This document shows positions 1-64,000 of a DNA stretch of 64,000 bases, one piece after another. The translations under genes and the position numbers were made by a program. Position 1 is the first letter of the stretch, and every line of letters starts with the position of its first letter. The notes beneath the pieces were generated by a model, which made no database searches, was not told the DNA's origin, and saw only the letters and a list, made by a program, of their open reading frames with translations. Source of the stretch: Jiangella muralis (GTDB taxonomy: Bacteria > Actinomycetota > Actinomycetes > Jiangellales > Jiangellaceae); contig NZ_LFXL01000010.1 of the NCBI RefSeq assembly GCF_001270745.1, positions 62,001 to 126,000 of the forward strand, read 5' to 3'.

Positions 1-467
1 TAGTTGACCACCACCTGCTCCGCGAGGACTTTTGACATGCCGTAGTAGTCCCCGGGGACGGCGGGCTGCAGCTCGGTGATCGGCACCGTCGTGGGGACAC
101 CGGGACGGTAGACGTTGTCCGTGCTGGCCAGGACGAACCGACGCACCGGCTTCGCCTGCGATACGGCGGCCTCGAGGAGTCGCAGTGTTCCCCCGGCGTT
201 GACGTCCACGAATTCGTCGGCAGGCGTATCACCGATGGTCATCCGTGCCGCCAGGTGGACGACGACGTCCACCTGGCTGACGGCACGAGTCAGCGCCGCG
301 GTATCGGCGAGGGATGCTTCGACCACCTCGATGTCATCCGCAATCGACCGATGTGGCGACCGCCCCCCTGGTCGTACGGTGCCCCGAACCTGGTGACCGG
401 AGCGCAGGAGCCTTAGAGCCAGGCTCGTCCCCACCCGGCCGGCCACGCCTGTGACAAGGATCCTCAT
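1..467 (-). CDS. NAD-dependent epimerase/dehydratase, 3' part cut by window edge
   Basis: Extended short-chain dehydrogenase acting on a (nucleotide-)sugar. The ATG at 467 opens a Rossmann fold (ILVTGVAGRVG, residues 3-13). Later come VVHLAA, FVLAST and the catalytic YxxxK as DYYGMSK near residue 145. The frame runs off the window, so about 155 residues are visible of a usual 300-350. AAGGAG lies 12 nt before the ATG. It is a clear relative of the gene at 11555-12616: both have FVLAST, then YRPG, then DYYGxSK. It sits 58 bp downstream of the SDR gene on the same strand and probably shares its operon. Substrate unknown. Confidence 0.85.
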   Translation of the reverse strand, partial: MRILVTGVAGRVGTSLALRLLRSGHQVRGTVRPGGRSPHRSIADDIEVVEASLADTAALTRAVSQVDVVVHLAARMTIGDTPADEFVDVNAGGTLRLLEAAVSQAKPVRRFVLASTDNVYRPGVPTTVPITELQPAVPGDYYGMSKVLAEQVVVN

Positions 468-525
468 CGCCGATGTTCACTCCTTCATCACTCGTTGTCG
501 CCGGCATCGCGGCCGGCAGCAGGAC

Positions 526-1342
526 TCACCAAACCGACCAGCCGCCGTCGACGACGATCTCCGTACCGGTGATGAACGCCGCCACATCGGAGGCCAAGAA
601 CTCCACCACGGCGGCGACCTCGTCGGGCTCGCCCATGCGCTGCAGCGGTGTCGCCCGAGCGAATCCGGCGATCCGATCGGCGGCAAACGACCGCTCGGGA
701 GTGTCGATCATGCCGGGCGACACCGTATTCGCCCGGATGTTCCACGGACCAGCCGCTACGGCCAGCTCACGGGTCAGAGCCGCCACCCCACCCTTGGAAG
801 CGTGATAGGCGGGTGCGCGCACGGGTCCGGACGGCCCGTCGGTCGAGTACACCCCGGCGTAGTACTCCGTGTTCAAGCCGAGCGAGCCGTACACCGACCC
901 GACGTTCACCACGCAACCGGTTCGATGTGGCTTCATCCGCTCGATCGCCCAGGCCGAGAGCACCGCGACCGCCACCAGATTGGTGTTCAACTCGCCAGAC
1001 CAGTCCTCCGTCGACTGGCTGAACAGCGGCATCGCCGTGCATCGGGCGGCGCAGTTGACCAGCATGTCCAACCGCCCACCCGAGACCACTGCCCAGGTCT
1101 CGGCAACGGCCGAACGCCCGTGGTCTGTCGCGATATCGCACGTCACGGTCGCGATCGGCCAGCCCAGGGTCGCGGCCTCATCCGCCGTGCTGCGCAGATC
1201 GTCGTCGTCCAGACCGGCGATCACGCATCGCCACCCGTGCTGCACCAGGCGCAGCACGACGGCCCGGCCGATCCCCCGTCCACCACCCGTGACGATGGCA
1301 ACTGGGCCAGAGGAACGCCCGCCAGAACCGTCGGTCGCTCGT

Positions 1343-1350
<8 letters not shown>
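526..1350 (-). CDS. SDR family oxidoreductase
   Basis: Classical short-chain dehydrogenase of 274 residues. It has TGGGRGIG for NAD(P) binding at residues 21-28, VNCAA in the middle, the catalytic Ser in VNVGSVYG, and Tyr/Lys in YHASK. The C-terminus, ITGTEIVVDGGW, is typical of FabG-like SDRs. The ATG at 1350 follows AAAGGG by about 8 nt and overlaps the end of the upstream aminotransferase gene by 8 bp; an in-frame TTG at 1356 is less likely. Translationally coupled to the DegT and epimerase genes, so it probably reduces or oxidises a sugar-derived intermediate. The substrate cannot be read from sequence. Confidence 0.9.
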
Positions 1351-2460
<1,110 letters not shown>

Positions 2461-2464
<4 letters not shown>

Positions 2465-3453
2465 CGCTGATACCTCGCCGTCAGCTCGGCGTGGACTCTC
2501 GGCTCCAGCCATCGCGCGGTGGCGGCCAGCCCTTCGGTCAGCGGCGTCGACGCTTGCCAGCGCAACTCGCGCTTCGCCCGGCTCGCATCGGACAACAGCA
2601 CCTGCACCTCACTCGCCTCCGGCCGGACCCGTTCTGCCTCGCTGATCGCCTCGGCCTCGGTACCGACGACCTCGCAGCACAGCGTGAACAGGTCACCGAT
2701 CGACACCGTGGTCCCTGTCCCGAGCTGAACGACCGACCCCGCTGGCAGGGTGGACGCGCCCATCCGAACGAACCCGTCCACCGTGTCAGCTACGTAGGTC
2801 AGATCTCGCCGCGGTGTGAGGCTGCCCAGCCGCACGGCCCCGGCGCCGGAAAGCAACTGGCCCAGGATCGTAGGCACCACGGCCCGGGCCGACTGCCGCG
2901 GCCCGTAGGTGTTGAACGGCCGCAGCGTCAGGACGTCCGCGCCGAACGAACGGACGTATGCCTCGCAGAGCTGATCCGCGGCGATCTTGGTGGCCGCGTA
3001 CGGGGACTGCCCGCGCAATGGATGATCCTCGGTGATCGGCACTGACGTGGGAGTCCCGTACACCTCACTCGTCGAGGTGTGCACCACCCTGACACCCGAA
3101 TCCCGGACGGCCTCGAGCACATTGAGCAGGCCGATGATGTTGGTGTCGATGAACGACCGCGGCGCCTGATAGCTGTACGGAATCGCGATGAGGGCCGCCA
3201 AGTGGAAGACGACGTCGACACCACGCACTGCATCCTCGACCGAACGCGCGTCACGGACGTCGCCCAGCCGGAACTCCAGATCGGCTCGCTGTGTCCGGGC
3301 CAGCTCGTCCAGCCAACCATACGAGCCGTTCGAGTTGTACACGCAGAAGGCGCGCACGCTCGCCGCCTCGGACAGAAGACGCTCCACCAGATGACTACCA
3401 ATGAATCCGTCGGCCCCGGTCACCAGCACCCTGGCGCCGCTCAGGTCGCTCAC
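2461..3453 (-). CDS. NAD-dependent sugar epimerase/dehydratase
   Basis: Extended SDR of 330 residues resembling GDP-mannose 4,6-dehydratase or UDP-glucose 4-epimerase. It has VLVTGADGFIGSHL at the N-terminus, VVFHLAA, the catalytic Ser in HTSTSEVYG, and Tyr/Lys in SPYAATK. LRPFNTYGPRQS is the substrate-side signature shared by many nucleotide-sugar dehydratases. The GTG at 3453 is chosen because AGAGGAG lies about 8 nt upstream and the Rossmann strand starts 7 residues later. It is the first gene of a minus-strand operon (2464, 1350, 467) and is divergent from the rhamnosidase gene. Confidence 0.9.
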
Positions 3454-3566
3454 GCCGCGCTCCTCTCGACCCAGCTCACTCTGGTCCGCGGAGACGCCCG
3501 GCAGGAGGAGGCGCTTTCTGGCGCCAGGCACAGCGCTCGGATCCGGACTCCGCGCGTGCGGTATCT

Positions 3567-3580
3567 TGGTTAGTGAAACG
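3567..3580 (+). promoter_or_regulatory. Operator-like site upstream of rhamnosidase
   Basis: TGGTTAGTGAAACG matches 11 of 14 positions of CGTTTAATGAAACG, found before the trehalase-like gene at 19334. It starts at the end of a TATCTT that could be a -10 element (3562-3567), so a bound repressor would cover the transcription start. It may also serve the divergent epimerase operon. Confidence 0.4.
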
Positions 3581-3665
3581 CTCGTCTCGTTGTCCAGCGC
3601 AGCAGCCCACTTTGAGTGCCCGCTTCGCCGTGGCAGGCGCCTGGCGTGAATTCGAGGAGACGCGT

Positions 3666-6341
3666 GTGACCGCACCGACGCACCTGCGAGTCGAGCACCT
3701 CGACGAGGCGCTGGGGATCACCATGCAGAATCCGCGGCTGTCGTGGCGGATTCCGGCAGGTACCCGCCGGCAGCTCGCCTACCAGATCCGGGCCGGCGCA
3801 TGGGACTCCGGCCGAGTGGATTCGAGCCGGTCACTGCTGGTGTCGTACGCCGGACCGTCGCTCCACTCGGGCGATCGTGTCGAGTGGAGCGTCCGGGTCT
3901 GGACCGACGCCGGAGAGAGTTCATGGGCAGCCGCCTCCTGGTGGGAGATGGGATTGCTCCGCCCAGACGACTGGATAGCTGAATGGATCGAGCCCACCGA
4001 GTCCGACGAGACGCGCGCCACGACGCCCCGCCCTGCCCATCTCCTGCGCGGGTCCTTCGACGTCGACCGTCCCGTGGCCAGGGCACGACTGCACGCCACC
4101 GCACACGGGATCTACGAATGCTTTCTCAACGGGCGCCGGATCGGTGACCTGGAGTTGACGCCGGGATTCACCAGCTACGAATCCACGTTGCAGGTGCAGA
4201 CGTACGACGTCACCGACCTGCTGGTTCCTGGCGAGAACACGCTGGGCGCGGTTCTGTCCGACGGTTGGTTCCGCGGTCAGAACGGAGGACTGCGCCTCAC
4301 TGACATCTACGGCGACAGCGTTGCGCTGCTCGCCCAGCTCCAGCTGTATGGCGTCGACGGGTCACAGACGTCAGCTGGGACGGGTCCGAACTGGTCCTCG
4401 CGGATCGGGCCGATCCACGCTGCGGACCTGATTCAGGGACAAGGCGTCGATTTCCGCACGACGATCGGCGAGTGGTGCCGGCCTGACCCACGGGACACGG
4501 GCTGGTCTGCGGTAGCCGTCCGCGACCACGACCTGACTCGGCTCCGATCCTCGCCCGCGCCCCCGGTGCGGCGCACCCAGGCACTTCGACCGGTCGCCGT
4601 CACCCGGCCGCGCCCCGACCGGCAAGTGTTCGATCTCGGGCAGAACATCAACGGCTGGATCATGCTCACCAACCTGGGCCGCGACGGAACCGAGTTGCGC
4701 CTGACCCACGGCGAGGCGCTCGACGAGTACGGAGACGTGACGCTCGACCACCTTGTGGTGCAGCCGAGTGAGGAGCTAGTGCAACGAGAGCCGAAGTGCG
4801 CGAACCTCGACCTCCCGCTCCAGGAAGACCACGTCAAGTCGGCGGGGACTTCGGACGACCGGTTCGAACCCCGGCACACGATCCATGGATTCCAGTACGT
4901 CCGAGTCGAAGGTCACCCGGACGGCCTGACGGAGGACGACCTGACCGGCATAGTCGTCCATACCGATGCCCGTCGCACTGGGTGGTTCGAATGTAGCGAC
5001 GACCGGATCAACCGGCTGCACGAGGCGGCGGTGTGGAGCTTCCGAGACAACGCCTGCGATATCCCGACCGACTGTCCTACGCGCGAACGGGCCGGCTGGA
5101 CCGGCGATTGGCAGATCTTCGTCTCGACGGCGGCGTTGGTCTACGACGTCGCCGGCTTCTCCGCGAAGTGGCTGCGCGACCTTGCCGCCGAGCAGGAGCC
5201 GAGCGGCCGCGTGGTGGACCAGATCCCCAACACCGTGCCCATGGACCTGGCGAAGCTGCTGGGTTTCGAGAACGGCGCCGCGGGCTGGGGCGACGCCGCG
5301 GTCGTCGTGCCATGGGAGATCTACCGCGCTTATGGCGACCGAGATCTCCTGGCCGAGCAGTGGCCGTCCATGACCGCATGGGTCGAGTACGCCGCCGGCA
5401 TCGCCCGGGCGCAGCGCCATCCGGACCGAGTGGCATCGCGGCCCGGTGCCGCCCCGCACGAGACATTCCTCTGGGACGCCGGTTTTCACTGGGGGGAATG
5501 GCTCGAGCCTGGGATCGACGACATCGGGGCGCACATCGCGGGACTCGCGGCCAGCGACCACGGCGACGTCGCGACTTCCTATCTCCACCGTTCGGCGCAG
5601 CTCGTGGCCAAGATCGCCGCAGTACTGGGCCGCGACGACGACGAGAGGCACTACCGAGGACTTGCGGCTGCTGCCCGGGATGCCTGGCAGCGCGAGTTCA
5701 TCAAACCTGACAGGACCCTGACGCACGCCACTCAGGCCACGCATGTCCGAACGCTCGCTTTCGGCCTGGCTCCGTCCGACCTCCGTGCATCGCTGACGCG
5801 GCAGCTCGTGGGCCTGGTCCGTGCCGCCGGGACGCACCTGGGCACCGGATTCCTAGCTACGCCGCACCTGCTGCCCGTCCTGGCCGACAACGGGCATCTG
5901 GAGGTCGCCTACGACCTCCTGCTCCAGGACACCCCGCCGTCGTGGTTGACGATGATCGACCGAGGCGCGACGACCGTCTGGGAACTCTGGGGAGGGCTCG
6001 ACGAGAACGGCACGGCCCGGGCGTCACTCAACCATTACAGCAAGGGTGCGGTCATCTCGTTCCTGCACCGCCACGTCGCGGGCATCCGCCTGCTCGATAC
6101 CGGTCCGGCGTACCAGCGGTTCGAGATCGCGCCCATGCCTGGCGGTAACCTCACCTGGGCACGAGCCGTACACGAATCCCCCTACGGCCGCATAGAAGCG
6201 TCCTGGCAGACGGACGCACACAGGTTCAGGCTCGACCTCGATGTGCCGCCGGGCACCAGCGCGCTGGTTCGCCTTCCGGACGGCCGGAATGTCGAAACCG
6301 AGCCCGGGAGATCGAGCTACACGTGCCTCGTCCGTTGTTGA
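3666..6341 (+). CDS. GH78 alpha-L-rhamnosidase
   Basis: Hydrolase of terminal alpha-L-rhamnose, 891 residues, the normal size for bacterial GH78. N-terminal beta domains include YECFLNGRRIGD and VLSDGWFRGQNGG, then comes the (alpha/alpha)6 catalytic barrel. The GH78 signature DCPTRERAGWTGDWQ starts at residue 469, and TTVWELWGG lies near the C-terminal end of the barrel with the likely general-base Glu. No signal peptide is seen, so it probably acts inside the cell on imported glycosides. The GTG at 3666 follows GAGGAG by about 8 nt; an upstream in-frame ATG at 3573 lies in the promoter region. It shares an operator-like motif with the ABC binding protein at 17527-19047. Confidence 0.9.
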   Translation: MTAPTHLRVEHLDEALGITMQNPRLSWRIPAGTRRQLAYQIRAGAWDSGRVDSSRSLLVSYAGPSLHSGDRVEWSVRVWTDAGESSWAAASWWEMGLLRPDDWIAEWIEPTESDETRATTPRPAHLLRGSFDVDRPVARARLHATAHGIYECFLNGRRIGDLELTPGFTSYESTLQVQTYDVTDLLVPGENTLGAVLSDGWFRGQNGGLRLTDIYGDSVALLAQLQLYGVDGSQTSAGTGPNWSSRIGPIHAADLIQGQGVDFRTTIGEWCRPDPRDTGWSAVAVRDHDLTRLRSSPAPPVRRTQALRPVAVTRPRPDRQVFDLGQNINGWIMLTNLGRDGTELRLTHGEALDEYGDVTLDHLVVQPSEELVQREPKCANLDLPLQEDHVKSAGTSDDRFEPRHTIHGFQYVRVEGHPDGLTEDDLTGIVVHTDARRTGWFECSDDRINRLHEAAVWSFRDNACDIPTDCPTRERAGWTGDWQIFVSTAALVYDVAGFSAKWLRDLAAEQEPSGRVVDQIPNTVPMDLAKLLGFENGAAGWGDAAVVVPWEIYRAYGDRDLLAEQWPSMTAWVEYAAGIARAQRHPDRVASRPGAAPHETFLWDAGFHWGEWLEPGIDDIGAHIAGLAASDHGDVATSYLHRSAQLVAKIAAVLGRDDDERHYRGLAAAARDAWQREFIKPDRTLTHATQATHVRTLAFGLAPSDLRASLTRQLVGLVRAAGTHLGTGFLATPHLLPVLADNGHLEVAYDLLLQDTPPSWLTMIDRGATTVWELWGGLDENGTARASLNHYSKGAVISFLHRHVAGIRLLDTGPAYQRFEIAPMPGGNLTWARAVHESPYGRIEASWQTDAHRFRLDLDVPPGTSALVRLPDGRNVETEPGRSSYTCLVRC

Positions 6342-6349
6342 GCGATCCC

Positions 6350-7621
6350 TCATGCCAAGGTCTCGAGAATCTTCACCGCGCTGCCCACTCCATCCTCGGT
6401 GCGGATCGACTGGCCAAGCGAGCGCGCACGGCTGGCCATGCCCTGATCTGTGGCGGCGAGGCGAATCGCCTCGGCAAGCCGTTCCGGACTCAAATCTGCT
6501 TGGGGTTGTGGGGACGGCGACACGCCGCTGGCGTGCATACGGGCGGCGTAGAAGTGCTGCCCGGTCATGAAGGGACACACGACCTGTGGACGACCGGATG
6601 CCATGGCTACGGCCGTCGTACCGATACCACCATGGTGAACGATCGCGGCCATCCTCGGGAACAACCAGTCGAACGGCACCTGGCTGATGTGCAGAACTTG
6701 ATCATCACGCGTGCCGGGCACGATGCCGCCACGAGCGGCATCGACAATGGCGCGTGCGCCGGAGAGCCTGATCGCCTCTCCCACCACTCGTCCCGTTCGC
6801 ACGGGGTCGGTTCCGACCAAGCTGCCGAACCCGACGTAGACGGGCGGTGCCCCGCAATCCAGGAAGTCCAGCAGCTCCCGCGGCGGCGACCAGTCCGCCG
6901 CGGGCGGCAGGAACCAGAAGCCTGTGGTGTGCGACCACGATGGATAGTCCATCGGCTGAGGCAGGAGCATCGGGCTGAAGGCTTGCAGGACGGTGGCCGC
7001 GTCGCCGCCAGGGCGCCGTAGAACGTTCCGGTGACCGCGACGACGAGGTAGGCGTAGGACCTCACGGCGCCACCGGGCGCTGTTTCGGTCGCCGACGATG
7101 CCTCGGATCCACACGTTGGTCGCCCGATAGGACAGGCGGTTGAGCACACTCGGGATGCGGAACGGCACCATCGGATTGGCGAACGACCTCGTCGACACGG
7201 ACACCGGCTCGACGCACACAGGGACACCCGGCACCGACAACCGTTCGGCGATCTCGTGGCCCAAGGTGAGCGCGTGGAACACCACCAGGTCCGGGCGGTA
7301 CTCGAGGGCAGCAGCGCCGAGGTCGTCCAAGGATCGCCTCATCATCGGCCTGAACCGCCGCATCGCCCGCCCACCACGTGCTAGACCGCCGAGACCGCCG
7401 AAATTGGTCTCGAACGCCGCGCTAACGACAGCATCGCTCATGACCTCATCCCATCGATCATGGACGCCGAGAAACGGCACACTGAACGGCGACGCAAGCA
7501 CCGCTGACCTCGATGGCGCCCCCAACGCCACCTGGTGGCCAGCATCTCGCAGCGCACGAGACAGGGCCACGAAGGGTTGAACGTCGCCACGTGTACCGAG
7601 CGTCATGACCAGGACCTTCAT
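6350..7621 (-). CDS. GT1-family glycosyltransferase
   Basis: 423 residues, GT-B fold. It resembles actinobacterial glycosyltransferases annotated as sterol 3-beta-glucosyltransferase or macrolide-type transferases. The N-terminus MTLGTRGDVQPFVALSRAL is the typical acceptor-domain start. The C-terminal donor site has VPFDWLFPRM followed by HHGGIGTT and PFMTGQHFYAARM, matching the GT1 signature for a UDP- or dTDP-sugar. It is convergent with the rhamnosidase, with 8 bp between the stop codons. It would move a sugar onto a small hydrophobic acceptor; donor and acceptor are unknown. The nearby epimerases and aminotransferase could supply the sugar. Confidence 0.85.
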   Translation of the reverse strand: MKVLVMTLGTRGDVQPFVALSRALRDAGHQVALGAPSRSAVLASPFSVPFLGVHDRWDEVMSDAVVSAAFETNFGGLGGLARGGRAMRRFRPMMRRSLDDLGAAALEYRPDLVVFHALTLGHEIAERLSVPGVPVCVEPVSVSTRSFANPMVPFRIPSVLNRLSYRATNVWIRGIVGDRNSARWRREVLRLPRRRGHRNVLRRPGGDAATVLQAFSPMLLPQPMDYPSWSHTTGFWFLPPAADWSPPRELLDFLDCGAPPVYVGFGSLVGTDPVRTGRVVGEAIRLSGARAIVDAARGGIVPGTRDDQVLHISQVPFDWLFPRMAAIVHHGGIGTTAVAMASGRPQVVCPFMTGQHFYAARMHASGVSPSPQPQADLSPERLAEAIRLAATDQGMASRARSLGQSIRTEDGVGSAVKILETLA

Positions 7622-7671
7622 GAGGGGATGCTCTCCGCTGAGCAGCCCTCCAGGGAGGGGACGGATTACAC

Positions 7672-7683
7672 GCGGGGCCCCGC
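7672..7683. promoter_or_regulatory. 12-bp GC palindrome in divergent spacer
   Basis: GCGGGGCCCCGC is a perfect palindrome in the 119-bp spacer between the GT1 gene (minus) and the LLM gene (plus). It could be an operator or chance in GC-rich DNA. Nothing else stands out in the spacer. Confidence 0.2.
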
Positions 7684-7740
7684 CGCAGACGGAAGCCGCC
7701 CCCGAGGAACCGCGACAGAGAGACTGATATCACCGTATTC

Positions 7741-8568
7741 ATGCGATTCGGCATCTCAACGCTGGCAACCGATGAGGGAGTCAGACCGGACAAGATCGCC
7801 GAGGAAGCCGAGCGGCGCGGATTCGAGTCTCTCTTCTTCTCCGAGCACTCCCACATCCCGGTATCGACGAAATACCCGCTGCCCGGACAAGAACTTCCGC
7901 GCTCGTATTGCCGATCACTCGATCCGTTCATCGCGATGACAGTCGCCACAGAGGCAACATCGACGTTGCTCGTGGGTACCGGCGTAGCCATCCTCGTCCA
8001 ACGCGACCTTCTGTACACAGCGAAGGAGGCCGCAACCCTGGACTATCTGTCGAACGGGCGGCTGATCCTCGGAGTCGGGGTGGGATGGAATTTAGACGAG
8101 ATGCGCAACCATGGCATCGACCCGCACACACGCGGTGCGCTACTGGACGAGCAGATCCCGGCCTTGCGTGCGCTCTGGACGCAAGATCGGGGCGAATACC
8201 ACGGTGAGTACGTCGACTTCGATCCCGTGCTCACCTGGCCAAAGCCGATACAGCACCCGCACCCCCCGATATATGTCGGCGGAAGCAGCCGGGCAGCGGC
8301 GGACCGCGCCCGGCGACTTGACTGCGGATGGATGCCGATAGCCGTTGACGAACCGGCCAAGATCACCAGTCAGCTCGACCTGGTCCGAGACGGCACTGGA
8401 TCAGACGTACCGGTGACTGTCTGTGTGCTGGACGACGACGTCGACGTGGTCGCCGGATACGTCGATGCCAAGGTCGAGCGCATCCTTCTCCACCTCGACC
8501 CCGCTCCTGAAGGAGCGACGTTCAACCGCCTCGATCAACTCGCCGAGCTGATCGACGCCGCACTCTGA
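7741..8568 (+). CDS. LLM-class F420-dependent oxidoreductase
   Basis: Luciferase-like TIM-barrel oxidoreductase, 275 residues, of the actinobacterial type that uses F420. MRFGIST opens the barrel. FFSEHSH, LVGTGVAILVQRDL, LDYLSNGRLILGVGVGW and PIYVGGSS are the conserved blocks of the family. It is followed 27 bp later by a Gfo/Idh gene on the same strand, so the two likely form an operon carrying out successive redox steps. The cofactor assignment comes from family knowledge, not from a decisive residue. Substrate unknown. Confidence 0.88.
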   Translation: MRFGISTLATDEGVRPDKIAEEAERRGFESLFFSEHSHIPVSTKYPLPGQELPRSYCRSLDPFIAMTVATEATSTLLVGTGVAILVQRDLLYTAKEAATLDYLSNGRLILGVGVGWNLDEMRNHGIDPHTRGALLDEQIPALRALWTQDRGEYHGEYVDFDPVLTWPKPIQHPHPPIYVGGSSRAAADRARRLDCGWMPIAVDEPAKITSQLDLVRDGTGSDVPVTVCVLDDDVDVVAGYVDAKVERILLHLDPAPEGATFNRLDQLAELIDAAL

Positions 8569-8595
8569 CCCGATCGTGAAGGAGCAGCGAACACC

Positions 8596-9564
8596 ATGAG
8601 ACCCCGACGGATCGGCGTGATCGGCACCGCGAACACTCATGCGTACGAGTTCATCGGCATCATCAACGGCTGGCGCGACGGAGTGCCTCTGCCGGAACGG
8701 CTCAGTACGGGACTGCCTACCGGCATCATGCATGAGGCCTTCGGCACTTACCTGCGCGATGCCGCTCGACTGTGGCCGGAGAGCATCTCCTTCGACGATG
8801 TCACCGTCACCCGGCTGTGGCCCGAAAACGCAGGCGAAGGCGAGCTGATAGCGGCGGCGTGCGGGGTGCAGATCGTCGATGAACCCGCCGACGCCACCCA
8901 GGACGTCGATGCGGTCATGGTCCTCACCGAGGATCCGCACCTCCACGTACCACATAGTGCCTATAGCCTCGACGCCCGCCTACCCACATTCGTGGACAAG
9001 CCACTTGCTCGTGACATCGAGCAGGCGACCGCGATCGCCACACGTGCTGAGGCCAGTGGGACCCCGTGGTACAGCTGCTCGACCTTGCGGTTCCAGCCAG
9101 GCATCGACGCGCTCCGAGAAGCGCTGCACGTAGACCACGGCGGTGTCCGAAGCCTCTACATCCAGTGCCCGCTGCGCGCACAGCTCTACGGCATCCATGG
9201 CGTCGAACTCTTCCGGACCTTGGTGAAGGACGCGTCGGTGCAGAACATCCACGCACTGTCAACGGAGCTGACCGAGGTCGTCATACTCGAGCTCGATGGC
9301 AACAGAACCGTGACGCTGGCGAACAATGGCCTGGTGGACAGAATGAGCTACGTCGCCGTCATTCAGACCCGGATGAGCGATCACCTCTGGAAGGCCCAAG
9401 ACTTCGGCTTGATGAACGCACGCTTTCTCCGATCGTTCGCGGACTTCACGCGAACCGGAAGAGCACCTGTCGACGTGGACGAATGTCTCGCCTCCTTTAC
9501 GACGTCAGCTCGAATCCTCGACGAACTCGCCGCCAACAGGCGCCAAACTCGATCGATGGCCTGA
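8596..9564 (+). CDS. Gfo/Idh/MocA-like oxidoreductase
   Basis: 322 residues. The N-terminal Rossmann strand reads IGVIGTANTHAYEF, a variant in which the usual GxGxxG is replaced by GTANTH. DAVMVLTEDPHLHVPHS is followed by PTFVDKPLA, where DKP takes the place of the family EKP motif. The C-terminal sheet domain is shorter than in typical members (330-390 residues). GAAGGAGCAG lies just upstream of the ATG. It pairs with the LLM gene. Its 3' end overlaps the convergent class-IV aminotransferase gene by 60 bp. Substrate is probably a polyol or sugar derivative. Confidence 0.75.
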   Translation: MRPRRIGVIGTANTHAYEFIGIINGWRDGVPLPERLSTGLPTGIMHEAFGTYLRDAARLWPESISFDDVTVTRLWPENAGEGELIAAACGVQIVDEPADATQDVDAVMVLTEDPHLHVPHSAYSLDARLPTFVDKPLARDIEQATAIATRAEASGTPWYSCSTLRFQPGIDALREALHVDHGGVRSLYIQCPLRAQLYGIHGVELFRTLVKDASVQNIHALSTELTEVVILELDGNRTVTLANNGLVDRMSYVAVIQTRMSDHLWKAQDFGLMNARFLRSFADFTRTGRAPVDVDECLASFTTSARILDELAANRRQTRSMA

Positions 9565-10392
9565 TCGACCGCCACCGGCCACCGCAGCACAAATCGCTTC
9601 GGAGACACCGAGAGCGGCCGAGGTGATGGCTGCACAGTCGACAGGGAGATCTCGGTTCACAGGGCCGCGGATTCGGCTGGCTGGACGCATCTCGAAACCT
9701 GTGCCCAACACCGCCGCGCCGTCGCACTGCTCCAAGTCCTGGAACGTGCATGCCCGTTCCTCGCATTCGCCGAGTTCCATCAGCACTCGGCGGGTGATGC
9801 CGTCGAGGATGCCCTCCGACAGCGGGGGCGTGAATATCCGACCTCCGGAGGCCCAAGCGAACGACAGCACCGGGCCCTCGAGGACGCGACTGGTGCGCTG
9901 GTCGAAGAAGAGCGCCGCGTCGAGACCTGCCTCCCGTGCCAAGCGATTCGCGTGCATGTTCGCGGCATACGAGAGCGACTTGACCCCGGCGAGCAGGGGC
10001 GTCACCAGATGGGGCACCATGAGAAGCGAGAAGGCCGCTGGGAAGAGAAGGCGCTCCTCCTCGAGCACTATCCGTGTACCGGCGCGAGTGACGATGATCC
10101 GTATGAGGTGCCCTGGCGCGATCAGAGCACACATCCGAGCGCACTCGTCGAACAACGACGGCGCATCGTAGGTGAGATGGAGCGCGTCAGCCGACGCAGC
10201 GAGTCGGTTGAGGTGCGCCTCGAGAGCGAAGGGGGCATCGCCGTAAAGGCGCACGACCTCGAACACGCCATCTCCGCGAGTGAATCCCTCGTCCAGCACG
10301 GGAACGGTGACATCCGCCACCGTGAGACACACTCCATTGACCATGGCTGCCAGCTCATGGCCCCGCTGGGGCCCAGATGTATCACCGCTCAT
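9505..10392 (-). CDS. Class-IV PLP aminotransferase (BCAT/DAAT/ADCL fold)
   Basis: 295 residues. Conserved blocks are VLDEGFTRGDGVFEVVRLY, the Schiff-base lysine in VKSLSYAANM, RVLEGPVLSFAW with the PLP-binding Glu, and EGILDGITRRVLMEL. This fold covers branched-chain and D-amino-acid aminotransferases and aminodeoxychorismate lyase, and the residues do not settle which one. The ATG at 10392 has AGGAGG 4-5 nt upstream and overlaps the end of the threonine-synthase-like gene by 11 bp. An upstream in-frame start would add 30 unconserved residues. As last gene of the minus-strand run, it may act with the neighbouring PLP enzyme on an amino acid or keto acid. Confidence 0.85.
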   Translation of the reverse strand: MSGDTSGPQRGHELAAMVNGVCLTVADVTVPVLDEGFTRGDGVFEVVRLYGDAPFALEAHLNRLAASADALHLTYDAPSLFDECARMCALIAPGHLIRIIVTRAGTRIVLEEERLLFPAAFSLLMVPHLVTPLLAGVKSLSYAANMHANRLAREAGLDAALFFDQRTSRVLEGPVLSFAWASGGRIFTPPLSEGILDGITRRVLMELGECEERACTFQDLEQCDGAAVLGTGFEMRPASRIRGPVNRDLPVDCAAITSAALGVSEAICAAVAGGGRSGHRSSLAPVGGEFVEDSS

Positions 10393-11551
10393 GGGGCCTC
10401 CTGATCGTTCTGGCCCACGCGTCCACGCGCCCGGGCAGCTGTCCGACCTCGATGGGACGGTCGGCGTCGGCGTCGTTCGCAAAAGCCGACAGGTCCTTCC
10501 AGCCGGCGCCGGAGAGAACGACCACAGGGTTGTCCGCTGCTGTCAGCCGGCCAGACGCGGCATCGCTGATCAATGCCGCCAGCGCCACAGCGGCGGCCGG
10601 CTCGACGAGCACCCCCTCGGTCGTGGCCAGGAGCCGTTGTGCCTGGCCGACAGCGTCATCGGTGACCACAGTTCCCCAGCCCCCGGATTCGACGACAGCC
10701 TTGGCTGCGAGCAGTCCGTCAGGTGGGTTCGGCAACTGCAAGGACAGAATGCTGCTCTCGCCGCGCCGGATCTCGGGGACCGGGATCTCCCCCGCCAGGA
10801 AGCGGACGATCGGCGCACAGCCGACGGGCTGGGACGCGATGACCCTGGAGGGCACGCTTCGGATCCGCAGGCCTCTTGCCGTGGCCGTCAGCAGACCGCC
10901 GCCGCCGGCCGGAAGGTAGACGTGGGTCGCCTCGGGATCCTGCTCGGCCAGCTCGAAACCGAGCGTATCCACTCCCCTCATGCCATCCGGATTGAAGGCG
11001 TGCAGCGTGACGCCCACGAAAAGGTCGTGCCTCGCAGCCGCAAGAGACACCTCCTGCAAGAGCTCGCTGAGCGCCGTGCTGGTCGACTCCCGATCGATGC
11101 CGTCGACCGGGACGACCTCGACGTCATAAGGCGCGAGAGCAAGTCGCTTCTCTCTGGGAGCCGAGCCGCCTATGAAGATCTGCCCAGGCAGCCCCGCCCG
11201 CGTTCCGTACGCCGCCATTGCCAATCCGGCATTTCCTGACGACGTCGTGATCCAGCCAGGATTCCCTCGCTGCAAGGCGAGCGACACCGACATCGCTGCC
11301 ACCCGGTCCTTGTACGAGCCCGTGGGGTTCAGTGTCTCCATCTTCGCTGCCAGCCGCCGTAGGCCAAGCCTCGCAGCCAGCCGCTCGAGGGACACCAGCG
11401 GAGTGCTTCCCTCGCCCAGGCTGACGAATCGATCGACAGGCGGCAGATCCCTGGCGAATCGGCTGAGCCCGGCACCGTTCTCGGTCAATGTACGCCTCCC
11501 GGCCTCGACTCGAATGGGTACGCCGTGGCCATCGGTGGGTCCCGGTGACAC
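10382..11551 (-). CDS. Threonine-synthase-like PLP enzyme (fold type II)
   Basis: 389 residues from the GTG at 11551. It has FVSLGEGSTPLV near the N-terminus, the Schiff-base lysine in NPTGSYKDR, SSGNAGLA for cofactor positioning, and PAGGGG as phosphate loop, as in threonine synthase and related beta-replacement or elimination enzymes. A TTG at 11488 preceded by GGGAGG is an alternative start that would remove 21 weakly conserved residues. It lies 3 bp after the epimerase stop and overlaps the aminotransferase start, so the three are coupled. Its place among sugar genes rather than thrA/thrB genes argues against housekeeping threonine synthesis. The substrate is unknown. Confidence 0.85.
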   Translation of the reverse strand: MSPGPTDGHGVPIRVEAGRRTLTENGAGLSRFARDLPPVDRFVSLGEGSTPLVSLERLAARLGLRRLAAKMETLNPTGSYKDRVAAMSVSLALQRGNPGWITTSSGNAGLAMAAYGTRAGLPGQIFIGGSAPREKRLALAPYDVEVVPVDGIDRESTSTALSELLQEVSLAAARHDLFVGVTLHAFNPDGMRGVDTLGFELAEQDPEATHVYLPAGGGGLLTATARGLRIRSVPSRVIASQPVGCAPIVRFLAGEIPVPEIRRGESSILSLQLPNPPDGLLAAKAVVESGGWGTVVTDDAVGQAQRLLATTEGVLVEPAAAVALAALISDAASGRLTAADNPVVVLSGAGWKDLSAFANDADADRPIEVGQLPGRVDAWARTIRRPHER

Positions 11552-11554
11552 GGC

Positions 11555-12616
11555 CTAGGCGAGGGACCCGACCCCGGTCTTCGAATCGGCCGGCACGTAT
11601 GTCTGCGCTGGCGGCTCCACGTCAACGGCGGTCTGGACCATGCTGCGGTAGTCATGGCGCGGCCGGTAGCCGAGCGTGGTCCGGGCCGCCTCGATGCTGT
11701 CTTCGAGGCGCCAGGTGAGGGGCATCTCCACGACGAGTTTCGGCAGTTCCAACAGCTCCGACACGACGGTTGCACCCTCGTCGTGCGTTGTCGAGGCAGC
11801 CGCAGCGACATTGAACGCCCGTCCAACGGCGGCAGGCTCCGTCAGAGCCAGGTAGATACCGTCGACCGCGTCGCGCACATCGAGCAGATGCATCGCCCAG
11901 GGAACACCGCCTGGACCGACCAGGCCAACTGCCGTGGCGTCGGGGCACCCGACCGCGGCGGCGTCGAGGATGTCGCGCAGGTTCGGCTGTCCGTGGAAGA
12001 GCGGCCACAGGTGATTGTTCTTACCCTGCGCCTGCCAGGAGAGAAACGCCCGCATGAAGGGCAGCTGGAACAGCTTCGGCGCTTCTTCCGGACTGACAAC
12101 TGTGACGAGCCGCGCGATCGAGAACGGGATGTCGAACTGGGCTGCATGATTTCGGAGAATGATCTCACCCAGCAACTTGCTCGTGCCGTAGTAGTCAGCA
12201 GGTTCCTGCACGACATCCTCGGTCAGCGGGGTCGCCGGCGGTGCACCCGGCCGATACGTTCCCTCCGTGCTCGCCAGCACGAACCGCTCGATGTCTGCGC
12301 CCGAACGGAGGACTCCTTCCAGGAGCCGCAACGTCCCGAAGGCGTTCGTGTCATAGAACTCGTCCACGGGGGTGTCCCCGCGCACCAGTTGCGCCGCGAG
12401 GTGTACGACATGACTGACACCCCTGCACGCATCGACGATTCGAGCCTGATCCTTCAGATCGGCCTCGACGATCTCGATGTCGGCGAACCCATCCAGCTTC
12501 TTCCGTTGCGGATCGCCGGGCGCGACCATCGCCCTGACCGGGATCTGGGTGTTGACCAGCCGCTTCACCATGTTGGCGCCGACTCGACCCGTCGCTCCAG
12601 TAACGAGAACCTTCAT
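11555..12616 (-). CDS. NAD-dependent epimerase/dehydratase
   Basis: 353-residue extended SDR. MKVLVTGATGRVGANMVKRL opens at the ATG 12616; VSHVVHLAAQ, FVLASTEGTYRPG and catalytic DYYGTSK follow. An in-frame upstream start at 12742 lacks conservation and is rejected. It is the closest relative in the window of the partial gene at 1-467, suggesting duplication inside the same block. It is probably the first gene of a sub-operon with the threonine-synthase-like and class-IV aminotransferase genes. Acts on a sugar or sugar-nucleotide; substrate unknown. Confidence 0.87.
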   Translation of the reverse strand: MKVLVTGATGRVGANMVKRLVNTQIPVRAMVAPGDPQRKKLDGFADIEIVEADLKDQARIVDACRGVSHVVHLAAQLVRGDTPVDEFYDTNAFGTLRLLEGVLRSGADIERFVLASTEGTYRPGAPPATPLTEDVVQEPADYYGTSKLLGEIILRNHAAQFDIPFSIARLVTVVSPEEAPKLFQLPFMRAFLSWQAQGKNNHLWPLFHGQPNLRDILDAAAVGCPDATAVGLVGPGGVPWAMHLLDVRDAVDGIYLALTEPAAVGRAFNVAAAASTTHDEGATVVSELLELPKLVVEMPLTWRLEDSIEAARTTLGYRPRHDYRSMVQTAVDVEPPAQTYVPADSKTGVGSLA

Positions 12617-12773
12617 TTCAGCCGCCCTAAGATCGATCTCACCCACGCCGACTCGGCCACACCATGGAACGCCTCGCAACAAATGCCGGCCAGAACGCCA
12701 GCGATCACGGCTAGTCCGATCTTCGATCGGCGCGACGATCACCAGACATTCTATGCAACGGAACGGCTGTTTC

Positions 12774-12802
12774 AGTCTTGTGCGTCAGCATGCGCATGTC
12801 AA
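12774..12802 (-). promoter_or_regulatory. Possible promoter of epimerase-PLP enzyme sub-operon
   Basis: On the minus strand TTGACA (12802-12797) is followed after 17 nt by AAGACT. The -35 is perfect and the -10 is poor. A nearby TAGAAT could be an alternative -10. The 233-bp spacer between 12617 and 12849 holds no gene and otherwise shows nothing recognisable. Confidence 0.3.
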
Positions 12803-12849
12803 CCCGATCTGGGCAGCATGGCGAAGCCCCAGGTGCTGAGAGAAGGTCG

Positions 12850-13821
12850 TCAGGCCATCTGCACCGGCCGAAGGGCGTCGTCGATCTTGCCGATGACATC
12901 GGAGTCAAGGCGAGTGCCCGACGCCAGCACGTTGTCCTCGAGCTGCGTCAGCCTCGAGGCGCCGACCACGACACCCGACACCGCCTGCCTGCGCAGGCAC
13001 CACGCCAGGGCCAGTCTGGCCGGCGACACACCCGCCGTCTCCGCGACGTCCCGGAAGTCCTGTGCGGCCTCGAGAACCCCGGACTTGAAGTACTGCTTCG
13101 CCATCCATTGCCAATTGGGGCCAGCGGCACGGGTGCCCGGCTGTGGCTCCGTGGCCGGACGATACTTCCCGGTGAGCACGCCGTCCGCCAGCGGCGAGTA
13201 CGCGAGCACCCCGACTCCCAGGTCCGCGCACGAGGCCAATGCCCGCTGTTCGGGAGCGCGCCACAGTGCCGAGTACCGCAATTGGTTACTGACGGGAATC
13301 GCCAAGCCCACCTCACGGCACAGCTTGACGAGGTGGTGAAGCTGCGCAGGGTCCCATTCGGACACACCCCAGTAGAGAATCTTCCCGCTCCGGACAAGAT
13401 CGGTCATGGTGCTCGCCGTCTCCTCCACAGGCGTGTCCGGGTCGAAGCGATGACACTGGTAGAGGTCGATGTAGTCCATGCCCAGGCGTCGCAGCGATCC
13501 ATCCACTTGGCCGACGATGTGCTTACGTGACAGGCCACGCTCCAGCGGTGTCGGTCCCATCGGCGCGCACACCTTCGTCGCCACGATGTACGTCTCGCGA
13601 GCCAGAGGCGCCAGCGCGCGCCCGAGCACCCGTTCCGCATCGCCTTCGTCGCCGTGGGGATACACATTGGCTGTGTCGAACAGGTTGACGCCGAGCTCAT
13701 GCGCTCGGCGCGTCACATCGATCGCCACGTCCGCTGGAGCGTCTCCACCATGAGTCAGCCAGGTGCCCAGCGCCACCTCGGACACCTCGAGCCCGCACCG
13801 ACCCAGTCGTCGATACCTCAC
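12850..13821 (-). CDS. Aldo/keto reductase
   Basis: 323 residues, AKR family close to the potassium-channel beta-subunit group. It has RYRRLGRCGLEVSEVALGTW, the catalytic Asp/Tyr in NLFDTANVYPHG, Lys in VATKV, and QCHRFDPDTPVEET with the active-site His region. GVVVGASRLTQLEDN is the C-terminal NADPH-binding segment. The GTG at 13821 is preferred because AAGGAGG lies 8 nt upstream; the ATG 21 bp earlier would place that ribosome site inside the gene. It lies between the epimerase sub-operon and the Opp transporter, all on the minus strand. It likely reduces an aldehyde or keto-sugar. Confidence 0.88.
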   Translation of the reverse strand: MRYRRLGRCGLEVSEVALGTWLTHGGDAPADVAIDVTRRAHELGVNLFDTANVYPHGDEGDAERVLGRALAPLARETYIVATKVCAPMGPTPLERGLSRKHIVGQVDGSLRRLGMDYIDLYQCHRFDPDTPVEETASTMTDLVRSGKILYWGVSEWDPAQLHHLVKLCREVGLAIPVSNQLRYSALWRAPEQRALASCADLGVGVLAYSPLADGVLTGKYRPATEPQPGTRAAGPNWQWMAKQYFKSGVLEAAQDFRDVAETAGVSPARLALAWCLRRQAVSGVVVGASRLTQLEDNVLASGTRLDSDVIGKIDDALRPVQMA

Positions 13822-13932
13822 GTCGTCGTCCTCCTTCGTCATGTCGCCCCCGCGTCGTGATATCAGCGACGCTGGTGGCGATGACAGGAGTCGGCCTCCG
13901 CCTAGTGGATCAACGCGTGACCCCGAAGGCGA

Positions 13933-14715
13933 TCAGATGATGGCGTCGGCGGCATCATGCGACGCGCCGAGACTGACCGCCCGCGCCGCATTGACCAGGC
14001 TCTTCGTGTATTCGTGCTCGGGGTACCTCAGAACGCTGGCCGTTGGTCCAGACTCGACGATCTCACCGTTTCGCATGACGATGACCTGTTCACAGACCCG
14101 GCCCACGACGGCAAGGTCATGGGACACGATGACCATGGTCAGACCCAGCCGGCGACGTATCTCGATAAGCAGGTTGAGTACCTGCGCCTGGATCGACACG
14201 TCCAAAGCGCTGGTCGGCTCGTCGGCGTAGAGCATCGTGGGATTCACGGTGAGCGCCCGCGCAATGGCCACACGTTGGAGCTGGCCGCCGGAGAGCTGGT
14301 GGGGGTAACGCTGCAACGCCTCCGGACCGAGCCCGACGACTGTCAGCCACTGCCCGAGCTCCTCATCGGACGGCGTGCGCCGTTCCAGTGACTTCGTCGG
14401 CTCCGCCAAGGACTGCCCGACCCGCATACGCGGATCGAGGGAGCTGGCAGGGCTCTGGAACACGATCTGGTTCCGTCGCCGGAAACCGCGTGGCTCACGA
14501 TCGAGCCATTCGGAGATGTCCCGCCCGTCATAACGCGCGATCCCCGACTGCACCGGCATGAGGCCGCACAGCACGCGGATCAGGGTCGACTTGCCTGAGC
14601 CTGACTCGCCGACGATTCCCAGTGTCGAGTCCTGCTCGATCGAGAAGCTGAGGTCCTTCAGTACGGGAGCACGCCCGTAGCTGAACGAGAGCGCGTTGAT
14701 CTCAACGAGTGCCAT
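13933..14715 (-). CDS. Opp/Dpp-type ABC transporter ATPase (OppF-like)
   Basis: 260-residue nucleotide-binding protein. It has Walker A GESGSGKST, the signature LSGGQLQRVAIARAL, and Walker B MLYADEPTSALD. It begins 14 bp before the end of the OppD-like gene, showing coupling. It lacks the C-terminal oligopeptide-binding Cys-rich extension found in its partner. Together with OppB, OppC, OppD and a family-5 lipoprotein it forms a complete importer. Such systems in actinobacteria take up peptides but also oligosaccharides and glycosides; the surrounding glycosidases favour a sugar-containing substrate. Confidence 0.92.
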   Translation of the reverse strand: MALVEINALSFSYGRAPVLKDLSFSIEQDSTLGIVGESGSGKSTLIRVLCGLMPVQSGIARYDGRDISEWLDREPRGFRRRNQIVFQSPASSLDPRMRVGQSLAEPTKSLERRTPSDEELGQWLTVVGLGPEALQRYPHQLSGGQLQRVAIARALTVNPTMLYADEPTSALDVSIQAQVLNLLIEIRRRLGLTMVIVSHDLAVVGRVCEQVIVMRNGEIVESGPTASVLRYPEHEYTKSLVNAARAVSLGASHDAADAII

Positions 14716-15691
14716 GTGAGCCCGCCTTCACGTCCACTGAGGGATTCCAGCAGGTGAAACGACGTTCGGAATCCACGTTCTTCATCGGGGGGACGGCTTC
14801 GCAAGCATCGGTGGCGTATGCGCAACGGTTACGAAAGGCGCATCCGCTGGGCGCCGCGCCCGGTGCCGGCACGGATCCCGTGATGGTCGGCAATGGCTGG
14901 CCGATCAACACATCGGTCTCGTCGGAGGAGATCAGCCCCGGGTTGGCCGCCACCAGGGCCTCTGTATACCGATGGCGCGGATCGCCGATGACCGCGTCGC
15001 TCGGGCCGACCTCGACCAGCCGCCCGCTGTACAACACGGCGACCTGCTCGCTCACAGCCCTGACGACACCCAGATCGTGGCTGACGAAGAGCATCGCCAT
15101 CTGCTTCTCGCTGCTCAGCCGGACCAGGAGGTCCAGGATCTCCTTCTGGACGGTGACGTCCAGAGCCGTGGTCGGTTCGTCGGCGATGAGCAGCTTCGGG
15201 TCGCATGCGATCGCCATCGCGATCAACACTCGCTGTTGCTGACCACCAGACAGTTGATGGGGGTAGCAACGTGCGAGCCGGTCGGGGTCTGGGAGCCGAA
15301 CCTGTGTCATCAGGTCATGCACCCGCGCACGCAACTGTGCGCGAGACGTTCGGGCATGCAGCCGGATCGCTTCGCCGATCTGCCGGCCCACGCGCATGGT
15401 CGGGTTGAGCGCACGCAGCGGGTCCTGGAAGATCATGCCCACATCGGAGCCACGGATCCTGGCGAGATCCTTCTCACCGCATCCGATCAGCTCGCGGCCG
15501 TCGAACTGCACCGACCCGGTCACTCGGCAGTCACGATGCTGCAGCCCCACGAGGCTCATGGCCGTCATCGTCTTACCTGACCCGGATTCGCCGACCAGGC
15601 CCAACCTGGCGCCCCGCTCGATGTCGAGTTCGTCGATCCCGACGATCTGGTTGTTGCCCACGTGGATTGTCAGGTCACGAATCGTCAGCAT
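14702..15691 (-). CDS. Opp/Dpp-type ABC transporter ATPase (OppD-like)
   Basis: 329 residues with Walker A GESGSGKTM, signature LSGGQQQRVLIAMAI and Walker B LLIADEPTTALD. The C-terminal extension CAFRNRCAYATDAC, with spaced cysteines, is characteristic of the OppD/DppD group. Its ATG shares one base with the TGA of the permease gene (TGATG), so translation is coupled. It energises the importer encoded by 15691-19047. Confidence 0.93.
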   Translation of the reverse strand: MLTIRDLTIHVGNNQIVGIDELDIERGARLGLVGESGSGKTMTAMSLVGLQHRDCRVTGSVQFDGRELIGCGEKDLARIRGSDVGMIFQDPLRALNPTMRVGRQIGEAIRLHARTSRAQLRARVHDLMTQVRLPDPDRLARCYPHQLSGGQQQRVLIAMAIACDPKLLIADEPTTALDVTVQKEILDLLVRLSSEKQMAMLFVSHDLGVVRAVSEQVAVLYSGRLVEVGPSDAVIGDPRHRYTEALVAANPGLISSDETDVLIGQPLPTITGSVPAPGAAPSGCAFRNRCAYATDACEAVPPMKNVDSERRFTCWNPSVDVKAGSHGTR

Positions 15692-16527
15692 CAGACCACC
15701 ACCTCGCGAGCGTGCCGCGGGTCGAGCCTCGACCGAAGCCCGTCACCGAGGAGATTGAATCCCAGCACGGCGAGCATGATGCACACGCCCGGGAACACGA
15801 CCAGCGACGGAGCCTGCCCGATGACGGACTGTGACTCGAACAACAGGCGTCCCCATGACGGCGTCGGCCGCTGCGCACCGAGTCCGAGGTACGACAGAGC
15901 CGCCTCGGTGAGGATCGCGCCGGCGAACATCATCGAAGCCATGACAATGATGAGGGGGCCGAGATTCGGAAGGACGTGCCGGAACAACACGAACGACCGA
16001 CTACGCCCGTACGCCATCGCAGCCTCGACGAACTCGCGAGCGAGCACCTGACGCGCGGGCCCGATCACGATCCGCGCGGCTCCGGGCACGAACCAGACGA
16101 CGATCGCCACGATCGCGGTCGTGTTGCTCGGCCCGAAGAACGTCGCCAGGACGAGAGCGACGAGGATGCCGGGCAACGCGATGGCGACGTCCGTGGCTCG
16201 GGTGAGTGTGTCGGACCAGAACCGCCCACCGCCTGCCGCGGTGAGTCCGAGCGCAACGCCGAGGACGACTGCTCCAGCCGTGGAGAGGACCGCAACCAGG
16301 AGCGAGTTCAGGGCCCCGGCCATCAACTGCGCCACGACGTCCCTGCCCAGCTGATCGGTGCCGAGCAGGTGTCCGTCGGTCCAAGGCGGCGCCATCTTGT
16401 TCGTCACGTCCAGTGCAGCCGGGTCATAGGGCGTCCACACCAATGAGAGCAACCCCGCAAGGACGAGGAGCGCGACGAGCGCTGCCCCGACGATCAGCTG
16501 CGGCGACCTGCTTCGTCTAGCGGCCAT
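15691..16527 (-). CDS. Opp/Dpp-type ABC permease (OppC-like)
   Basis: 278-residue inner-membrane permease. A hydrophobic first helix follows the basic N-terminus; periplasmic and cytoplasmic loops include LLGTDQLGRDV and the EAA-like loop EAAMAYGRSRSFVLFRHVLP. The ATG at 16527 overlaps the OppB-like stop by 11 bp and has AAGGCGGG nearby; a GTG 24 bp upstream is possible. Forms the heterodimeric channel with the next gene upstream. Confidence 0.9.
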   Translation of the reverse strand: MAARRSRSPQLIVGAALVALLVLAGLLSLVWTPYDPAALDVTNKMAPPWTDGHLLGTDQLGRDVVAQLMAGALNSLLVAVLSTAGAVVLGVALGLTAAGGGRFWSDTLTRATDVAIALPGILVALVLATFFGPSNTTAIVAIVVWFVPGAARIVIGPARQVLAREFVEAAMAYGRSRSFVLFRHVLPNLGPLIIVMASMMFAGAILTEAALSYLGLGAQRPTPSWGRLLFESQSVIGQAPSLVVFPGVCIMLAVLGFNLLGDGLRSRLDPRHAREVVV

Positions 16528-17488
16528 GCGAGCCCGCCTTCTCCGCGTCACGGACCCTCGGGTCGAGAAGGCCGTACGCGATGTCCATCAGGAAGTGCAG
16601 GACCAGGACGAAGAGGATCGTCAGGAACGCGAGCGACTGGACCACGACAACCTCTCGGCTGGTCACGGCTGTGATCATCATCCGACCCAGCCCGGGCAGC
16701 GTGAACACCATCTCCACCACGACGACACCAGTCACGATGCTTCCGAGCTGCAGCGTCGCAACCGTCACGAGCGCGATCGAGGCGTTGCGAATCCCGTGCG
16801 TGACTGCGGCCTGGCGTAGCGTCCGGCCCTTCGCCATCGCCGTGCGGATGTAGTCCTCCCGCAGGACCTCGACCATCGACGATCGGACATACCGGCTGAA
16901 TACCGGAGCGAGAACGGTCACCGAGATGGCCAGCACCGGAAGGATCAAGCTCCGGATCGCTCCGGTCACGCTCTCGCTCCATGGGACGTATCCCCCGGTC
17001 GGCAGCCATCCCAGCTGCACCGACACGAACGTGATCAGCAACAGCCCCGCCCAGAAGGTCGGGATCGAGATGCCGAGCTGCGCGATCAGGTCGATCGCGC
17101 CTCCTCGCTTCTCTTCGAGATGGAGAGCGGAATACGTCCCCAGGGCGAGGCCCACGATCCAGGACAGGATCAGCGCCGTCGCGGCAAGGCTCACTGTGAG
17201 GCTGAGGCGAGCCACGATCTCGGAGAAGATGTCATAGCCCGCGGCGTACGAGCGTCCGAGATCACCGCGCACCAAGCCGCCCATCCACGACAGGTACTGT
17301 TCGATCAACGAGCGGTCCAGGCCCAGTTCGCTTCGTAGCTCGGCCCGCGCCTCTGGCGACGCGCCAGGCCCGAGGATGACGGTCGCGACGTCGCCGCCGA
17401 GAAGCCTCAGCAGCAAGAACACGACAATCGATCCCGCCAGTGCCGAAACGACGAGCACGACCGCCTTACGGAGAATCAGTCGTCCCAT
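16517..17488 (-). CDS. Opp/Dpp-type ABC permease (OppB-like)
   Basis: 323 residues. N-terminal helix LVVSALAGSIVVFLLLRLLG, then GDLGRSYAAGYDI (the conserved GDxGxS of OppB), several membrane helices and the EAA loop RTAMAKGRTLRQAAVTHGIRN. It lies 38 bp downstream of the binding-protein gene and overlaps OppC. Partner of OppC in the importer. Confidence 0.92.
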   Translation of the reverse strand: MGRLILRKAVVLVVSALAGSIVVFLLLRLLGGDVATVILGPGASPEARAELRSELGLDRSLIEQYLSWMGGLVRGDLGRSYAAGYDIFSEIVARLSLTVSLAATALILSWIVGLALGTYSALHLEEKRGGAIDLIAQLGISIPTFWAGLLLITFVSVQLGWLPTGGYVPWSESVTGAIRSLILPVLAISVTVLAPVFSRYVRSSMVEVLREDYIRTAMAKGRTLRQAAVTHGIRNASIALVTVATLQLGSIVTGVVVVEMVFTLPGLGRMMITAVTSREVVVVQSLAFLTILFVLVLHFLMDIAYGLLDPRVRDAEKAGSHGR

Positions 17489-17526
17489 CGACGCTCACCT
17501 CCGCAAGGTCGGTCGGCTGGCCGGGT

Positions 17527-19047
17527 TCAGCTCGCCCAATGGAGTCCCCGGAGATCGAACTCGACGTACGACCGATAGGGCTTCACTCCTTCGAGCTCGT
17601 CGCTCATCATGTGGAAGATCTGCACGTTGAACAGCGGGATCACGTAGGCGCGCTCGGCCTGCGCCTCGACGGCCTGCCGACGCAGATCGGCCCATTCATC
17701 GAGGTCCGTCGAACGATCCGCCTGCGCCAGCAACTCGTCGACCTCCGGCATGCAGTCGGCAGTGAGCCACGCCGCCGGGCACATGAAGGCGTCGGCCTGC
17801 TGCGAGCCCCCGATGAGTCCCATCTGGTAGTCGCCCGACTCGGTCTCCTCGATGAACCTCGGGAAGTCGCTGATCCCCTGCTGCTCGACGGTGATACCCG
17901 CGTCCGTGAGCTGGGCGGCGAGGATCTCCGCGTCGGTCCAGCCGGCGGGATACTTGAGGCCGATGCTCAGGTCCTCGGCGCCCGCCTCGGCCAGCAATTC
18001 CTTCGACCGGTCCGGATCGTACGGATACGGGCACTCATCACTGTTCCAAGGCTCCGTCGGCGGGTTGACGAACATGCACGTCCCCTGCCCCGTACCTCCG
18101 GCCTGGGTACCGAGGTCGTCCCGGTTGATCGCATGCGCGATCGCCTGCCTCACGCGTTCGTCGGCGAAGGCCGGATCCTTGGCGTTCAGGAAGGCGAAGA
18201 AGATCGCCTGTGCCGGCTGTTCGAGCGGCTCGAGGCCCTCCGCGGCGTCAGGGTCGATCCCCATGCCCTCAACGGTCGACCGAGTGGTTTCGATCAGCGA
18301 GACCTCGCCGGCCAGGAGCGCGTTCACGCCGGCCGTCGGGTCGGGGATGAAGCGCCAGGTGATGTCCTCGAAGTACGGGAGTTCCCCCCAGTACTCCTCG
18401 AACCTGGCCAGTGTGACGTTGACGCCGTGTTCCCAGGCCTCGAACATGAACGGACCGGTGCCCACCGGCGCCTCTGCCAGCTGCTCGGCGTCTCCATCCG
18501 GAATGATCATCCCGCTCTCGCGTGCCATGGCCTGAATGAATCGCTGGCTGGCCACCGAGAGCGTGACTCGAACAGTCCGGTCGTCGACCTTCTCGATCGA
18601 TTCCACCGACTGCAACGGACCAGAGACCGACGCGTTCAACGCTGCGCGGTTCAGCTCCAGCGAGTAGATCACGTCGTCCGCTGTGAGATCGGTCCCGTCG
18701 TGGAAGGTGGCCTCGCGGAGCTTGAAGACATACTCAAGCCCGTCCTCACTGACCTCGTACGACTCAGCAAGCAGCGGTTCGAGTGTTCCGTCCTCCATCC
18801 GCTCGAGCAGCGGCTCGACGACGTTGTAGGTCAGCAGGATCAGGGGCGCGAGCTGGTTCGCTTGCGTGTAGTCGTAAGTGGGCGGTTCGGTGTCAATCGG
18901 GCCGACCACCAGACTGGTGGATCGGTCCGGGACGGACTGGGCCTGTTCGCCAGAGCCGCTGTTGCCATCACCGTTTCCGCTGCATCCAGCCAGCCCAAGA
19001 CCCAGGCTGACGACCAGCACCGCGGACATACGGATTCGACGTCTCAT
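17527..19047 (-). CDS. Family-5 ABC solute-binding lipoprotein
   Basis: 506-residue extracellular binding protein anchored by a lipobox, LGLGLAGCSG, with Cys22 as lipidation site. The mature part begins with a Ser/Gly/Asn-rich linker. It carries the SBP_bac_5 pattern LAESYEVSEDGLEYVFKLRE and ATFHDGTDLTADDVIYSLE. The ATG at 19047 has AAGGAG 9 nt upstream; the GTG at 19065 encodes that site and is rejected. It is the first gene of the importer operon. An operator-like motif lies at 19104-19117 and a GTTTCAAAC palindrome at 19126-19134. The ligand is probably the glycoside cleaved by the GH78 and GH37-like enzymes. Confidence 0.92.
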   Translation of the reverse strand: MRRRIRMSAVLVVSLGLGLAGCSGNGDGNSGSGEQAQSVPDRSTSLVVGPIDTEPPTYDYTQANQLAPLILLTYNVVEPLLERMEDGTLEPLLAESYEVSEDGLEYVFKLREATFHDGTDLTADDVIYSLELNRAALNASVSGPLQSVESIEKVDDRTVRVTLSVASQRFIQAMARESGMIIPDGDAEQLAEAPVGTGPFMFEAWEHGVNVTLARFEEYWGELPYFEDITWRFIPDPTAGVNALLAGEVSLIETTRSTVEGMGIDPDAAEGLEPLEQPAQAIFFAFLNAKDPAFADERVRQAIAHAINRDDLGTQAGGTGQGTCMFVNPPTEPWNSDECPYPYDPDRSKELLAEAGAEDLSIGLKYPAGWTDAEILAAQLTDAGITVEQQGISDFPRFIEETESGDYQMGLIGGSQQADAFMCPAAWLTADCMPEVDELLAQADRSTDLDEWADLRRQAVEAQAERAYVIPLFNVQIFHMMSDELEGVKPYRSYVEFDLRGLHWAS

Positions 19048-19103
19048 GTTGCCACGCTCCTTCACCGTCGGATCTGAGTCTCCGACATCAGTCCGCGAGC
19101 GAG

Positions 19104-19117
19104 CGGTTCATTGAGCG
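19104..19117 (-). promoter_or_regulatory. Operator-like site before the binding-protein gene
   Basis: CGCTCAATGAACCG on the minus strand matches 11 of 14 positions of CGTTTAATGAAACG. It is about 56 bp upstream of the lipoprotein ATG, in promoter position. Confidence 0.35.
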
Positions 19118-19333
19118 CAACCTTTGTTTCAAACTTAGGGCGCGGGATCAAGGCTGTCAAACATCCGGTCGCCGCCACCTCGGCCGGACCCGCCAAACAC
19201 CCAGCCTCCGCGCCGGGCGTCGCACGCCAGACGCCCAGCGCGGCGTACTCATCAGCCGATCGTTCTAGGTGACAGGCCCGCCTTGACACCCGCTAGGGCG
19301 ATGGAACAGGGTGATCGAACGAAACCCTTAGAT

Positions 19334-19347
19334 CGTTTAATGAAACG
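19334..19347 (+). promoter_or_regulatory. Palindromic operator-like site before trehalase-like gene
   Basis: CGTTTAATGAAACG has perfect 5-bp inverted arms (CGTTT/AAACG) around AATG, 19 bp before the ATG at 19367. Size and symmetry suit a LacI-, GntR- or ROK-type repressor. No such regulator gene lies near it in the window. Confidence 0.5.
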
Positions 19348-19366
19348 CATCGCCACGAGGGGATCC

Positions 19367-20695
19367 ATGAAGCACACATCCATCGAGCGCAGCAAAGACC
19401 TGCGGGAGTCACTGGAGCAAGGGTGGCGCCCCTTGGATACGCAGATCCGCTCGTGGTGGGATCTGGACATCGCCTCGGCGGCAGAGGCCGACATCCGCGC
19501 GACGCCACAGGGCAGCGAGCCCCTGCTGTTCCTTCCCTTTCCGTATGTGAGGCCCGGAGGCGCACAGGGTGCCTTTGCGGCGATGTACTGCTGGGACACG
19601 TTCTTCATCAACGAGGCGCTCCTGGCGCACGGGCGGCTGGATCTGGTGAGGAATCACATCCTCAACTACCTTTTCATGATCGAACGTTTCGGCTACATGC
19701 CGAACTCCAATGACCGCGCCACACAAACGCGATCTCAGACCCCTGTCCTGCCCATCAGCATTTGGAAGTACTACCTCGCCACCGGCGACGACGACCTCCT
19801 ACATCGCGCGTACCCGCTCTTGAAACGCGAGTACGAGGATTACTGGAATGCTCCGCACCATCGAACGCCAACCGGGCTCGCCACCAACCGGGACGTCGGC
19901 GACGAGTACCTCACCGCCGAGCTGGCCGCCGAGGCGGAGACTGGCCTCGACTGGACGCCGATCTTCGCCGGCGACGTTCGCCGATGCGTGCCGCTGATCA
20001 CCAACTGCGCGCTGGTGCGCTACGCGCGGTTGATCGCCATGATCGGCGCGCGCCTAGGACGCCGCGGTGAGGCTGCCGATTTCGCCCGCCAAGCCGACAC
20101 TCGTGCATCGCTCATCCGGAAGTACTGCTGGAGCGAAGAGACCGGTTTCTTCCACGAGTACGACTACCAAGCGCAGCGAATGCTGCCGTATGTGTCAGCG
20201 TGCGCCTACTGGGCGCTCTGGGCGGGCGTAGCGACAGAGGACCAGGCGAAACGCTTGGCACGCAACCTTCCTTCGCTGGTCCAGCGCTATGGCCTGGCCA
20301 GCACCGACCAGGAGTACGCCGACGCGCGCCCCGACTCGTCGTATGCACCCGACCCCGAGACCAGCGCCGAGGTTCCCCACCACTCCGGAGGCGGTGGCAA
20401 CCTCCAATGGATGTACCCCGCCGGATGGGCGCCTGAGCAGATCATCGCGGTCGAAGGGCTCGACTCATACGGCTACGGCGATCAAGCAGAGCAGGTCGCC
20501 AGGGCCTTTCTGACCGTGCTCGTCGAGCAGTACCACGAGACGGGCGAGCTGTGGGAGAAGTACAACGTCCTCGACGGTGGCCTCGTCGTACCGAACTCCC
20601 GCTATGGGAACCTGCCGATGCACGGGTGGAGCGCCGCTGCAGCGGTGATTCTCGGGAGGCGCCTGTTCACGACCGGCGCGAACGATCACCCCTAG
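19367..20695 (+). CDS. GH37 trehalase-like glycoside hydrolase
   Basis: 442 residues forming an (alpha/alpha)6 barrel. It keeps trehalase landmarks: RPGG...YCWDTFF near the N-terminus (family PGGRF...YYWDSYF), catalytic acid D195 in ETGLDWTP, QWMYPAGWAP (family QWDYPNGWAP) and likely base E397 in LWEKYN. It is shorter than E. coli trehalases (about 550) and has changes in both signatures, so the true substrate may be another alpha-glucoside such as glucosylglycerate. No signal peptide, hence cytosolic. The ATG at 19367 follows GAGGGG; earlier in-frame starts would place the operator inside the gene. Confidence 0.8.
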   Translation: MKHTSIERSKDLRESLEQGWRPLDTQIRSWWDLDIASAAEADIRATPQGSEPLLFLPFPYVRPGGAQGAFAAMYCWDTFFINEALLAHGRLDLVRNHILNYLFMIERFGYMPNSNDRATQTRSQTPVLPISIWKYYLATGDDDLLHRAYPLLKREYEDYWNAPHHRTPTGLATNRDVGDEYLTAELAAEAETGLDWTPIFAGDVRRCVPLITNCALVRYARLIAMIGARLGRRGEAADFARQADTRASLIRKYCWSEETGFFHEYDYQAQRMLPYVSACAYWALWAGVATEDQAKRLARNLPSLVQRYGLASTDQEYADARPDSSYAPDPETSAEVPHHSGGGGNLQWMYPAGWAPEQIIAVEGLDSYGYGDQAEQVARAFLTVLVEQYHETGELWEKYNVLDGGLVVPNSRYGNLPMHGWSAAAAVILGRRLFTTGANDHP

Positions 20696-20713
20696 TGCCG
20701 CCCCTGTCGCTCG

Positions 20714-21706
20714 TCAGATCGACTGACCGGCCACCGCCTGCGCCCATGGGTGCCTCGCCTTGCCACCCGAAGCCGGCGCTTCCAGTGTGGCGCCGGCCGC
20801 CCGGGTCAGCGCCTCCACCTGGGCTCTCTGCGGGTACATTCGTTCGACCCATGCGCGAGAGGCCAGTCGTGTGTGGTCCATGCTGTCGCTCAGCAGGAGG
20901 GTCACGACCTTCTCCACGATTCCCAGGACGTCCGAATCGACGACGGCATGACTCCCCGGAGCCTCGAACAGCTCGGCGCCGCCCCCCGCCGGGTAGCCCA
21001 CGACCGCGCATCCAGCGGCAAGTGCCTCTGCGACGGGGAGGCCGAAGCCCTCGTCCCGCCCTAGCGCGATGAAGACCGAAGCACGGCCCAGCGCCTCAGC
21101 AGCCTGCTCTTCGCGCATGCCCTGGATCGCTCGTAGGCGGACCTTGGGTACCCGTTCGTCCCCGGCGAGCAGCGCATGCAACAACTCCGCCTCGTACGGC
21201 CGTTTCCGCGGCATCCAGGCCACCATGTCCTCGCGCTCCTTGGAGGGGCGGAACAGATCCGTGTCGACCGCCAACGGGATGTGCATGACTCCGTCGATCG
21301 GGATCACCGACGTCAGCCTTGCTGCGATGTCATAGCTTGCCCTCGACGACACCCACATCAGCGGACGTGGGCTCCAGACCGGGTAATCCGCCCACGACGT
21401 GTTCTCGAAGGTGGTGAAGTGGTTCTGGTTGTAGATGACCTTCCGGCAGCCAGGAGCCGGATCGGCTCCCGCGAACACCAGTGGCTCCGGCACGACCAGC
21501 AGATCAGCTTTATCGAGTTCCATCGTCGACCCGAACACCACCGGCGCAGAACTAGTGAACCACTCCACCTGCGTACCATTCGAATAGTGCCAGATACAGG
21601 CGTCATAGCCAGACTCGATCAGTAGCTCCACGTGACGATAGAGAACACGAATACCGCCCGCTGGAACGATGACGTCCGGCGCAACATAAATGATTCGACC
21701 TGCCAT
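20714..21706 (-). CDS. GT4-family glycosyltransferase
   Basis: 330 residues, GT-B fold. The ATG at 21706 starts MAGRIIYVAPDVIVPAGGIR, the typical acceptor-side opening with GGI. The donor domain includes SVFIALGRDEGFGLPVAEAL, the GT4 E(x7)E motif, and VVGYPAGGGAELFE. It ends 18 bp from the trehalase-like gene, convergent. It is the last sugar gene of this block. The product (glycan, glycolipid or small molecule) is unknown. Confidence 0.85.
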   Translation of the reverse strand: MAGRIIYVAPDVIVPAGGIRVLYRHVELLIESGYDACIWHYSNGTQVEWFTSSAPVVFGSTMELDKADLLVVPEPLVFAGADPAPGCRKVIYNQNHFTTFENTSWADYPVWSPRPLMWVSSRASYDIAARLTSVIPIDGVMHIPLAVDTDLFRPSKEREDMVAWMPRKRPYEAELLHALLAGDERVPKVRLRAIQGMREEQAAEALGRASVFIALGRDEGFGLPVAEALAAGCAVVGYPAGGGAELFEAPGSHAVVDSDVLGIVEKVVTLLLSDSMDHTRLASRAWVERMYPQRAQVEALTRAAGATLEAPASGGKARHPWAQAVAGQSI

Positions 21707-22276
21707 TGCCACCCCATTCGGCCACTTGTAGCTCAAGCCTGAGCCCCGCACGAGGACACAAGTAAATTCAAGAGCGATTCGAGTGGGCGCGAAAGGAGGC
21801 GCGTTACGCCCTCCATCTGGCAGCGGCCGACCGCACCGCGCCTCTGGAGTCCGGCGCAGCAGCCTCAGGCACAGAAGCTCCAGGTCACGCGGACGTCCCG
21901 TCCTTGCGGCCGTACTGAAAGCCTCGCGTCAGGCGGGCCGGCCGCACGGCGTCGTGGCCGCACCGGATCGACGGGGAGCGGCAGATGCGTGGTCGTTCCA
22001 TCCACCGGACATTCGCCAACTCGTCGTCTATTTCGCTGAGCGAATCGGCCTTTCCAAGCCCTTCCAACGCGTCGGCGATAGGCGGGTCGACGGCACGTCA
22101 TCGAGTTGGATTACCGTCCATCCATCGACGACACCAGCAACACGAGCGGAAGGGTTCGCGAAGTGGACAGATCCCGTCGCAAAGTGCACCAACAGCGTGA
22201 CTCATTCCGCCGTACGGTCGGACTGTACGCCGCAAATAACCCCGGCAGCGGCGTGCTCGAAACGAGGTGTCAAAAG
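21707..22276. other. 570-bp gene-free region
   Basis: No convincing gene. Both strands have open frames, but their composition and lack of motifs look like chance. The left end is AT-richer and probably carries the glycosyltransferase promoter. CGTAC/GTACG inverted arms at 22211-22229 sit about 50 bp before the HTH gene. The region marks the change from sugar genes to the HTH/indole block. Confidence 0.5.
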
Positions 22277-23680
22277 GTGAATCGTGAATTTCACGACAAC
22301 ATCGACCTGCCCATCGGACAGATCATCCGCACCGCCCGCCAGCAACTGCACATGAGCCAGTACACGCTAGCGGGCCGTCTGGCAACGATCTCCGGAAAGC
22401 GCACGATGGGTCGCGACAGGGTCGCTCGATGGGAGCGTGGCCGCCAAGTCCCTCGCCGTGAGTGGCGGCAATGGCTGTCCGTTGTCCTCGAGGTACCGTC
22501 CGAGCGGCTGGATGCGGGCGCCATCGCGGCCCGCCAACAGAACCGTCTCGGCCGCGCTGTCAGCACCGCGCGCGGCGGCAGGCCCGAAGCGTCTCGCCGG
22601 CAACAGGGCACTCCAGCTCTCCTGCCAGTATTTCGTTCCCGGATACAGGCCGGGATTCTCGCGGCCACGTTGTTGAACCCCCACCGCGCGTTCAGCCTTA
22701 CCGAGCTCGCCGACCACGCAGGCGGGTCTCTGGCTTCGGTCTCCAAGGAGGCCAAGCTGCTCGAGGACGCCGGATTTCTGGTCACACGGAGCGAAGGTGC
22801 AATCCGCCTGATGCGGGCGGCCACCGACAAGCCCACGCTGGGGCCACTCACCGAGCTCATCCGAGTCACCTACGGCGTGCCTCAGATCATCGGCGAGGAA
22901 TTCAGCCGCGTCGCCCATGTCGCGCGCATTGCGCTGATGGGCACCTGGGCCGAACGGTTCGCCGGAGTGATCGGCCCGGAGCCCGAAGCCATCCATGTGC
23001 GGGTCACCCCGCCTGCGAACGCACAGCCCGATCAGGACGCTCTGTCCGCAGCCACGGCACGGGCACGACGTCGGCTGCACCGCCCGGTACACGTCACGGT
23101 CGCCGCGGCTCCAGATGATCCGCATCCTCGGATTGACGGCACACGGGTGGACATCCCCCATCAACGCAATGGCCGGCCCGTCGTACGCATCACGCCGCTC
23201 GAGGAACCGACCGCGCCCATCGGCACGCCGTGGCGACCCGGCGCCGACGTCGTCACACGTCTGGTCGCCAGTGGCCAGCTCGAGCTGTTCAATGGCCCCA
23301 CAGCGGACAGCCGGCCATACCTCGACGCGGCAAACCACCACCTCGCGTCGGCTCGCGATGTTGCGTCGCAGGCGGCCGGGTCGGCGTTCGTCTTGCTCAG
23401 CCACGCCGCACACATGATCGGCTGCAGCCTTCTCGCGGCGCAGGGCCTGCGACCGGCAGCAGGAAGCAACGGCGACGTCGTCAGCACCTGTGTCGTCGCG
23501 CAGTTCGGAGCACAGTTCGGACACGTCGAGCTACTCCGCCAGCGGCAGCTCACCTTGAACCACCCCGTCGGGCGTGACAACAGGATCATCGCCGACGACG
23601 TCGCCGCCGCTATTCCGGCACTGGAGGCGCTGTTGAAGACCGCGCGGGACCTGTCACTGGAGCTGGATCTGTTCGGTTGA
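22277..23680 (+). CDS. Multidomain HTH - winged helix - degenerate MNT - HEPN-like protein
   Basis: 467 residues. Residues about 12-60 form an Xre-type HTH (ARQQLHMSQYTLAGRL, then VARWERGRQVP). Residues about 115-180 form a winged helix (FSLTELADHAGGSLASVSKE). Then comes a nucleotidyltransferase-like segment, MGTWAERFAGVIGPEPEAI from residue 221, which matches the GSWAARYxGxxGxxPxDxD pattern of wHTH-MNT proteins. The two metal-binding Asp are replaced by A238 and H240, so catalysis is unlikely. The C-terminal 110 residues look like an all-helical HEPN domain, with R423-QLTLN-H429 as a possible Rx5H site. The GTG at 22277 is chosen from conservation and a GAGG 9 nt upstream. Function unknown: a regulator or self-contained toxin-antitoxin-like switch are both possible. 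Domain assignments are by eye. Confidence 0.7.
   Translation: MNREFHDNIDLPIGQIIRTARQQLHMSQYTLAGRLATISGKRTMGRDRVARWERGRQVPRREWRQWLSVVLEVPSERLDAGAIAARQQNRLGRAVSTARGGRPEASRRQQGTPALLPVFRSRIQAGILAATLLNPHRAFSLTELADHAGGSLASVSKEAKLLEDAGFLVTRSEGAIRLMRAATDKPTLGPLTELIRVTYGVPQIIGEEFSRVAHVARIALMGTWAERFAGVIGPEPEAIHVRVTPPANAQPDQDALSAATARARRRLHRPVHVTVAAAPDDPHPRIDGTRVDIPHQRNGRPVVRITPLEEPTAPIGTPWRPGADVVTRLVASGQLELFNGPTADSRPYLDAANHHLASARDVASQAAGSAFVLLSHAAHMIGCSLLAAQGLRPAAGSNGDVVSTCVVAQFGAQFGHVELLRQRQLTLNHPVGRDNRIIADDVAAAIPALEALLKTARDLSLELDLFG
22282..22296. promoter_or_regulatory. 15-bp palindrome at the start of the HTH-MNT-HEPN gene
   Basis: TCGTGAATTTCACGA has perfect 7-bp arms around a single T, 2 bp after the proposed GTG start codon. 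The position suits autoregulation by the encoded HTH protein. Confidence 0.4.
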
Positions 23681-23682
23681 GG

Positions 23683-24351
23683 TCACGTGCGCAGGCGGCC
23701 GAGCTCCTGCTCGAGCGCGTCCGAGTAGGAGTTCGGCTGCGCACGCAGCAGTCCGGTGATAAGCGTGTCCTCGACCCGGCGCGCGACAACGGGCTGATCG
23801 AACAGGCTCCGGTCGCGGTTCAGCTGCCGTGTCAGCGGGCGCAACAGTCCTTGGACGAACGCACGGACGATCGCGCTACCTCGGTCCGTGACCAGGTCGA
23901 AGCGCAATGGCCGAGTCACCGGGCGACCGAGCAGCCTGCTCAGGTGGCTCGTGACCTGCGACTCGCGCAGGACATAGGCGACAACCCCGCAATCGGCCGT
24001 CCATTGCGAACGCACCGACCGTTGGGGTGACAACACCACCGTGTCGCCGGCCCTCGCAGCCGTCTGCTGGTCATCCTGCTGGACCAGACATGCACCCGTG
24101 ACCACGGTCTGGACGAGGTAGCAGCCGAGTTCGTACGGCTCGGTCCGAGCCTCGGCACCGAGTGCCACGTAGCTGACGGCCGCTCGATCGATCAGGCGGC
24201 CGTTGATCGTCACGTCAAGTCCGGGCGTCACCTCGACAACCTCTATCGGGTGCTCCCCCATGTACGTACTGACGGCCGCGCGGAACTCGGCTGGTTCCTT
24301 CGTGCGAAGGACGGGGAACCGATCGAGCGGCAACGTGCCCATGCGGTTCAC
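23683..24351 (-). CDS. AraC-type sensor domain protein lacking the DNA-binding domain
   Basis: 222 residues. It aligns along its length with the sensor half of the neighbouring AraC regulator: RSQWTADC versus TQRWSADC, RPLRFDLV versus MPVRFDLG, LLRAQPNSYSDAL versus LLVAQPSNYSHLL. It stops exactly where the HTH would begin. The GTG at 24351 overlaps the upstream TGA as GTGA; an ATG at 24342 is the alternative start. It ends 2 bp from the convergent HTH-MNT-HEPN gene. It could be a decayed duplicate, or a ligand-binding or dimerisation partner that modulates the full regulator. Confidence 0.75.
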   Translation of the reverse strand: MNRMGTLPLDRFPVLRTKEPAEFRAAVSTYMGEHPIEVVEVTPGLDVTINGRLIDRAAVSYVALGAEARTEPYELGCYLVQTVVTGACLVQQDDQQTAARAGDTVVLSPQRSVRSQWTADCGVVAYVLRESQVTSHLSRLLGRPVTRPLRFDLVTDRGSAIVRAFVQGLLRPLTRQLNRDRSLFDQPVVARRVEDTLITGLLRAQPNSYSDALEQELGRLRT

Positions 24352-25328
24352 CGCGTCAGCGTCTCCGACGGCGATTCCCCGAACCGTCGGCGGTATCTGA
24401 CGGCGAATCGGCCGGAGTGGCCGAAACCCCACCTGGCAGCCACCCGTGCGACGGTGGTCGTATCGCGATCAGCGGCCCGCAACTCCTCACGCGCCCGCCG
24501 CATGCGTACCGACACCAGGTACTCGCGCGGTGTGACTCCCACGTGCTGCTTGAAGGCCACCTGTAGCGCCCGCACACTGACCTGGGCCATCTTGGCGAGG
24601 CTCGCTACCGTGTGCTCCCACTCGGGATGGTTCTCGATCATTTCGCGGACCTGTGAGACGGCACGGTTCGGAATCACCGAATGCTTGGACTCGTGGAGCA
24701 GGTGCGAATAGTTGCTCGGCTGCGCGACGAGGAGCGACGTCATGAGCATGTCCTCGAGCTCCGAGACCACCAGGCGGTTGGTCACCATGCTGCCTTCGGC
24801 GTGATCCAGTTCGTCGACCAGGATGCGGAAGTACGCCGCCCAGGTCCGGCCGAATCCGGTGCTGATGTCCATACCGAGGTCGAACCGGACCGGCATCGGA
24901 AGCGGCACATCGACCAGGTCCCGCAGGTGCGCCTCGAGCGCGGGTCGTTCCAGCCGGAGAATGAGCTGAGCGCAATCCGCCGACCAACGTTGAGTGAGCG
25001 GGATCGTAGGCGACACCACCGACGCCGTCTCCGGCGTCGACAGTAGTTCGTCGCCTCCGCAGTGGACCGTGCTCCTGCCTGTCAACGGCACCTGGACCAC
25101 GAAGAACGAGCCCAGCTCACCGGGTTCGATCAGTACTTCGCCGCCGTAGGCGACGTAGTTCGCTGCGAGGCGATCGATGCGCTTCGTGTGCATGCGGGCG
25201 CGTACCTGCGTGGACCCACCGACCAGATCCAGCCGATGCGGCACGAACACCTGACCCACGAGGTCACGGGCGTCGTCCAGGTCCTCGGTGTAGAACAACT
25301 CGAACAGCTGCAGTGGCGGTGCGCTCAT
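24348..25328 (-). CDS. AraC-family transcriptional regulator
   Basis: 326 residues. The first 210 form an AraC-binding-like sensor domain; the last 100 hold the double HTH, with VASLAKMAQVSVRALQVAFK, GVTPREYLVSVRMRRARE and ARWGFGHSGRFAVRYRRRFG, the canonical AraC signature. It is divergent from the tryptophanase gene. The spacer carries GTCAC direct repeats about two helical turns apart, so it probably controls tryptophanase and itself. The 3' end overlaps the start of the sensor-only paralog. Confidence 0.92.
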   Translation of the reverse strand: MSAPPLQLFELFYTEDLDDARDLVGQVFVPHRLDLVGGSTQVRARMHTKRIDRLAANYVAYGGEVLIEPGELGSFFVVQVPLTGRSTVHCGGDELLSTPETASVVSPTIPLTQRWSADCAQLILRLERPALEAHLRDLVDVPLPMPVRFDLGMDISTGFGRTWAAYFRILVDELDHAEGSMVTNRLVVSELEDMLMTSLLVAQPSNYSHLLHESKHSVIPNRAVSQVREMIENHPEWEHTVASLAKMAQVSVRALQVAFKQHVGVTPREYLVSVRMRRAREELRAADRDTTTVARVAARWGFGHSGRFAVRYRRRFGESPSETLTR

Positions 25329-25405
25329 GGCGGGTCCCTCTACGGATCTTCCCGGCCTTGTGGCGTTCGGCGCTTCCGAAAACAGCCCTAGTCGGGCGAG
25401 ACTCC

Positions 25406-25475
25406 GTCACGATAGCCCCGTTCGGAGCGAGTCGTCACGACTGCAGCGTGTCACAGATGCAGGCCAATTGTCACA
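25406..25475 (+). promoter_or_regulatory. GTCAC repeats, candidate AraC sites before tryptophanase
   Basis: GTCAC occurs at 25406, 25434, 25450 and 25470. The last two are part of TGTCACA at 25449-25455 and 25469-25475, in direct orientation 20 bp apart. AraC-family activators typically bind direct repeats at about this distance. The site lies 95-164 bp before the tryptophanase start. Confidence 0.45.
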
Positions 25476-25569
25476 AGATCGTCGGTGTCCTCGGATTGGC
25501 CCCTACCGGCGACGGCTCACGTCGCACAGACTTGATGACGTCGAGTCGCGCCGCGCGAAGGGACTATCC

Positions 25570-27003
25570 GTGCCCGCGTTCATGGAGCCGTTCCGCATCA
25601 AGGCCGTCGAGCCGATTCCCTTCCCCAGCCTGCCGGAACGTCGTCGCGCGCTGCACGAGGCCGGGTTCAACCTGTTCCGGGTGCCGGCTCGCGCCATCAC
25701 CATCGACTTACTCACCGACTCGGGGACCAGCGCGATGTCAGCCGCACAGTGGGCGGCCCTCATGGTCGGCGACGAGTCGTATGCCGGCGCGCGGTCGTAC
25801 GAGCGGTTCGAGACAGTGGTGCGCGAATTGACCGGCTATCCCGAAGTGATCCCGGCGCACCAGGGCCGTGCGGCGGAGCGCATCCTGCTCGGCCGGTTGT
25901 TGCGGCCGGGCGACGTCTCGGTGGCGAACACCCACTTCGACACGACACGGGCCAGCGTGGAGGCGGCCGGCGCCGAGGCCGTCGACCTCCCGTCCGAGCA
26001 GACCGGCCCAGCGCCGTTCGGCGGCGACATATCCGTTCCCGCGCTGCGCGACCTGCTGTCCGGCCCCGGCGGCTCCCGGGTGCGGTGTGTGGTGCTGACG
26101 GTGACGAACAACGCCGGCGGCGGGCAGCCGGTGTCGCTGGCCAACGTCGCCGCGGTCCGCGAGCTGTGCGACCGGCACGGTGTGACGCTGCTGCTGGACG
26201 CGTCGCGGTTCGCGGAGAACGCATACCTCATCACCGAGCGCGACCCGGCACACGCCGGCCGCGCGCCCCGCGACGTTGCCCGCGAGGTGTTCGCGCTCGC
26301 CGACGGCTGCTGGGCAAGCCTGAAGAAGGACGGCGTGGCGAACATCGGCGGGCTGATCGCGCTGCGCGACGCCGAGCTGGCCCGCCGCTGCCGCGACCAG
26401 CTGATCGCCGTCGAGGGCTTCCCGACGTACGGCGGGCTGGCCGGACGCGACCTGGAGGCGCTGGCCCAGGGCCTGCTCGAGGTGACCGACCCGGACTACC
26501 TGCGGTATCGCGCGCAGACGGCCCGGTGGTTCGGCGAGCAGCTGGCCGAGGCCGGCCTGCCCGTGCTGCAGCCCACCGGCTGCCACGCCGTGTACGTCGA
26601 CGCCGCGGCCCTGTTGCCGCAGGTGCCGCCGCATCGGCTCCCGGCGACGGCGCTGGCCAACGAGCTGTACCTGGCCGGCGCGGTGCGGGTCTCCGAGCTG
26701 GGGACGCTGGTGTTCGGCCGGCCCGCACCGGACGGCGGCAACGACCTTCCGGCGCCACGCGAGCTGGTCCGGTTCGCGCTGCCCCGGCGGGTCTACACCA
26801 GGAGCCACCTCGAGTACGTCGCCGAGAGCGCGGCGACCGTCGTGGCAAAGGTGGCGGAGATCCCGGGCTACCGGATCGTCGAACAGACCGGGCCGCTGCG
26901 GCACTTCACGGCCGTGCTCGCGCCCGGCGAGTCCGCCGGGCCACCCGGGCGGCCCGGGCAGCCCGCTCCAGGTCCGACGAGCCCACGTCCAGAACCTGGC
27001 TGA
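25570..27003 (+). CDS. tnaA: Tryptophanase (beta-eliminating lyase)
   Basis: 477 residues. PLP enzyme that splits L-tryptophan to indole, pyruvate and ammonia. It follows E. coli TnaA along its length: EPFRIKAVEPI, IDLLTDSGTSAMS, Y77 in ARSYERF, HQGRAAE, FDTTRA, Schiff-base lysine K253 in LKKDGVANIGG, and the C-terminal LRHFTA. His445 in that last motif matches the His that separates tryptophanase from tyrosine phenol-lyase. The GTG at 25570 follows AAGGGA. The final 30 residues are a Pro/Gly tail overlapping the antisense HTH gene by 98 bp. Followed on the same strand by a TsrM-like methyltransferase and exporter, suggesting the substrate may be a methylated tryptophan. Confidence 0.9.
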   Translation: MPAFMEPFRIKAVEPIPFPSLPERRRALHEAGFNLFRVPARAITIDLLTDSGTSAMSAAQWAALMVGDESYAGARSYERFETVVRELTGYPEVIPAHQGRAAERILLGRLLRPGDVSVANTHFDTTRASVEAAGAEAVDLPSEQTGPAPFGGDISVPALRDLLSGPGGSRVRCVVLTVTNNAGGGQPVSLANVAAVRELCDRHGVTLLLDASRFAENAYLITERDPAHAGRAPRDVAREVFALADGCWASLKKDGVANIGGLIALRDAELARRCRDQLIAVEGFPTYGGLAGRDLEALAQGLLEVTDPDYLRYRAQTARWFGEQLAEAGLPVLQPTGCHAVYVDAAALLPQVPPHRLPATALANELYLAGAVRVSELGTLVFGRPAPDGGNDLPAPRELVRFALPRRVYTRSHLEYVAESAATVVAKVAEIPGYRIVEQTGPLRHFTAVLAPGESAGPPGRPGQPAPGPTSPRPEPG

Positions 27004-27208
27004 TCCACTGCCGCCAGTACGGACCGGGGATGCGTTTGCCGCGCTCCCAGCGGGCAACCTCGTCGCGGGTGAGCGAGCCGTTGCCGGAGATGCGAACGAG
27101 TTCGTCGGCGACGCCGTACTGGCTGTAGCCGAGCCGGGACCGGGCCTGGCGGATCACGGTGCCGACGGCCTCATCGGGGGACGTCACGCCTGCGGTGCGG
27201 ACGATCAT
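26906..27208 (-). CDS. Small Xre-type HTH regulator
   Basis: 100 residues consisting mainly of one HTH: RSRLGYSQYGVADELV, then RDEVARWERGKRIPGPYWR. It is clearly related to the N-terminus of the 22277-23680 protein, which has TMGRDRVARWERGRQVPRREWR at the same place, but it lacks the winged helix, MNT and HEPN parts. The ATG at 27208 is chosen from the start of similarity. The 3' end overlaps the tryptophanase tail on the other strand by 98 bp. It is divergent from the radical SAM gene, whose promoter region carries inverted and TCGCGAA repeats, so it may control that gene. Confidence 0.75.
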   Translation of the reverse strand: MIVRTAGVTSPDEAVGTVIRQARSRLGYSQYGVADELVRISGNGSLTRDEVARWERGKRIPGPYWRQWISQVLDVGSSDLERAARAARVARRTRRARARP

Positions 27209-27245
27209 CTTCACACATCGAGCCTGATCAATCGTGCACGGGCAC

Positions 27246-27314
27246 GCCAGGACAGAACACGAAGAGTCCTGGCCAGTTCGCGAAAAGCCGCAGGTCAGCG
27301 GCCTGTCTCGCGAA
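27246..27314. promoter_or_regulatory. Inverted and repeated sites between HTH and radical SAM genes
   Basis: GCCAGGAC (27246-27253) and GTCCTGGC (27266-27273) form 8-bp inverted arms. TTCGCGAA at 27277-27284 and TCGCGAA at 27308-27314 form a repeat about three helical turns apart. Together they look like an operator region for the small HTH protein. Confidence 0.4.
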
Positions 27315-27393
27315 CAACGGAAACCGGCCCCCTCCCCAGGGCACCGCCCGGGTGCCACGCTGGACGATCGACTCCATCCCCGGGGAGGCGTAC

Positions 27394-29052
27394 GTGAACC
27401 GCCCGCTCGTCACGCTGGTGAACCCGAACCTGGTGCACCCACCCATCACGCCGTATGCGCTGGACATCCTCGCCACGTCGTTGGAAGCCGCCGGTTTCGA
27501 GGTGGACGTGGTCGACCTGACGCTGGTGCGCGACCGGTGGCGGCACACCGTCGCGACGTATTTCGGCGAGCACCGGCCGGTTCTGGTGGGCATGACGTTC
27601 CGGAACACGGACACGATCTACCCCCAGGAGCAGCGCGTCTTCCTCGACTCGCACCGCGACATCGTGCGTGAGGTGCGGCGGTGGACGACGGCGCCGATCG
27701 TGGGCGGCGGGGTGGGGTTCTCGTCCATGCCGTTCGCGCTGGTGGACTGGTTCGGCCTCGACTACGGCGTCAAGGGACCGGGCGAGGTGACGATGGTCGA
27801 GCTGGCGACGATGCTGGCGAACGACGACTCGCCGGCGAAGGTGCCGGGTCTGATCATCAACCTCGGCCGGGGCGACGTCCGGCAGATCCCGCACCGCACG
27901 CAGCTGATCGCGGACGGCCGAGTCGAGCTGGTGAACCGGGTGACCCCGTACACGCGGCGTTCCGGCGTGCCGGACAAGGTCGACAACCTCGCGTACTACG
28001 AGCGCGGCGGGCTAGGCAACATCCTGACGAAGAACGGCTGCACGTTCGCCTGCGCGCACTGCGTCGAGCCGGATGCCAAGGGCAACCGGTTCGCCCGCCG
28101 CGCCGAATCCGCCGTCGTCGACGAGATGGAGCTGCTGACGGCGCAGGGCGTGCACGACCTGCACACGACGGACAGCGAGTTCAACCTCAACATCGCGCAC
28201 AGCAAGGCGGTGCTGCGCGAGATCGTCCGGCGCAAGCGCATCGACCGGTACTCGCCGCTGCACGAGCTGCGGCTGTGGATCTACGTGCAGCCGGCGCCGT
28301 TCGACGAGGAGTACGCGGCGCTGCTGGCCGAGGCCGGCTGCGCGGGCATCAACGTGGCGCCGGACCACGTCCGCGACGACGTCCTGAACGGCTGGAAGGT
28401 GACCGGCCGCGGCACCCGGTTCTACGGCTACGCCGACGTGCAGCGGCTGTGCGACCTGGCGACGCAGTACGAGATGCTGACGATGGTGGAGGCGCTGCTC
28501 GGCATGCCGGGCGAGACCGCCGAGACCATGCACGACTGTGTCGACGGCCTGCTCGCGCTGGACGCGACGGTGGTCGGTTTCACGCTGGGCCTCCGCGCGT
28601 TCCCGTACTCGCCGCTGGGCCGCGACCTCGCCGCCCGCAGCGGCGGCACCCGTGCCGTCCCCGGCCTGCAGTCCAACACGGCGACGGCGCCGATCCTGCT
28701 GTCGACGCTGGACCAGTGCCACAGCCGGGTGGAATACGAGCGGCAGTTCATGTTCGACCCGATGGGCGGGTTCCGGCCGGTCTACTACTTCTCCCCCGCG
28801 CTGCCCGAGGGTGCACGAAACACCCGGCCCGGCGACCGCTGGCTGACCAGCCTGGAGCTGCTGTGGGAGTGGGTGCCGCTGCATGACCGCCCGCGGGTCA
28901 TGCTGCCGACGGCGCCGGGACTGACGCCGGAGGACAACAACTACGCCGACAACCCGTTCCTGCTGCGGCTCACCGCGTTGGGCTACAAGGGCGCCTTCTG
29001 GTCACACTGGCCGCTGCGCGCGGAGATCATGGGTGGCACCGTCCCGGCCTGA
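27394..29052 (+). CDS. Cobalamin-binding radical SAM methyltransferase, TsrM-like
   Basis: 552 residues. The N-terminal 150 form a B12-binding-like fold (LVNPNLVHPPITPYALDILA) without the DxHxxG that supplies a lower cobalt ligand. The radical SAM cluster motif is C216-TFA-C220-AH-C223. TsrM, the enzyme that methylates C2 of tryptophan in thiostrepton-type biosynthesis, also lacks DxHxxG and carries an arginine near residue 69 under the cobalamin; here R70 lies in GMTFRNTDT. That resemblance and the adjacent tryptophanase suggest an indole or tryptophan methyltransferase. The GTG at 27394 has GGGGAGG 6 nt upstream. Other class-B radical SAM reactions cannot be excluded. Confidence 0.8.
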   Translation: MNRPLVTLVNPNLVHPPITPYALDILATSLEAAGFEVDVVDLTLVRDRWRHTVATYFGEHRPVLVGMTFRNTDTIYPQEQRVFLDSHRDIVREVRRWTTAPIVGGGVGFSSMPFALVDWFGLDYGVKGPGEVTMVELATMLANDDSPAKVPGLIINLGRGDVRQIPHRTQLIADGRVELVNRVTPYTRRSGVPDKVDNLAYYERGGLGNILTKNGCTFACAHCVEPDAKGNRFARRAESAVVDEMELLTAQGVHDLHTTDSEFNLNIAHSKAVLREIVRRKRIDRYSPLHELRLWIYVQPAPFDEEYAALLAEAGCAGINVAPDHVRDDVLNGWKVTGRGTRFYGYADVQRLCDLATQYEMLTMVEALLGMPGETAETMHDCVDGLLALDATVVGFTLGLRAFPYSPLGRDLAARSGGTRAVPGLQSNTATAPILLSTLDQCHSRVEYERQFMFDPMGGFRPVYYFSPALPEGARNTRPGDRWLTSLELLWEWVPLHDRPRVMLPTAPGLTPEDNNYADNPFLLRLTALGYKGAFWSHWPLRAEIMGGTVPA

Positions 29053-29147
29053 ACCGTCCCGAGGGCGAAACCCGGCCCCTGGGGTCGGCGATGACGTCCC
29101 GCCTAGCGTCGCCTCATGCGAGTCGGGATCCTGACCGAGCCCATCCG

Positions 29148-30668
29148 ATGACCCGTGCTCCCAGCGCCTCGGCCGTGGAGCTGTCCGTAGCGCCAGCGCC
29201 GGGCGGCTCGCGCGGTCAGATCCTGCGCGCGATGTCGGGACTGTGCCTTGCGTCCTTCATCGTCACACTGTCCGGGACGATCGTGTCCAACGCGCTGCCC
29301 CGCATCCTCGCCGACCTCGGCGGCAGCCAGAGCCAGTACCCGTGGGTGGTGACCTCGTCATTGCTCACGGCCACCGCGACCGCGCCGATCTGGAGCCGGC
29401 TGGCCGACCGGACGAGCAAGCGGTTGCTCTTCCAGGCCGCGTTGGCATTCTTCGCCTTCGGTTCTGTTCTGTGCGGCGTCGCGCCGACCACAGAGATCCT
29501 CCTCGTCTTCAGGGCGATCGAAGGGATCGGAATGGGTGGTTTGGGGGCGCTGGTCTATGTCGTCCTGGCCGCGCTGATCAGTCCTCGTGAACGAGGACGG
29601 TATGCGAGCTTCGTTACGGCGGTCGCCGCGACCGGGACCGTCTGCGGGCCCCTTCTGGGCGGAGTCATCATCGAAGCGCCGATGCTCGGCTGGCGTTGGT
29701 GCTTCTGGGCACCAGTGCCGCTGGCCATCGCCGCCGTGGTTCTGCTGCAGCGAACGTTGCGGTTGCCAGCATCGTCTGACAGGGCGCGGGTCGACTGGAT
29801 CGGCGCCCTCGTCATACCCTCCACGATCGGTGTCTTCCTGGCCTGGGTGACACTGGCCGGCCGGGAGTTCGGCTGGCTGTCCTGGGCGAGCGCCGCGTTC
29901 GTTGTCACGACCGGTCTGCTGATCATCGTGGGGGTCACCGTGGAACAGCGCGCGCCGAACCCGTTCCTGCCCCCGTGGCTGCTCCGCCAGCGCACGATGC
30001 TGCTGGCGCTGGTCGCGAGCGTGGTCATAGGCGGTATCTCGATGGCGACGTCGGTGTACCTCGCCCAGTACTTCCAGGTCTCCAGGGGCCAGAGCCCCAC
30101 CGCGTCCGGCCTCCTGCTACTGCCCATGGTGGCCGGCATCGTGTCGGGGACGATCCTGTCGGGCCAGCTCGTGAGCCGCCTGGGGCGTTGCAAGCGCTAC
30201 CTCGTGATCGGAGCGGCCCTGGCCTCCACCGGCCTCGCCCTGCTGGGCACGATCGACCGGACGACTCCCCTCGAGGTCATCGCCGGGTACATGGTCATCC
30301 TCGGCCTGGGCGTCGGTTCCAGCCTGCAGAACCTCGTCATCGCCGTGCAGAACGAGCTCGCCTACCACGAACTCGGGGCAGGCACGTCCGTCGTGCTCTC
30401 GTTCCAGTCGCTGGGCGGGGCCATCGGCCTCGCGATCCTCGGCTCCATCCTCGCGTCGCGAGTCGCCGAAGTGCCCGTCCAGGATGCCGCAGCAGCCTAC
30501 GGCGATGCCACCGCGTTGATCTTCCGGATTGCGGCGGTCAGCGCGCTGGTCGCCCTCGCAGCGGTCCTCCTGCTGCGCGACACGCCTCTCCGGACGACCG
30601 TGGACGGTCCGGAGGTGGACGCCGAGTCGGTACGACGACAAGGCCCCGCCGGGACCGGCGGGGCCTGA
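29148..30668 (+). CDS. MFS drug:H+ antiporter (DHA2/EmrB-QacA type)
   Basis: 506 residues with about 14 hydrophobic segments. Motif A-like LADRTSKRLLF follows the second helix, and GGSQSQYPWVVTSSLL and GTVCGPLLGGVI (motif C-like) mark the antiporter group. The ATG at 29148 is preferred over an ATG 57 bp earlier, which adds only unconserved residues. It is 95 bp downstream of the radical SAM gene. It likely exports the small hydrophobic product of this cluster and gives self-protection; indoles fit such pumps. A strong hairpin overlaps the 3' end. Confidence 0.88.
   Translation: MTRAPSASAVELSVAPAPGGSRGQILRAMSGLCLASFIVTLSGTIVSNALPRILADLGGSQSQYPWVVTSSLLTATATAPIWSRLADRTSKRLLFQAALAFFAFGSVLCGVAPTTEILLVFRAIEGIGMGGLGALVYVVLAALISPRERGRYASFVTAVAATGTVCGPLLGGVIIEAPMLGWRWCFWAPVPLAIAAVVLLQRTLRLPASSDRARVDWIGALVIPSTIGVFLAWVTLAGREFGWLSWASAAFVVTTGLLIIVGVTVEQRAPNPFLPPWLLRQRTMLLALVASVVIGGISMATSVYLAQYFQVSRGQSPTASGLLLLPMVAGIVSGTILSGQLVSRLGRCKRYLVIGAALASTGLALLGTIDRTTPLEVIAGYMVILGLGVGSSLQNLVIAVQNELAYHELGAGTSVVLSFQSLGGAIGLAILGSILASRVAEVPVQDAAAAYGDATALIFRIAAVSALVALAAVLLLRDTPLRTTVDGPEVDAESVRRQGPAGTGGA
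30642..30665. terminator. Bidirectional hairpin between MFS and cold-shock genes
   Basis: GGCCCCGCC (30642-30650) and GGCGGGGCC (30657-30665) are perfect 9-bp arms around GGGACC, ending right at the MFS stop codon. There is no T-run, as is common in high-GC actinobacteria. It separates two convergent genes. Confidence 0.7.
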
Positions 30669-30680
30669 CGTGACCACGCT

Positions 30681-30884
30681 TCAGATGGTGCGGACGTTCT
30701 CCGCCTGCGGGCCCTTCTGGCCCTGGGTGATGTCGAACTCGACCCGGGCGTTGTCCTCGAGCGTGCGGAAGCCGCTGGAAGCGATCGCGCTGTAGTGCAC
30801 GAAGACGTCCGCGCCGCCACCGTCCTGCTCGATGAAGCCGAAGCCCTTCTCACCGTTGAACCATTTGACAGTGCCCTGCGCCAT
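30681..30884 (-). CDS. cspA: Cold-shock domain protein
   Basis: 67 residues, one OB-fold RNA/DNA chaperone. [20 protein letters not shown] contains RNP1 (KGFGFI) and VFVHYSAI contains RNP2. The C-terminus [13 protein letters not shown] is typical of actinobacterial CspA. The ATG at 30884 has GAGGAG 10 nt upstream. It acts in the cytoplasm on mRNA secondary structure. A monocistronic gene with a terminator hairpin just beyond its 3' end. Confidence 0.96.
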
Positions 30885-30951
30885 GCTGTGTTGCTCCTCT
30901 TCGTGGGTTGGTATCAACCGCCGCAGACCTTAGCACGTAGCTGACCGGGGG

Positions 30952-31899
30952 CTATTGCTGGCGCTCCCTGGCGCGTCGCTTGCCTTCGTGCATGGCGGCG
31001 ACCCGCGCGACCGGAATGGTGTGGCCTTCGTCGACGAGGTCGGGGGGCAGACGCTGCGGCGCAGGCATGGCCTCAGCCCAGGGATCGGCGCCCCCGAGGA
31101 GGGCGGGAGCCGTGTGGACGGTGAAGTCGAGCGGGGTGACGGAGTCGAGGCGGTCCCACTCCACGGGGAACGACACCGGCAGGCCCGGCCGCAGCCGCGG
31201 GCTGTACGCCGCGACGACGGTGGCGCCGCCGGCCCGGGTGGAGTCGAGGAACACCTTCCCGTCACGGTCGTCCTTGATGTACGCCGTGGTGGCCAGCGCC
31301 GGGTCGAGCCGCTCGGCGCGGGCGGCCAGCGCCCGGGTGGCGGCGGCGACGTCCTCGTGCGAGTGCGGCTCCAGCGGCACGAAGATGTGCACGCCCTTCG
31401 AACCGCTGGTCTTCACCGCGCCGGCCAGGCCGTCGTTCTCGAGGGCCCGGCGGACGAGGTGGGCGGCGGCCGCGGCGACGGCGAACGACTCGCCCTCGGG
31501 CGGGTCGATGTCCATGATGAGGTGCGTCGGGACGTCCCACCGCTCGGCCAGCACCAGCGTCGGGTGGTACTCGACGGCGCGCTGGTTGGCGAACCACAGC
31601 AGCGTGCGGCGGTCGTTGCACAGGGCATACGACACCTCACGCTTGGACGCCTGCGCCCACAGCTTGACGGTGGGGATCCAGGACGGCGCGTACTTGGGCA
31701 CGTTCTTCTGCATGAAGCCGGGCTGTCCGGGCCGGACCCGGACCACCGACAGCGGCCGGCCGGCCAGCCCCGGCAGCATGCGCTCGTGCACGGCGTCGAG
31801 GTAGTCGACGAGGTCGCGCTTGGTGGCGTCGCCGTCGTCGGACAGCGCCTGGTCGAGGTGGGTCAGCGGGACACCGTCGCGTTCCTCGTCGGCGCTCAT
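30952..31899 (-). CDS. LigD-type polymerase domain protein (stand-alone)
   Basis: 315 residues corresponding to the primase-polymerase domain of bacterial NHEJ ligase D. It has LTHLDQAL near the start, FMQKNVPKYAPSWI, the metal-binding D130 and D132 in LIMDIDPP, and KTSGSKGVHIFVPL (residues 163-176). Ligase and phosphoesterase domains are absent and no ku gene lies in the window. Actinobacteria often carry such separate PolDom proteins for gap filling or repair. The ATG at 31899 fits the family start. Confidence 0.9.
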   Translation of the reverse strand: MSADEERDGVPLTHLDQALSDDGDATKRDLVDYLDAVHERMLPGLAGRPLSVVRVRPGQPGFMQKNVPKYAPSWIPTVKLWAQASKREVSYALCNDRRTLLWFANQRAVEYHPTLVLAERWDVPTHLIMDIDPPEGESFAVAAAAAHLVRRALENDGLAGAVKTSGSKGVHIFVPLEPHSHEDVAAATRALAARAERLDPALATTAYIKDDRDGKVFLDSTRAGGATVVAAYSPRLRPGLPVSFPVEWDRLDSVTPLDFTVHTAPALLGGADPWAEAMPAPQRLPPDLVDEGHTIPVARVAAMHEGKRRARERQQ

Positions 31900-31908
31900 G
31901 AAGCCAAC

Positions 31909-32808
31909 CTATCCCCCGCTGAGGCGCAGGCCCCAGGTCAGCGTCCACGTCTCGTCGGGCAGCAGCCAGCGCAGCGCCTCACCGGTGCGCAGCGCGTTCG
32001 GCGGCGCCGTCATCGGCTCGACGGCGACGGCGTCGACGGGGCCGTCGGGGCCGGGGAAGTAGTCGGTGACCCACAGCTGGACGTAGCCGAATGCGGGCTC
32101 CTGCCACAGCTCGAGCGTGCGGCCGTCGGGCGCCCGCAGCGACGTGGTGACGACGCCGCCGTCGACGTCGAGGTCGGTGAAGCAGCCGTGCGCCGTCCCC
32201 GCACCGGTCGGGACCCCGCCGCGCAGGTCGTGGCCGGTGCCGGTGACGTCGAAGGTGCCGGTCGGGATGCTCCGCTCGTCCAGGTGGAAGGCCCGGCCGG
32301 CGGGCAGCGTGAGGGTGAGGTCGCGCGCGGGCACGTCGCCGATGCGCAGGTACGGGTGGGCGCCGACGGCGACGGGGGCGGGCCCGGCGCCGGCGTTGCG
32401 GATGCGGTGCCGGACGACGACGCCGTCGGGCGTCAGCTCGTACTCGACGGAGGTGTCCAGCGTGAACGGGTAGCCCGCCTGCGGCGTGATGGGGGCGGCC
32501 AGCGTGACGGCCGCGGCGCCGCCGCCGGCGTGGGCGTAGCGGGTGGTCAGCAGCAGGCCGTGGACGGCGTGCCCGGCGGCCTCGGTGATGTTGAGTTGCT
32601 GCTCGACCCCGGCGTGGTTCCAGCGGCCGCCGTCGACCCGGTTGGGCCAGGGCACGAGGACGGCGCCGGCGGCCAGTGGCGGCGGGCCGAAGGCGGTGTG
32701 CGGCTCGATCAGCTCGGTGCCGCCGACCGTCAGCGAGCGCAGCGCCGCCGCGAATTCGGACACGACCGCCCGGGTGTCGCCGAGCTGGATCGCATGGGTG
32801 CAGTCCAC
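31909..32808 (-). CDS. Aldose 1-epimerase family protein
   Basis: 299 residues, galactose-mutarotase fold. Visible motifs are PWPNRVDGGRW, the catalytic His in GHAVHGLL, HPYLRIG, and the likely catalytic Glu in VAVEPMTAPPNAL. It interconverts alpha and beta anomers of an aldose before metabolism. It is divergent from the lactonase-like gene and may belong with it in sugar catabolism. Confidence 0.9.
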   Translation of the reverse strand: MDCTHAIQLGDTRAVVSEFAAALRSLTVGGTELIEPHTAFGPPPLAAGAVLVPWPNRVDGGRWNHAGVEQQLNITEAAGHAVHGLLLTTRYAHAGGGAAAVTLAAPITPQAGYPFTLDTSVEYELTPDGVVVRHRIRNAGAGPAPVAVGAHPYLRIGDVPARDLTLTLPAGRAFHLDERSIPTGTFDVTGTGHDLRGGVPTGAGTAHGCFTDLDVDGGVVTTSLRAPDGRTLELWQEPAFGYVQLWVTDYFPGPDGPVDAVAVEPMTAPPNALRTGEALRWLLPDETWTLTWGLRLSGG

Positions 32809-32905
32809 GGGCTCTCCTCGCTCAGGTGACGGTGCCGGCCGCGGTCACTGTAACCGGGCGCCCGGTAGCCTGCCCGCGACGCCATCGACGCACGGAGGGG
32901 GCCAC

Positions 32906-33724
32906 ATGCCGCTGATCGACGCGCACCAGCACTTCTGGAACCCGGCGACGGTCGCGTATCCGTGGATGGATCCGGCCGACGCGGTCATCCACCGGCACTA
33001 CGGCCCGGAGCACCTGGCGCCGCACCTGGAGCGGCACGGCATCGCCGGGACGGTGCTGGTGCAATCGGCCGACAGCGACGAGGACACCGACGCGATGTTC
33101 GCCGTCGCCGCGGGGTTCCCGGCCGTGCTCGGCGTCGTCGGGTACGTGCCGCTGGACGACCCGGCGCGGGCCGCGGACCGGCTCACCGAGCTGGCGGCGC
33201 GGCCCGGCTTCGCGGGCATCCGCAACCTCATCCACGACCGGCCGGACCCCGACTGGCTGCTGCGACCCGAGGTGATCGACGGGCTGCGGCTGCTGGAGCG
33301 GGCCGACGTGCCGTTCGACCTCGTCGCGGTACTCCCCCGGCACCTGGAGGTGCTGCTGGAGCTGAGCGAGCGGCTGCCGGAGCTGCGCGTCGTCGTCGAC
33401 CACCTGGCCGCGCCGCCGTTCGGCGGCGACCCCGGGCCGTGGCGCGAACTGCTGGCCGCCGTCGCGGCGAACCCGCGGGTGCACGCGAAGGTGTCCGGCC
33501 TGTACCCGGCGCCCGGCACCGACCTGCGGCCGTGGATCGACACCGCGGTCGAGCTGTTCGGCCCGGACCGGCTGATGCTGGGCAGCGACTGGCCGATCGC
33601 CGAGCGGGCCGGCGGGTTCGACCCGGTGTGGTCGGCGCTGGTCGACGTCGTCGACGGGTACGGGCCGGAGGTCGCGGCGCCGCTGCGGTCGGTGACGGCG
33701 CGGCGGTTCTACCGGCTCGGCTAG
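32906..33724 (+). CDS. Amidohydrolase-2 family lactonase-like hydrolase
   Basis: 272-residue TIM-barrel metal hydrolase. The ATG at 32906 follows GGAGGGGG and opens with the metal-binding DAHQHFWNP. GIRNLIHD, VVDHLAAPP and MLGSDWP complete the set seen in L-fuconolactonase and related sugar lactonases. A long in-frame extension upstream is rejected because it has no motif and overlaps the GalM-like gene. Lactone hydrolysis in an oxidative sugar pathway is the best guess. Confidence 0.87.
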   Translation: MPLIDAHQHFWNPATVAYPWMDPADAVIHRHYGPEHLAPHLERHGIAGTVLVQSADSDEDTDAMFAVAAGFPAVLGVVGYVPLDDPARAADRLTELAARPGFAGIRNLIHDRPDPDWLLRPEVIDGLRLLERADVPFDLVAVLPRHLEVLLELSERLPELRVVVDHLAAPPFGGDPGPWRELLAAVAANPRVHAKVSGLYPAPGTDLRPWIDTAVELFGPDRLMLGSDWPIAERAGGFDPVWSALVDVVDGYGPEVAAPLRSVTARRFYRLG

Positions 33725-33798
33725 GCGCCAGGTGAGGCGCGCGCTGACGGGCCGGCCGGGCCGCGGCGGTTCGTCGCTGCTCGGGTAGTTTTGCCTGC

Positions 33799-35841
33799 AT
33801 GCAGAATGCCGCGGAGGAGCAGAATCCGTTCGACACGATCAGCGAGCTGCCCTACCGGCTGCCGCCGTTCGCCCGCATCGAGAACGCCCACTACCGTCCG
33901 GCGTTCGAGCGCGGCATGTCCGAGCAGCGGGCCGAGGTCGAGGCCATCGCCACCGACCCGGCGCCGCCGACGTTCGAGAACACCGTCCTGGCGCTCGAAC
34001 GCTCCGGGCAGCTGCTGCAGCGGGTGGCCGCGGTGTTCTTCAACCAGGCCTCGTCCGACGCCGACGAGGAGATCCAGCAGATCCAGGGCGAGGTGTCGCC
34101 GAAGCTGGCGGCGCACTCCGACACCATCCACCTCGACCGGCGGCTGTTCGCCCGCATCGACGCGCTGCTCTCGTCCGACGCGGAGCTCGACCCCGAGTCG
34201 CGGCGGCTGCTCGAGCGCTACCACCTCGACTACGTCCGCGCCGGCGCCGGGCTGAGCGACGAGCAGCAGGACCGGCTGCGCGCTATCAACGAAGAGCTGT
34301 CGGCGCTGCAGACGTCGTTCCAGAACAAGCTGCTCAACGACACCAACGCGGCCGCCGTCGTGGTCGATGACGCCGCCGAGCTGGCCGGGCTGTCCGCCGA
34401 CGCCGTCACGGCCGCCGCCGAGACCGCCCGCGAGCGCGGCCTGGACGGCAAGCACGTCCTCACGCTCGGGCTGCCCAGCGGCCAGCCGGTACTGACGTCG
34501 CTCACCGACCGCGGGCTGCGCGAGCGTATCCATCGCGCGTCCGTCGGCCGCGGCGCCAACGGCAACGAGCACGACACCCGCGAGACGACCGTGCGCATCG
34601 CGACGCTGCGGGCGGAGCGGGCCGCCTTGTTCGGCCACCCCGACCACGCGACGTACGTGCTCGAGGACCGCACCGCGAAGACCCCGGCCGCCGTCCACGA
34701 CATGCTCGGCAAGCTGACCCCGGCCGCCGTCGCCAACGCGCACGCCGAGGCGGCCCGGCTGCAGGAGTCCATCGGCGACGAGTTCGAGCTGCGAGCGTGG
34801 GACTGGGCGCACTACTCCGACCAGGTGCGGCGCGCGACGTACGACATCGACGCCGCCGAGCTGCGGCCGTACTTCGAGCTGGACCGGGTGCTGCGCGACG
34901 GCGTCTTCTTCGCCGCCGGGGAGCTGTACGGGCTGACGTTCACCGAGCGCGACGACCTCGTCGCCTACCACCCCGACGCCCGCGTCTTCGAGGTGTCCAA
35001 CGCCGACGGCAGCGGGCTGGGCCTGTTCATCGGCGACTTCTTCACCCGCGACTCCAAGCGCGGCGGCGCCTGGATGAACTCGTTCGTCGACCAGTCCGCG
35101 CTGCAGGGCACGCAGGCGGTCGTCGTCAACAACCTCAACATCGTCAAGCCGCCGGCCGGTGAGCCCGCGCTGCTGACGTTCGACGAGGTCATCACCATGT
35201 TCCACGAGTTCGGCCACGCCCTGCACGGCCTGTTCTCCGACGTCGCGTACCCGACGTTCTCCGGCACTCACGTGCTGCGCGACTTCGTCGAGTTCCCGTC
35301 GCAGGTCAACGAGATGTGGGCGGTCTGGCCGGAGGTGCTGGCCAACTATGCCGTGCACCACGAGACCGGCGCGCCGCTGCCGCAGGACCTCGTGCAGCGG
35401 CTGCTCGACTCGCAGATCTGGGGCGAAGGCTTCGCGACGACGGAGTACCTGGCGGCGACGCTGCTCGACCTCGCGTGGCACGAGATCCCGGCCGGGACCG
35501 TCGTCGACGACCCGCTGGCGTTCGAGGCGGCGGCGCTGGAGCGGGCCGGCGTCGCGCTACCGGCGGTGCCGCCGCGCTACCGCACGTCGTACTTCGCGCA
35601 CATCTTCTCCGGCGGCTACAGCGCGGGCTACTACTCCTACATCTGGAGCGAGGTCCTCGACGCCGACACCGTCGAGTGGTTCAAGGACAACGGCGGCCTG
35701 CTGCGCGACAACGGCGACCACTTCCGGCGCACGCTGCTCTCCCGCGGCGGCAGCATCGACGCCATGCAGGCCTTCCGCGACTTCCGCGGCCGCGACCCGC
35801 AGATCGAGCCGCTGCTCGTCCGCCGCGGCCTGGCCGGCTAG
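33799..35841 (+). CDS. dcp: M3-family peptidyl-dipeptidase / oligopeptidase
   Basis: 680 residues, the size of Dcp/OpdA enzymes. The zinc-binding HEFGH is at residues 469-473 (MFHEFGHALHGL), and a further ligand is expected in DFVEFPSQVNE. The C-terminal FSGGYSAGYYSYIWSE is the substrate-binding block of the family. No signal peptide, so it trims peptides in the cytoplasm. Start ATG at 33799. It is followed 30 bp later by a serine hydrolase gene. Confidence 0.95.
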   Translation: MQNAAEEQNPFDTISELPYRLPPFARIENAHYRPAFERGMSEQRAEVEAIATDPAPPTFENTVLALERSGQLLQRVAAVFFNQASSDADEEIQQIQGEVSPKLAAHSDTIHLDRRLFARIDALLSSDAELDPESRRLLERYHLDYVRAGAGLSDEQQDRLRAINEELSALQTSFQNKLLNDTNAAAVVVDDAAELAGLSADAVTAAAETARERGLDGKHVLTLGLPSGQPVLTSLTDRGLRERIHRASVGRGANGNEHDTRETTVRIATLRAERAALFGHPDHATYVLEDRTAKTPAAVHDMLGKLTPAAVANAHAEAARLQESIGDEFELRAWDWAHYSDQVRRATYDIDAAELRPYFELDRVLRDGVFFAAGELYGLTFTERDDLVAYHPDARVFEVSNADGSGLGLFIGDFFTRDSKRGGAWMNSFVDQSALQGTQAVVVNNLNIVKPPAGEPALLTFDEVITMFHEFGHALHGLFSDVAYPTFSGTHVLRDFVEFPSQVNEMWAVWPEVLANYAVHHETGAPLPQDLVQRLLDSQIWGEGFATTEYLAATLLDLAWHEIPAGTVVDDPLAFEAAALERAGVALPAVPPRYRTSYFAHIFSGGYSAGYYSYIWSEVLDADTVEWFKDNGGLLRDNGDHFRRTLLSRGGSIDAMQAFRDFRGRDPQIEPLLVRRGLAG

Positions 35842-35871
35842 GCGGCCGGCCACGACACGTAGGGTCGGGAC

Positions 35872-36687
35872 ATGGACAGCGTGCGCATCGTGGAGCAGTG
35901 GCCGGTCGACCACGCGGCGACCGCGGTCGTGCGCGCCGACGGCACCCTGGCCGGCGCGCACGGCGACCAGCAGCGGCAGTACCGGCTGGCGTCGGTGACG
36001 AAGCCGCTCACCGCGTACGCCGCGCTGATCGCCGTCGAGGAGGGCGCGGTGCACCTCGACGACCCCGCCGGGCCCGAGGGCTCCACCGTCGCCCACCTGC
36101 TGGCGCACACGTCCGGGCTGGCCTTCGACGAGCACAAGGCCGCCTGGGCGCCCGGCCGCCGCCGGCTCTACTCCAACGCCGGGTTCGAGCAGCTGGCCGA
36201 CCACGTCGCCAAGCGCTCCGGCATCCCGTTCGCCGACTACGTCCGCGACGGCCTGCTGGGGCCGCTCGGCATGACCGGCACGGTGTTCGAGGGGTCGCCG
36301 GCGTCGGGGGCACGCTCGACGGTGGCCGACCTCGCGTGGTTCGTCGCCGAACTCATGGCGCCGGCGCTGCTCGACCTGTCCACCGTCGAGCAGGCCACGA
36401 CGGTGCACTTCCCCGGGCTGGCCGGGGTGCTGCCCGGGTTCGGCATGCAGCGGCCGAACGACTGGGGCCTGGGCTTCGACATCCGCGACGGCAAGTCGCC
36501 GCACTGGACCGGCGCCACGAACTCGCCGCGCACGTTCGGCCACTTCGGCCAGGCCGGCACGTTCTTCTGGGTCGACCCCGACCTCGGCGCCGCCTGCGTC
36601 GCGCTGGCCGACCGCGACTTCGGCACCTGGGCGGCCGAGGCGTGGCCGCCGTACAGCGACGCCGTCATCGCCGAGCTGCGAAGGTAG
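35872..36687 (+). CDS. Serine hydrolase, beta-lactamase class C / PBP-like fold
   Basis: 271 residues. The nucleophile motif SxxK is SVTK in RLASVTKPLTAYA, YxN is YSNAG, and a third motif region lies around HFGQAGTFFWVD, with HFGQAG in place of KTG. The absence of a signal peptide and the short length point to a cytosolic esterase or peptidase of the family rather than a beta-lactamase. It runs just ahead of the AfsR-like gene, with 13 bp between. Confidence 0.85.
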   Translation: MDSVRIVEQWPVDHAATAVVRADGTLAGAHGDQQRQYRLASVTKPLTAYAALIAVEEGAVHLDDPAGPEGSTVAHLLAHTSGLAFDEHKAAWAPGRRRLYSNAGFEQLADHVAKRSGIPFADYVRDGLLGPLGMTGTVFEGSPASGARSTVADLAWFVAELMAPALLDLSTVEQATTVHFPGLAGVLPGFGMQRPNDWGLGFDIRDGKSPHWTGATNSPRTFGHFGQAGTFFWVDPDLGAACVALADRDFGTWAAEAWPPYSDAVIAELRR

Positions 36688-36700
36688 TTACTGCGGCAGA

Positions 36701-39700
36701 ATGCGTCCGGTGCGCATCGGGATGCTGGGACCGCTGGAGGTCCGTGCCGACGACGACGCGCCGGTGTACGTGGCCGGCGCGCGGCTGCGCACGCTGCTGA
36801 TCATGCTGGCGCTCGCGCCGGGCCGGCTGGTGCCGATCGCCCAGCTGATCGACGGCATCTGGAGCGACGAGCCGCCGGCCGGCGCCGCGAACGCGCTGCA
36901 GGCGCTGGTGTCGCGGCTGCGGCGGGCGCTGCCGGGGCTGGCGATCGAGTCGCACCCGGCCGGCTACCGGCTGTCGCTGGACCCGGACGCCGTCGACGCG
37001 GCACGGTTCGAGCGAGCGGCCGCGGCGGCCCGGTCGGCGGGCGACGACGCGGCCACGGAGGACGGGCTGCGGACGGCGCTGGCGCTGTGGCGCGGGCCGG
37101 CGCTGCTCGACGTCGCCGGGTCGGCGTACTTCGAAGCGGCGCGGACCCGGCTGGAGGAACTGCGGCTGACGGCGACGGAGGACCGCGTCGAGGCGGCGCT
37201 GCGACTGGGTCGCGGCGCCGGGCTGACCACCGAGCTGACGACGCTGGTCGCCGAGTACCCACTGCGGGAACGGCTGGTGGGCCAACTGCTGCGGGCGCTG
37301 GTCGCGGCCGGGCGCCCGGCGGCGGCGCTGGCGGCGTACGAACGGACCCGCGAGGCGCTGGCCGACGAGCTGGGCACCGACCCGTCGGCCGAGCTGACCG
37401 CGCTGCACACCAGCATCCTGCGCGGCGAGCTGCCGCCGGCATCCGCCGCGGAGCCGGCGCCGACGCCCGTACCCGCCGAACGTCCTGCGCCACGGACCAA
37501 CCTGCGGGCCGGGCTGACCAGCTTCGTCGGCCGCGACGCCGACGTCGCGCAGGTGCGCGCCCTGGTCGACGAGTACCGCCTGACGACGCTGACGGGGCCG
37601 GGCGGGTCGGGCAAGACCCGGCTGGCGGGCGAGGCGTCGCGCGGCCTCGTCGAGGGGATGTCCGACGGCGTGTGGCTGGTCGAGCTGGCGCCGGTCGGGT
37701 CCGGCGCCGACCTGCCCGTCGCGGTGCTCAGCGCCCTCGACCTGCGCGGCCAGCTGTTCGCCGCGGCCCCCGACGAGAACCCGATCAGCCGCCTGATCGG
37801 GGTGCTGCGCTCGCGCACCGCGCTGCTGGTGCTGGACAACTGCGAGCACGTCGTCGACGCCGCCGCCGAACTGGCCGAGCGGCTACTCGGCGAGTGCCCC
37901 GGCCTGCGCATCGTCGCCACCAGCCGCGAGCCGCTGGGCCTCATCGGCGAGGCGGTCTGGCCGGTGGAGCCGCTGGCGCTGCCGCCCGAGCACGGCGCCG
38001 CCGCCGGCGACCTGCTGGCCTTCGACGCCGTCCGGCTGCTGGCCGACCGCGCCCGCGCCGCGCGTCCCGGCTTCACCGTCACCGACGCCGACGCGCCCAC
38101 CGTCGCCCGCATCTGCCGCGCACTCGACGGCATGCCGCTGGCGATCGAGCTGGCCGCGGCCCGGCTGCGCACGATGACGGTCGACCAACTGGCGGCCCGC
38201 CTGGACGACCGGTTCCGGCTGCTCACCGGCGGCAGCCGCACCGCGCTACCTCGCCACCAGACGCTGCGCGCCGTCGTCGACTGGAGCTGGGGCCTGCTGC
38301 CCGAGCGAGAGCGGCTCGTGCTGCGCCGGCTCGCGGTCTTCGCGCACGGCGCGACGGCGGAGGCGGCGGCCCACGTGTGCGGCGACGGCGCCGACGTGCT
38401 GGACGACCTCGTCGCGCTGAGCGACAAGTCGCTGCTGGTGGTCGACGACGACGGCGACACGCCGCGGTACCGGCTGCTGGAGACGATCAAGGCGTACGGC
38501 CTGGAGCGGCTCGACGACGCGGGTGAGCTGGACGCCGTCCGCCGGGCGCACCTGGCCTACGTCACCGACCTGGTCGAGCGGGCCGAGCCGCACCTGCGCC
38601 GGGCCGAGCAGTTGGAGTGGCTGCGCCGGCTGCGCGTGCTGCACGACGACCTCGCCGTCGCCGTGCGCGGCGCCGTCGCCGCCGGGGACGGCCCGGGCGC
38701 GCTCCGGCTGGCCACCGCGGCCATGTGGTACTGGTGGCTGTCCGGCCACCGGAGCGAGGGCGCCGAGCTGACGACCGAGGCGCTCTCGGCGCCCGGTGAG
38801 GTCGACAACGTCGTCCGGGCCACCGCCTACGCGGGCCTGGCGATGATCGCCACCGCCGGTCTCGGCGACGAGCAGGAGGTCAGAGACTGGGTCGAGGAGG
38901 CCGAGCGGCTCTCCGGCGGCGAGCGGAGCAACGTGCTGCTGCGCATGGTCGGCGGTCTCGGCGACTTCATGCGGTACGGCGACGACCTGTTCGCCGCGTC
39001 CATGTCGAAGCTGCTCGACGACGAGGACGTGTGGGTCCGGGCGCTGGGGCGGCTCAACCACGCGCGGCTGCTGCCGTTCACCGACCGACGCACGCCGTCG
39101 GAGCTGGCGCTGGCCGAGTTCCGCGACACCGGCGAACGGTGGGGCATCTCGTTCGGGCTGACGACCCTGGGCGACCTGCTGGCCCGGCAGGGCGACCTGG
39201 CGACGGCGCTGCGCCACTACGAGGAGGCGATCATCGCCGCCGGCGAGGTCGGCACCGCCGAGGACGTCGTGTTCATGCGTGGCAAGGAGGCGCAGCTGCG
39301 CTGGCTGCTCGGCGACACCGAGGGCAGCGCCGCGGCACTGGACCGGGCCCAGCGGGAGGCGGCCGGCCTGGCCTGGCCGGACTCCGTCACCGGCCTCGCG
39401 CTGTACGCGAGCGACCTGGCCCGCTGGGCCGGCGATCTCGACGCCGCGCGCGAGGCGATGGCCCAGGCCGAGTCGCTGCTGACGACGATCTCCATCCACC
39501 CGCTGTTCTGGGCGATGATCCACGACTCGCGCGGCTACCTGGCCGCCGCCGGCGGTGATCTGGAGGCCGCAGCCGCCGAACGGGCCCAGGCGATCGAGGT
39601 GGCGCTGAGCATCGGCGACGAGGAGGTGCTCGGCCGGGTGCTGGCCGGCCTCGCCGACCACGCGGTCCGGCTGGGCCGGCCGACCGACGCCGCCTGGCTG

Positions 39701-39937
39701 CTGGCGGCCACGGCGGTGCTGACCGGCGGCCTGGACCGGTCTCGCGCCGAGCCCGACGCCGCCGAGGCGGCCGTTCGCGCCGCGCTCGGCGACGAGACCG
39801 CCGCCGAGCTGACCGCGGCGGCCGAGCGCGAGCTCGCGGGCCTGGACGCGACGACGGCCATCTCGCGGGTGCGCGAGCTGGCCGTGTCGATTCTGGGCCG
39901 GCCGGTCAGCGGACCGGAGGCCGGCGGAACAGCTTGA
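36701..39937 (+). CDS. AfsR/SARP-like regulator (wHTH-BTAD-NB-ARC-TPR)
   Basis: 1078 residues. Residues 1-90 form an OmpR-like winged helix (IGMLGPLEVRADD). Residues 95-245 form a BTAD domain (RERLVGQLLRALVAAGRPAAAL). An AAA/NB-ARC ATPase starts about residue 298 with GPGGSGKTRL; LVLDNCEHVVDA and GMPLAIELAAARLR follow. The C-terminal 450 residues are helical repeats. Such proteins activate genes by binding direct repeats with 11-bp spacing upstream of -10 boxes. Repeats of that kind lie 1.8 kb away at 41703-41758. The 3' end overlaps the convergent ABC permease gene by 32 bp. Confidence 0.9.
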   Translation: MRPVRIGMLGPLEVRADDDAPVYVAGARLRTLLIMLALAPGRLVPIAQLIDGIWSDEPPAGAANALQALVSRLRRALPGLAIESHPAGYRLSLDPDAVDAARFERAAAAARSAGDDAATEDGLRTALALWRGPALLDVAGSAYFEAARTRLEELRLTATEDRVEAALRLGRGAGLTTELTTLVAEYPLRERLVGQLLRALVAAGRPAAALAAYERTREALADELGTDPSAELTALHTSILRGELPPASAAEPAPTPVPAERPAPRTNLRAGLTSFVGRDADVAQVRALVDEYRLTTLTGPGGSGKTRLAGEASRGLVEGMSDGVWLVELAPVGSGADLPVAVLSALDLRGQLFAAAPDENPISRLIGVLRSRTALLVLDNCEHVVDAAAELAERLLGECPGLRIVATSREPLGLIGEAVWPVEPLALPPEHGAAAGDLLAFDAVRLLADRARAARPGFTVTDADAPTVARICRALDGMPLAIELAAARLRTMTVDQLAARLDDRFRLLTGGSRTALPRHQTLRAVVDWSWGLLPERERLVLRRLAVFAHGATAEAAAHVCGDGADVLDDLVALSDKSLLVVDDDGDTPRYRLLETIKAYGLERLDDAGELDAVRRAHLAYVTDLVERAEPHLRRAEQLEWLRRLRVLHDDLAVAVRGAVAAGDGPGALRLATAAMWYWWLSGHRSEGAELTTEALSAPGEVDNVVRATAYAGLAMIATAGLGDEQEVRDWVEEAERLSGGERSNVLLRMVGGLGDFMRYGDDLFAASMSKLLDDEDVWVRALGRLNHARLLPFTDRRTPSELALAEFRDTGERWGISFGLTTLGDLLARQGDLATALRHYEEAIIAAGEVGTAEDVVFMRGKEAQLRWLLGDTEGSAAALDRAQREAAGLAWPDSVTGLALYASDLARWAGDLDAAREAMAQAESLLTTISIHPLFWAMIHDSRGYLAAAGGDLEAAAAERAQAIEVALSIGDEEVLGRVLAGLADHAVRLGRPTDAAWLLAATAVLTGGLDRSRAEPDAAEAAVRAALGDETAAELTAAAERELAGLDATTAISRVRELAVSILGRPVSGPEAGGTA

Positions 39938-40700
39938 GCGCCCAGAAGTAGCTGACGATCCCGATCGCCGCGGTCCAGGCCAGCGCGATGACGGCGTCGT
40001 TGCCGATCGCGGTGCCCAGCAGCAGGCCGCGCACCGTCTCGATCACCGGGCTGAACGGCTGGTACTCGGCGAACCAGCGCAGGCCGGCCGGCATCGAGTC
40101 GGTCGGGACGAACCCGCTGCCCAGGAACGGCAACAGCACGAGCAGCGTGGGCAGGTTGCTGGCGGTCTCGACGCTCTTCGCCTTGAGGCCGAAGGCCACG
40201 GCCAGCCAGGTCAGCGCGATGGAGAACAGGCAGATCAGGCCGATGGCGGCGGCCCACTCGGCCACGTTGCCGTTCGTCCGGAACCCGATCAGCAGGGACA
40301 CGCCGATGACGATGGCCAGGCCGGCCAGCGTCTGCAGGAAACTGCCGATCACGTGCCCGGTGAGCACCGCGCCGCGCGAGATGGCCATGGTGCGGAACCG
40401 GGCGATGATGCCCTCGTACATGTCCATGGCGACCGAGATCGCGGTCCCCTGCACCGACGCCGACACCGTCATGAGGATGATGCCGGGCACCAGGTAGTTG
40501 ATGTAGTCGTCGCGGTCGCCGGCCGGGCCGCCGAGGCCGGCGCCGAGCGTCTCGCCGAACACGTAGGCGAACATCAGCAGGAAGATCACCGGGATGCCGA
40601 TCAGCTGCACGGTCATCGCCGGGTAGCGGACCCAGCGGCGCATGTTCCGCCGCAGCATCGTGCGGGAGTCGCGGGCGGCAAGGGTGAGTGGCGTGCTCAT
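39906..40700 (-). CDS. ABC-2 type permease (DrrB-like)
   Basis: 264-residue membrane protein with six hydrophobic segments, for example PAMTVQLIGIPVIFLLMFAY and WTAAIGIVSYFWALKLF. Its ATG overlaps the ATPase stop as ATGA. This type pairs with a DrrA-like ATPase to export drugs or lipids. It would work with 40697-41650 as a dimer in the membrane. Confidence 0.9.
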   Translation of the reverse strand: MSTPLTLAARDSRTMLRRNMRRWVRYPAMTVQLIGIPVIFLLMFAYVFGETLGAGLGGPAGDRDDYINYLVPGIILMTVSASVQGTAISVAMDMYEGIIARFRTMAISRGAVLTGHVIGSFLQTLAGLAIVIGVSLLIGFRTNGNVAEWAAAIGLICLFSIALTWLAVAFGLKAKSVETASNLPTLLVLLPFLGSGFVPTDSMPAGLRWFAEYQPFSPVIETVRGLLLGTAIGNDAVIALAWTAAIGIVSYFWALKLFRRPPVR

Positions 40701-41650
40701 CGGACAATCTCCTTCTCAGCGGGACGACCCGTCAGAGCCAGGAACACGTCATCGAGGTCAGGGGTGTGGACGGTGAGCGACGCGACCTCGATCGAGGCGA
40801 CGTCGAGGTGGTCGAGGACGGCGCGCAGCGAGTGCACGTCGCCGTCGCTGGGGATCTGCAGGGCGAGCGCGGCGTCGTCGCGGGTGGAGCCGGCGAACGC
40901 GCGGGCGGCGTGGTCCAATTCGGCCGGGTCGGTGAACTGCAGCCGCAGGTGCCCGCCCGGGATCAGCCGCTTGAGCTCGTCGGACGTGCCCTCGGCGACG
41001 AGCTTGCCGTGGTCGAGCAGCGCGATGCGGTCGGCCAGCTCGTCGGCCTCCTCCAGGTACTGCGTGGTGAGGAAGATCGTGACGCCGCCGGCGACCAGCT
41101 CGCGGATCGCCGCCCACATGGTGCGCCGGGTGCGCGGGTCCAGGCCGGTCGTCGGCTCGTCCAGGAAGATCACCTTCGGGTCGCCGACCAGCGTCATCGC
41201 CAGGTCCAGCTTGCGGCGCATGCCGCCGGAGTACAGCGACGGCGGCTTCTTCGCGGCGTCCACCAGGTCGAACCGCTCCAGCAGTTCGGCCGTGCGGAGG
41301 CGGCCCTCGCGCCGGTCCAGGTGGTGCAGGTCGGCCATCAGGAGCAGGTTCTCCTCGCCGGTGAGCAGATTGTCGACGGCGGAGAACTGGCCGGTGACGC
41401 CGATCGCGCCGCGGACGCCGTCGGCGTCGGTGCCGAGGTCGTGGCCGGCGACGCGGACGCTGCCGCCGTCGCCCTGGATCAGCGTGGAGAGGATCTGCAC
41501 GGTGGTGGTCTTGCCGGCGCCGTTCGGGCCGAGCAGCGAGAAGACCGTCGCCTCGGGGACGGTGATGTCGATCCCGTCGAGGACGGTCAGCTCGCCGTAC
41601 GACTTGCGCAGGCCGGTCGCGGCGATGGCCGTCGGGCGGTCGAGAGTCAT
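40697..41650 (-). CDS. ABC exporter ATPase (DrrA-like)
   Basis: 317 residues from ATG 41650, preceded by GAGGAG in ACGAGGAGCC. Walker A LGPNGAGKTTT, signature SLYSGGMRRKLDLAMTL, Walker B VIFLDEPTTGLDPRTR. The C-terminal region matches the daunorubicin-resistance ATPase group (LRAVLDHLDVASIEV). Candidate AfsR-like repeats lie 53-108 bp upstream. The pump may export a natural product or antibiotic; substrate unknown. Confidence 0.92.
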   Translation of the reverse strand: MTLDRPTAIAATGLRKSYGELTVLDGIDITVPEATVFSLLGPNGAGKTTTVQILSTLIQGDGGSVRVAGHDLGTDADGVRGAIGVTGQFSAVDNLLTGEENLLLMADLHHLDRREGRLRTAELLERFDLVDAAKKPPSLYSGGMRRKLDLAMTLVGDPKVIFLDEPTTGLDPRTRRTMWAAIRELVAGGVTIFLTTQYLEEADELADRIALLDHGKLVAEGTSDELKRLIPGGHLRLQFTDPAELDHAARAFAGSTRDDAALALQIPSDGDVHSLRAVLDHLDVASIEVASLTVHTPDLDDVFLALTGRPAEKEIVR

Positions 41651-41702
41651 GGCTCCTCGTTTCGTGATGTCACGGTGCTGATGCGACCACACTGCGCCGG
41701 GC

Positions 41703-41758
41703 CCCTGATGCGGGCGTGAGACCGCGCTGACACGGCGCTGATACGGCCGCTGACACGG
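41703..41758. promoter_or_regulatory. 11-bp direct repeats, SARP-type operator candidate
   Basis: CGCTGACACGG at 41725-41735 and 41748-41758, CGCTGATACGG at 41736-41746, and CCCTGATGCGG at 41703-41713. Starts are 22, 11 and 12 bp apart, the one-turn spacing bound by SARP/AfsR proteins. The spacer serves both the DrrAB-like operon (minus) and the three-gene membrane operon (plus). Confidence 0.5.
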
Positions 41759-41781
41759 ACGTGTGCCGAGGTCAGTAGGCT

Positions 41782-43224
41782 GTGCGGGTGCCACTTCTCC
41801 CTTCCCTGGCTGCCGCTGCCTTGCTCCTGGGGGCACCCGCCGAGCCGCCTGCCGGCACCATCGACGCGATGATCGAGCAGTTGCGCGACGACCCGATCCT
41901 GGTGCAGCCGTCGATGGCCATGGGCGACTCCGCCGCGGCACACGACCTGCTCGCCGAGGCCGCCGCGGACGCCGGCCTGTCGGTGTACGTCGTGTTGGCC
42001 GATACCCCCACCGACCTCGCCGGCACCGGCGCGGTGTCGGAACAGGCGGCCGCGCTGTTCCGCGCCGAACTGGGCGACGGGCTCTACTACGTCGAGTTCC
42101 GCGACGGCATCGCCTACACCCGGTCGTGGGGCGGCGGCGAGTTGGACGAGGCCTACACCGCGCCGGTCACGTTCGCGATCGAGCGGGCCGAGTCGAATGC
42201 GGCGGGCGAGTACCCGCGCGCGTCGGCGCTGTTCGAGGCGGTATTGACGGTGCGCTGGGCGGCCGCGCCCCTGGAGGAACTGCCCGACGACGTCGTCGAC
42301 GAGTACGCGGCGCAGCCGTGGGCGTTCGTCGCCGAGTCCGACTACGACCGCGCCGACAAGGCGGCCGGCCGCTGGGTGGCGTTGCTCGCGACGACGTTCG
42401 GCCTGCTCGTCGCCGGGGCGATCATCACGCCGGTGGTGCTCCGGGCGAAGCCGGCGACCGCTCGGGGCGCGGCGGGGGCGACGGCGGCGGCCCGGGCGAA
42501 GGCGGCTCGGGCGAAAGCGGCTCGGGCGAAGGCGACCGGCCGCGGCGCGGCGGGCCGGGGGAAGGCGACCGGCCGCGGCGCGGAGGGGCAGCGGTCCGGG
42601 CAGTCGTCCGGGTCCGGGCAGTCGTCCGAGTCCACGTCGTCGTCCGCGTCGTCGTCCGAGTCCGCGAGTTTGTCGGCGCCCGCCCATAGGGTGGGCCCCA
42701 CCCGGGCCGGGCGGGTCATGCCTACCACCTCAGCGGTGCCCGACGACATCGCCGACACGGCCACGCGGCGGCTCGACGACGCACGGCGGCGCCTGGCCGG
42801 CCTGTCGCCGGAGCAGCTGACCTCCCCCGCCGGCACGGCCGCGGCGGACGCCGTCGAGGCCGGCGACCTCGTCCTCGGCACCGGCGACCCACTCGACGCC
42901 GTCGGGGCGACGGTGCTGGCGGCGGTCGCCGTCCGGGAGGCCGAGCGGGCCACGTCACCGAAGCGGGAGCCGTACCGGCCGTGCTTCATCAACCCGCTGC
43001 ACGGCGAGGCCGGCGCCACCGTCCGCATCGACGGCTCGTCCATCGACGCGCCGGTGTGCCGCGACTGCGCCCGCAGCCAGGACCGGTTCCTGGCCGTCCG
43101 GCGGCGGCTGCGCGGCTGGGCGCCGTACGTCGAGACGTCCACCGTCTGGGCGCGGACCGGGTTCGGCGCGCTGGTCGGCGACCTCGCCGCCCAGGTCCTC
43201 GACGATCGGAGCGCACGCCGATGA
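41782..43224 (+). CDS. Membrane protein of unknown function with CFINPLHG/CxxC domain (protein A)
   Basis: 480 residues, function not recognised. A signal-like N-terminus (SLAAAALLLGAP) precedes an extracytoplasmic alpha/beta domain of about 170 residues, then one membrane helix (about 197-220). An Ala/Lys/Gly- and Ser-rich linker follows. The cytoplasmic tail ends in C401-FINPL-H407-G...C426-RD-C429 and WARTGFGALVGDL. The C/H/C/C set could bind zinc. The third gene of the operon repeats this design. Start GTG 41782; a GTG at 41788 is equally possible. Coupled by ATGA to the next gene. The outer domain faintly recalls TPM-domain proteins. Confidence 0.7.
   Translation: MRVPLLPSLAAAALLLGAPAEPPAGTIDAMIEQLRDDPILVQPSMAMGDSAAAHDLLAEAAADAGLSVYVVLADTPTDLAGTGAVSEQAAALFRAELGDGLYYVEFRDGIAYTRSWGGGELDEAYTAPVTFAIERAESNAAGEYPRASALFEAVLTVRWAAAPLEELPDDVVDEYAAQPWAFVAESDYDRADKAAGRWVALLATTFGLLVAGAIITPVVLRAKPATARGAAGATAAARAKAARAKAARAKATGRGAAGRGKATGRGAEGQRSGQSSGSGQSSESTSSSASSSESASLSAPAHRVGPTRAGRVMPTTSAVPDDIADTATRRLDDARRRLAGLSPEQLTSPAGTAAADAVEAGDLVLGTGDPLDAVGATVLAAVAVREAERATSPKREPYRPCFINPLHGEAGATVRIDGSSIDAPVCRDCARSQDRFLAVRRRLRGWAPYVETSTVWARTGFGALVGDLAAQVLDDRSARR
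42480..42665 (+). repeat. Low-complexity repeat coding for protein A linker
   Basis: A 15-bp unit (GCGAAGGCGGCTCGG and variants) is repeated about three times, then a longer GC unit twice, then CAGTCGTCCGGGTCC-like Ser repeats. It encodes RAKAARAKA, GRGAAGRGKATGRG and Ser runs. Copy number may vary by slippage. Confidence 0.6.
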
Positions 43225-43865
43225 GACGGTGGCTGGCGGGACTGCTGATCACGCTGGTCGTCGCGGCGGGCGGCGGCGCCCTCGCGTGGTGGCTGGCGAC
43301 GCCCGACGTCGTGCCGGAGCGGCCGGTGCCGGAGCGGGCGCGGGCCGCGGCGGACGTGCTCGGCGACGCGCACGTCTACGTCGACCCGAGCGCCGCGGGC
43401 ACGTACGCCGACGCCGACCTCGCCCGGCTGGAGGCGGCGGCCGCCGCGTCCGACCCGCAGGTCTTCGTCGTCGTGTGGCCGGCCAGCCGCGAGGCGGGCT
43501 ACGGCTCGCCGTCCGACGTGCTGCACAGCATCGGCGACCTCACCGGACGGCCCGGGCTGTACATCCAGGTCGACCCCGGCGTGGACCTCTACACCAGCGA
43601 CGTCGGCATCGAGGGCGAGCACTACTCCATCTACTCCGCGGTAGACGACGCGACGCAGACCGAGGCGGCGGCGGTGCTGCAGGCCATCGACGAGAACGAC
43701 GGGCGGGAGTACGAGGTGGGCGAGGACACCGGCAGCCACTACTGGGGCGGCACCGGCGGCACCATCGCCGCCGGCCTGACCATCGGCGCCTTCAGCGGCT
43801 TCGGCGCAGGGCTGCTCGGGCTGGGCGTGTGGGCGCTGGCCCGGCGGCGGAGGGCGGCGGCATGA
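43221..43865 (+). CDS. Small membrane protein related to A and C (protein B)
   Basis: 214 residues, function not recognised. An N-terminal helix (LAGLLITLVVAAGGGALAWW) is a signal anchor or signal peptide. The middle carries the same domain as its neighbours: AHVYVDPSAAGTYADADL, then VFVVVWPAS, to compare with VHVDPSLAGEFAAEQV and VFVLVVPLS in protein C. A second membrane helix lies near the C-terminus, ending ARRRRAAA. It lacks the cysteine domain. ATGA overlaps on both sides show tight coupling, so the three proteins probably form a complex. Confidence 0.7.
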   Translation: MRRWLAGLLITLVVAAGGGALAWWLATPDVVPERPVPERARAAADVLGDAHVYVDPSAAGTYADADLARLEAAAAASDPQVFVVVWPASREAGYGSPSDVLHSIGDLTGRPGLYIQVDPGVDLYTSDVGIEGEHYSIYSAVDDATQTEAAAVLQAIDENDGREYEVGEDTGSHYWGGTGGTIAAGLTIGAFSGFGAGLLGLGVWALARRRRAAA

Positions 43866-44998
43866 GCGACGTCGTCTACCAGCCCGATCCCGCGGCCATC
43901 GCGGCCGACCTCGCCGACGACGGCGTGCACGTCGACCCGTCCCTCGCCGGGGAGTTCGCCGCGGAGCAGGTCACCACCCTGGCCGCAGCGGTCGACGACG
44001 CCGACCAGCCGGTGTTCGTGCTGGTGGTGCCGCTGAGCTACGACTCCGAGGTGTCCGCCAACCAGCTGGTGTCGCTGGTGCACAAGGAGGCCCCCGCGGA
44101 CGGCGTCTATTTCGTGACGAACCGGTCCGGCGATGGCTGGCGGGTCCAGTCGACGACCTACAACGCGGTGACGAACAACGAGGACGCGCTGGCCACCTAC
44201 GTCGCCGGTGACAAGTACCCGAGCGACCTCGTGCTCCAGGTGAACGAGACCGTCGGCATCTTCGCCAGCGGCAACGCCGAGCAGCAGTACGAGGAGCACT
44301 TCCCGGACCGGCAGGAGACCGTCACCAGCACCGGCGACGACGGCTCGTCGCAGGTCCTGGGGATGGACCCGCCGGTCGCGATCGGCGCCGGCATCGCGCT
44401 GGCCGTCGTCGTCGCCGTCCTGCTGCGGCGGCGCCGGCCGCGCGGCGAGGTCACGCTGAAGCGGCGGGCGCTGCGCCGCATCTCGTCGGCGCAGACCAGC
44501 GACTGGCGGCGCCGGGCCGAGACCGAGACCGCGGCGCTGGGCGAGCGCATCCAGGCGCTGGAGATCGAGCACGGCGACGACGGCGCCACCTGGGCGGCCG
44601 CGCTGGACCACTACCAGGCGGCGACGGCGATCCTGGACCGCTCCGAGGCGGCGGCCGACTCGATCGGCGCGCTGGTGCTGGCCCGCCGCGGCGACGACGC
44701 GCTCAGCCACGCCGCCGACGGCCGGTCCTGGACGCCCACGGCGGCCTGCTTCTTCAACCCGCTGCACGGCCCGGCGACGACGAAGGCCCCGTGGAAGACG
44801 GCGGCCGGAACCCGCAACGTGCCCTGCTGCGGCGCGTGCCGTCGCGACCTCGGGAAGCGGCGCGAGCCGGAGATCCTCGACCTCCCCACCGGCGACACCG
44901 TGGTGCACTACATGGACGCCGGCGCCGAGCCCTGGGCGTCGACGGGGTTCGGCGCGCTCGCCCCCGACCTGCTGGACCGGCTCCGCTCACTCCCATGA
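43862..44998 (+). CDS. Membrane protein with CFFNPLHG/CxxC domain (protein C)
   Basis: 378 residues. The N-terminal domain is shared with proteins A and B (HVDPSLAGEFAAEQV), then comes one membrane helix (PPVAIGAGIALAVVVAVLL). A helical cytoplasmic part follows, then C296-FFNPL-H302-G and C323-GA-C326, ending WASTGFGALAPDLLDRL. Unlike A and B it has no N-terminal signal sequence, so its outer domain would need a reversed anchor for export, or stays inside. The stop codon lies in the left arm of the hairpin now split by an IS481 insertion. Confidence 0.7.
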   Translation: MSDVVYQPDPAAIAADLADDGVHVDPSLAGEFAAEQVTTLAAAVDDADQPVFVLVVPLSYDSEVSANQLVSLVHKEAPADGVYFVTNRSGDGWRVQSTTYNAVTNNEDALATYVAGDKYPSDLVLQVNETVGIFASGNAEQQYEEHFPDRQETVTSTGDDGSSQVLGMDPPVAIGAGIALAVVVAVLLRRRRPRGEVTLKRRALRRISSAQTSDWRRRAETETAALGERIQALEIEHGDDGATWAAALDHYQAATAILDRSEAAADSIGALVLARRGDDALSHAADGRSWTPTAACFFNPLHGPATTKAPWKTAAGTRNVPCCGACRRDLGKRREPEILDLPTGDTVVHYMDAGAEPWASTGFGALAPDLLDRLRSLP

Positions 44999-45012
44999 TC
45001 ATGTCCCCTTGC

Positions 45013-45027
45013 GGTCGCTGACACGCC
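45013..45027 (+). repeat. 15-bp target-site duplication, left copy
   Basis: GGTCGCTGACACGCC is identical and in the same orientation at 46368-46382, directly abutting both IS ends. A length of up to 15 bp is known for IS481-family insertions. Confidence 0.75.
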
Positions 45028-46367
45028 TGTTCTGTTTCAGGACATCGCTGACAGTTGATGTCTCGGGACATCGCTGACACCTCGAGGCAGGTCTTGGACC
45101 GTGGGGTTCATGGCCGGAACGGTGACAGCGATGGATGTTCGGATGGCGGCGGCGCTGGCCGGGGCGGTGCGCAACGTGTCGGCGTTCTGCGCCGAGCAGC
45201 AGATCAGCCGGCAGACGTTCTATAAGTGGCGCCGGCGGTTCGCCGCAGAGGGGGTGGCCGGGCTGACCGAACGGTCCCGCCGCCCGGCCAGCTCACCGGG
45301 GGCGATCCCAATGTGGGTGCAAGAAGAGATCCTCCGGCTGCGCAAGCAGCTGCAGGAGGACGGCGCCGACCATGGTCCGGACTCGATCCGCTGGCAGCTG
45401 TTGACTGTTCATGATCCAGCCGTAGTGCCCAGCCGGGCCACGATCTGGCGGATCCTGGCCCGTCACGGGCTGATCGTGGCCGAGCCAGCGAAGCGACCGA
45501 AGTCCTCGCTGCGCCGGTTCGTGCACGCCCGCCCGAACGAGTGCTGGCAATCGGACTGGACCGGGTGGACGCTTGCCGACGGCACACCGGTGGCGATCGC
45601 CGGCACACTCGATGACCACTCTCGCTACCTGGCGGCCCTGCGGGTGGGACTCGGCGAGGCCGACGCGCAGTTGGTCTGGTCCACCATGACAGCCGCGATC
45701 GCCGAGTGCGGCGTGCCCGCGATGTCGTTGACCGACAACGGCCTGGTCTACTCCGGATACCGGCGCGGGAAGACCGTCGCATTCGAGACCAACCTGCGCG
45801 CCCTGGGCGTCCGGCCGATCTGCTCCAGCCCCTACCACCCACAGACCTGCGGCAAGATCGAACGGCTCTGGCAGACCCTCAAACGCTGGCTACACGCCCG
45901 CGACCCCGCCACCAGCCTCGACGAACTCGCCGCCCTCACCGAGACCTTCCGCCACTACTACAACACCGAACGACCACATCGAGCGCTGCACCCACCCCAG
46001 ACCCCCGCACAGGCGTTCGCCGCCACCGTCAAAGCGCGCCCCGCACCCTTCCCGCTACCCACCCCGGTCACCGTCACCACCACCACGATCACCGAACACG
46101 GAGTCACCGCCGCCCACGGCTACCTCGTCGCCGTGGGACGCCGCTGGGCCGGCCACCACGCCACCGTCATCACCGACGGCACCCACATCTCGATCTTCTC
46201 CGGCACCCGCCTCATCCGCGAACTCAACGCCGACCCCACCCGCAAATACCAACCCGCCACCACCGCCCGCTACGACCTACGCGGACACCGAGAACCCCGA
46301 CCCATGACACCCTGACTGTCAGCGATGTCCCGAGACACCACCGTCAGCGATGTCCCGAGACACCACA
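45028..46367 (+). mobile_element. IS481-family insertion sequence, 1340 bp, complete
   Basis: It starts TGTTCTGTTTCAGGACATCG and ends with the inverse of TGTGGTGTCTCGGGACATCG. The two 25-bp ends (45028-45052 and 46343-46367) agree at 21 positions. A second, perfect 21-bp inverted pair lies inside (45059-45079 and 46317-46337). One intact transposase fills the centre. A 15-bp direct duplication flanks the element. The intact gene and clean ends suggest a fairly recent insertion. Confidence 0.85.
45110..46315 (+). CDS. IS481-family transposase
   Basis: 401 residues. The N-terminal HTH domain holds FCAEQQISRQTFYKWRRRF, and the integrase core holds the DDE triad as D149 (QSDWTGW), D209 (LTDNGLVY) and E251 (GKIERLWQ). 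YYNTERPHRALHPPQTPAQAF is the usual IS481/IS3-like tail. The ATG at 45110 is chosen; a GTG at 45101 and ATG at 45131 are alternatives. The gene is intact, so the element may still move. Confidence 0.93.
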   Translation: MAGTVTAMDVRMAAALAGAVRNVSAFCAEQQISRQTFYKWRRRFAAEGVAGLTERSRRPASSPGAIPMWVQEEILRLRKQLQEDGADHGPDSIRWQLLTVHDPAVVPSRATIWRILARHGLIVAEPAKRPKSSLRRFVHARPNECWQSDWTGWTLADGTPVAIAGTLDDHSRYLAALRVGLGEADAQLVWSTMTAAIAECGVPAMSLTDNGLVYSGYRRGKTVAFETNLRALGVRPICSSPYHPQTCGKIERLWQTLKRWLHARDPATSLDELAALTETFRHYYNTERPHRALHPPQTPAQAFAATVKARPAPFPLPTPVTVTTTTITEHGVTAAHGYLVAVGRRWAGHHATVITDGTHISIFSGTRLIRELNADPTRKYQPATTARYDLRGHREPRPMTP

Positions 46368-46382
46368 GGTCGCTGACACGCC
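46368..46382 (+). repeat. 15-bp target-site duplication, right copy
   Basis: Second copy of GGTCGCTGACACGCC, immediately after the right IS end. Confidence 0.75.
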
Positions 46383-46415
46383 GTCAGGGAACATGATCAT
46401 GGGGGTGGGTGCGGC

Positions 46416-47159
46416 TCAGGTCGTCGTCAGGGTCAGCTCGAAGGTGTACATCGACGCCCGGTAGAGGTGCGAGCCGTACTCGACGGCGCGGCCGGTCTCG
46501 TCGTAGGCGATGCGGGTCATGGTGAGCAGCGGCGCGCCGGAGTGCTCGCCGAGCAGCCGCGCCTCGGCCGCCCGCGCCGCCCGTCCGCCGATGGTCTGGG
46601 TGGCGATCTTCAGGTTGACGCCGGCCGCGCGGATGACGGCGTACAGGCCGGTCCGCTGCAGCGACTCCGCGTCCAGCCGGACGATGTCGGCGGGCACGTA
46701 GTTGCTCATGATCGACAGCGGTTCGTCGCCGGTGAAGCGGAGCCGCCGGACGGCGTAGACGGTGTCGCCCGCGGCCAGGCCGAGCGCCTCGGCCACCACC
46801 TCGCTCGGCTCCTGCAGCTCGAACGACAGGATCTCGGTGCGCGGCTGCTTGCCGGCCGCGGTGAGGTCGTCGTACAGGCTGGACAGCTCGACCGGGCGGC
46901 GCACCTTGGGCTGCACGACCTGGGTGCCGACGCCGCGCTTGCGCACCAGCAGACCGCGGTCGACGAGGTACTCGATGGCGCGGCGCATGGTCGGGCGGGA
47001 CAGGCCGAGTTGGTCGGCCAGCTGGATCTCGTTGTCCAGCCGGGTGCCGGGCGGATACGCGCCGGACTCGATCAGCTGCTCCAGGTGCTGCGCCACCTGG
47101 AAGTACAGCGGCACCGGACTGGTGCGGTCGACCACGAGCGCCGGGATCCCCTCGGTCAC
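46416..47159 (-). CDS. GntR-family (HutC/UTRA) transcriptional regulator
   Basis: 247 residues. An N-terminal winged helix (LDNEIQLADQLGLSRPTMRR) and a C-terminal UTRA effector domain (YAVRRLRFTGDEPLSIMSNY) place it in the HutC subfamily with DasR and NagR. The GTG at 47159 has AGGGGG 7 nt upstream; a GTG 15 bp earlier is less likely. It is divergent from the ABC operon and should repress it through the AGGTCTAGACCT site at 47267. The effector is probably a phosphorylated sugar. Confidence 0.92.
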   Translation of the reverse strand: MTEGIPALVVDRTSPVPLYFQVAQHLEQLIESGAYPPGTRLDNEIQLADQLGLSRPTMRRAIEYLVDRGLLVRKRGVGTQVVQPKVRRPVELSSLYDDLTAAGKQPRTEILSFELQEPSEVVAEALGLAAGDTVYAVRRLRFTGDEPLSIMSNYVPADIVRLDAESLQRTGLYAVIRAAGVNLKIATQTIGGRAARAAEARLLGEHSGAPLLTMTRIAYDETGRAVEYGSHLYRASMYTFELTLTTT

Positions 47160-47266
47160 GCCGAACCCCCTCACCTGGCTGCTGCGTACGTCAGTATGTT
47201 AGGACATTTGCGCGGCGGCTCGTGTGACAGGCCAGCTGAGGTCCCAGTGAGGTCACAGCGCACGGA

Positions 47267-47278
47267 AGGTCTAGACCT
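47267..47278. promoter_or_regulatory. GntR/HutC-type operator
   Basis: AGGTCTAGACCT is a perfect 12-bp palindrome 63 bp before the binding-protein ATG. GGTCTAGACC is the core recognised by DasR/HutC-like regulators. Confidence 0.65.
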
Positions 47279-47340
47279 CATCAGAAAGTCATGACAATCT
47301 GACAGCCGGACATCGAGGTTCGGCTGCTCTGGAGGGATCG

Positions 47341-48768
47341 ATGAGGATCAACACCGGGCTCGGCGGCATGGCCGGCCTGCTCGCAGCGACGCTCGTCCTG
47401 GCGGCGTGCGGTGGCGACGACGACGGCGGCGGAGGCTCCGCGAGCGGCGACCCCTCGCAGAACGCCGAGGCCACCGAGGTCACGCTGACCATCACCGACA
47501 ACGCCATCGCCGGCGGCAAGAACTCCGAGGGCGCGGCGTGGATCACCGAGTACGTGATCCCCGAGTTCACCGCCATGCAGGAGGCGAAGGGCGTCGACGT
47601 CACCGTCGAGTTCGAGGAGAACGGCGTCGACGACGAGGACTACAAGACCAAGATCGCCCTCGACCTGCAGTCCGGCGGTGGCGGCGACATCATCAGCATC
47701 GACGGCATCTGGACCGGCGAGTTCGCCGAGGCCGGCTACATCACCCCGCTCACGGACGTCGCGGGCGACGCCGTCGACGACTGGGACGGCTGGGAGCAGA
47801 TCCCCGAGGCCGTCCAGCAGGCGATGTCGTTCGACGGCCAGGCCTACGGCATCCCCGTCGGCACCGACGGCCGCGTCATCTACTTCAACAAGGACCTGTT
47901 CGCGCAGGCCGGGTTGCCGGAGGACTGGCAGCCCACCAGCTGGGACGAGATCCTGGAGGCCGCGCGGGCGCTCAAGCAGCTCGACGGCGTCACGCCACTG
48001 CAGGTCAACGCCGGCGTCCCGATGGGCGAGGCGACGACGATGCAGGGCTTCCTGCCGCTGCTGGCCGGCACCGGCGAGCAGATCTGGGCCGACGACGCCT
48101 GGACCGGCGCGTCCGAGGGCGTCACCGAGGTGCTCGACTTCTACGGCCAGGTGTACGGCGACGAGGCGCTCGGCGACCCGCTGCTGCAGCAGGAGGCCCA
48201 GGGCCGGGACACCTCGTTCCAGCTGTTCGCGTCCGGCCAGCTGGGCATGCTGATCGAGAGCGACTACCTGTGGCGCTCGGTCGTCAACCCCGACGGCGGC
48301 ATCGCGCCGATGGCCAACCGCGACGAGGTCGTCGGCTGGGCGAAGATCCCGGCCCGCGAGCCCGGCGCCGGCCTGAACGGGCAGGACTTCGTCAGCATGT
48401 CCGGCGGCACCGGCCGCGTCATCAACCCGAACACCGAGTTCCCACAGCAGGCGTGGGAGCTGATGATGTTCATGAACTCTCCCGAGGCGTTCGAGGCGCA
48501 GATCGAGATCGCCGGCGCGCGGATCACCCCGCGCGACGACGTCAACGCCCAGGCCCTGGCCGGCGACCCGCTGATGGAGTTCATCGCCGCCGAGGTGCTG
48601 CCGATCACGGCGTACCGGCCGGCGCTGGCGATCTACCCGCAGGTGTCGGTGGCGTTGCAGAACGCGACCGCGGCGGTGTCGTCGGGCACGTCGGCCGACG
48701 ACGCGGCGACGGACTACCAGAGCGAACTGGAGGGCATCGTCGGTGACGACGGTTCCATCGCCGACTGA
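47341..48768 (+). CDS. ABC solute-binding lipoprotein, family 1 (sugar type)
   Basis: 475 residues. Signal peptide with lipobox LVLAACGG, Cys23 lipidated, followed by an acidic Gly/Ser linker. The mature protein shows SBP_bac_1 features: DIISIDGIWTGEFAEAGYI, GIPVGTDGRVIYFNKDLF, and LGMLIESDYLWRSV. Start ATG 47341, first gene of a five-gene operon. Delivers its ligand, probably a carbohydrate or glycerol-phosphate-like compound, to the two permeases downstream. Confidence 0.93.
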   Translation: MRINTGLGGMAGLLAATLVLAACGGDDDGGGGSASGDPSQNAEATEVTLTITDNAIAGGKNSEGAAWITEYVIPEFTAMQEAKGVDVTVEFEENGVDDEDYKTKIALDLQSGGGGDIISIDGIWTGEFAEAGYITPLTDVAGDAVDDWDGWEQIPEAVQQAMSFDGQAYGIPVGTDGRVIYFNKDLFAQAGLPEDWQPTSWDEILEAARALKQLDGVTPLQVNAGVPMGEATTMQGFLPLLAGTGEQIWADDAWTGASEGVTEVLDFYGQVYGDEALGDPLLQQEAQGRDTSFQLFASGQLGMLIESDYLWRSVVNPDGGIAPMANRDEVVGWAKIPAREPGAGLNGQDFVSMSGGTGRVINPNTEFPQQAWELMMFMNSPEAFEAQIEIAGARITPRDDVNAQALAGDPLMEFIAAEVLPITAYRPALAIYPQVSVALQNATAAVSSGTSADDAATDYQSELEGIVGDDGSIAD

Positions 48769-49702
48769 GGTCGACCCGGCGGGCGCTCCCTCTCCGGAGG
48801 GCGGCTCCCGCCGGGCCCGCGCGGTCGACGACGGTGACGCCGCGGGCCTCGGGCGCTGGCGGGCCACCGGGTTCGTCGCGCCCGCGCTGCTGGTCGTCGC
48901 GGTCTTCCTGGTCTTCCCGGCGATCTGGACGCTCTATCTGGGGCTGACCAACTGGCGGCTGACCGGGTTGGCCGCGGCCGAGCCGGAGTTCGTCGGCACC
49001 GAGAACTACACCGACGCGCTGAGCGACCCCGCGTTCCGCAACTCGCTGATGCTGACGCTGGTGTTCGTGTTCTTCTCCGCGATCATCGGCCAGTCGATCC
49101 TCGGGTTCGCGCTGGCGTGGACGGCGCGCCGCCTGCGGCCCGCCGTGCGGTCGGTGCTGGAGACGGTGGTCCTGCTGGCGTGGATCATCCCGGCGTCGGT
49201 CGTCGCGTTCCTGTGGCTGGCGCTGCTGGACCGGCGCGAGGGCACGCTGAACGCGCTGCTCGGCACCGACGGCACGGCGTGGCTGCTCGAGTACCCGATG
49301 CAGTCGATCATCGTCTTCAACATCTGGAACGGCACCGCGTTCTCGATGCTGCTGTTCAGCTCGGCGCTGGCGTCGGTGCCGCCGTCGCAGTTCGAGACCG
49401 CCAAGATGGCCGGTGCCGGCACCTTCGCCACCCTGCGCGACGTCGTGCTGCCGAACATCCGCGGCCACATCCTCACCAACACGCTGCTGATCACGTTGTG
49501 GACGTTCAACGTGTTCGCGCCGTACCTGATCACCGCCGGCGGGCCGCAGGGGCGCACCGAGATCCTCGGCATCTACATCTACCGGGTGGCGCTGCGCGAC
49601 GGCGCGCTCGGCCAGGGCGCCGCGCTCTCGCTGATCATGATCATCATCAACCTGATCGTGGCGTCGGTGTACCTGCGACTCTTGAGGGAGCGCCGCGCAT
49701 GA
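48743..49702 (+). CDS. Sugar ABC permease (MalF/UgpA-like)
   Basis: 319 residues, six membrane helices after a 35-residue N-terminal extension (first helix about ALLVVAVFLVFPAIWTLYLG). The EAA loop reads ETAKMAGAGTFATLRDVVLP. The GTG at 48743 lies inside the binding-protein gene by 26 bp with GGAGGG upstream. Forms the channel with 49699-50520. Confidence 0.93.
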   Translation: MTTVPSPTEVDPAGAPSPEGGSRRARAVDDGDAAGLGRWRATGFVAPALLVVAVFLVFPAIWTLYLGLTNWRLTGLAAAEPEFVGTENYTDALSDPAFRNSLMLTLVFVFFSAIIGQSILGFALAWTARRLRPAVRSVLETVVLLAWIIPASVVAFLWLALLDRREGTLNALLGTDGTAWLLEYPMQSIIVFNIWNGTAFSMLLFSSALASVPPSQFETAKMAGAGTFATLRDVVLPNIRGHILTNTLLITLWTFNVFAPYLITAGGPQGRTEILGIYIYRVALRDGALGQGAALSLIMIIINLIVASVYLRLLRERRA

Positions 49703-50519
49703 CCGTCCGCGAGTCCCTGGGCGCCGTCGGCCGCTACGTCTTCGTCGGCTTCGTGTTCGTGTTCTTCGCGCTGCCGCTGCTGTGGCTGCTCACGGCGCCG
49801 TTCGACGCCGCTCCGTCGGTGCAGGTGTCGCTGCCGGACTTCACGCTGCAGAACTTCCGCACGCTGTGGGACAACCCGTACGCGATGCGGTCGCTGGGCA
49901 ACTCGGTGATCATCGCCGCCGGGACGATGGCGATCACGCTGGTGCTGGCCGCGCTGGCGTCGTACGCGCTGTCCCGGGTCCGCATCCCCGGCCGCGACAC
50001 GCTGCTCTACCTGCTGCTCCTGCTGTCGTCGATCGTCACCGGGACGGCGGCCATGGTGCCGACGTTCCTGCTGATGACGGAGCTGGGGCTGATCGACCGG
50101 CAGCTCGGCGTCGTACTGGTGCTGACCGGCGGGCTGCTGCCGACGGCGATCTTCATCCTGAAGGACTTCATGGACTCGACGCCGCGCTCCTACGAGGAGT
50201 CGGCGCGGGTGTTCGGCGCGTCGTCGCTGCAGATCCTGCGGCACGTCGTCATCCCGATCGCGCGGCCCGGGCTGGCCACGATCGCCGTCTGGGCCGTGGT
50301 GCAGGTGTGGGGCAACTTCCTGGTGCCGTTCATCCTGCTCCGCTCCCCCGACCGGCAGCCGGCCGCCGTCGTCATGTTCACCTTCTACACCGAGGGCGGG
50401 CAGCCCAACCTCGCCCTGATCTCCACGTTCTCCCTGCTCTTCTCCATACCGGTGGTGCTCATGTACCTGTTCGTGAACCGCCGGTACGGCTTCCGCTTCC
50501 ACGGAGGGATCAAGCGCTG

Positions 50520-50520
<1 letters not shown>
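49699..50520 (+). CDS. Sugar ABC permease (MalG/UgpE-like)
   Basis: 273 residues, six helices, with the EAA loop EESARVFGASSLQILRHVVI. Its ATG overlaps the upstream TGA as ATGA. Partner permease of the importer. Confidence 0.94.
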
Positions 50521-51607
<1,087 letters not shown>

Positions 51608-51611
<4 letters not shown>

Positions 51612-52819
51612 CGATGGTGCTGTCGCGGCGGCTGTTCCCGGCCGACCGGGTCGCGTCGCCGTACCTGTCCGTGCCGTTCGAGGTGCCGGCGGGGACGTCG
51701 TCGGTGCACGTCGAGCTGTCGTACTCCGGTGAGGGCGCGGTGATCGACCTCGGCTGCTCCGGCGCCGCGGGCTGGCGTGGCTGGTCCGGCGGCGCGCGGC
51801 GGCGGTTCACCGTCACACCCGACGCCGCGACGCCCGGCTATCTGGCCGGTGAGCTGGAGCCGGGCGAGTGGTCGGTGGTGCTCGGGCTGTACCGGGTGCC
51901 ATCGTCCGGTGTGCCCGTCACCGTGTCGGTGGTGCTGGACGATCCGTCGGCGCCGCTGGACCCGGAGCCTGCGGGGCCGCCGGTGCCGTCCGCCCGCCCG
52001 CCGCGGCGCGCGCTGCCCGCCGACGCCGGGCTGACCTGGCTGGCCTGCGACTTCCACGCCCACACGCTGCACTCCGACGGCTCGCTGCCGATCGCTGGGC
52101 TGGCGGCACTGGCCGTCGAGGCGGGCCTCGACGTTCTCGCCGTCACCGACCACAACACCGTGTCGCACCACGCCTCGCTGCCGTCGGTGGGGTCGCGGTA
52201 CGGGGTGACGTTGCTGCCCGGCCAGGAGGTGACGACCGACCGCGGCCACGCGAACGCGTTCGGCCCCATCCCCTGGGTCGACTTCCGCGAGCCGCCGTCG
52301 TCGTGGGTCTCGGCAGTCGCCGCCTCCGGCGGGTTGCTGTCGATCAACCATCCGCTGTCCGGGGACTGTGCGTGGCACCATCCGCTGGACGTGCGGCCGC
52401 CGCTGGCCGAGATCTTCCACCACTCCTGGATGGCGCACGAGTGGACCGGTCCGCTGGCGTGGTGGACGGCGTGGGGACTGTCGACGGTGCCGATCGGCGG
52501 GTCGGACTTCCACTCGCCGGCGGACGGGCGCCCGCTGGGTCGTCCGGTGACCTGGGTCGCGGCTGCCTCGCCTGCCGTTCCGGACGTCCTGGACGCGCTG
52601 CGGGCCGGGCGGACGGCGTTGTCATGGGGCGTCGCTGAGCCGGTCCTGGTGCGGGTGGACGGCGAACTGGTCGCGGTGGGTGGGGACGGACTGTTGCTCG
52701 CGGACGTGTGGGGGCGGCGCCAGGTGGTCCGGGGCGAGCTGGCCCGCTTCCCCGGCGCCGAGGGACCGCATCGCCTCGAGACCGCCCACACCGCCGCCGT
52801 CGTCGCCGTGACGCCCTAA
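51608..52819 (+). CDS. CehA/McbA-family PHP metallohydrolase
   Basis: 403 residues. An N-terminal beta domain of about 130 residues precedes a PHP catalytic domain with DFHAHTLHSDG, VTDHNT, SINHP and GGSDFH as metal ligands. The family includes carbaryl and carbofuran hydrolases and phosphoesterases. No signal peptide. ATGA coupling to the transporter genes suggests it cleaves the imported compound, perhaps a phosphodiester or ester. The 3' end overlaps the convergent nuclease-like gene by 4 bp. Confidence 0.88.
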
Positions 52820-53871
52820 CTCGCCGCCTCACGGTACGCGGCGGTCAGCAGCGCCAGCAGCCCGGCGACGTCGTCGGTCCGGACGTAGTTGCCGGTGCCG
52901 ATCTCGCCCGGGTACCGCTCGTCCAGCTCACGCAGTGTGTCCGGCGCCTCCTGGAGGAACACCGAGCGGAAGGGCGAGACGTGCCCGCCGTTCTCGTTCC
53001 ACAGGGTGACCAGTCCCCGTCGCTGGCCGCTGAGGTGCACCCGGAGGGTCCAGCGATCTCGGCCCGCCGCCGTGTGGAGGGTGGCGAGCCCGCTCGTCTC
53101 CAGCTCCATCGCCCAGGCCAGCAGCTGGTGGAGCAGCGGCCGGCGTTCCGGCACGACGGTGTCGATGGCGGCCTCGAACACGCCCGGCCCGTCGGTCACC
53201 GTCGGCTCCGGCGCCGGGACGCGCGCCGGCAGCGGCTGGGTGAGCGCCCGCTCCGGCTCGATCAGCTGTGGGACCAGCACCCGCCGCCCACCGACGTCGT
53301 ACGCCGTCACCGTGACGAGGTCGAGGTCGAGCCGCTCGTTGCTGACGTCCTGCAGGTAGCCGACCAGCTCGATCAGGTCGGCCGGCGCCTCGTCGATGAC
53401 GACGACGCAGCGCAGCCGGCCCTCGTCCAGTGCCGCCGAGAGCGCCGCGCGGAACGCGGCACTGTCGAACGCGGGGTTCGCCGTGACGGCCTCCACTCCG
53501 GCGCCGATCGAGTCGAGACGCCGCTCGGCGAGGTGCGACGCGAGCAGCGCCTCGAACCCCGCCGTGTCGAGGCGGCGCAGGTGGGCCGCGTAGCCGAGCA
53601 CCTGCGTGAGGACGGCCCTCCGGTCGGTGTTCGACGCCAGCTTGATCTCCACGACCACTGGCCGTCCGGTCGCCGTCTCGACCGCGACGAGGTCGGCGTA
53701 GCCAGAGCCGCACCGGACCTCGCGGCCGAGGACGGTCAACTGCGGGGCCCCGGCCAGCGGCAGCATGCCGGGCTCGGCCTCGATGAGGTCGTGCAACTCC
53801 TGTTCGAGGGCGAACCCAGCCGGTGCCAGTGCCACCCACCGGCCATCGTTCTGGGCCCAGATACCCGGCAT
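52816..53871 (-). CDS. PD-(D/E)XK nuclease-like protein with unknown C-terminal domain
   Basis: 351 residues. The first 110 resemble the catalytic domain of NucS/EndoMS-type endonucleases: FALEQELHDLIEAEPGMLPL, then D60 in GSGYADLVAVE and E75-x-K77 in VVVEIKL, followed by QVLGYAAHL. That spacing gives a plausible PD-(D/E)XK active site. The remaining 240 residues, including LLHQLLAWAMELET and WTLRVHLSGQRRGLVTLW, are not recognised. NucS proper is about 220-250 residues with the nuclease domain C-terminal, so this is a different architecture. A repair or defence role is possible but unproven. Confidence 0.7.
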   Translation of the reverse strand: MPGIWAQNDGRWVALAPAGFALEQELHDLIEAEPGMLPLAGAPQLTVLGREVRCGSGYADLVAVETATGRPVVVEIKLASNTDRRAVLTQVLGYAAHLRRLDTAGFEALLASHLAERRLDSIGAGVEAVTANPAFDSAAFRAALSAALDEGRLRCVVVIDEAPADLIELVGYLQDVSNERLDLDLVTVTAYDVGGRRVLVPQLIEPERALTQPLPARVPAPEPTVTDGPGVFEAAIDTVVPERRPLLHQLLAWAMELETSGLATLHTAAGRDRWTLRVHLSGQRRGLVTLWNENGGHVSPFRSVFLQEAPDTLRELDERYPGEIGTGNYVRTDDVAGLLALLTAAYREAAS

Positions 53872-53935
53872 GGCGCCACCGTATCGAGGCCGCCGGACAG
53901 ATCGGTCAGCGTGTGGTCGAGTCGGAACTCGCAGG

Positions 53936-53957
53936 CTGTTCGGTCAATACCGAACAG
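53936..53957. promoter_or_regulatory. 22-bp perfect inverted repeat
   Basis: CTGTTCGGT and ACCGAACAG are perfect 9-bp arms around CAAT. It lies between the TetR stop and the nuclease-like gene start, both on the minus strand. It may be an operator of the nuclease gene or a terminator for TetR; no T-run follows. Confidence 0.5.
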
Positions 53958-53973
53958 CGAACACCCCCTGGGA

Positions 53974-54537
53974 TCAGGCCCGGGGCGAGAGGCCGTGGCG
54001 GAAGACGCGGACGAGGGTCTCGGTGGCTTTGTGGCGGGGCAGGGCGCCGGTGGACACGGACTCGGCCGTGACGTAGATGAGGGAGTACATGACGCCGATG
54101 ACGAAGGCGGGGTCGATGGCCGGGTCGAGGTCGCCGTCGCGTTGGGCGGCGCGGATGAGGTCGGGCAGGGCTTCGTCCTCGTCGTCGCGCCAGTTCGGAT
54201 TGCCGGCGAAGCGGGCGGGGTCGCTGAACAGGAACAGGATCTGATCGGCGAGGTCGACGATGGCGGTCATGATGTTCTCGACCGTCTCGATGGGGGTGCT
54301 GGACGCGGCGACGGCGGCGTCCCAGGCGGTCTCGACCTGGGCCTGCGAGTCCAGCAGGAGGGCGTCGACGAGGGCCTGGCGCTCCGGGAAGTAGCGGTGC
54401 AGGGTGCTGCGGCTGACCTCGGCGCGGTCGGCGATGTCGCCGAGGGACGCGGAGAAGTCGCGCGCCCACAGGGTGGCCGCTGCCTCGAGGATGGCCCGCC
54501 GGGTGCGTTGGCGTACGCCGGAGTCGATCGTCGTCAC
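53974..54537 (-). CDS. TetR-family repressor
   Basis: 187 residues. The N-terminal HTH is SLGDIADRAEVSRSTLHRYF, the canonical TetR signature; the rest is a helical ligand-binding domain. The GTG at 54537 has AGGGAG upstream. It is divergent from the ABC exporter gene, with an AT-rich spacer and a GACAC/GTGTC palindrome, so it probably represses the exporter until a drug binds. Confidence 0.94.
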   Translation of the reverse strand: MTTIDSGVRQRTRRAILEAAATLWARDFSASLGDIADRAEVSRSTLHRYFPERQALVDALLLDSQAQVETAWDAAVAASSTPIETVENIMTAIVDLADQILFLFSDPARFAGNPNWRDDEDEALPDLIRAAQRDGDLDPAIDPAFVIGVMYSLIYVTAESVSTGALPRHKATETLVRVFRHGLSPRA

Positions 54538-54591
54538 GCTCCCTTATATTACACAGCTCCGCCATAATAGAACATGCGACATTGAAAATGG

Positions 54592-54605
54592 GACACTGAT
54601 GTGTC
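54592..54605. promoter_or_regulatory. TetR operator candidate
   Basis: GACAC-TGAT-GTGTC, perfect 5-bp arms, 12 bp before the exporter ATG. AATG/CATT extend the symmetry imperfectly. TATATT and CATAAT upstream could be -10 elements in this AT-rich spacer. Confidence 0.5.
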
Positions 54606-54616
54606 ATTCTTCCCTC

Positions 54617-56398
54617 ATGACGGAGGAACGACCGACCCCAGACCTGCCGGCCCGCGCCAAGATCCGGCTGCTCTGGGCCTATGCCCGCCCGCACAAGCGC
54701 ATCCTGATCATCGGCCTGCTGCTGGGGCTGGTCGCCACCGGCGCCGAGCTGGTCACCCCGCTGGTCACCAAGTCCGTCCTCGACGGCCTGGAGATGGACG
54801 AGTCGCTGCGAGGGCCGGTGACGCTGCTGGCGGTGCTGCTGGTCGCCGGCGCGACGGTCGAACTGATCCAGACGATCCTGCTGGGCACGCTGGCCGAGCG
54901 GATCATCCTGGCCGCACGCACGGGCATGGTGCGGCACCTGCTGAGAACGAAGGTGACGGAGCTGGGGTCGCGCAGCGCGGGCGAGATGGTCACCCGCGTC
55001 ACGTCCGACACGATCCTGATCCGCGAGGCGACGACGTCGAGCATCGTGAACGGGGTCAACGGGCTGGTGGGGCTGGTCGGCGCGCTGGCGCTGATGGCCT
55101 ACCTCGACCTCGTGCTGCTGGGCACGACGCTGGGTGTCATCGTCGTGGTCGCGATCCTGGCCGGGCTGCTGATGCCGAAGCTGGCGAAGGCGCAGCAGGA
55201 GGCCCAGGAGGAGATGGGCGCGCTGGGCGGACGGCTCGAGGGCGTCCTGCGCGCGCTGCGCACCGTCAAGGCGGCCCGGGCGGAGGCCCGCGAGACCGGC
55301 CGGATCGCCCTGCACGCCGAGCGGTCGGCGGAGAAGAGCATCCGCGCGGTCCGGCTCGAGGCATGGGCGTGGACGATCACCGGCGGCGGCATCAACCTCG
55401 CCGTCATGCTGATCCTCGGCGTCGGCGCCTACCGGGTCGCGGCCGGCGACATAACGGTGACGACCTTGGTCGCGTTCCTGCTCTACGCGTTCCAGCTGAT
55501 GATGCCGGTGATGCTGCTGACGATGAGCCTGACGTCGGTGCAGTCCGGCCTCGCGGCGGCCGCCCGCATCGGCGAGATCGACGCGATGGCGACGGAGTCC
55601 GACGAGCCGGCGGCGGCCCCGGCAGCGACAACGACGGCGGCGGCCGACGCCGCGCTGGAGCTGCGCGACGTCGAGTACCGCTACTCCCCCGAGTCCGCGC
55701 CGGCGCTCGACGGCGTCAGCCTGACGATCCCGCGGCATGGGCACACCGCGATCATCGGGCCGTCCGGCGCCGGCAAGACGACGGTCTTCTCGCTGCTGCT
55801 GAAGTTCCTGCAGCCGCAGCGCGGCGAGATCGTGCTCGACGGCCGTCCGTTCCCCGAGTGGCGGCTGTCCGACCTGCGCAGCCGCATCGCCTACGTCGAG
55901 CAGGACACCCCGCTCGTCCCCGGCACGCTGCGCGAGAACCTGGGGTACGCCGCGCCCGAGGCCACCGAGGACGAGCTGTGGGCGGCGCTTGCGACGGTCC
56001 GGCTGGACCAGCGGGTCCGCGAGCTGGAGCACGGCCTGGACACCGTGCTGTCGCCGACGACGATGTCAGGCGGCGAGCGGCAGCGGGTCGCGCTGGCCCG
56101 GGCCCTGGTGACCGACGCCGAACTGCTGCTGCTCGACGAGGCGACGGCGCAGCTGGACGGCCTCAGCGAGGCGGCCGTCGCGGAGGGCATCCGCCGCCAG
56201 GCCGCCACCGGCGCCGTCGTGACGATCGCGCACCGGCTGTCGACCGTCATCGACGCCGACCAGATCGTGCTGCTGGAGGCGGGCCGGGTCCGCGCCGTCG
56301 GCACCCACCAGGAGCTGCTCCAGGCCGACGAGCTCTACGGCGAGCTGGTCGCCGCGCTGCGCATCTCCACGGCGCCGCAGCCGGTCACGACACCCTGA
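54617..56398 (+). CDS. ABC exporter half-transporter (membrane domain + ATPase)
   Basis: 593 residues. Six-helix membrane domain (residues about 30-310), then ATPase with Walker A GPSGAGKTT, signature MSGGERQRVALARAL and Walker B LLLLDEATAQLD. It belongs to the MsbA/LmrA-like multidrug type and works as a homodimer or heterodimer. The ATG at 54617 fits the family; a longer frame upstream crosses the promoter. Likely controlled by the divergent TetR. Overlaps the convergent mannosidase gene by 14 bp. Confidence 0.93.
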   Translation: MTEERPTPDLPARAKIRLLWAYARPHKRILIIGLLLGLVATGAELVTPLVTKSVLDGLEMDESLRGPVTLLAVLLVAGATVELIQTILLGTLAERIILAARTGMVRHLLRTKVTELGSRSAGEMVTRVTSDTILIREATTSSIVNGVNGLVGLVGALALMAYLDLVLLGTTLGVIVVVAILAGLLMPKLAKAQQEAQEEMGALGGRLEGVLRALRTVKAARAEARETGRIALHAERSAEKSIRAVRLEAWAWTITGGGINLAVMLILGVGAYRVAAGDITVTTLVAFLLYAFQLMMPVMLLTMSLTSVQSGLAAAARIGEIDAMATESDEPAAAPAATTTAAADAALELRDVEYRYSPESAPALDGVSLTIPRHGHTAIIGPSGAGKTTVFSLLLKFLQPQRGEIVLDGRPFPEWRLSDLRSRIAYVEQDTPLVPGTLRENLGYAAPEATEDELWAALATVRLDQRVRELEHGLDTVLSPTTMSGGERQRVALARALVTDAELLLLDEATAQLDGLSEAAVAEGIRRQAATGAVVTIAHRLSTVIDADQIVLLEAGRVRAVGTHQELLQADELYGELVAALRISTAPQPVTTP

Positions 56399-59093
56399 TC
56401 GTCGCGATCTCCCACGGCCCGAGCTCGACGTCGACGCGGTCGCCGTCCACGGGGAGCGGCTCCAGCGCCCGGCCCAGCAGGTCGGTGCGCCAGGCCGTGA
56501 CGAACGCCCCGGTGACGGTGGCCGTCGTCGGCGCGGCGGACATGGCGACCAGGCGCAGCTCGGTCTCGTCGCCGCGGGACCGGATCGACGAGGCGACGAC
56601 GCCCGGCCCGCTCACGCCCAGCCCGGACGACGACGGCGGCAGCTCGGCGCCCGCGGCGGCCAGGCCCGGCACCACCTGCGCGTCGTGCCGGAACTCCTCG
56701 GCCAGCCGGGGCGCCGACGCCGGTCCCCAGCCGCCGGCTCGCGGCACGACCGCCAGCCGGGCCCGCACCGGCACGCCGGCGTACTGGGCGCCGGGCACCG
56801 GGAACTCCGACCCGGCCGGCTCGTCGCGCAGCGGATGCAGGTTGACGCTCATCCAGCCGACCGCGCGCAGCAGCGTCAGCGCCAGCTCCGCACCGTCAGA
56901 GGCCAGCTCGTATTCGGTGACGTGGTCGAGCAGCACGGTCGCAGGGCCGGCGGACACGAACGCCGACGCCGGGAAGGTCGGCAGCGGGTACTCGCCCCAG
57001 CCGCCCTCCGACGTCAGCCCGCGCACCGTCACCGCGAACTGCCCGTCGGCCGCGGACTCGGTGACCGGCGCCGGCAGCGGCACGTGCAGCCGGACCCGGT
57101 GGTCGCGGGCCGGGTTGACGAACGATACGTCCAGCCGCACGAACGGCTCGCCGGCCCGCAGCTCGACCGACGTCGTCACCTCGACCGGCACGGTCTCGGC
57201 GGCGCGCACGTCGAGGTCCGCGGACAGCGACACCGGCCAGTCGTAGCGGCGGACCACCCGCAGCACGCCGCGCAGCGGGCCACCCTCCTCGACGGAGACG
57301 CTCACCGAGGACGGCGTGTCGACCAGCACGTCAGCGCTCGGCGGGCCGTAGTTGTAGCTGTCGCCGCGGTCGCCGCCGGACACCAGCCGGCCGACGCCGC
57401 TCAGCTCGGTCCCGTCGGCGCCGCGCACCGTCAGCGTGCCGTCGCCGGCCACGACGACGCGCACGTCCGCCGAGGTCAGCGACCGCTCCTCGACCTCAAC
57501 ACCCGGCCCGCCGTCGACCCCGGAACCCTGGGAAGAGCGCACCGCGACCTGCCCGGACGCGTCCAGCGGGACGGCGGCCAGCACCCGGCGGCGCTGCTGC
57601 GCGACCGTCCGGACCCGCCACTCCCCCGGTGCCTCGACGGCGGCCGCGGCCAGCTCGGCGCGCAGCGCCGCGAGGTCGAACTCCGGCGTCGACGGCACCC
57701 GCGCGACCTCGAAGTCCAGTGCCCCCGGCGTGACAGCGTACGACTCGATCTGCTGGCCGAACAGCTCGCGGCCGTGGATGCGCCGGATCACCTTGTCGAG
57801 GTCGGCGGCGGCCAGCTTCTCGTCGCCGAGGAGGGTCTCGGAGCGGCTCAGCTCCTGCACCGGCAGCGCCGTCCCGTCCGGCAGCTGCACCGTCACCTCA
57901 GCATCGGCCGACGGCGCGGGGACGTCCAGCTCGGCCAGCACGGTGCGCGGCCACGGGACGGTGTTGACGACGGCGTGCGCGTCGGCCGGCACCCGCGCCG
58001 CGACCGAGCGGAGCACCGCGGAACGGACCGCGCGCCCGGCCTGCTCGGCCTCGGCCAGCCGGGCCGCGACCTGGGCGGCGGTCTCGTCGACACCGCAGCC
58101 GGTGACGGAGTCGTGCGCCGTGGACTCGACGATCTTCCGCCAGGCCAGCAGGAACGCCTCGCGGTAGTCGGCGGACGGCTGGAACTGCGCCGCCAGCGCC
58201 TCAGCCTCCCCGACGACGCGCTCGGCGCGGGCCATGGCCTGCTTGAGCCCGACCCGGATCGAGATGACGCCGGGCAGGATGTTGCCGCGCGCGTGGCTGC
58301 GCAGCTCGCCCACCACGACCGGCAGCCGCGGGTCGTCGGGCCGGAACCGGGTGACGTACTCCGCCAGCGAGGCCACCGTCAGCCCGGAACCGCCGGGTCC
58401 GCGGACCAGCTCCATCAGGTCCGGCCGCGGCGCGGAGTGGTCGGTGCCGAGCATGCCGAGCACGGGCTCGTCGCCGTACCAGGACCGGGTCTCGGCGCGG
58501 TAGTCGTCCACCGCCGAACCCAGCCGGGCCGGGATCGCGAACAGGTCCAGCGCGTTGCCGTAGCCGTCGAACAGGTACTCCACCCGCACCGAGCTGCCGT
58601 CGGGCGCCTCCCAGCGGAACCCATGACCCGTCACGGCGCCGGGAGCTCCGCGCCACAGGGCGGCGTGCTCGATGCCGGCCCGGGCCAGGATCTGCGGCAC
58701 CTGCGCCGTGTGGCCGAACATGTCCGGCAGGTAGCCCACCGGCATCGCCCCGCCCAGCGCCTCGGCGCCGTGCCAGCCCAGCTCCAGGTTGCGCACGATC
58801 GTCTCGCCGGAGCACAGGAACTCGTCCAGCAGGATGTACCAGGGCCCGACGGACAGGCGGCCCTGCCGGACCAGCTCGGCGACGCGGTGCCGGTTCTCCG
58901 GGCGCAGCTCCAGGTAGTCGTCGACGGCGGCGAACTGGCCGTCGAGGGTGAACCGGAAGTCCGGATCGGCCTCGGCCCGCGCGATGACGTCGTCGAGGAC
59001 GTCGGCCAGCTTCAGCCGGAACACCTGGAACGGCTCGTACCACTCGCGATCCCAGTGGGTGTGCGGCACCAGGACGATCTCGGGCTCGGTCAC
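56385..59093 (-). CDS. GH38 alpha-mannosidase
   Basis: 902 residues. The GTG at 59093 overlaps the upstream TGA as GTGA and is followed after 10 codons by the zinc-binding HTHWDREW. The nucleophile is D124 in GYLPDMFGH. VESTAHDSVTGCG marks another active-site block, and the C-terminal two thirds are beta domains typical of the family. No signal peptide, so it acts on imported mannosides. It is the last gene of an operon with a Gfo/Idh dehydrogenase and a TIM-barrel isomerase. Confidence 0.93.
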   Translation of the reverse strand: MTEPEIVLVPHTHWDREWYEPFQVFRLKLADVLDDVIARAEADPDFRFTLDGQFAAVDDYLELRPENRHRVAELVRQGRLSVGPWYILLDEFLCSGETIVRNLELGWHGAEALGGAMPVGYLPDMFGHTAQVPQILARAGIEHAALWRGAPGAVTGHGFRWEAPDGSSVRVEYLFDGYGNALDLFAIPARLGSAVDDYRAETRSWYGDEPVLGMLGTDHSAPRPDLMELVRGPGGSGLTVASLAEYVTRFRPDDPRLPVVVGELRSHARGNILPGVISIRVGLKQAMARAERVVGEAEALAAQFQPSADYREAFLLAWRKIVESTAHDSVTGCGVDETAAQVAARLAEAEQAGRAVRSAVLRSVAARVPADAHAVVNTVPWPRTVLAELDVPAPSADAEVTVQLPDGTALPVQELSRSETLLGDEKLAAADLDKVIRRIHGRELFGQQIESYAVTPGALDFEVARVPSTPEFDLAALRAELAAAAVEAPGEWRVRTVAQQRRRVLAAVPLDASGQVAVRSSQGSGVDGGPGVEVEERSLTSADVRVVVAGDGTLTVRGADGTELSGVGRLVSGGDRGDSYNYGPPSADVLVDTPSSVSVSVEEGGPLRGVLRVVRRYDWPVSLSADLDVRAAETVPVEVTTSVELRAGEPFVRLDVSFVNPARDHRVRLHVPLPAPVTESAADGQFAVTVRGLTSEGGWGEYPLPTFPASAFVSAGPATVLLDHVTEYELASDGAELALTLLRAVGWMSVNLHPLRDEPAGSEFPVPGAQYAGVPVRARLAVVPRAGGWGPASAPRLAEEFRHDAQVVPGLAAAGAELPPSSSGLGVSGPGVVASSIRSRGDETELRLVAMSAAPTTATVTGAFVTAWRTDLLGRALEPLPVDGDRVDVELGPWEIATIRVS

Positions 59094-60250
59094 GCGCGCG
59101 CCGCCTCCCCGCCGACCGGCTCGTCGCCGGCCAGCAACCGGATGATCCGCTGACTGGTCAGGATGTCGGCGCGGCCCTCGGCGACACCGGCCCGCGGCCG
59201 CTCGCCCGCCGTCACCATGCGGTGGAAGTCTGCCAGCTCGTTCTCGAACGACTCGCCGGTGGAGGTGAACACGGAGCGGACCTCGCCGCCGGCCGCCGTC
59301 CCGGCCGGCGGCGCCTCGACCACCTCGAGCCGGGTCGGGTTGTTCAGCACGTACGGCGTCCCGAACGTCACCCGCAGCGAACCGTGGCCGTGGTGCACCG
59401 TCAGCGTCTCGGTGTACGCCGGGTACCCGGGCAGGTAGTGCCAGCTCATCCGGGCCCGGACGGCGCCCGGCAGCTCGCCGGTGACCTCGACCGACCCGGG
59501 GCCGCGGCCCGGCTCCGCGCCGGCCGGCCACTGCCGTGCGCCGTCGACGGTGACCAGCCCGCCGAACACCGCCCGCAGCAGCGACGTGTCGTGTACCAGG
59601 CTGCCGAGGACGACGTTGGCGTACAGGTGCCGCAGCCGGTCGGACGTGCCGGCGCCGATCGCGGCGTCCAGCAGCCGCCCGGACTCCGCGGCCAGCCGGC
59701 TGACGGCGTCGGGGTCGACGTCGCCGAGCGGCGCCGGGCGCAGGTTGGCGAAGGCCAGCTGCGACTCACCGGACGGATGCAGCACCTCGACCTCGACGGC
59801 GCGGACGTCGTCGATGCCGGCCAGCCGCTCGCTCAGCTGCCAGACCGCCTCGTCGTGCTCCTTCATGTAGGCCAGCAGCAGCGCCGGCCGGCCCAGGTCG
59901 CGTTCGGCGGCGGCGAGCGCGTCGGCCCCGGCGGCGGTATAGGTCAGCGGCTTCTCGCAGAAGACGGCGACGCCGGCCCGCAGCGCCTTCAGCGCGACGT
60001 CGCCGTGCGAGCCGGAGGTCAGCAGGACGACGCCCTCGGCGCCGCTCTGCTCGATCATCGTGCCGGCGTCGGCGTAGCGGCGCTCCTCGGGGACGCCGTA
60101 CTGCTCGCCGACGGCGGTGCGCAGCGACGGCGCGAGGTCGCAGACCGCGACCAGGTCGAACAGATCCCAGCGACGGGTGATCAGCGGCAGGTGGACGGAT
60201 TGCGCGACGGCGCCGAGGCCGGCGATGGCCAGCCGGACGCGGTCGCTCAC
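59090..60250 (-). CDS. Gfo/Idh/MocA-family oxidoreductase
   Basis: 386 residues. Rossmann motif LAIAGLGAVAQSVHLPLI, then CDLAPS and the catalytic-region FCEKPLTYT (EKP at about residue 96). The C-terminal domain ends in an Ala-rich helix. The GTG at 60250 overlaps the isomerase stop (GTGA). NAD(P)-dependent oxidation or reduction of a sugar released by the mannosidase is likely. Confidence 0.92.
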   Translation of the reverse strand: MSDRVRLAIAGLGAVAQSVHLPLITRRWDLFDLVAVCDLAPSLRTAVGEQYGVPEERRYADAGTMIEQSGAEGVVLLTSGSHGDVALKALRAGVAVFCEKPLTYTAAGADALAAAERDLGRPALLLAYMKEHDEAVWQLSERLAGIDDVRAVEVEVLHPSGESQLAFANLRPAPLGDVDPDAVSRLAAESGRLLDAAIGAGTSDRLRHLYANVVLGSLVHDTSLLRAVFGGLVTVDGARQWPAGAEPGRGPGSVEVTGELPGAVRARMSWHYLPGYPAYTETLTVHHGHGSLRVTFGTPYVLNNPTRLEVVEAPPAGTAAGGEVRSVFTSTGESFENELADFHRMVTAGERPRAGVAEGRADILTSQRIIRLLAGDEPVGGEAARA

Positions 60251-61149
60251 GGCAGCCACCGGCGCAGCGCCTCGCGGTTGGCGCGCTGGTCGTCGATGAC
60301 CCGCTCCGGCGGGTCGGACGGCGACGGCACGACGTCCTGCTCGACCACCAGCCAGCCGTCGAACTCGCTCTCGAACACCGCGTCCATGAAGCCGTCGAGG
60401 TCGAGGTCACCGGCGCCCAGCTCGACGAACGCACGCCGCTCCCAGACGTCGCGCATGCCGCCCTTCTCGCGCAGCACCTGGTCGAGCACGGCGGTGCGGG
60501 CGTCCTTGAGGTGCAGGTGGTTGATCCGCGAGCCCCAGCGCCGCCAGCCCTCGACCGGGTCGCCGCCGCCGATGAGCAGGTGGCCGCTGTCGAAGGTCAG
60601 GCCGACGTCGGTGCGGGCCAGGAACTCGTCGATCTCGGCAGGCGTTTCGACGTACGTGCAGGCGTGGTGGTGGAACGTGGGCTCCAGGCCGGCGGCGCGC
60701 ACCCGTGCGGCGGCGGTCTCGACGTTGCGCGCGAGCCGTCCCCAGCCGGCGTCGTCGAGCGCGAGTCCGGGCGCGGCGCCGCCCGGGTTGGCGCGGCGCA
60801 GGTCGCTGCCCATGTCGGCCAAGGTCGGCAGCGGCTTGCGGGCCGGGTCCAGTTCGGCGGCCGCCACGAAGATCTCCAGCGCGTCGTCGAGGCCGGGCAG
60901 CGCCGCCCGGAACGCTGTGTCATCGGTGAACGGCAGGTCGACCCAGCCGCCCACCAGCACCAGCTCGTACTCGCGCAGCCGGCGGCGCAGCTCCTCGCCG
61001 CGCCCGAGCCAGCCGACCGGGCCGAGGTCGACGCCGTCGTACCCCAGGTCGCGCAGCGGGCCGAGGATCTCCGCCGGGTCGGGCAGCGGCTGGTCCGCCG
61101 TCAGCTCGAAGACGCCGAAGCTCACCGGTGCCCCGGCAATGCCCTTCAT
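60247..61149 (-). CDS. Sugar phosphate isomerase/epimerase (IolE-like TIM barrel)
   Basis: 300 residues. Xylose-isomerase-like barrel with GYDGVDLGPVGWLG, FHHHACTYVET, TFDSGHLLIGG and INHLHLKDA as metal- and substrate-binding blocks; it resembles inosose dehydratases and 3-ketosugar epimerases. The ATG at 61149 is chosen; an ATG at 61158 is an alternative. First gene of the mannosidase operon. A 14-bp palindrome lies 43 bp upstream. Confidence 0.88.
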   Translation of the reverse strand: MKGIAGAPVSFGVFELTADQPLPDPAEILGPLRDLGYDGVDLGPVGWLGRGEELRRRLREYELVLVGGWVDLPFTDDTAFRAALPGLDDALEIFVAAAELDPARKPLPTLADMGSDLRRANPGGAAPGLALDDAGWGRLARNVETAAARVRAAGLEPTFHHHACTYVETPAEIDEFLARTDVGLTFDSGHLLIGGGDPVEGWRRWGSRINHLHLKDARTAVLDQVLREKGGMRDVWERRAFVELGAGDLDLDGFMDAVFESEFDGWLVVEQDVVPSPSDPPERVIDDQRANREALRRWLP

Positions 61150-61191
61150 CGCCACCATTCCCCTATCGTCGGCGCTGGCTTTGTCCTGACA

Positions 61192-61205
61192 ACAGTACGT
61201 ACAGT
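61192..61205. promoter_or_regulatory. Palindromic operator candidate of the mannosidase operon
   Basis: ACAGTACGTACAGT is symmetric except for one mismatched pair, with GTACGTAC at the centre. The position suits a repressor of the minus-strand operon. No regulator gene lies next to it. Confidence 0.4.
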
Positions 61206-61326
61206 CAGCCTGCCATGTCCGGCCGGGTCCGCGATTCGGGCGCGGCGGGCGACACGCCCTGCCCTTATCATGAGATTTCTCTCCTGCCCAGAGGGTCCCG
61301 GAATCTTTGTGCGGTCTCGTGCGTTC

Positions 61327-61340
61327 TGAACGTATGTTCG
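61327..61340. promoter_or_regulatory. SOS-box-like site upstream of sigma factor
   Basis: TGAACGTATGTTCG holds the core GAAC-N4-GTTC of actinobacterial LexA sites (consensus TCGAAC-N4-GTTCGA; 9 of 12 positions). It is 47 bp upstream of the sigma-factor ATG. Confidence 0.45.
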
Positions 61341-61387
61341 CTGATCGTGCGGGTACGGTCCGGACGAGTCGACCTCGAGGGGGACCC

Positions 61388-62368
61388 ATGGCAGCTGCAC
61401 CGAAGGCCACCAGCGCGACGCCGCGGCGTCGTCAGGCGCGTTCCGAGGGCGAGCCCGACCTCGTCGGCCGCTACCTCGCGCAACTGGGCTCGACGCCGCT
61501 GCTCACCGCGGCCGAAGAGGTCGACCTGGCCAAGCGCATCGAGACCGGTGTGTACGCCGAGCGGTTGCTGGCCGGTGCCGTGCCCTCCAAGCGCAAGCTG
61601 ACCCCGTCCTACAAGACCCGGCTCGAGGTGCTGGTCCGCGACGGCGAGGCCGCCCGCGACCACATGATCCGCGCCAACCTGCGGCTGGTCGTGTCGGTCG
61701 CGCGCAAGCTGTCCGGACGCGGGCTGCCCTTCCTCGACGTCATCCAGGAGGGCAACCTCGGCCTCATCCGCGCGGTCGAGAAGTTCGACTACGCCAAGGG
61801 CTTCAAGTTCTCCACCTACGCCACGTGGTGGATCCGCCAGGCCATCCAGCGCGGGCTGGCCGAGCAGACCCGCACCGTGCGGCTGCCGGTACACGTGTCC
61901 GAGACGGTGGCCAAGCTGCACCGCATCGACCGCGACCTCCAGCGGCTGCTCGGCCGCGACCCCACGGTCGACGAGGTCGCCGAAGAGGCCGGCATCCCGG
62001 TCCAGAAGGTCGTCGAGCTGCGCCGCGTCTCCCGCGACCCGCTCAGCCTCGACACCCCCATCGGCGACGACGGCGAGTCCAGCATCGGCGAGCTGATCGA
62101 GGACGACGACGCCGTCCAGGCGTCCGACATCGTCGAGCGGCGGGCGCTGAGCGAGCAGCTGCGCAGCGTCCTCGACTCGCTGCCCACGCGCGAGGCCAAG
62201 ATCATCGGCATGCGCTACGGCCTGGTCGACGGCCACGAGCACACCCTGCAGGACGTCGCCGACGAGGTCGGCGTGTCCCGCGAGCGGGTGCGCCAGCTGG
62301 AGAAGCACGCGCTCATGCTGCTGCGCGACCCTCGGCGCAACGAGTCGCTGATGGCCTGGGCCAGCTGA
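61388..62368 (+). CDS. RNA polymerase sigma-70 factor, primary-like (RpoD/SigB/HrdB group)
   Basis: 326 residues. Region 1.2 DLVGRYLAQLGSTPLLTAAE; region 2 RLVVSVARKLSGRGLPFLD then EGNLGLIRAVEKFDYAKGFK and FSTYATWWIRQAI; region 3 near DPTVDEVAEEAGI; region 4 LQDVADEVGVSRERVRQLE for the -35 element. The long N-terminal extension of the housekeeping SigA is absent, so it is probably a group-2 factor. The ATG at 61388 follows GAGGGGGA. An SOS-like box precedes it and a strong hairpin follows. Confidence 0.93.
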   Translation: MAAAPKATSATPRRRQARSEGEPDLVGRYLAQLGSTPLLTAAEEVDLAKRIETGVYAERLLAGAVPSKRKLTPSYKTRLEVLVRDGEAARDHMIRANLRLVVSVARKLSGRGLPFLDVIQEGNLGLIRAVEKFDYAKGFKFSTYATWWIRQAIQRGLAEQTRTVRLPVHVSETVAKLHRIDRDLQRLLGRDPTVDEVAEEAGIPVQKVVELRRVSRDPLSLDTPIGDDGESSIGELIEDDDAVQASDIVERRALSEQLRSVLDSLPTREAKIIGMRYGLVDGHEHTLQDVADEVGVSRERVRQLEKHALMLLRDPRRNESLMAWAS

Positions 62369-62396
62369 CCTTCGCCGCGACCGACGATCGTCCCCC

Positions 62397-62444
62397 GATC
62401 AGGTGACCAACCAGCCCTCAGCGGCGCGAGTTGGTCACCTGATC
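62397..62444. terminator. Bidirectional terminator hairpin
   Basis: GATCAGGTGACCAAC (62397-62411) and GTTGGTCACCTGATC (62430-62444) are perfect 15-bp arms with an 18-nt loop. It lies between the convergent sigma-factor and Gfo/Idh genes. Confidence 0.8.
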
Positions 62445-62452
62445 CATGTCCG

Positions 62453-63793
62453 CTACGCCGGCGGCGTGAGCAGCGCGTCGACGTCGACGATGTCCCGGGT
62501 GGCGATGGAGCGCCAGATCGCCTCGCCGGTCGCCACCGCGCGAGCGCCGTCGGCGGAGTCGGCCGGCAGCGCCAGCTCCAGCGACTCCCGGCTCGGCCCG
62601 GCGAACAGGTCGTGCCGCAGCATCGGGTCGGCGCCCTCGTGGCCGCCGGCGACGGTGGCGACCTCGATCGTCTGCGCCTCGCCGAACAGCGGCCGGTAGG
62701 TGATGTCGTCCGACCCGGGCAGCGCGCCGCCGCCGGGCAGCCGGCTGTGCAGGGTCTCGATCTGCCCGTGGGTGCCGTTGATCGCGACCCGGTAGCCCTC
62801 CCACGGCGACGAGAAGTCGATCGTGTAGGACAGCGCGATGCCGCCGCGGTACGCGACCAGCGCGTTGTAGGTGTCCTCGACGTCGATCTCGTCGTCGTAC
62901 AGGTACATGTCCTGGCCGGCCGGGTACTGGTGGCCGTAGGACAGCCCGAACAGGCCGACGCGGTCGGCGGCGGCGCCGTCGGGGAAGGTGTTGCTGCCCA
63001 GCTGGGCCTGGTAGTACGGGTCGTTGTCGCGCAACGCGGCGCCGGTGAGCGGCCGGCCGTTCTCGTCACGCGGACGGTGCGGGCTGTCCGGGCCGTAGTA
63101 GTGCCGGCCGCCGACCGCGAACACCCGCTCCGGCACGTCGTCGAGCCACCACGACACGAGGTCCAGGTGATGCGTGCTCTTGTGCACCGACAGGCCACCG
63201 GACAGCTCGCGGCGCCGGTTCCAGCGCAAGAAGAAGCTGGCGCCGTGCCGGATGTCGACGTGGTAGTCGAGGCTGACGTGCGTCGGCCGGCCGATGGCGC
63301 CGTCGAGGATGAGCCGCTTGATGGTGCGGTGGCGCAGCGTGTAGCGCAGGTTGTGGGTGACCCGCACCGTCGCCTTCGACGCCTGCTCCGCGGCCAGCAC
63401 GGCGGCGGCGTCGGCGGCCGTCGTGACCATCGGCTTCTCCACGATGACGTCGACGTCGCGGCGCAGCGCGGCCAGCACGTAGGCGGCGTGCGTGTGGTCC
63501 GGCGACGCCACCACGACGACGTCCGGCCGCGCCTCGTCGACCATGCGGTCGAAGTCATCCGGCGCGTACCACGCCAGCGGCACGTGCCCCGGCGGCAGCA
63601 GCGACTCGTTGAACGCCGTCACCCGCGCCTCGTCCGGGTCGACCACCGCGACGACGTCGGCGTGCTCGGAGTAGTTCTCGGTGTTCTCGCCGTAGCCGAG
63701 CGCGGTGTCCGCGCCGCCCAGCGAGCCGAGGATGGGCCGCACGAAGCTCGCGACCCCGCGGTTGGACAGTCCGGCGATGGCATAGCGGGTCAT
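62453..63793 (-). CDS. Gfo/Idh/MocA-family oxidoreductase
   Basis: 446 residues, larger than average. Rossmann AIAGLSNRGVASF, VVAVVDPD, then VIVEKPMVTT (EKP). HNLRYTLRHRTIK and HKSTHHLDLVSWW form the substrate-side blocks, with His residues placed as in glycoside-acting dehydrogenases. The ATG at 63793 starts the conserved domain. Three CTTGCA half-sites just upstream point to a dedicated repressor. It diverges from the partial gene at the window end. Confidence 0.9.
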   Translation of the reverse strand: MTRYAIAGLSNRGVASFVRPILGSLGGADTALGYGENTENYSEHADVVAVVDPDEARVTAFNESLLPPGHVPLAWYAPDDFDRMVDEARPDVVVVASPDHTHAAYVLAALRRDVDVIVEKPMVTTAADAAAVLAAEQASKATVRVTHNLRYTLRHRTIKRLILDGAIGRPTHVSLDYHVDIRHGASFFLRWNRRRELSGGLSVHKSTHHLDLVSWWLDDVPERVFAVGGRHYYGPDSPHRPRDENGRPLTGAALRDNDPYYQAQLGSNTFPDGAAADRVGLFGLSYGHQYPAGQDMYLYDDEIDVEDTYNALVAYRGGIALSYTIDFSSPWEGYRVAINGTHGQIETLHSRLPGGGALPGSDDITYRPLFGEAQTIEVATVAGGHEGADPMLRHDLFAGPSRESLELALPADSADGARAVATGEAIWRSIATRDIVDVDALLTPPA

Positions 63794-63804
63794 GGTCCCC
63801 GAGC

Positions 63805-63844
63805 CTTGCAAGGTTCGACTGCAAGTGTCAAGGCAATCTTGCAG
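63805..63844. promoter_or_regulatory. CTTGCA/TGCAAG repeats before Gfo/Idh gene
   Basis: CTTGCA at 63805-63810, CTGCAAG at 63819-63825 and CTTGCAG at 63838-63844 form overlapping inverted pairs. They sit in the divergent promoter and could bind a repressor controlling both genes. Confidence 0.5.
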
Positions 63845-63864
63845 TCTGGGAAGCAAAAGGGCAG

Positions 63865-63893
63865 TTCACAGCGAGACAACCGATTGCGATAGT
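63865..63893 (+). promoter_or_regulatory. Promoter for the gene at the window end
   Basis: TTCACA (63865-63870), 17-nt spacer, GATAGT (63888-63893). The predicted start of transcription falls on or next to the GTG at 63902, so the mRNA is probably leaderless. Confidence 0.45.
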
Positions 63894-63901
63894 GTGCTGC
63901 G

Positions 63902-64000
63902 GTGACTTCCACACCACTCGGCTTCGCACCCAACCTGGACGGCTACGTGGACGCCGCGCTGGACCTCCAGCGCCACGTCGAGCGGCGCACGCGCCGCCGG
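63902..64000 (+). CDS. Unidentified gene, 5' end only
   Basis: A GTG at 63902 opens a frame beginning VTSTPLGFAPNLDGYVDAA that is uninterrupted to the window end (33 codons). No ribosome site is seen, consistent with a leaderless mRNA. Too short to assign. Its position across from a Gfo/Idh gene suggests a sugar regulator or enzyme. Confidence 0.5.
   Translation, partial: MTSTPLGFAPNLDGYVDAALDLQRHVERRTRRR

Follow-up and report, generated by a model that had tools for sequence, protein, structure and literature searches.

In this study, we describe a single gene of Jiangella muralis (22277..23680, forward strand, of the window, by which we mean the whole 64,000-nucleotide stretch analysed) that joins both halves of a HEPN-MNT toxin-antitoxin pair to two DNA-binding domains. 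The 467-aa product, translated from a GTG start, consists of an Xre helix-turn-helix (HTH), a winged helix, a dead MNT domain, a linker and a dead HEPN domain. It can best be described as a domesticated HEPN-MNT pair, both members of which are dead. We consider it likely, with a probability of roughly 0.7, that this pair has been turned into an autoregulated transcription factor, which controls its own gene and a nearby cluster coding for a tryptophanase and a TsrM-type methyltransferase.

Domain architecture and split relatives

The GTG codon at 22277 is the conserved start of the fusion gene, as orthologues share a GTG/ATG start region. The mechanical open reading frame can be extended upstream to 22106, but a conserved promoter element (22155-22190) falls inside this extension. 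All five segments lie on the forward strand. The Xre/Cro-type HTH (residues 10-92, 22304..22552) was recognized by structure matches and by its paralogy to a small Xre gene nearby, and the winged helix (residues 110-183, 22604..22825) by weak MarR/HTH_20 sequence matches together with structure matches. It is followed by the MNT domain (residues 184-278, 22826..23110), identified by profile comparison and motif alignment; a variable, disordered linker of low model confidence (residues 279-319, 23111..23233); and the HEPN domain (residues 320-467, 23234..23677), identified by structure and profile matches. Pfam and NCBIfam searches with the full protein gave nothing beyond weak, sub-threshold HTH signals, and routine annotation would therefore miss the other domains.

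The identity of the MNT and HEPN domains came via split relatives. Our search of the phylum recovered winged-helix-MNT genes of ~180-220 codons, most of them followed by a HEPN gene of ~150 codons, and PADLOC labels such pairs PDC-M05A and PDC-M05B. Within Jiangellaceae, split pairs of adjacent, overlapping genes were found in one relative (G009, locus L025, 195 + 151 aa) and in the source genome itself, whose wHTH-MNT/HEPN pair (L003, G000:C1, ~343.6-344.7 kb) is intact and retains its MNT motif. The split family carries GS(W/F)...D(I/V)D in the MNT protein and R(N/H/other)xxEY in the HEPN protein, with Tyr replacing the usual His, and one split HEPN protein scores above the PF05168 cutoff (29.1 bits versus 22). 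Class II pairs have been characterized by GSX10DXD and a conserved Tyr, without RX4H (PMC7641770), and the split relatives match these class II (PF05168) HEPN-MNT pairs.

Alignment with wHTH-MNT families, which the sequence-only reading had proposed as a check, gave a strong result: in hhalign, the fused winged helix and MNT domain matched split wHTH-MNT proteins with intact DxD at E 6e-41 (163 columns, 40% identity), and the fused HEPN domain matched split HEPN proteins at E 2e-22 (146 columns, 30% identity). Of the two PADLOC profiles, PDC-M05A matched residues 112-277 at E 5e-28 and PDC-M05B matched residues 325-398 weakly (E 1.3e-4). In a tree of the wHTH-MNT part, the fused proteins cluster together with full support and are set off by a long branch; the tree does not resolve their nearest split relative. 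HEPN profiles found no relative among PDB sequences, and no SAV_6107 model in Pfam was matched by the fusion or by the split HEPN proteins, one of which passes the PF05168 cutoff as noted above. Judging from these sequence relationships, the HEPN domain of the fusion appears to belong with PF05168-type HEPN.

In the AlphaFold model of the full fusion (mean pLDDT 69, pTM 0.38), the HTH and HEPN domains are predicted with confidence; the order of the domains can be regarded as firm, their packing cannot. Foldseek with this model returned mostly winged-helix matches and nothing at E under 0.001. In a VIA structure search, the top four matches were all HEPN proteins (2hsb, Z 13.5 over 116 residues; 1wol, 11.9; 3o10, 11.5; 1ufb, 11.4), followed by HTHs of HigA-type antitoxins, with model residues ~9-92 matching HigA and P22 c2 at Z ~10-11. 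The MNT core, when folded alone, gave an alpha/beta model for which ribosomal S3 KH domains (Z 7.8) score about as well as the MNT structures 8xeh and 5yep (Z 7.3-7.4). Structure prediction, which by the sequence-only reading would have refuted it by showing no nucleotidyltransferase or HEPN fold, recovered the HEPN fold and left the MNT core tied with KH-like folds, so that the MNT assignment rests on sequence profiles. Taken together, profiles, structure matches and a conserved full-length frame support all four parts of the earlier view of one protein with HTH, winged helix, MNT and HEPN-like domains.

Loss of both catalytic sites under purifying selection

The MNT domain of the fusion has G222-T223-W in place of GSW, with T223 at the Ser position, and A238 and H240 at the positions of the two catalytic Asp residues; the alignment thereby confirms the residues that had been read from the sequence alone (GTW, Ala and His). 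Most fusion orthologues have x-I-Q at the DxD position, with Q at the H240 site. DxD is missing in every fused orthologue and GS is altered in nearly all of them, and the GSX10DXD motif is accordingly absent from the group. In the HEPN domain, the catalytic Arg position is occupied by Q424 here, and by Q, H, L, M, E, A or S across the fused orthologues, while the Tyr/His position holds H429 here and H, F, R, D, N, T or Y across the orthologues. Neither the RX4HXY of class I nor the conserved acceptor Tyr of class II is found in the fused proteins. It had been suggested that the C-terminal domain may carry an Rx5H RNase-type site. R423 and H429 are indeed present with this spacing, but the His is not conserved and the catalytic Arg is replaced by Q424; R423 is invariant among the fused proteins, yet it aligns to a variable position of the split family. 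As far as can be told from the alignments, both enzyme sites of the fusion, MNT and HEPN, are lost.

Pairwise omega for the whole fusion gene ranges from 0.13 to 0.25. By domain, it is 0.02-0.18 for the Xre HTH, ~0-0.11 for the winged helix, which is the most constrained domain, 0.08-0.31 for MNT, 0.12-0.31 for HEPN and ~0.2-0.8 for the linker. All domains, the dead MNT and HEPN among them, are kept under purifying selection.

Distribution and gene neighbourhood

Full-length orthologues are present in 17 out of 22 genomes of the family (Jiangellaceae), including the source genome, a 7.27-Mb draft whose nearest relatives in the collection are Jiangella species. Beyond the family, we found them on five Pseudonocardiaceae-like contigs, from Haloechinothrix halophila and from MAGs labelled Actinophytocola. 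Every fusion orthologue has all four domains in a single chain of the 467-aa type, and the two-gene layout of type VII systems was found in none. The distribution looks strictly vertical and synteny is stable. Phage records gave no match to the fusion, and plasmids gave matches to split pairs and no full-length fusion match. One further trace was seen in G008:C30, where a frameshifted piece of the fusion HEPN part (~25.6-26.0 kb; L044 8674-9062) lies ~10 kb upstream of the intact gene and is likely a partial duplication.

Directly 3' of the fusion gene, and conserved in Jiangella, lies a reverse-strand gene for an AraC-like sensor domain without a DNA-binding domain (23683..24432). This sensor-only gene adjoins the gene of a full AraC-family regulator (24348..25328, reverse strand, convergent with the fusion gene; AraC_binding_2 and HTH_18; AndR-like in NCBIfam, below cutoff), and its product could titrate a ligand or partner of the full-length AraC protein. 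Next come a tryptophanase/beta-eliminating lyase gene (25327..27003, forward strand; NF009709, 564 bits, cutoff 285), whose true start is downstream of 25327, and the small Xre-family gene (26906..27214, reverse strand), which starts at GTG 27214 or ATG 27208 by conservation. The latter is a paralogue of the N-terminal HTH of the fusion (50% identity over 70 aa). Divergent from it is a gene for a TsrM-type cobalamin radical-SAM tryptophan 2-C-methyltransferase (27352..29052, forward strand; TIGR04428, 927 bits, cutoff 500), after which an MFS exporter gene is often found. The presence of TsrM and a tryptophanase suggests a possible route to 2-methyltryptophan or 2-methylindole; our literature search found no paper on such a tryptophanase/TsrM 2-methylindole route. 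Third-position GC of the chosen open reading frames is ~0.78-0.84 before ~25 kb of the window, and past 27 kb most values reach at least 0.9. This shift suggests that the boundary of an island lies close to the tryptophanase and TsrM genes.

The linkage is conserved. In 14 of the 17 fusion-bearing Jiangellaceae genomes, no more than ~10 kb separate the TsrM and tryptophanase genes from the fusion gene; in another (G017) the distance is 27 kb. Haloechinothrix and two MAG contigs also have this gene set at up to 10 kb from the fusion gene, arranged in a different order. As in a cluster-situated regulator, DNA-binding domains are thus combined with conserved linkage to a pathway. The conserved surroundings of the fusion gene consist of AraC, tryptophanase, Xre and TsrM genes; the embedding among defence genes that marks PDC-M05 was not found. 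In the genome G013, only the 3' third of TsrM is left (C341, L095 9089-9637, 93% identical), and the fusion gene and tryptophanase are missing. A strict bond between fusion and pathway was considered and ruled out, since G018 and G019 hold the fusion gene while TsrM and tryptophanase were not found in either; for the same reason, the pathway cannot be the sole role of the fusion.

A predicted operator at two promoters

When fusion promoters were aligned, a repeated element emerged 96-142 bp before the fusion start: TTCGCRAAGTGGACA-N6-GTCGCRAARTGCACC, two tandem half-sites spaced by 21 bp. In J. muralis, this predicted operator is the direct repeat TTCGCGAAGTGGACA-N6-GTCGCAAAGTGCACC (22155..22190, forward strand; 36 bp, 21-bp period), which lies 122 bp before the start codon of the fusion gene. 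The repeat is exact here, and with up to 3 mismatches allowed it is unique in the 7.27-Mb genome. A second predicted copy, with a stronger first half-site, lies between the divergent small Xre and TsrM genes (27249..27284, reverse strand). A matrix trained on Jiangella fusion promoters only picks this divergent promoter in all six Jiangella loci examined and in two Phytoactinopolyspora loci, and no more than 2 of 674,466 background positions score as high as the Jiangella Xre/TsrM sites. The matrix also finds the fusion promoters of other genera; matches are weak in the Haloechinothrix group, where the 21-bp period is retained.

The tandem pattern was matched 22 times in the 22 family genomes. 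Of these sites, 14 belong to fusion promoters and 7 to small-Xre/TsrM promoters, while 1 lies elsewhere (in G011), compared with 0 for a reversed control pattern in the same genomes; the five family genomes without the fusion gene have no tandem-pattern match. Three genomes (G019-G021) have the pattern at neither the fusion nor the Xre/TsrM promoter, and the matrix found no Xre/TsrM operator in G021. Two other genomes are informative. G017 has operators at both places although fusion and pathway are unlinked, and G018 has kept the operator at the fusion promoter without a small Xre gene, tryptophanase or TsrM. The latter case favours the fusion itself as the operator binder. A shared operator at the regulator's own promoter and at a pathway promoter is a further mark of a cluster-situated regulator that, by this comparison of promoters, the fusion appears to have. 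As the HTHs of the two proteins are 50% identical, the small Xre protein and the fusion may compete for the operator.

Discussion

We suggest that the fusion arose when an Xre DNA-binding domain was joined to both halves of a wHTH-MNT/HEPN pair of the class II HEPN-MNT or PDC-M05 kind; both enzyme sites have been lost and the folds retained. Most likely, the protein binds the tandem operator of its own promoter, in which the half-sites are spaced by 21 bp or two helical turns. In the majority of relatives that carry the pathway, it would also bind the divergent small-Xre/TsrM promoter. It would thereby control itself and the tryptophanase/TsrM cluster; activation and repression cannot be told apart from sequence. 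The former MNT-HEPN neutralization interface is probably an oligomerization or effector-sensing body and not an enzyme. The sequence-only reading had offered a regulator built from toxin-antitoxin parts as one of two possibilities, and this one is well supported by the homology to split wHTH-MNT/HEPN pairs, the two DNA-binding modules, the pathway linkage and the lineage-specific predicted operator. A more far-reaching idea, which we put forward tentatively and think somewhat more apt to be wrong than right, is that a toxin-antitoxin or defence pair, complete within one chain yet catalytically dead, serves as the sensory and oligomerization body of a new class of transcription factor, in which the interface or nucleotide pocket senses an effector and so sets the placement of the Xre and winged-helix domains on the 21-bp-period operator of a tryptophan-methylation/tryptophanase pathway.

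Other readings have to be weighed against this one. The small Xre protein could be the one that binds the tandem repeats, with the fusion as one of its targets; the fusion would then act elsewhere, perhaps as a regulator that binds RNA or protein in the manner of MtlR. The operator does lie at the promoter of the small Xre gene in Jiangella and in two Phytoactinopolyspora loci, the HTH is common to both proteins, and MtlR, an inactive HEPN protein, is a repressor of mannitol genes for which no DNA binding could be detected (PMC3710099); but G018 retains the operator at the fusion promoter without any small Xre gene, and the strongest constraint within the fusion falls on its winged helix, which makes this reading unlikely, if the most serious of the alternatives.

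Still less probable is that the fusion remains a self-contained toxin-antitoxin or defence unit whose DNA-binding parts serve merely for autoregulation. Toxin-antitoxin modules typically autoregulate, the homology to PDC-M05 and class II HEPN-MNT pairs is evident, and a HEPN domain with a non-canonical site could remain toxic, as class II toxins lack RX4H (PMC7641770). Against this stand the loss of DxD in all orthologues and the change of GS in nearly all, the loss of the catalytic Arg and the conserved Tyr with neither position fixed for any residue, and a distribution that looks strictly vertical, in which synteny is stable and neither phage matches nor full-length plasmid matches occur. 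Finally, the absence of both catalytic sites might be taken as the mark of a fossil, a fused pair without selected function. We regard this as very improbable, since the substitution pattern over the whole gene already contradicts a fossil, as do full-length frames in at least two families. The other possibility raised earlier, a silenced defence switch, is not supported if it is taken to mean a decaying relic, which the omega values of the MNT and HEPN domains rule out.

As a rule, domestication of toxin-antitoxin systems is deduced from individual degenerate proteins. In the present case, the path is open to comparison over its full length, from intact two-gene pairs, one of them in the same genome, to a fused, dead and selected four-domain protein, and the predicted operator and target genes allow the step from an addiction or defence module to a transcription factor to be put to the test. 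The fusion, which we favour as a transcription factor, also offers a regulatory handle on an uncharacterized tryptophanase/TsrM cluster, for which products of the 2-methylindole type are possible.

Comparison with known systems

The candidate defence system PDC-M05, whose antiviral role is itself unconfirmed (PMC12988326), is among the closest known counterparts: like the fusion, it has winged-helix-MNT and HEPN domains, and the homology runs from end to end. PDC-M05 consists of two genes, whereas the fusion is one chain, has gained an Xre HTH and has lost the DxD and the HEPN Arg/Tyr. The type VII HEPN-MNT system (HepT/MntA, SO_3166/SO_3165) has the same two folds, with homology in both domains. 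Unlike HepT/MntA, the fusion is a single chain with DNA-binding domains, is situated in a biosynthetic-type cluster and has neither GSX10DXD nor RX4HXY; it lacks the features by which a type VII toxin-antitoxin system is defined.

In HEPN domains that are fused to MNTs, the catalytic residues are usually missing, and GlnD/GlnE and kanamycin nucleotidyltransferase have been described as domesticated toxin-antitoxin pairs (Anantharaman et al. 2013, PMC3710099). These proteins resemble the fusion in carrying MNT and an inactive HEPN in one chain, but they keep an active nucleotidyltransferase, while that of the fusion is dead and two DNA-binding domains have been added. MtlR, which has an inactive HEPN domain as well, regulates a metabolic (mannitol) operon (PMC3710099); it has no DNA-binding or MNT domain and no detectable operator binding, whereas the fusion has domains of both kinds.
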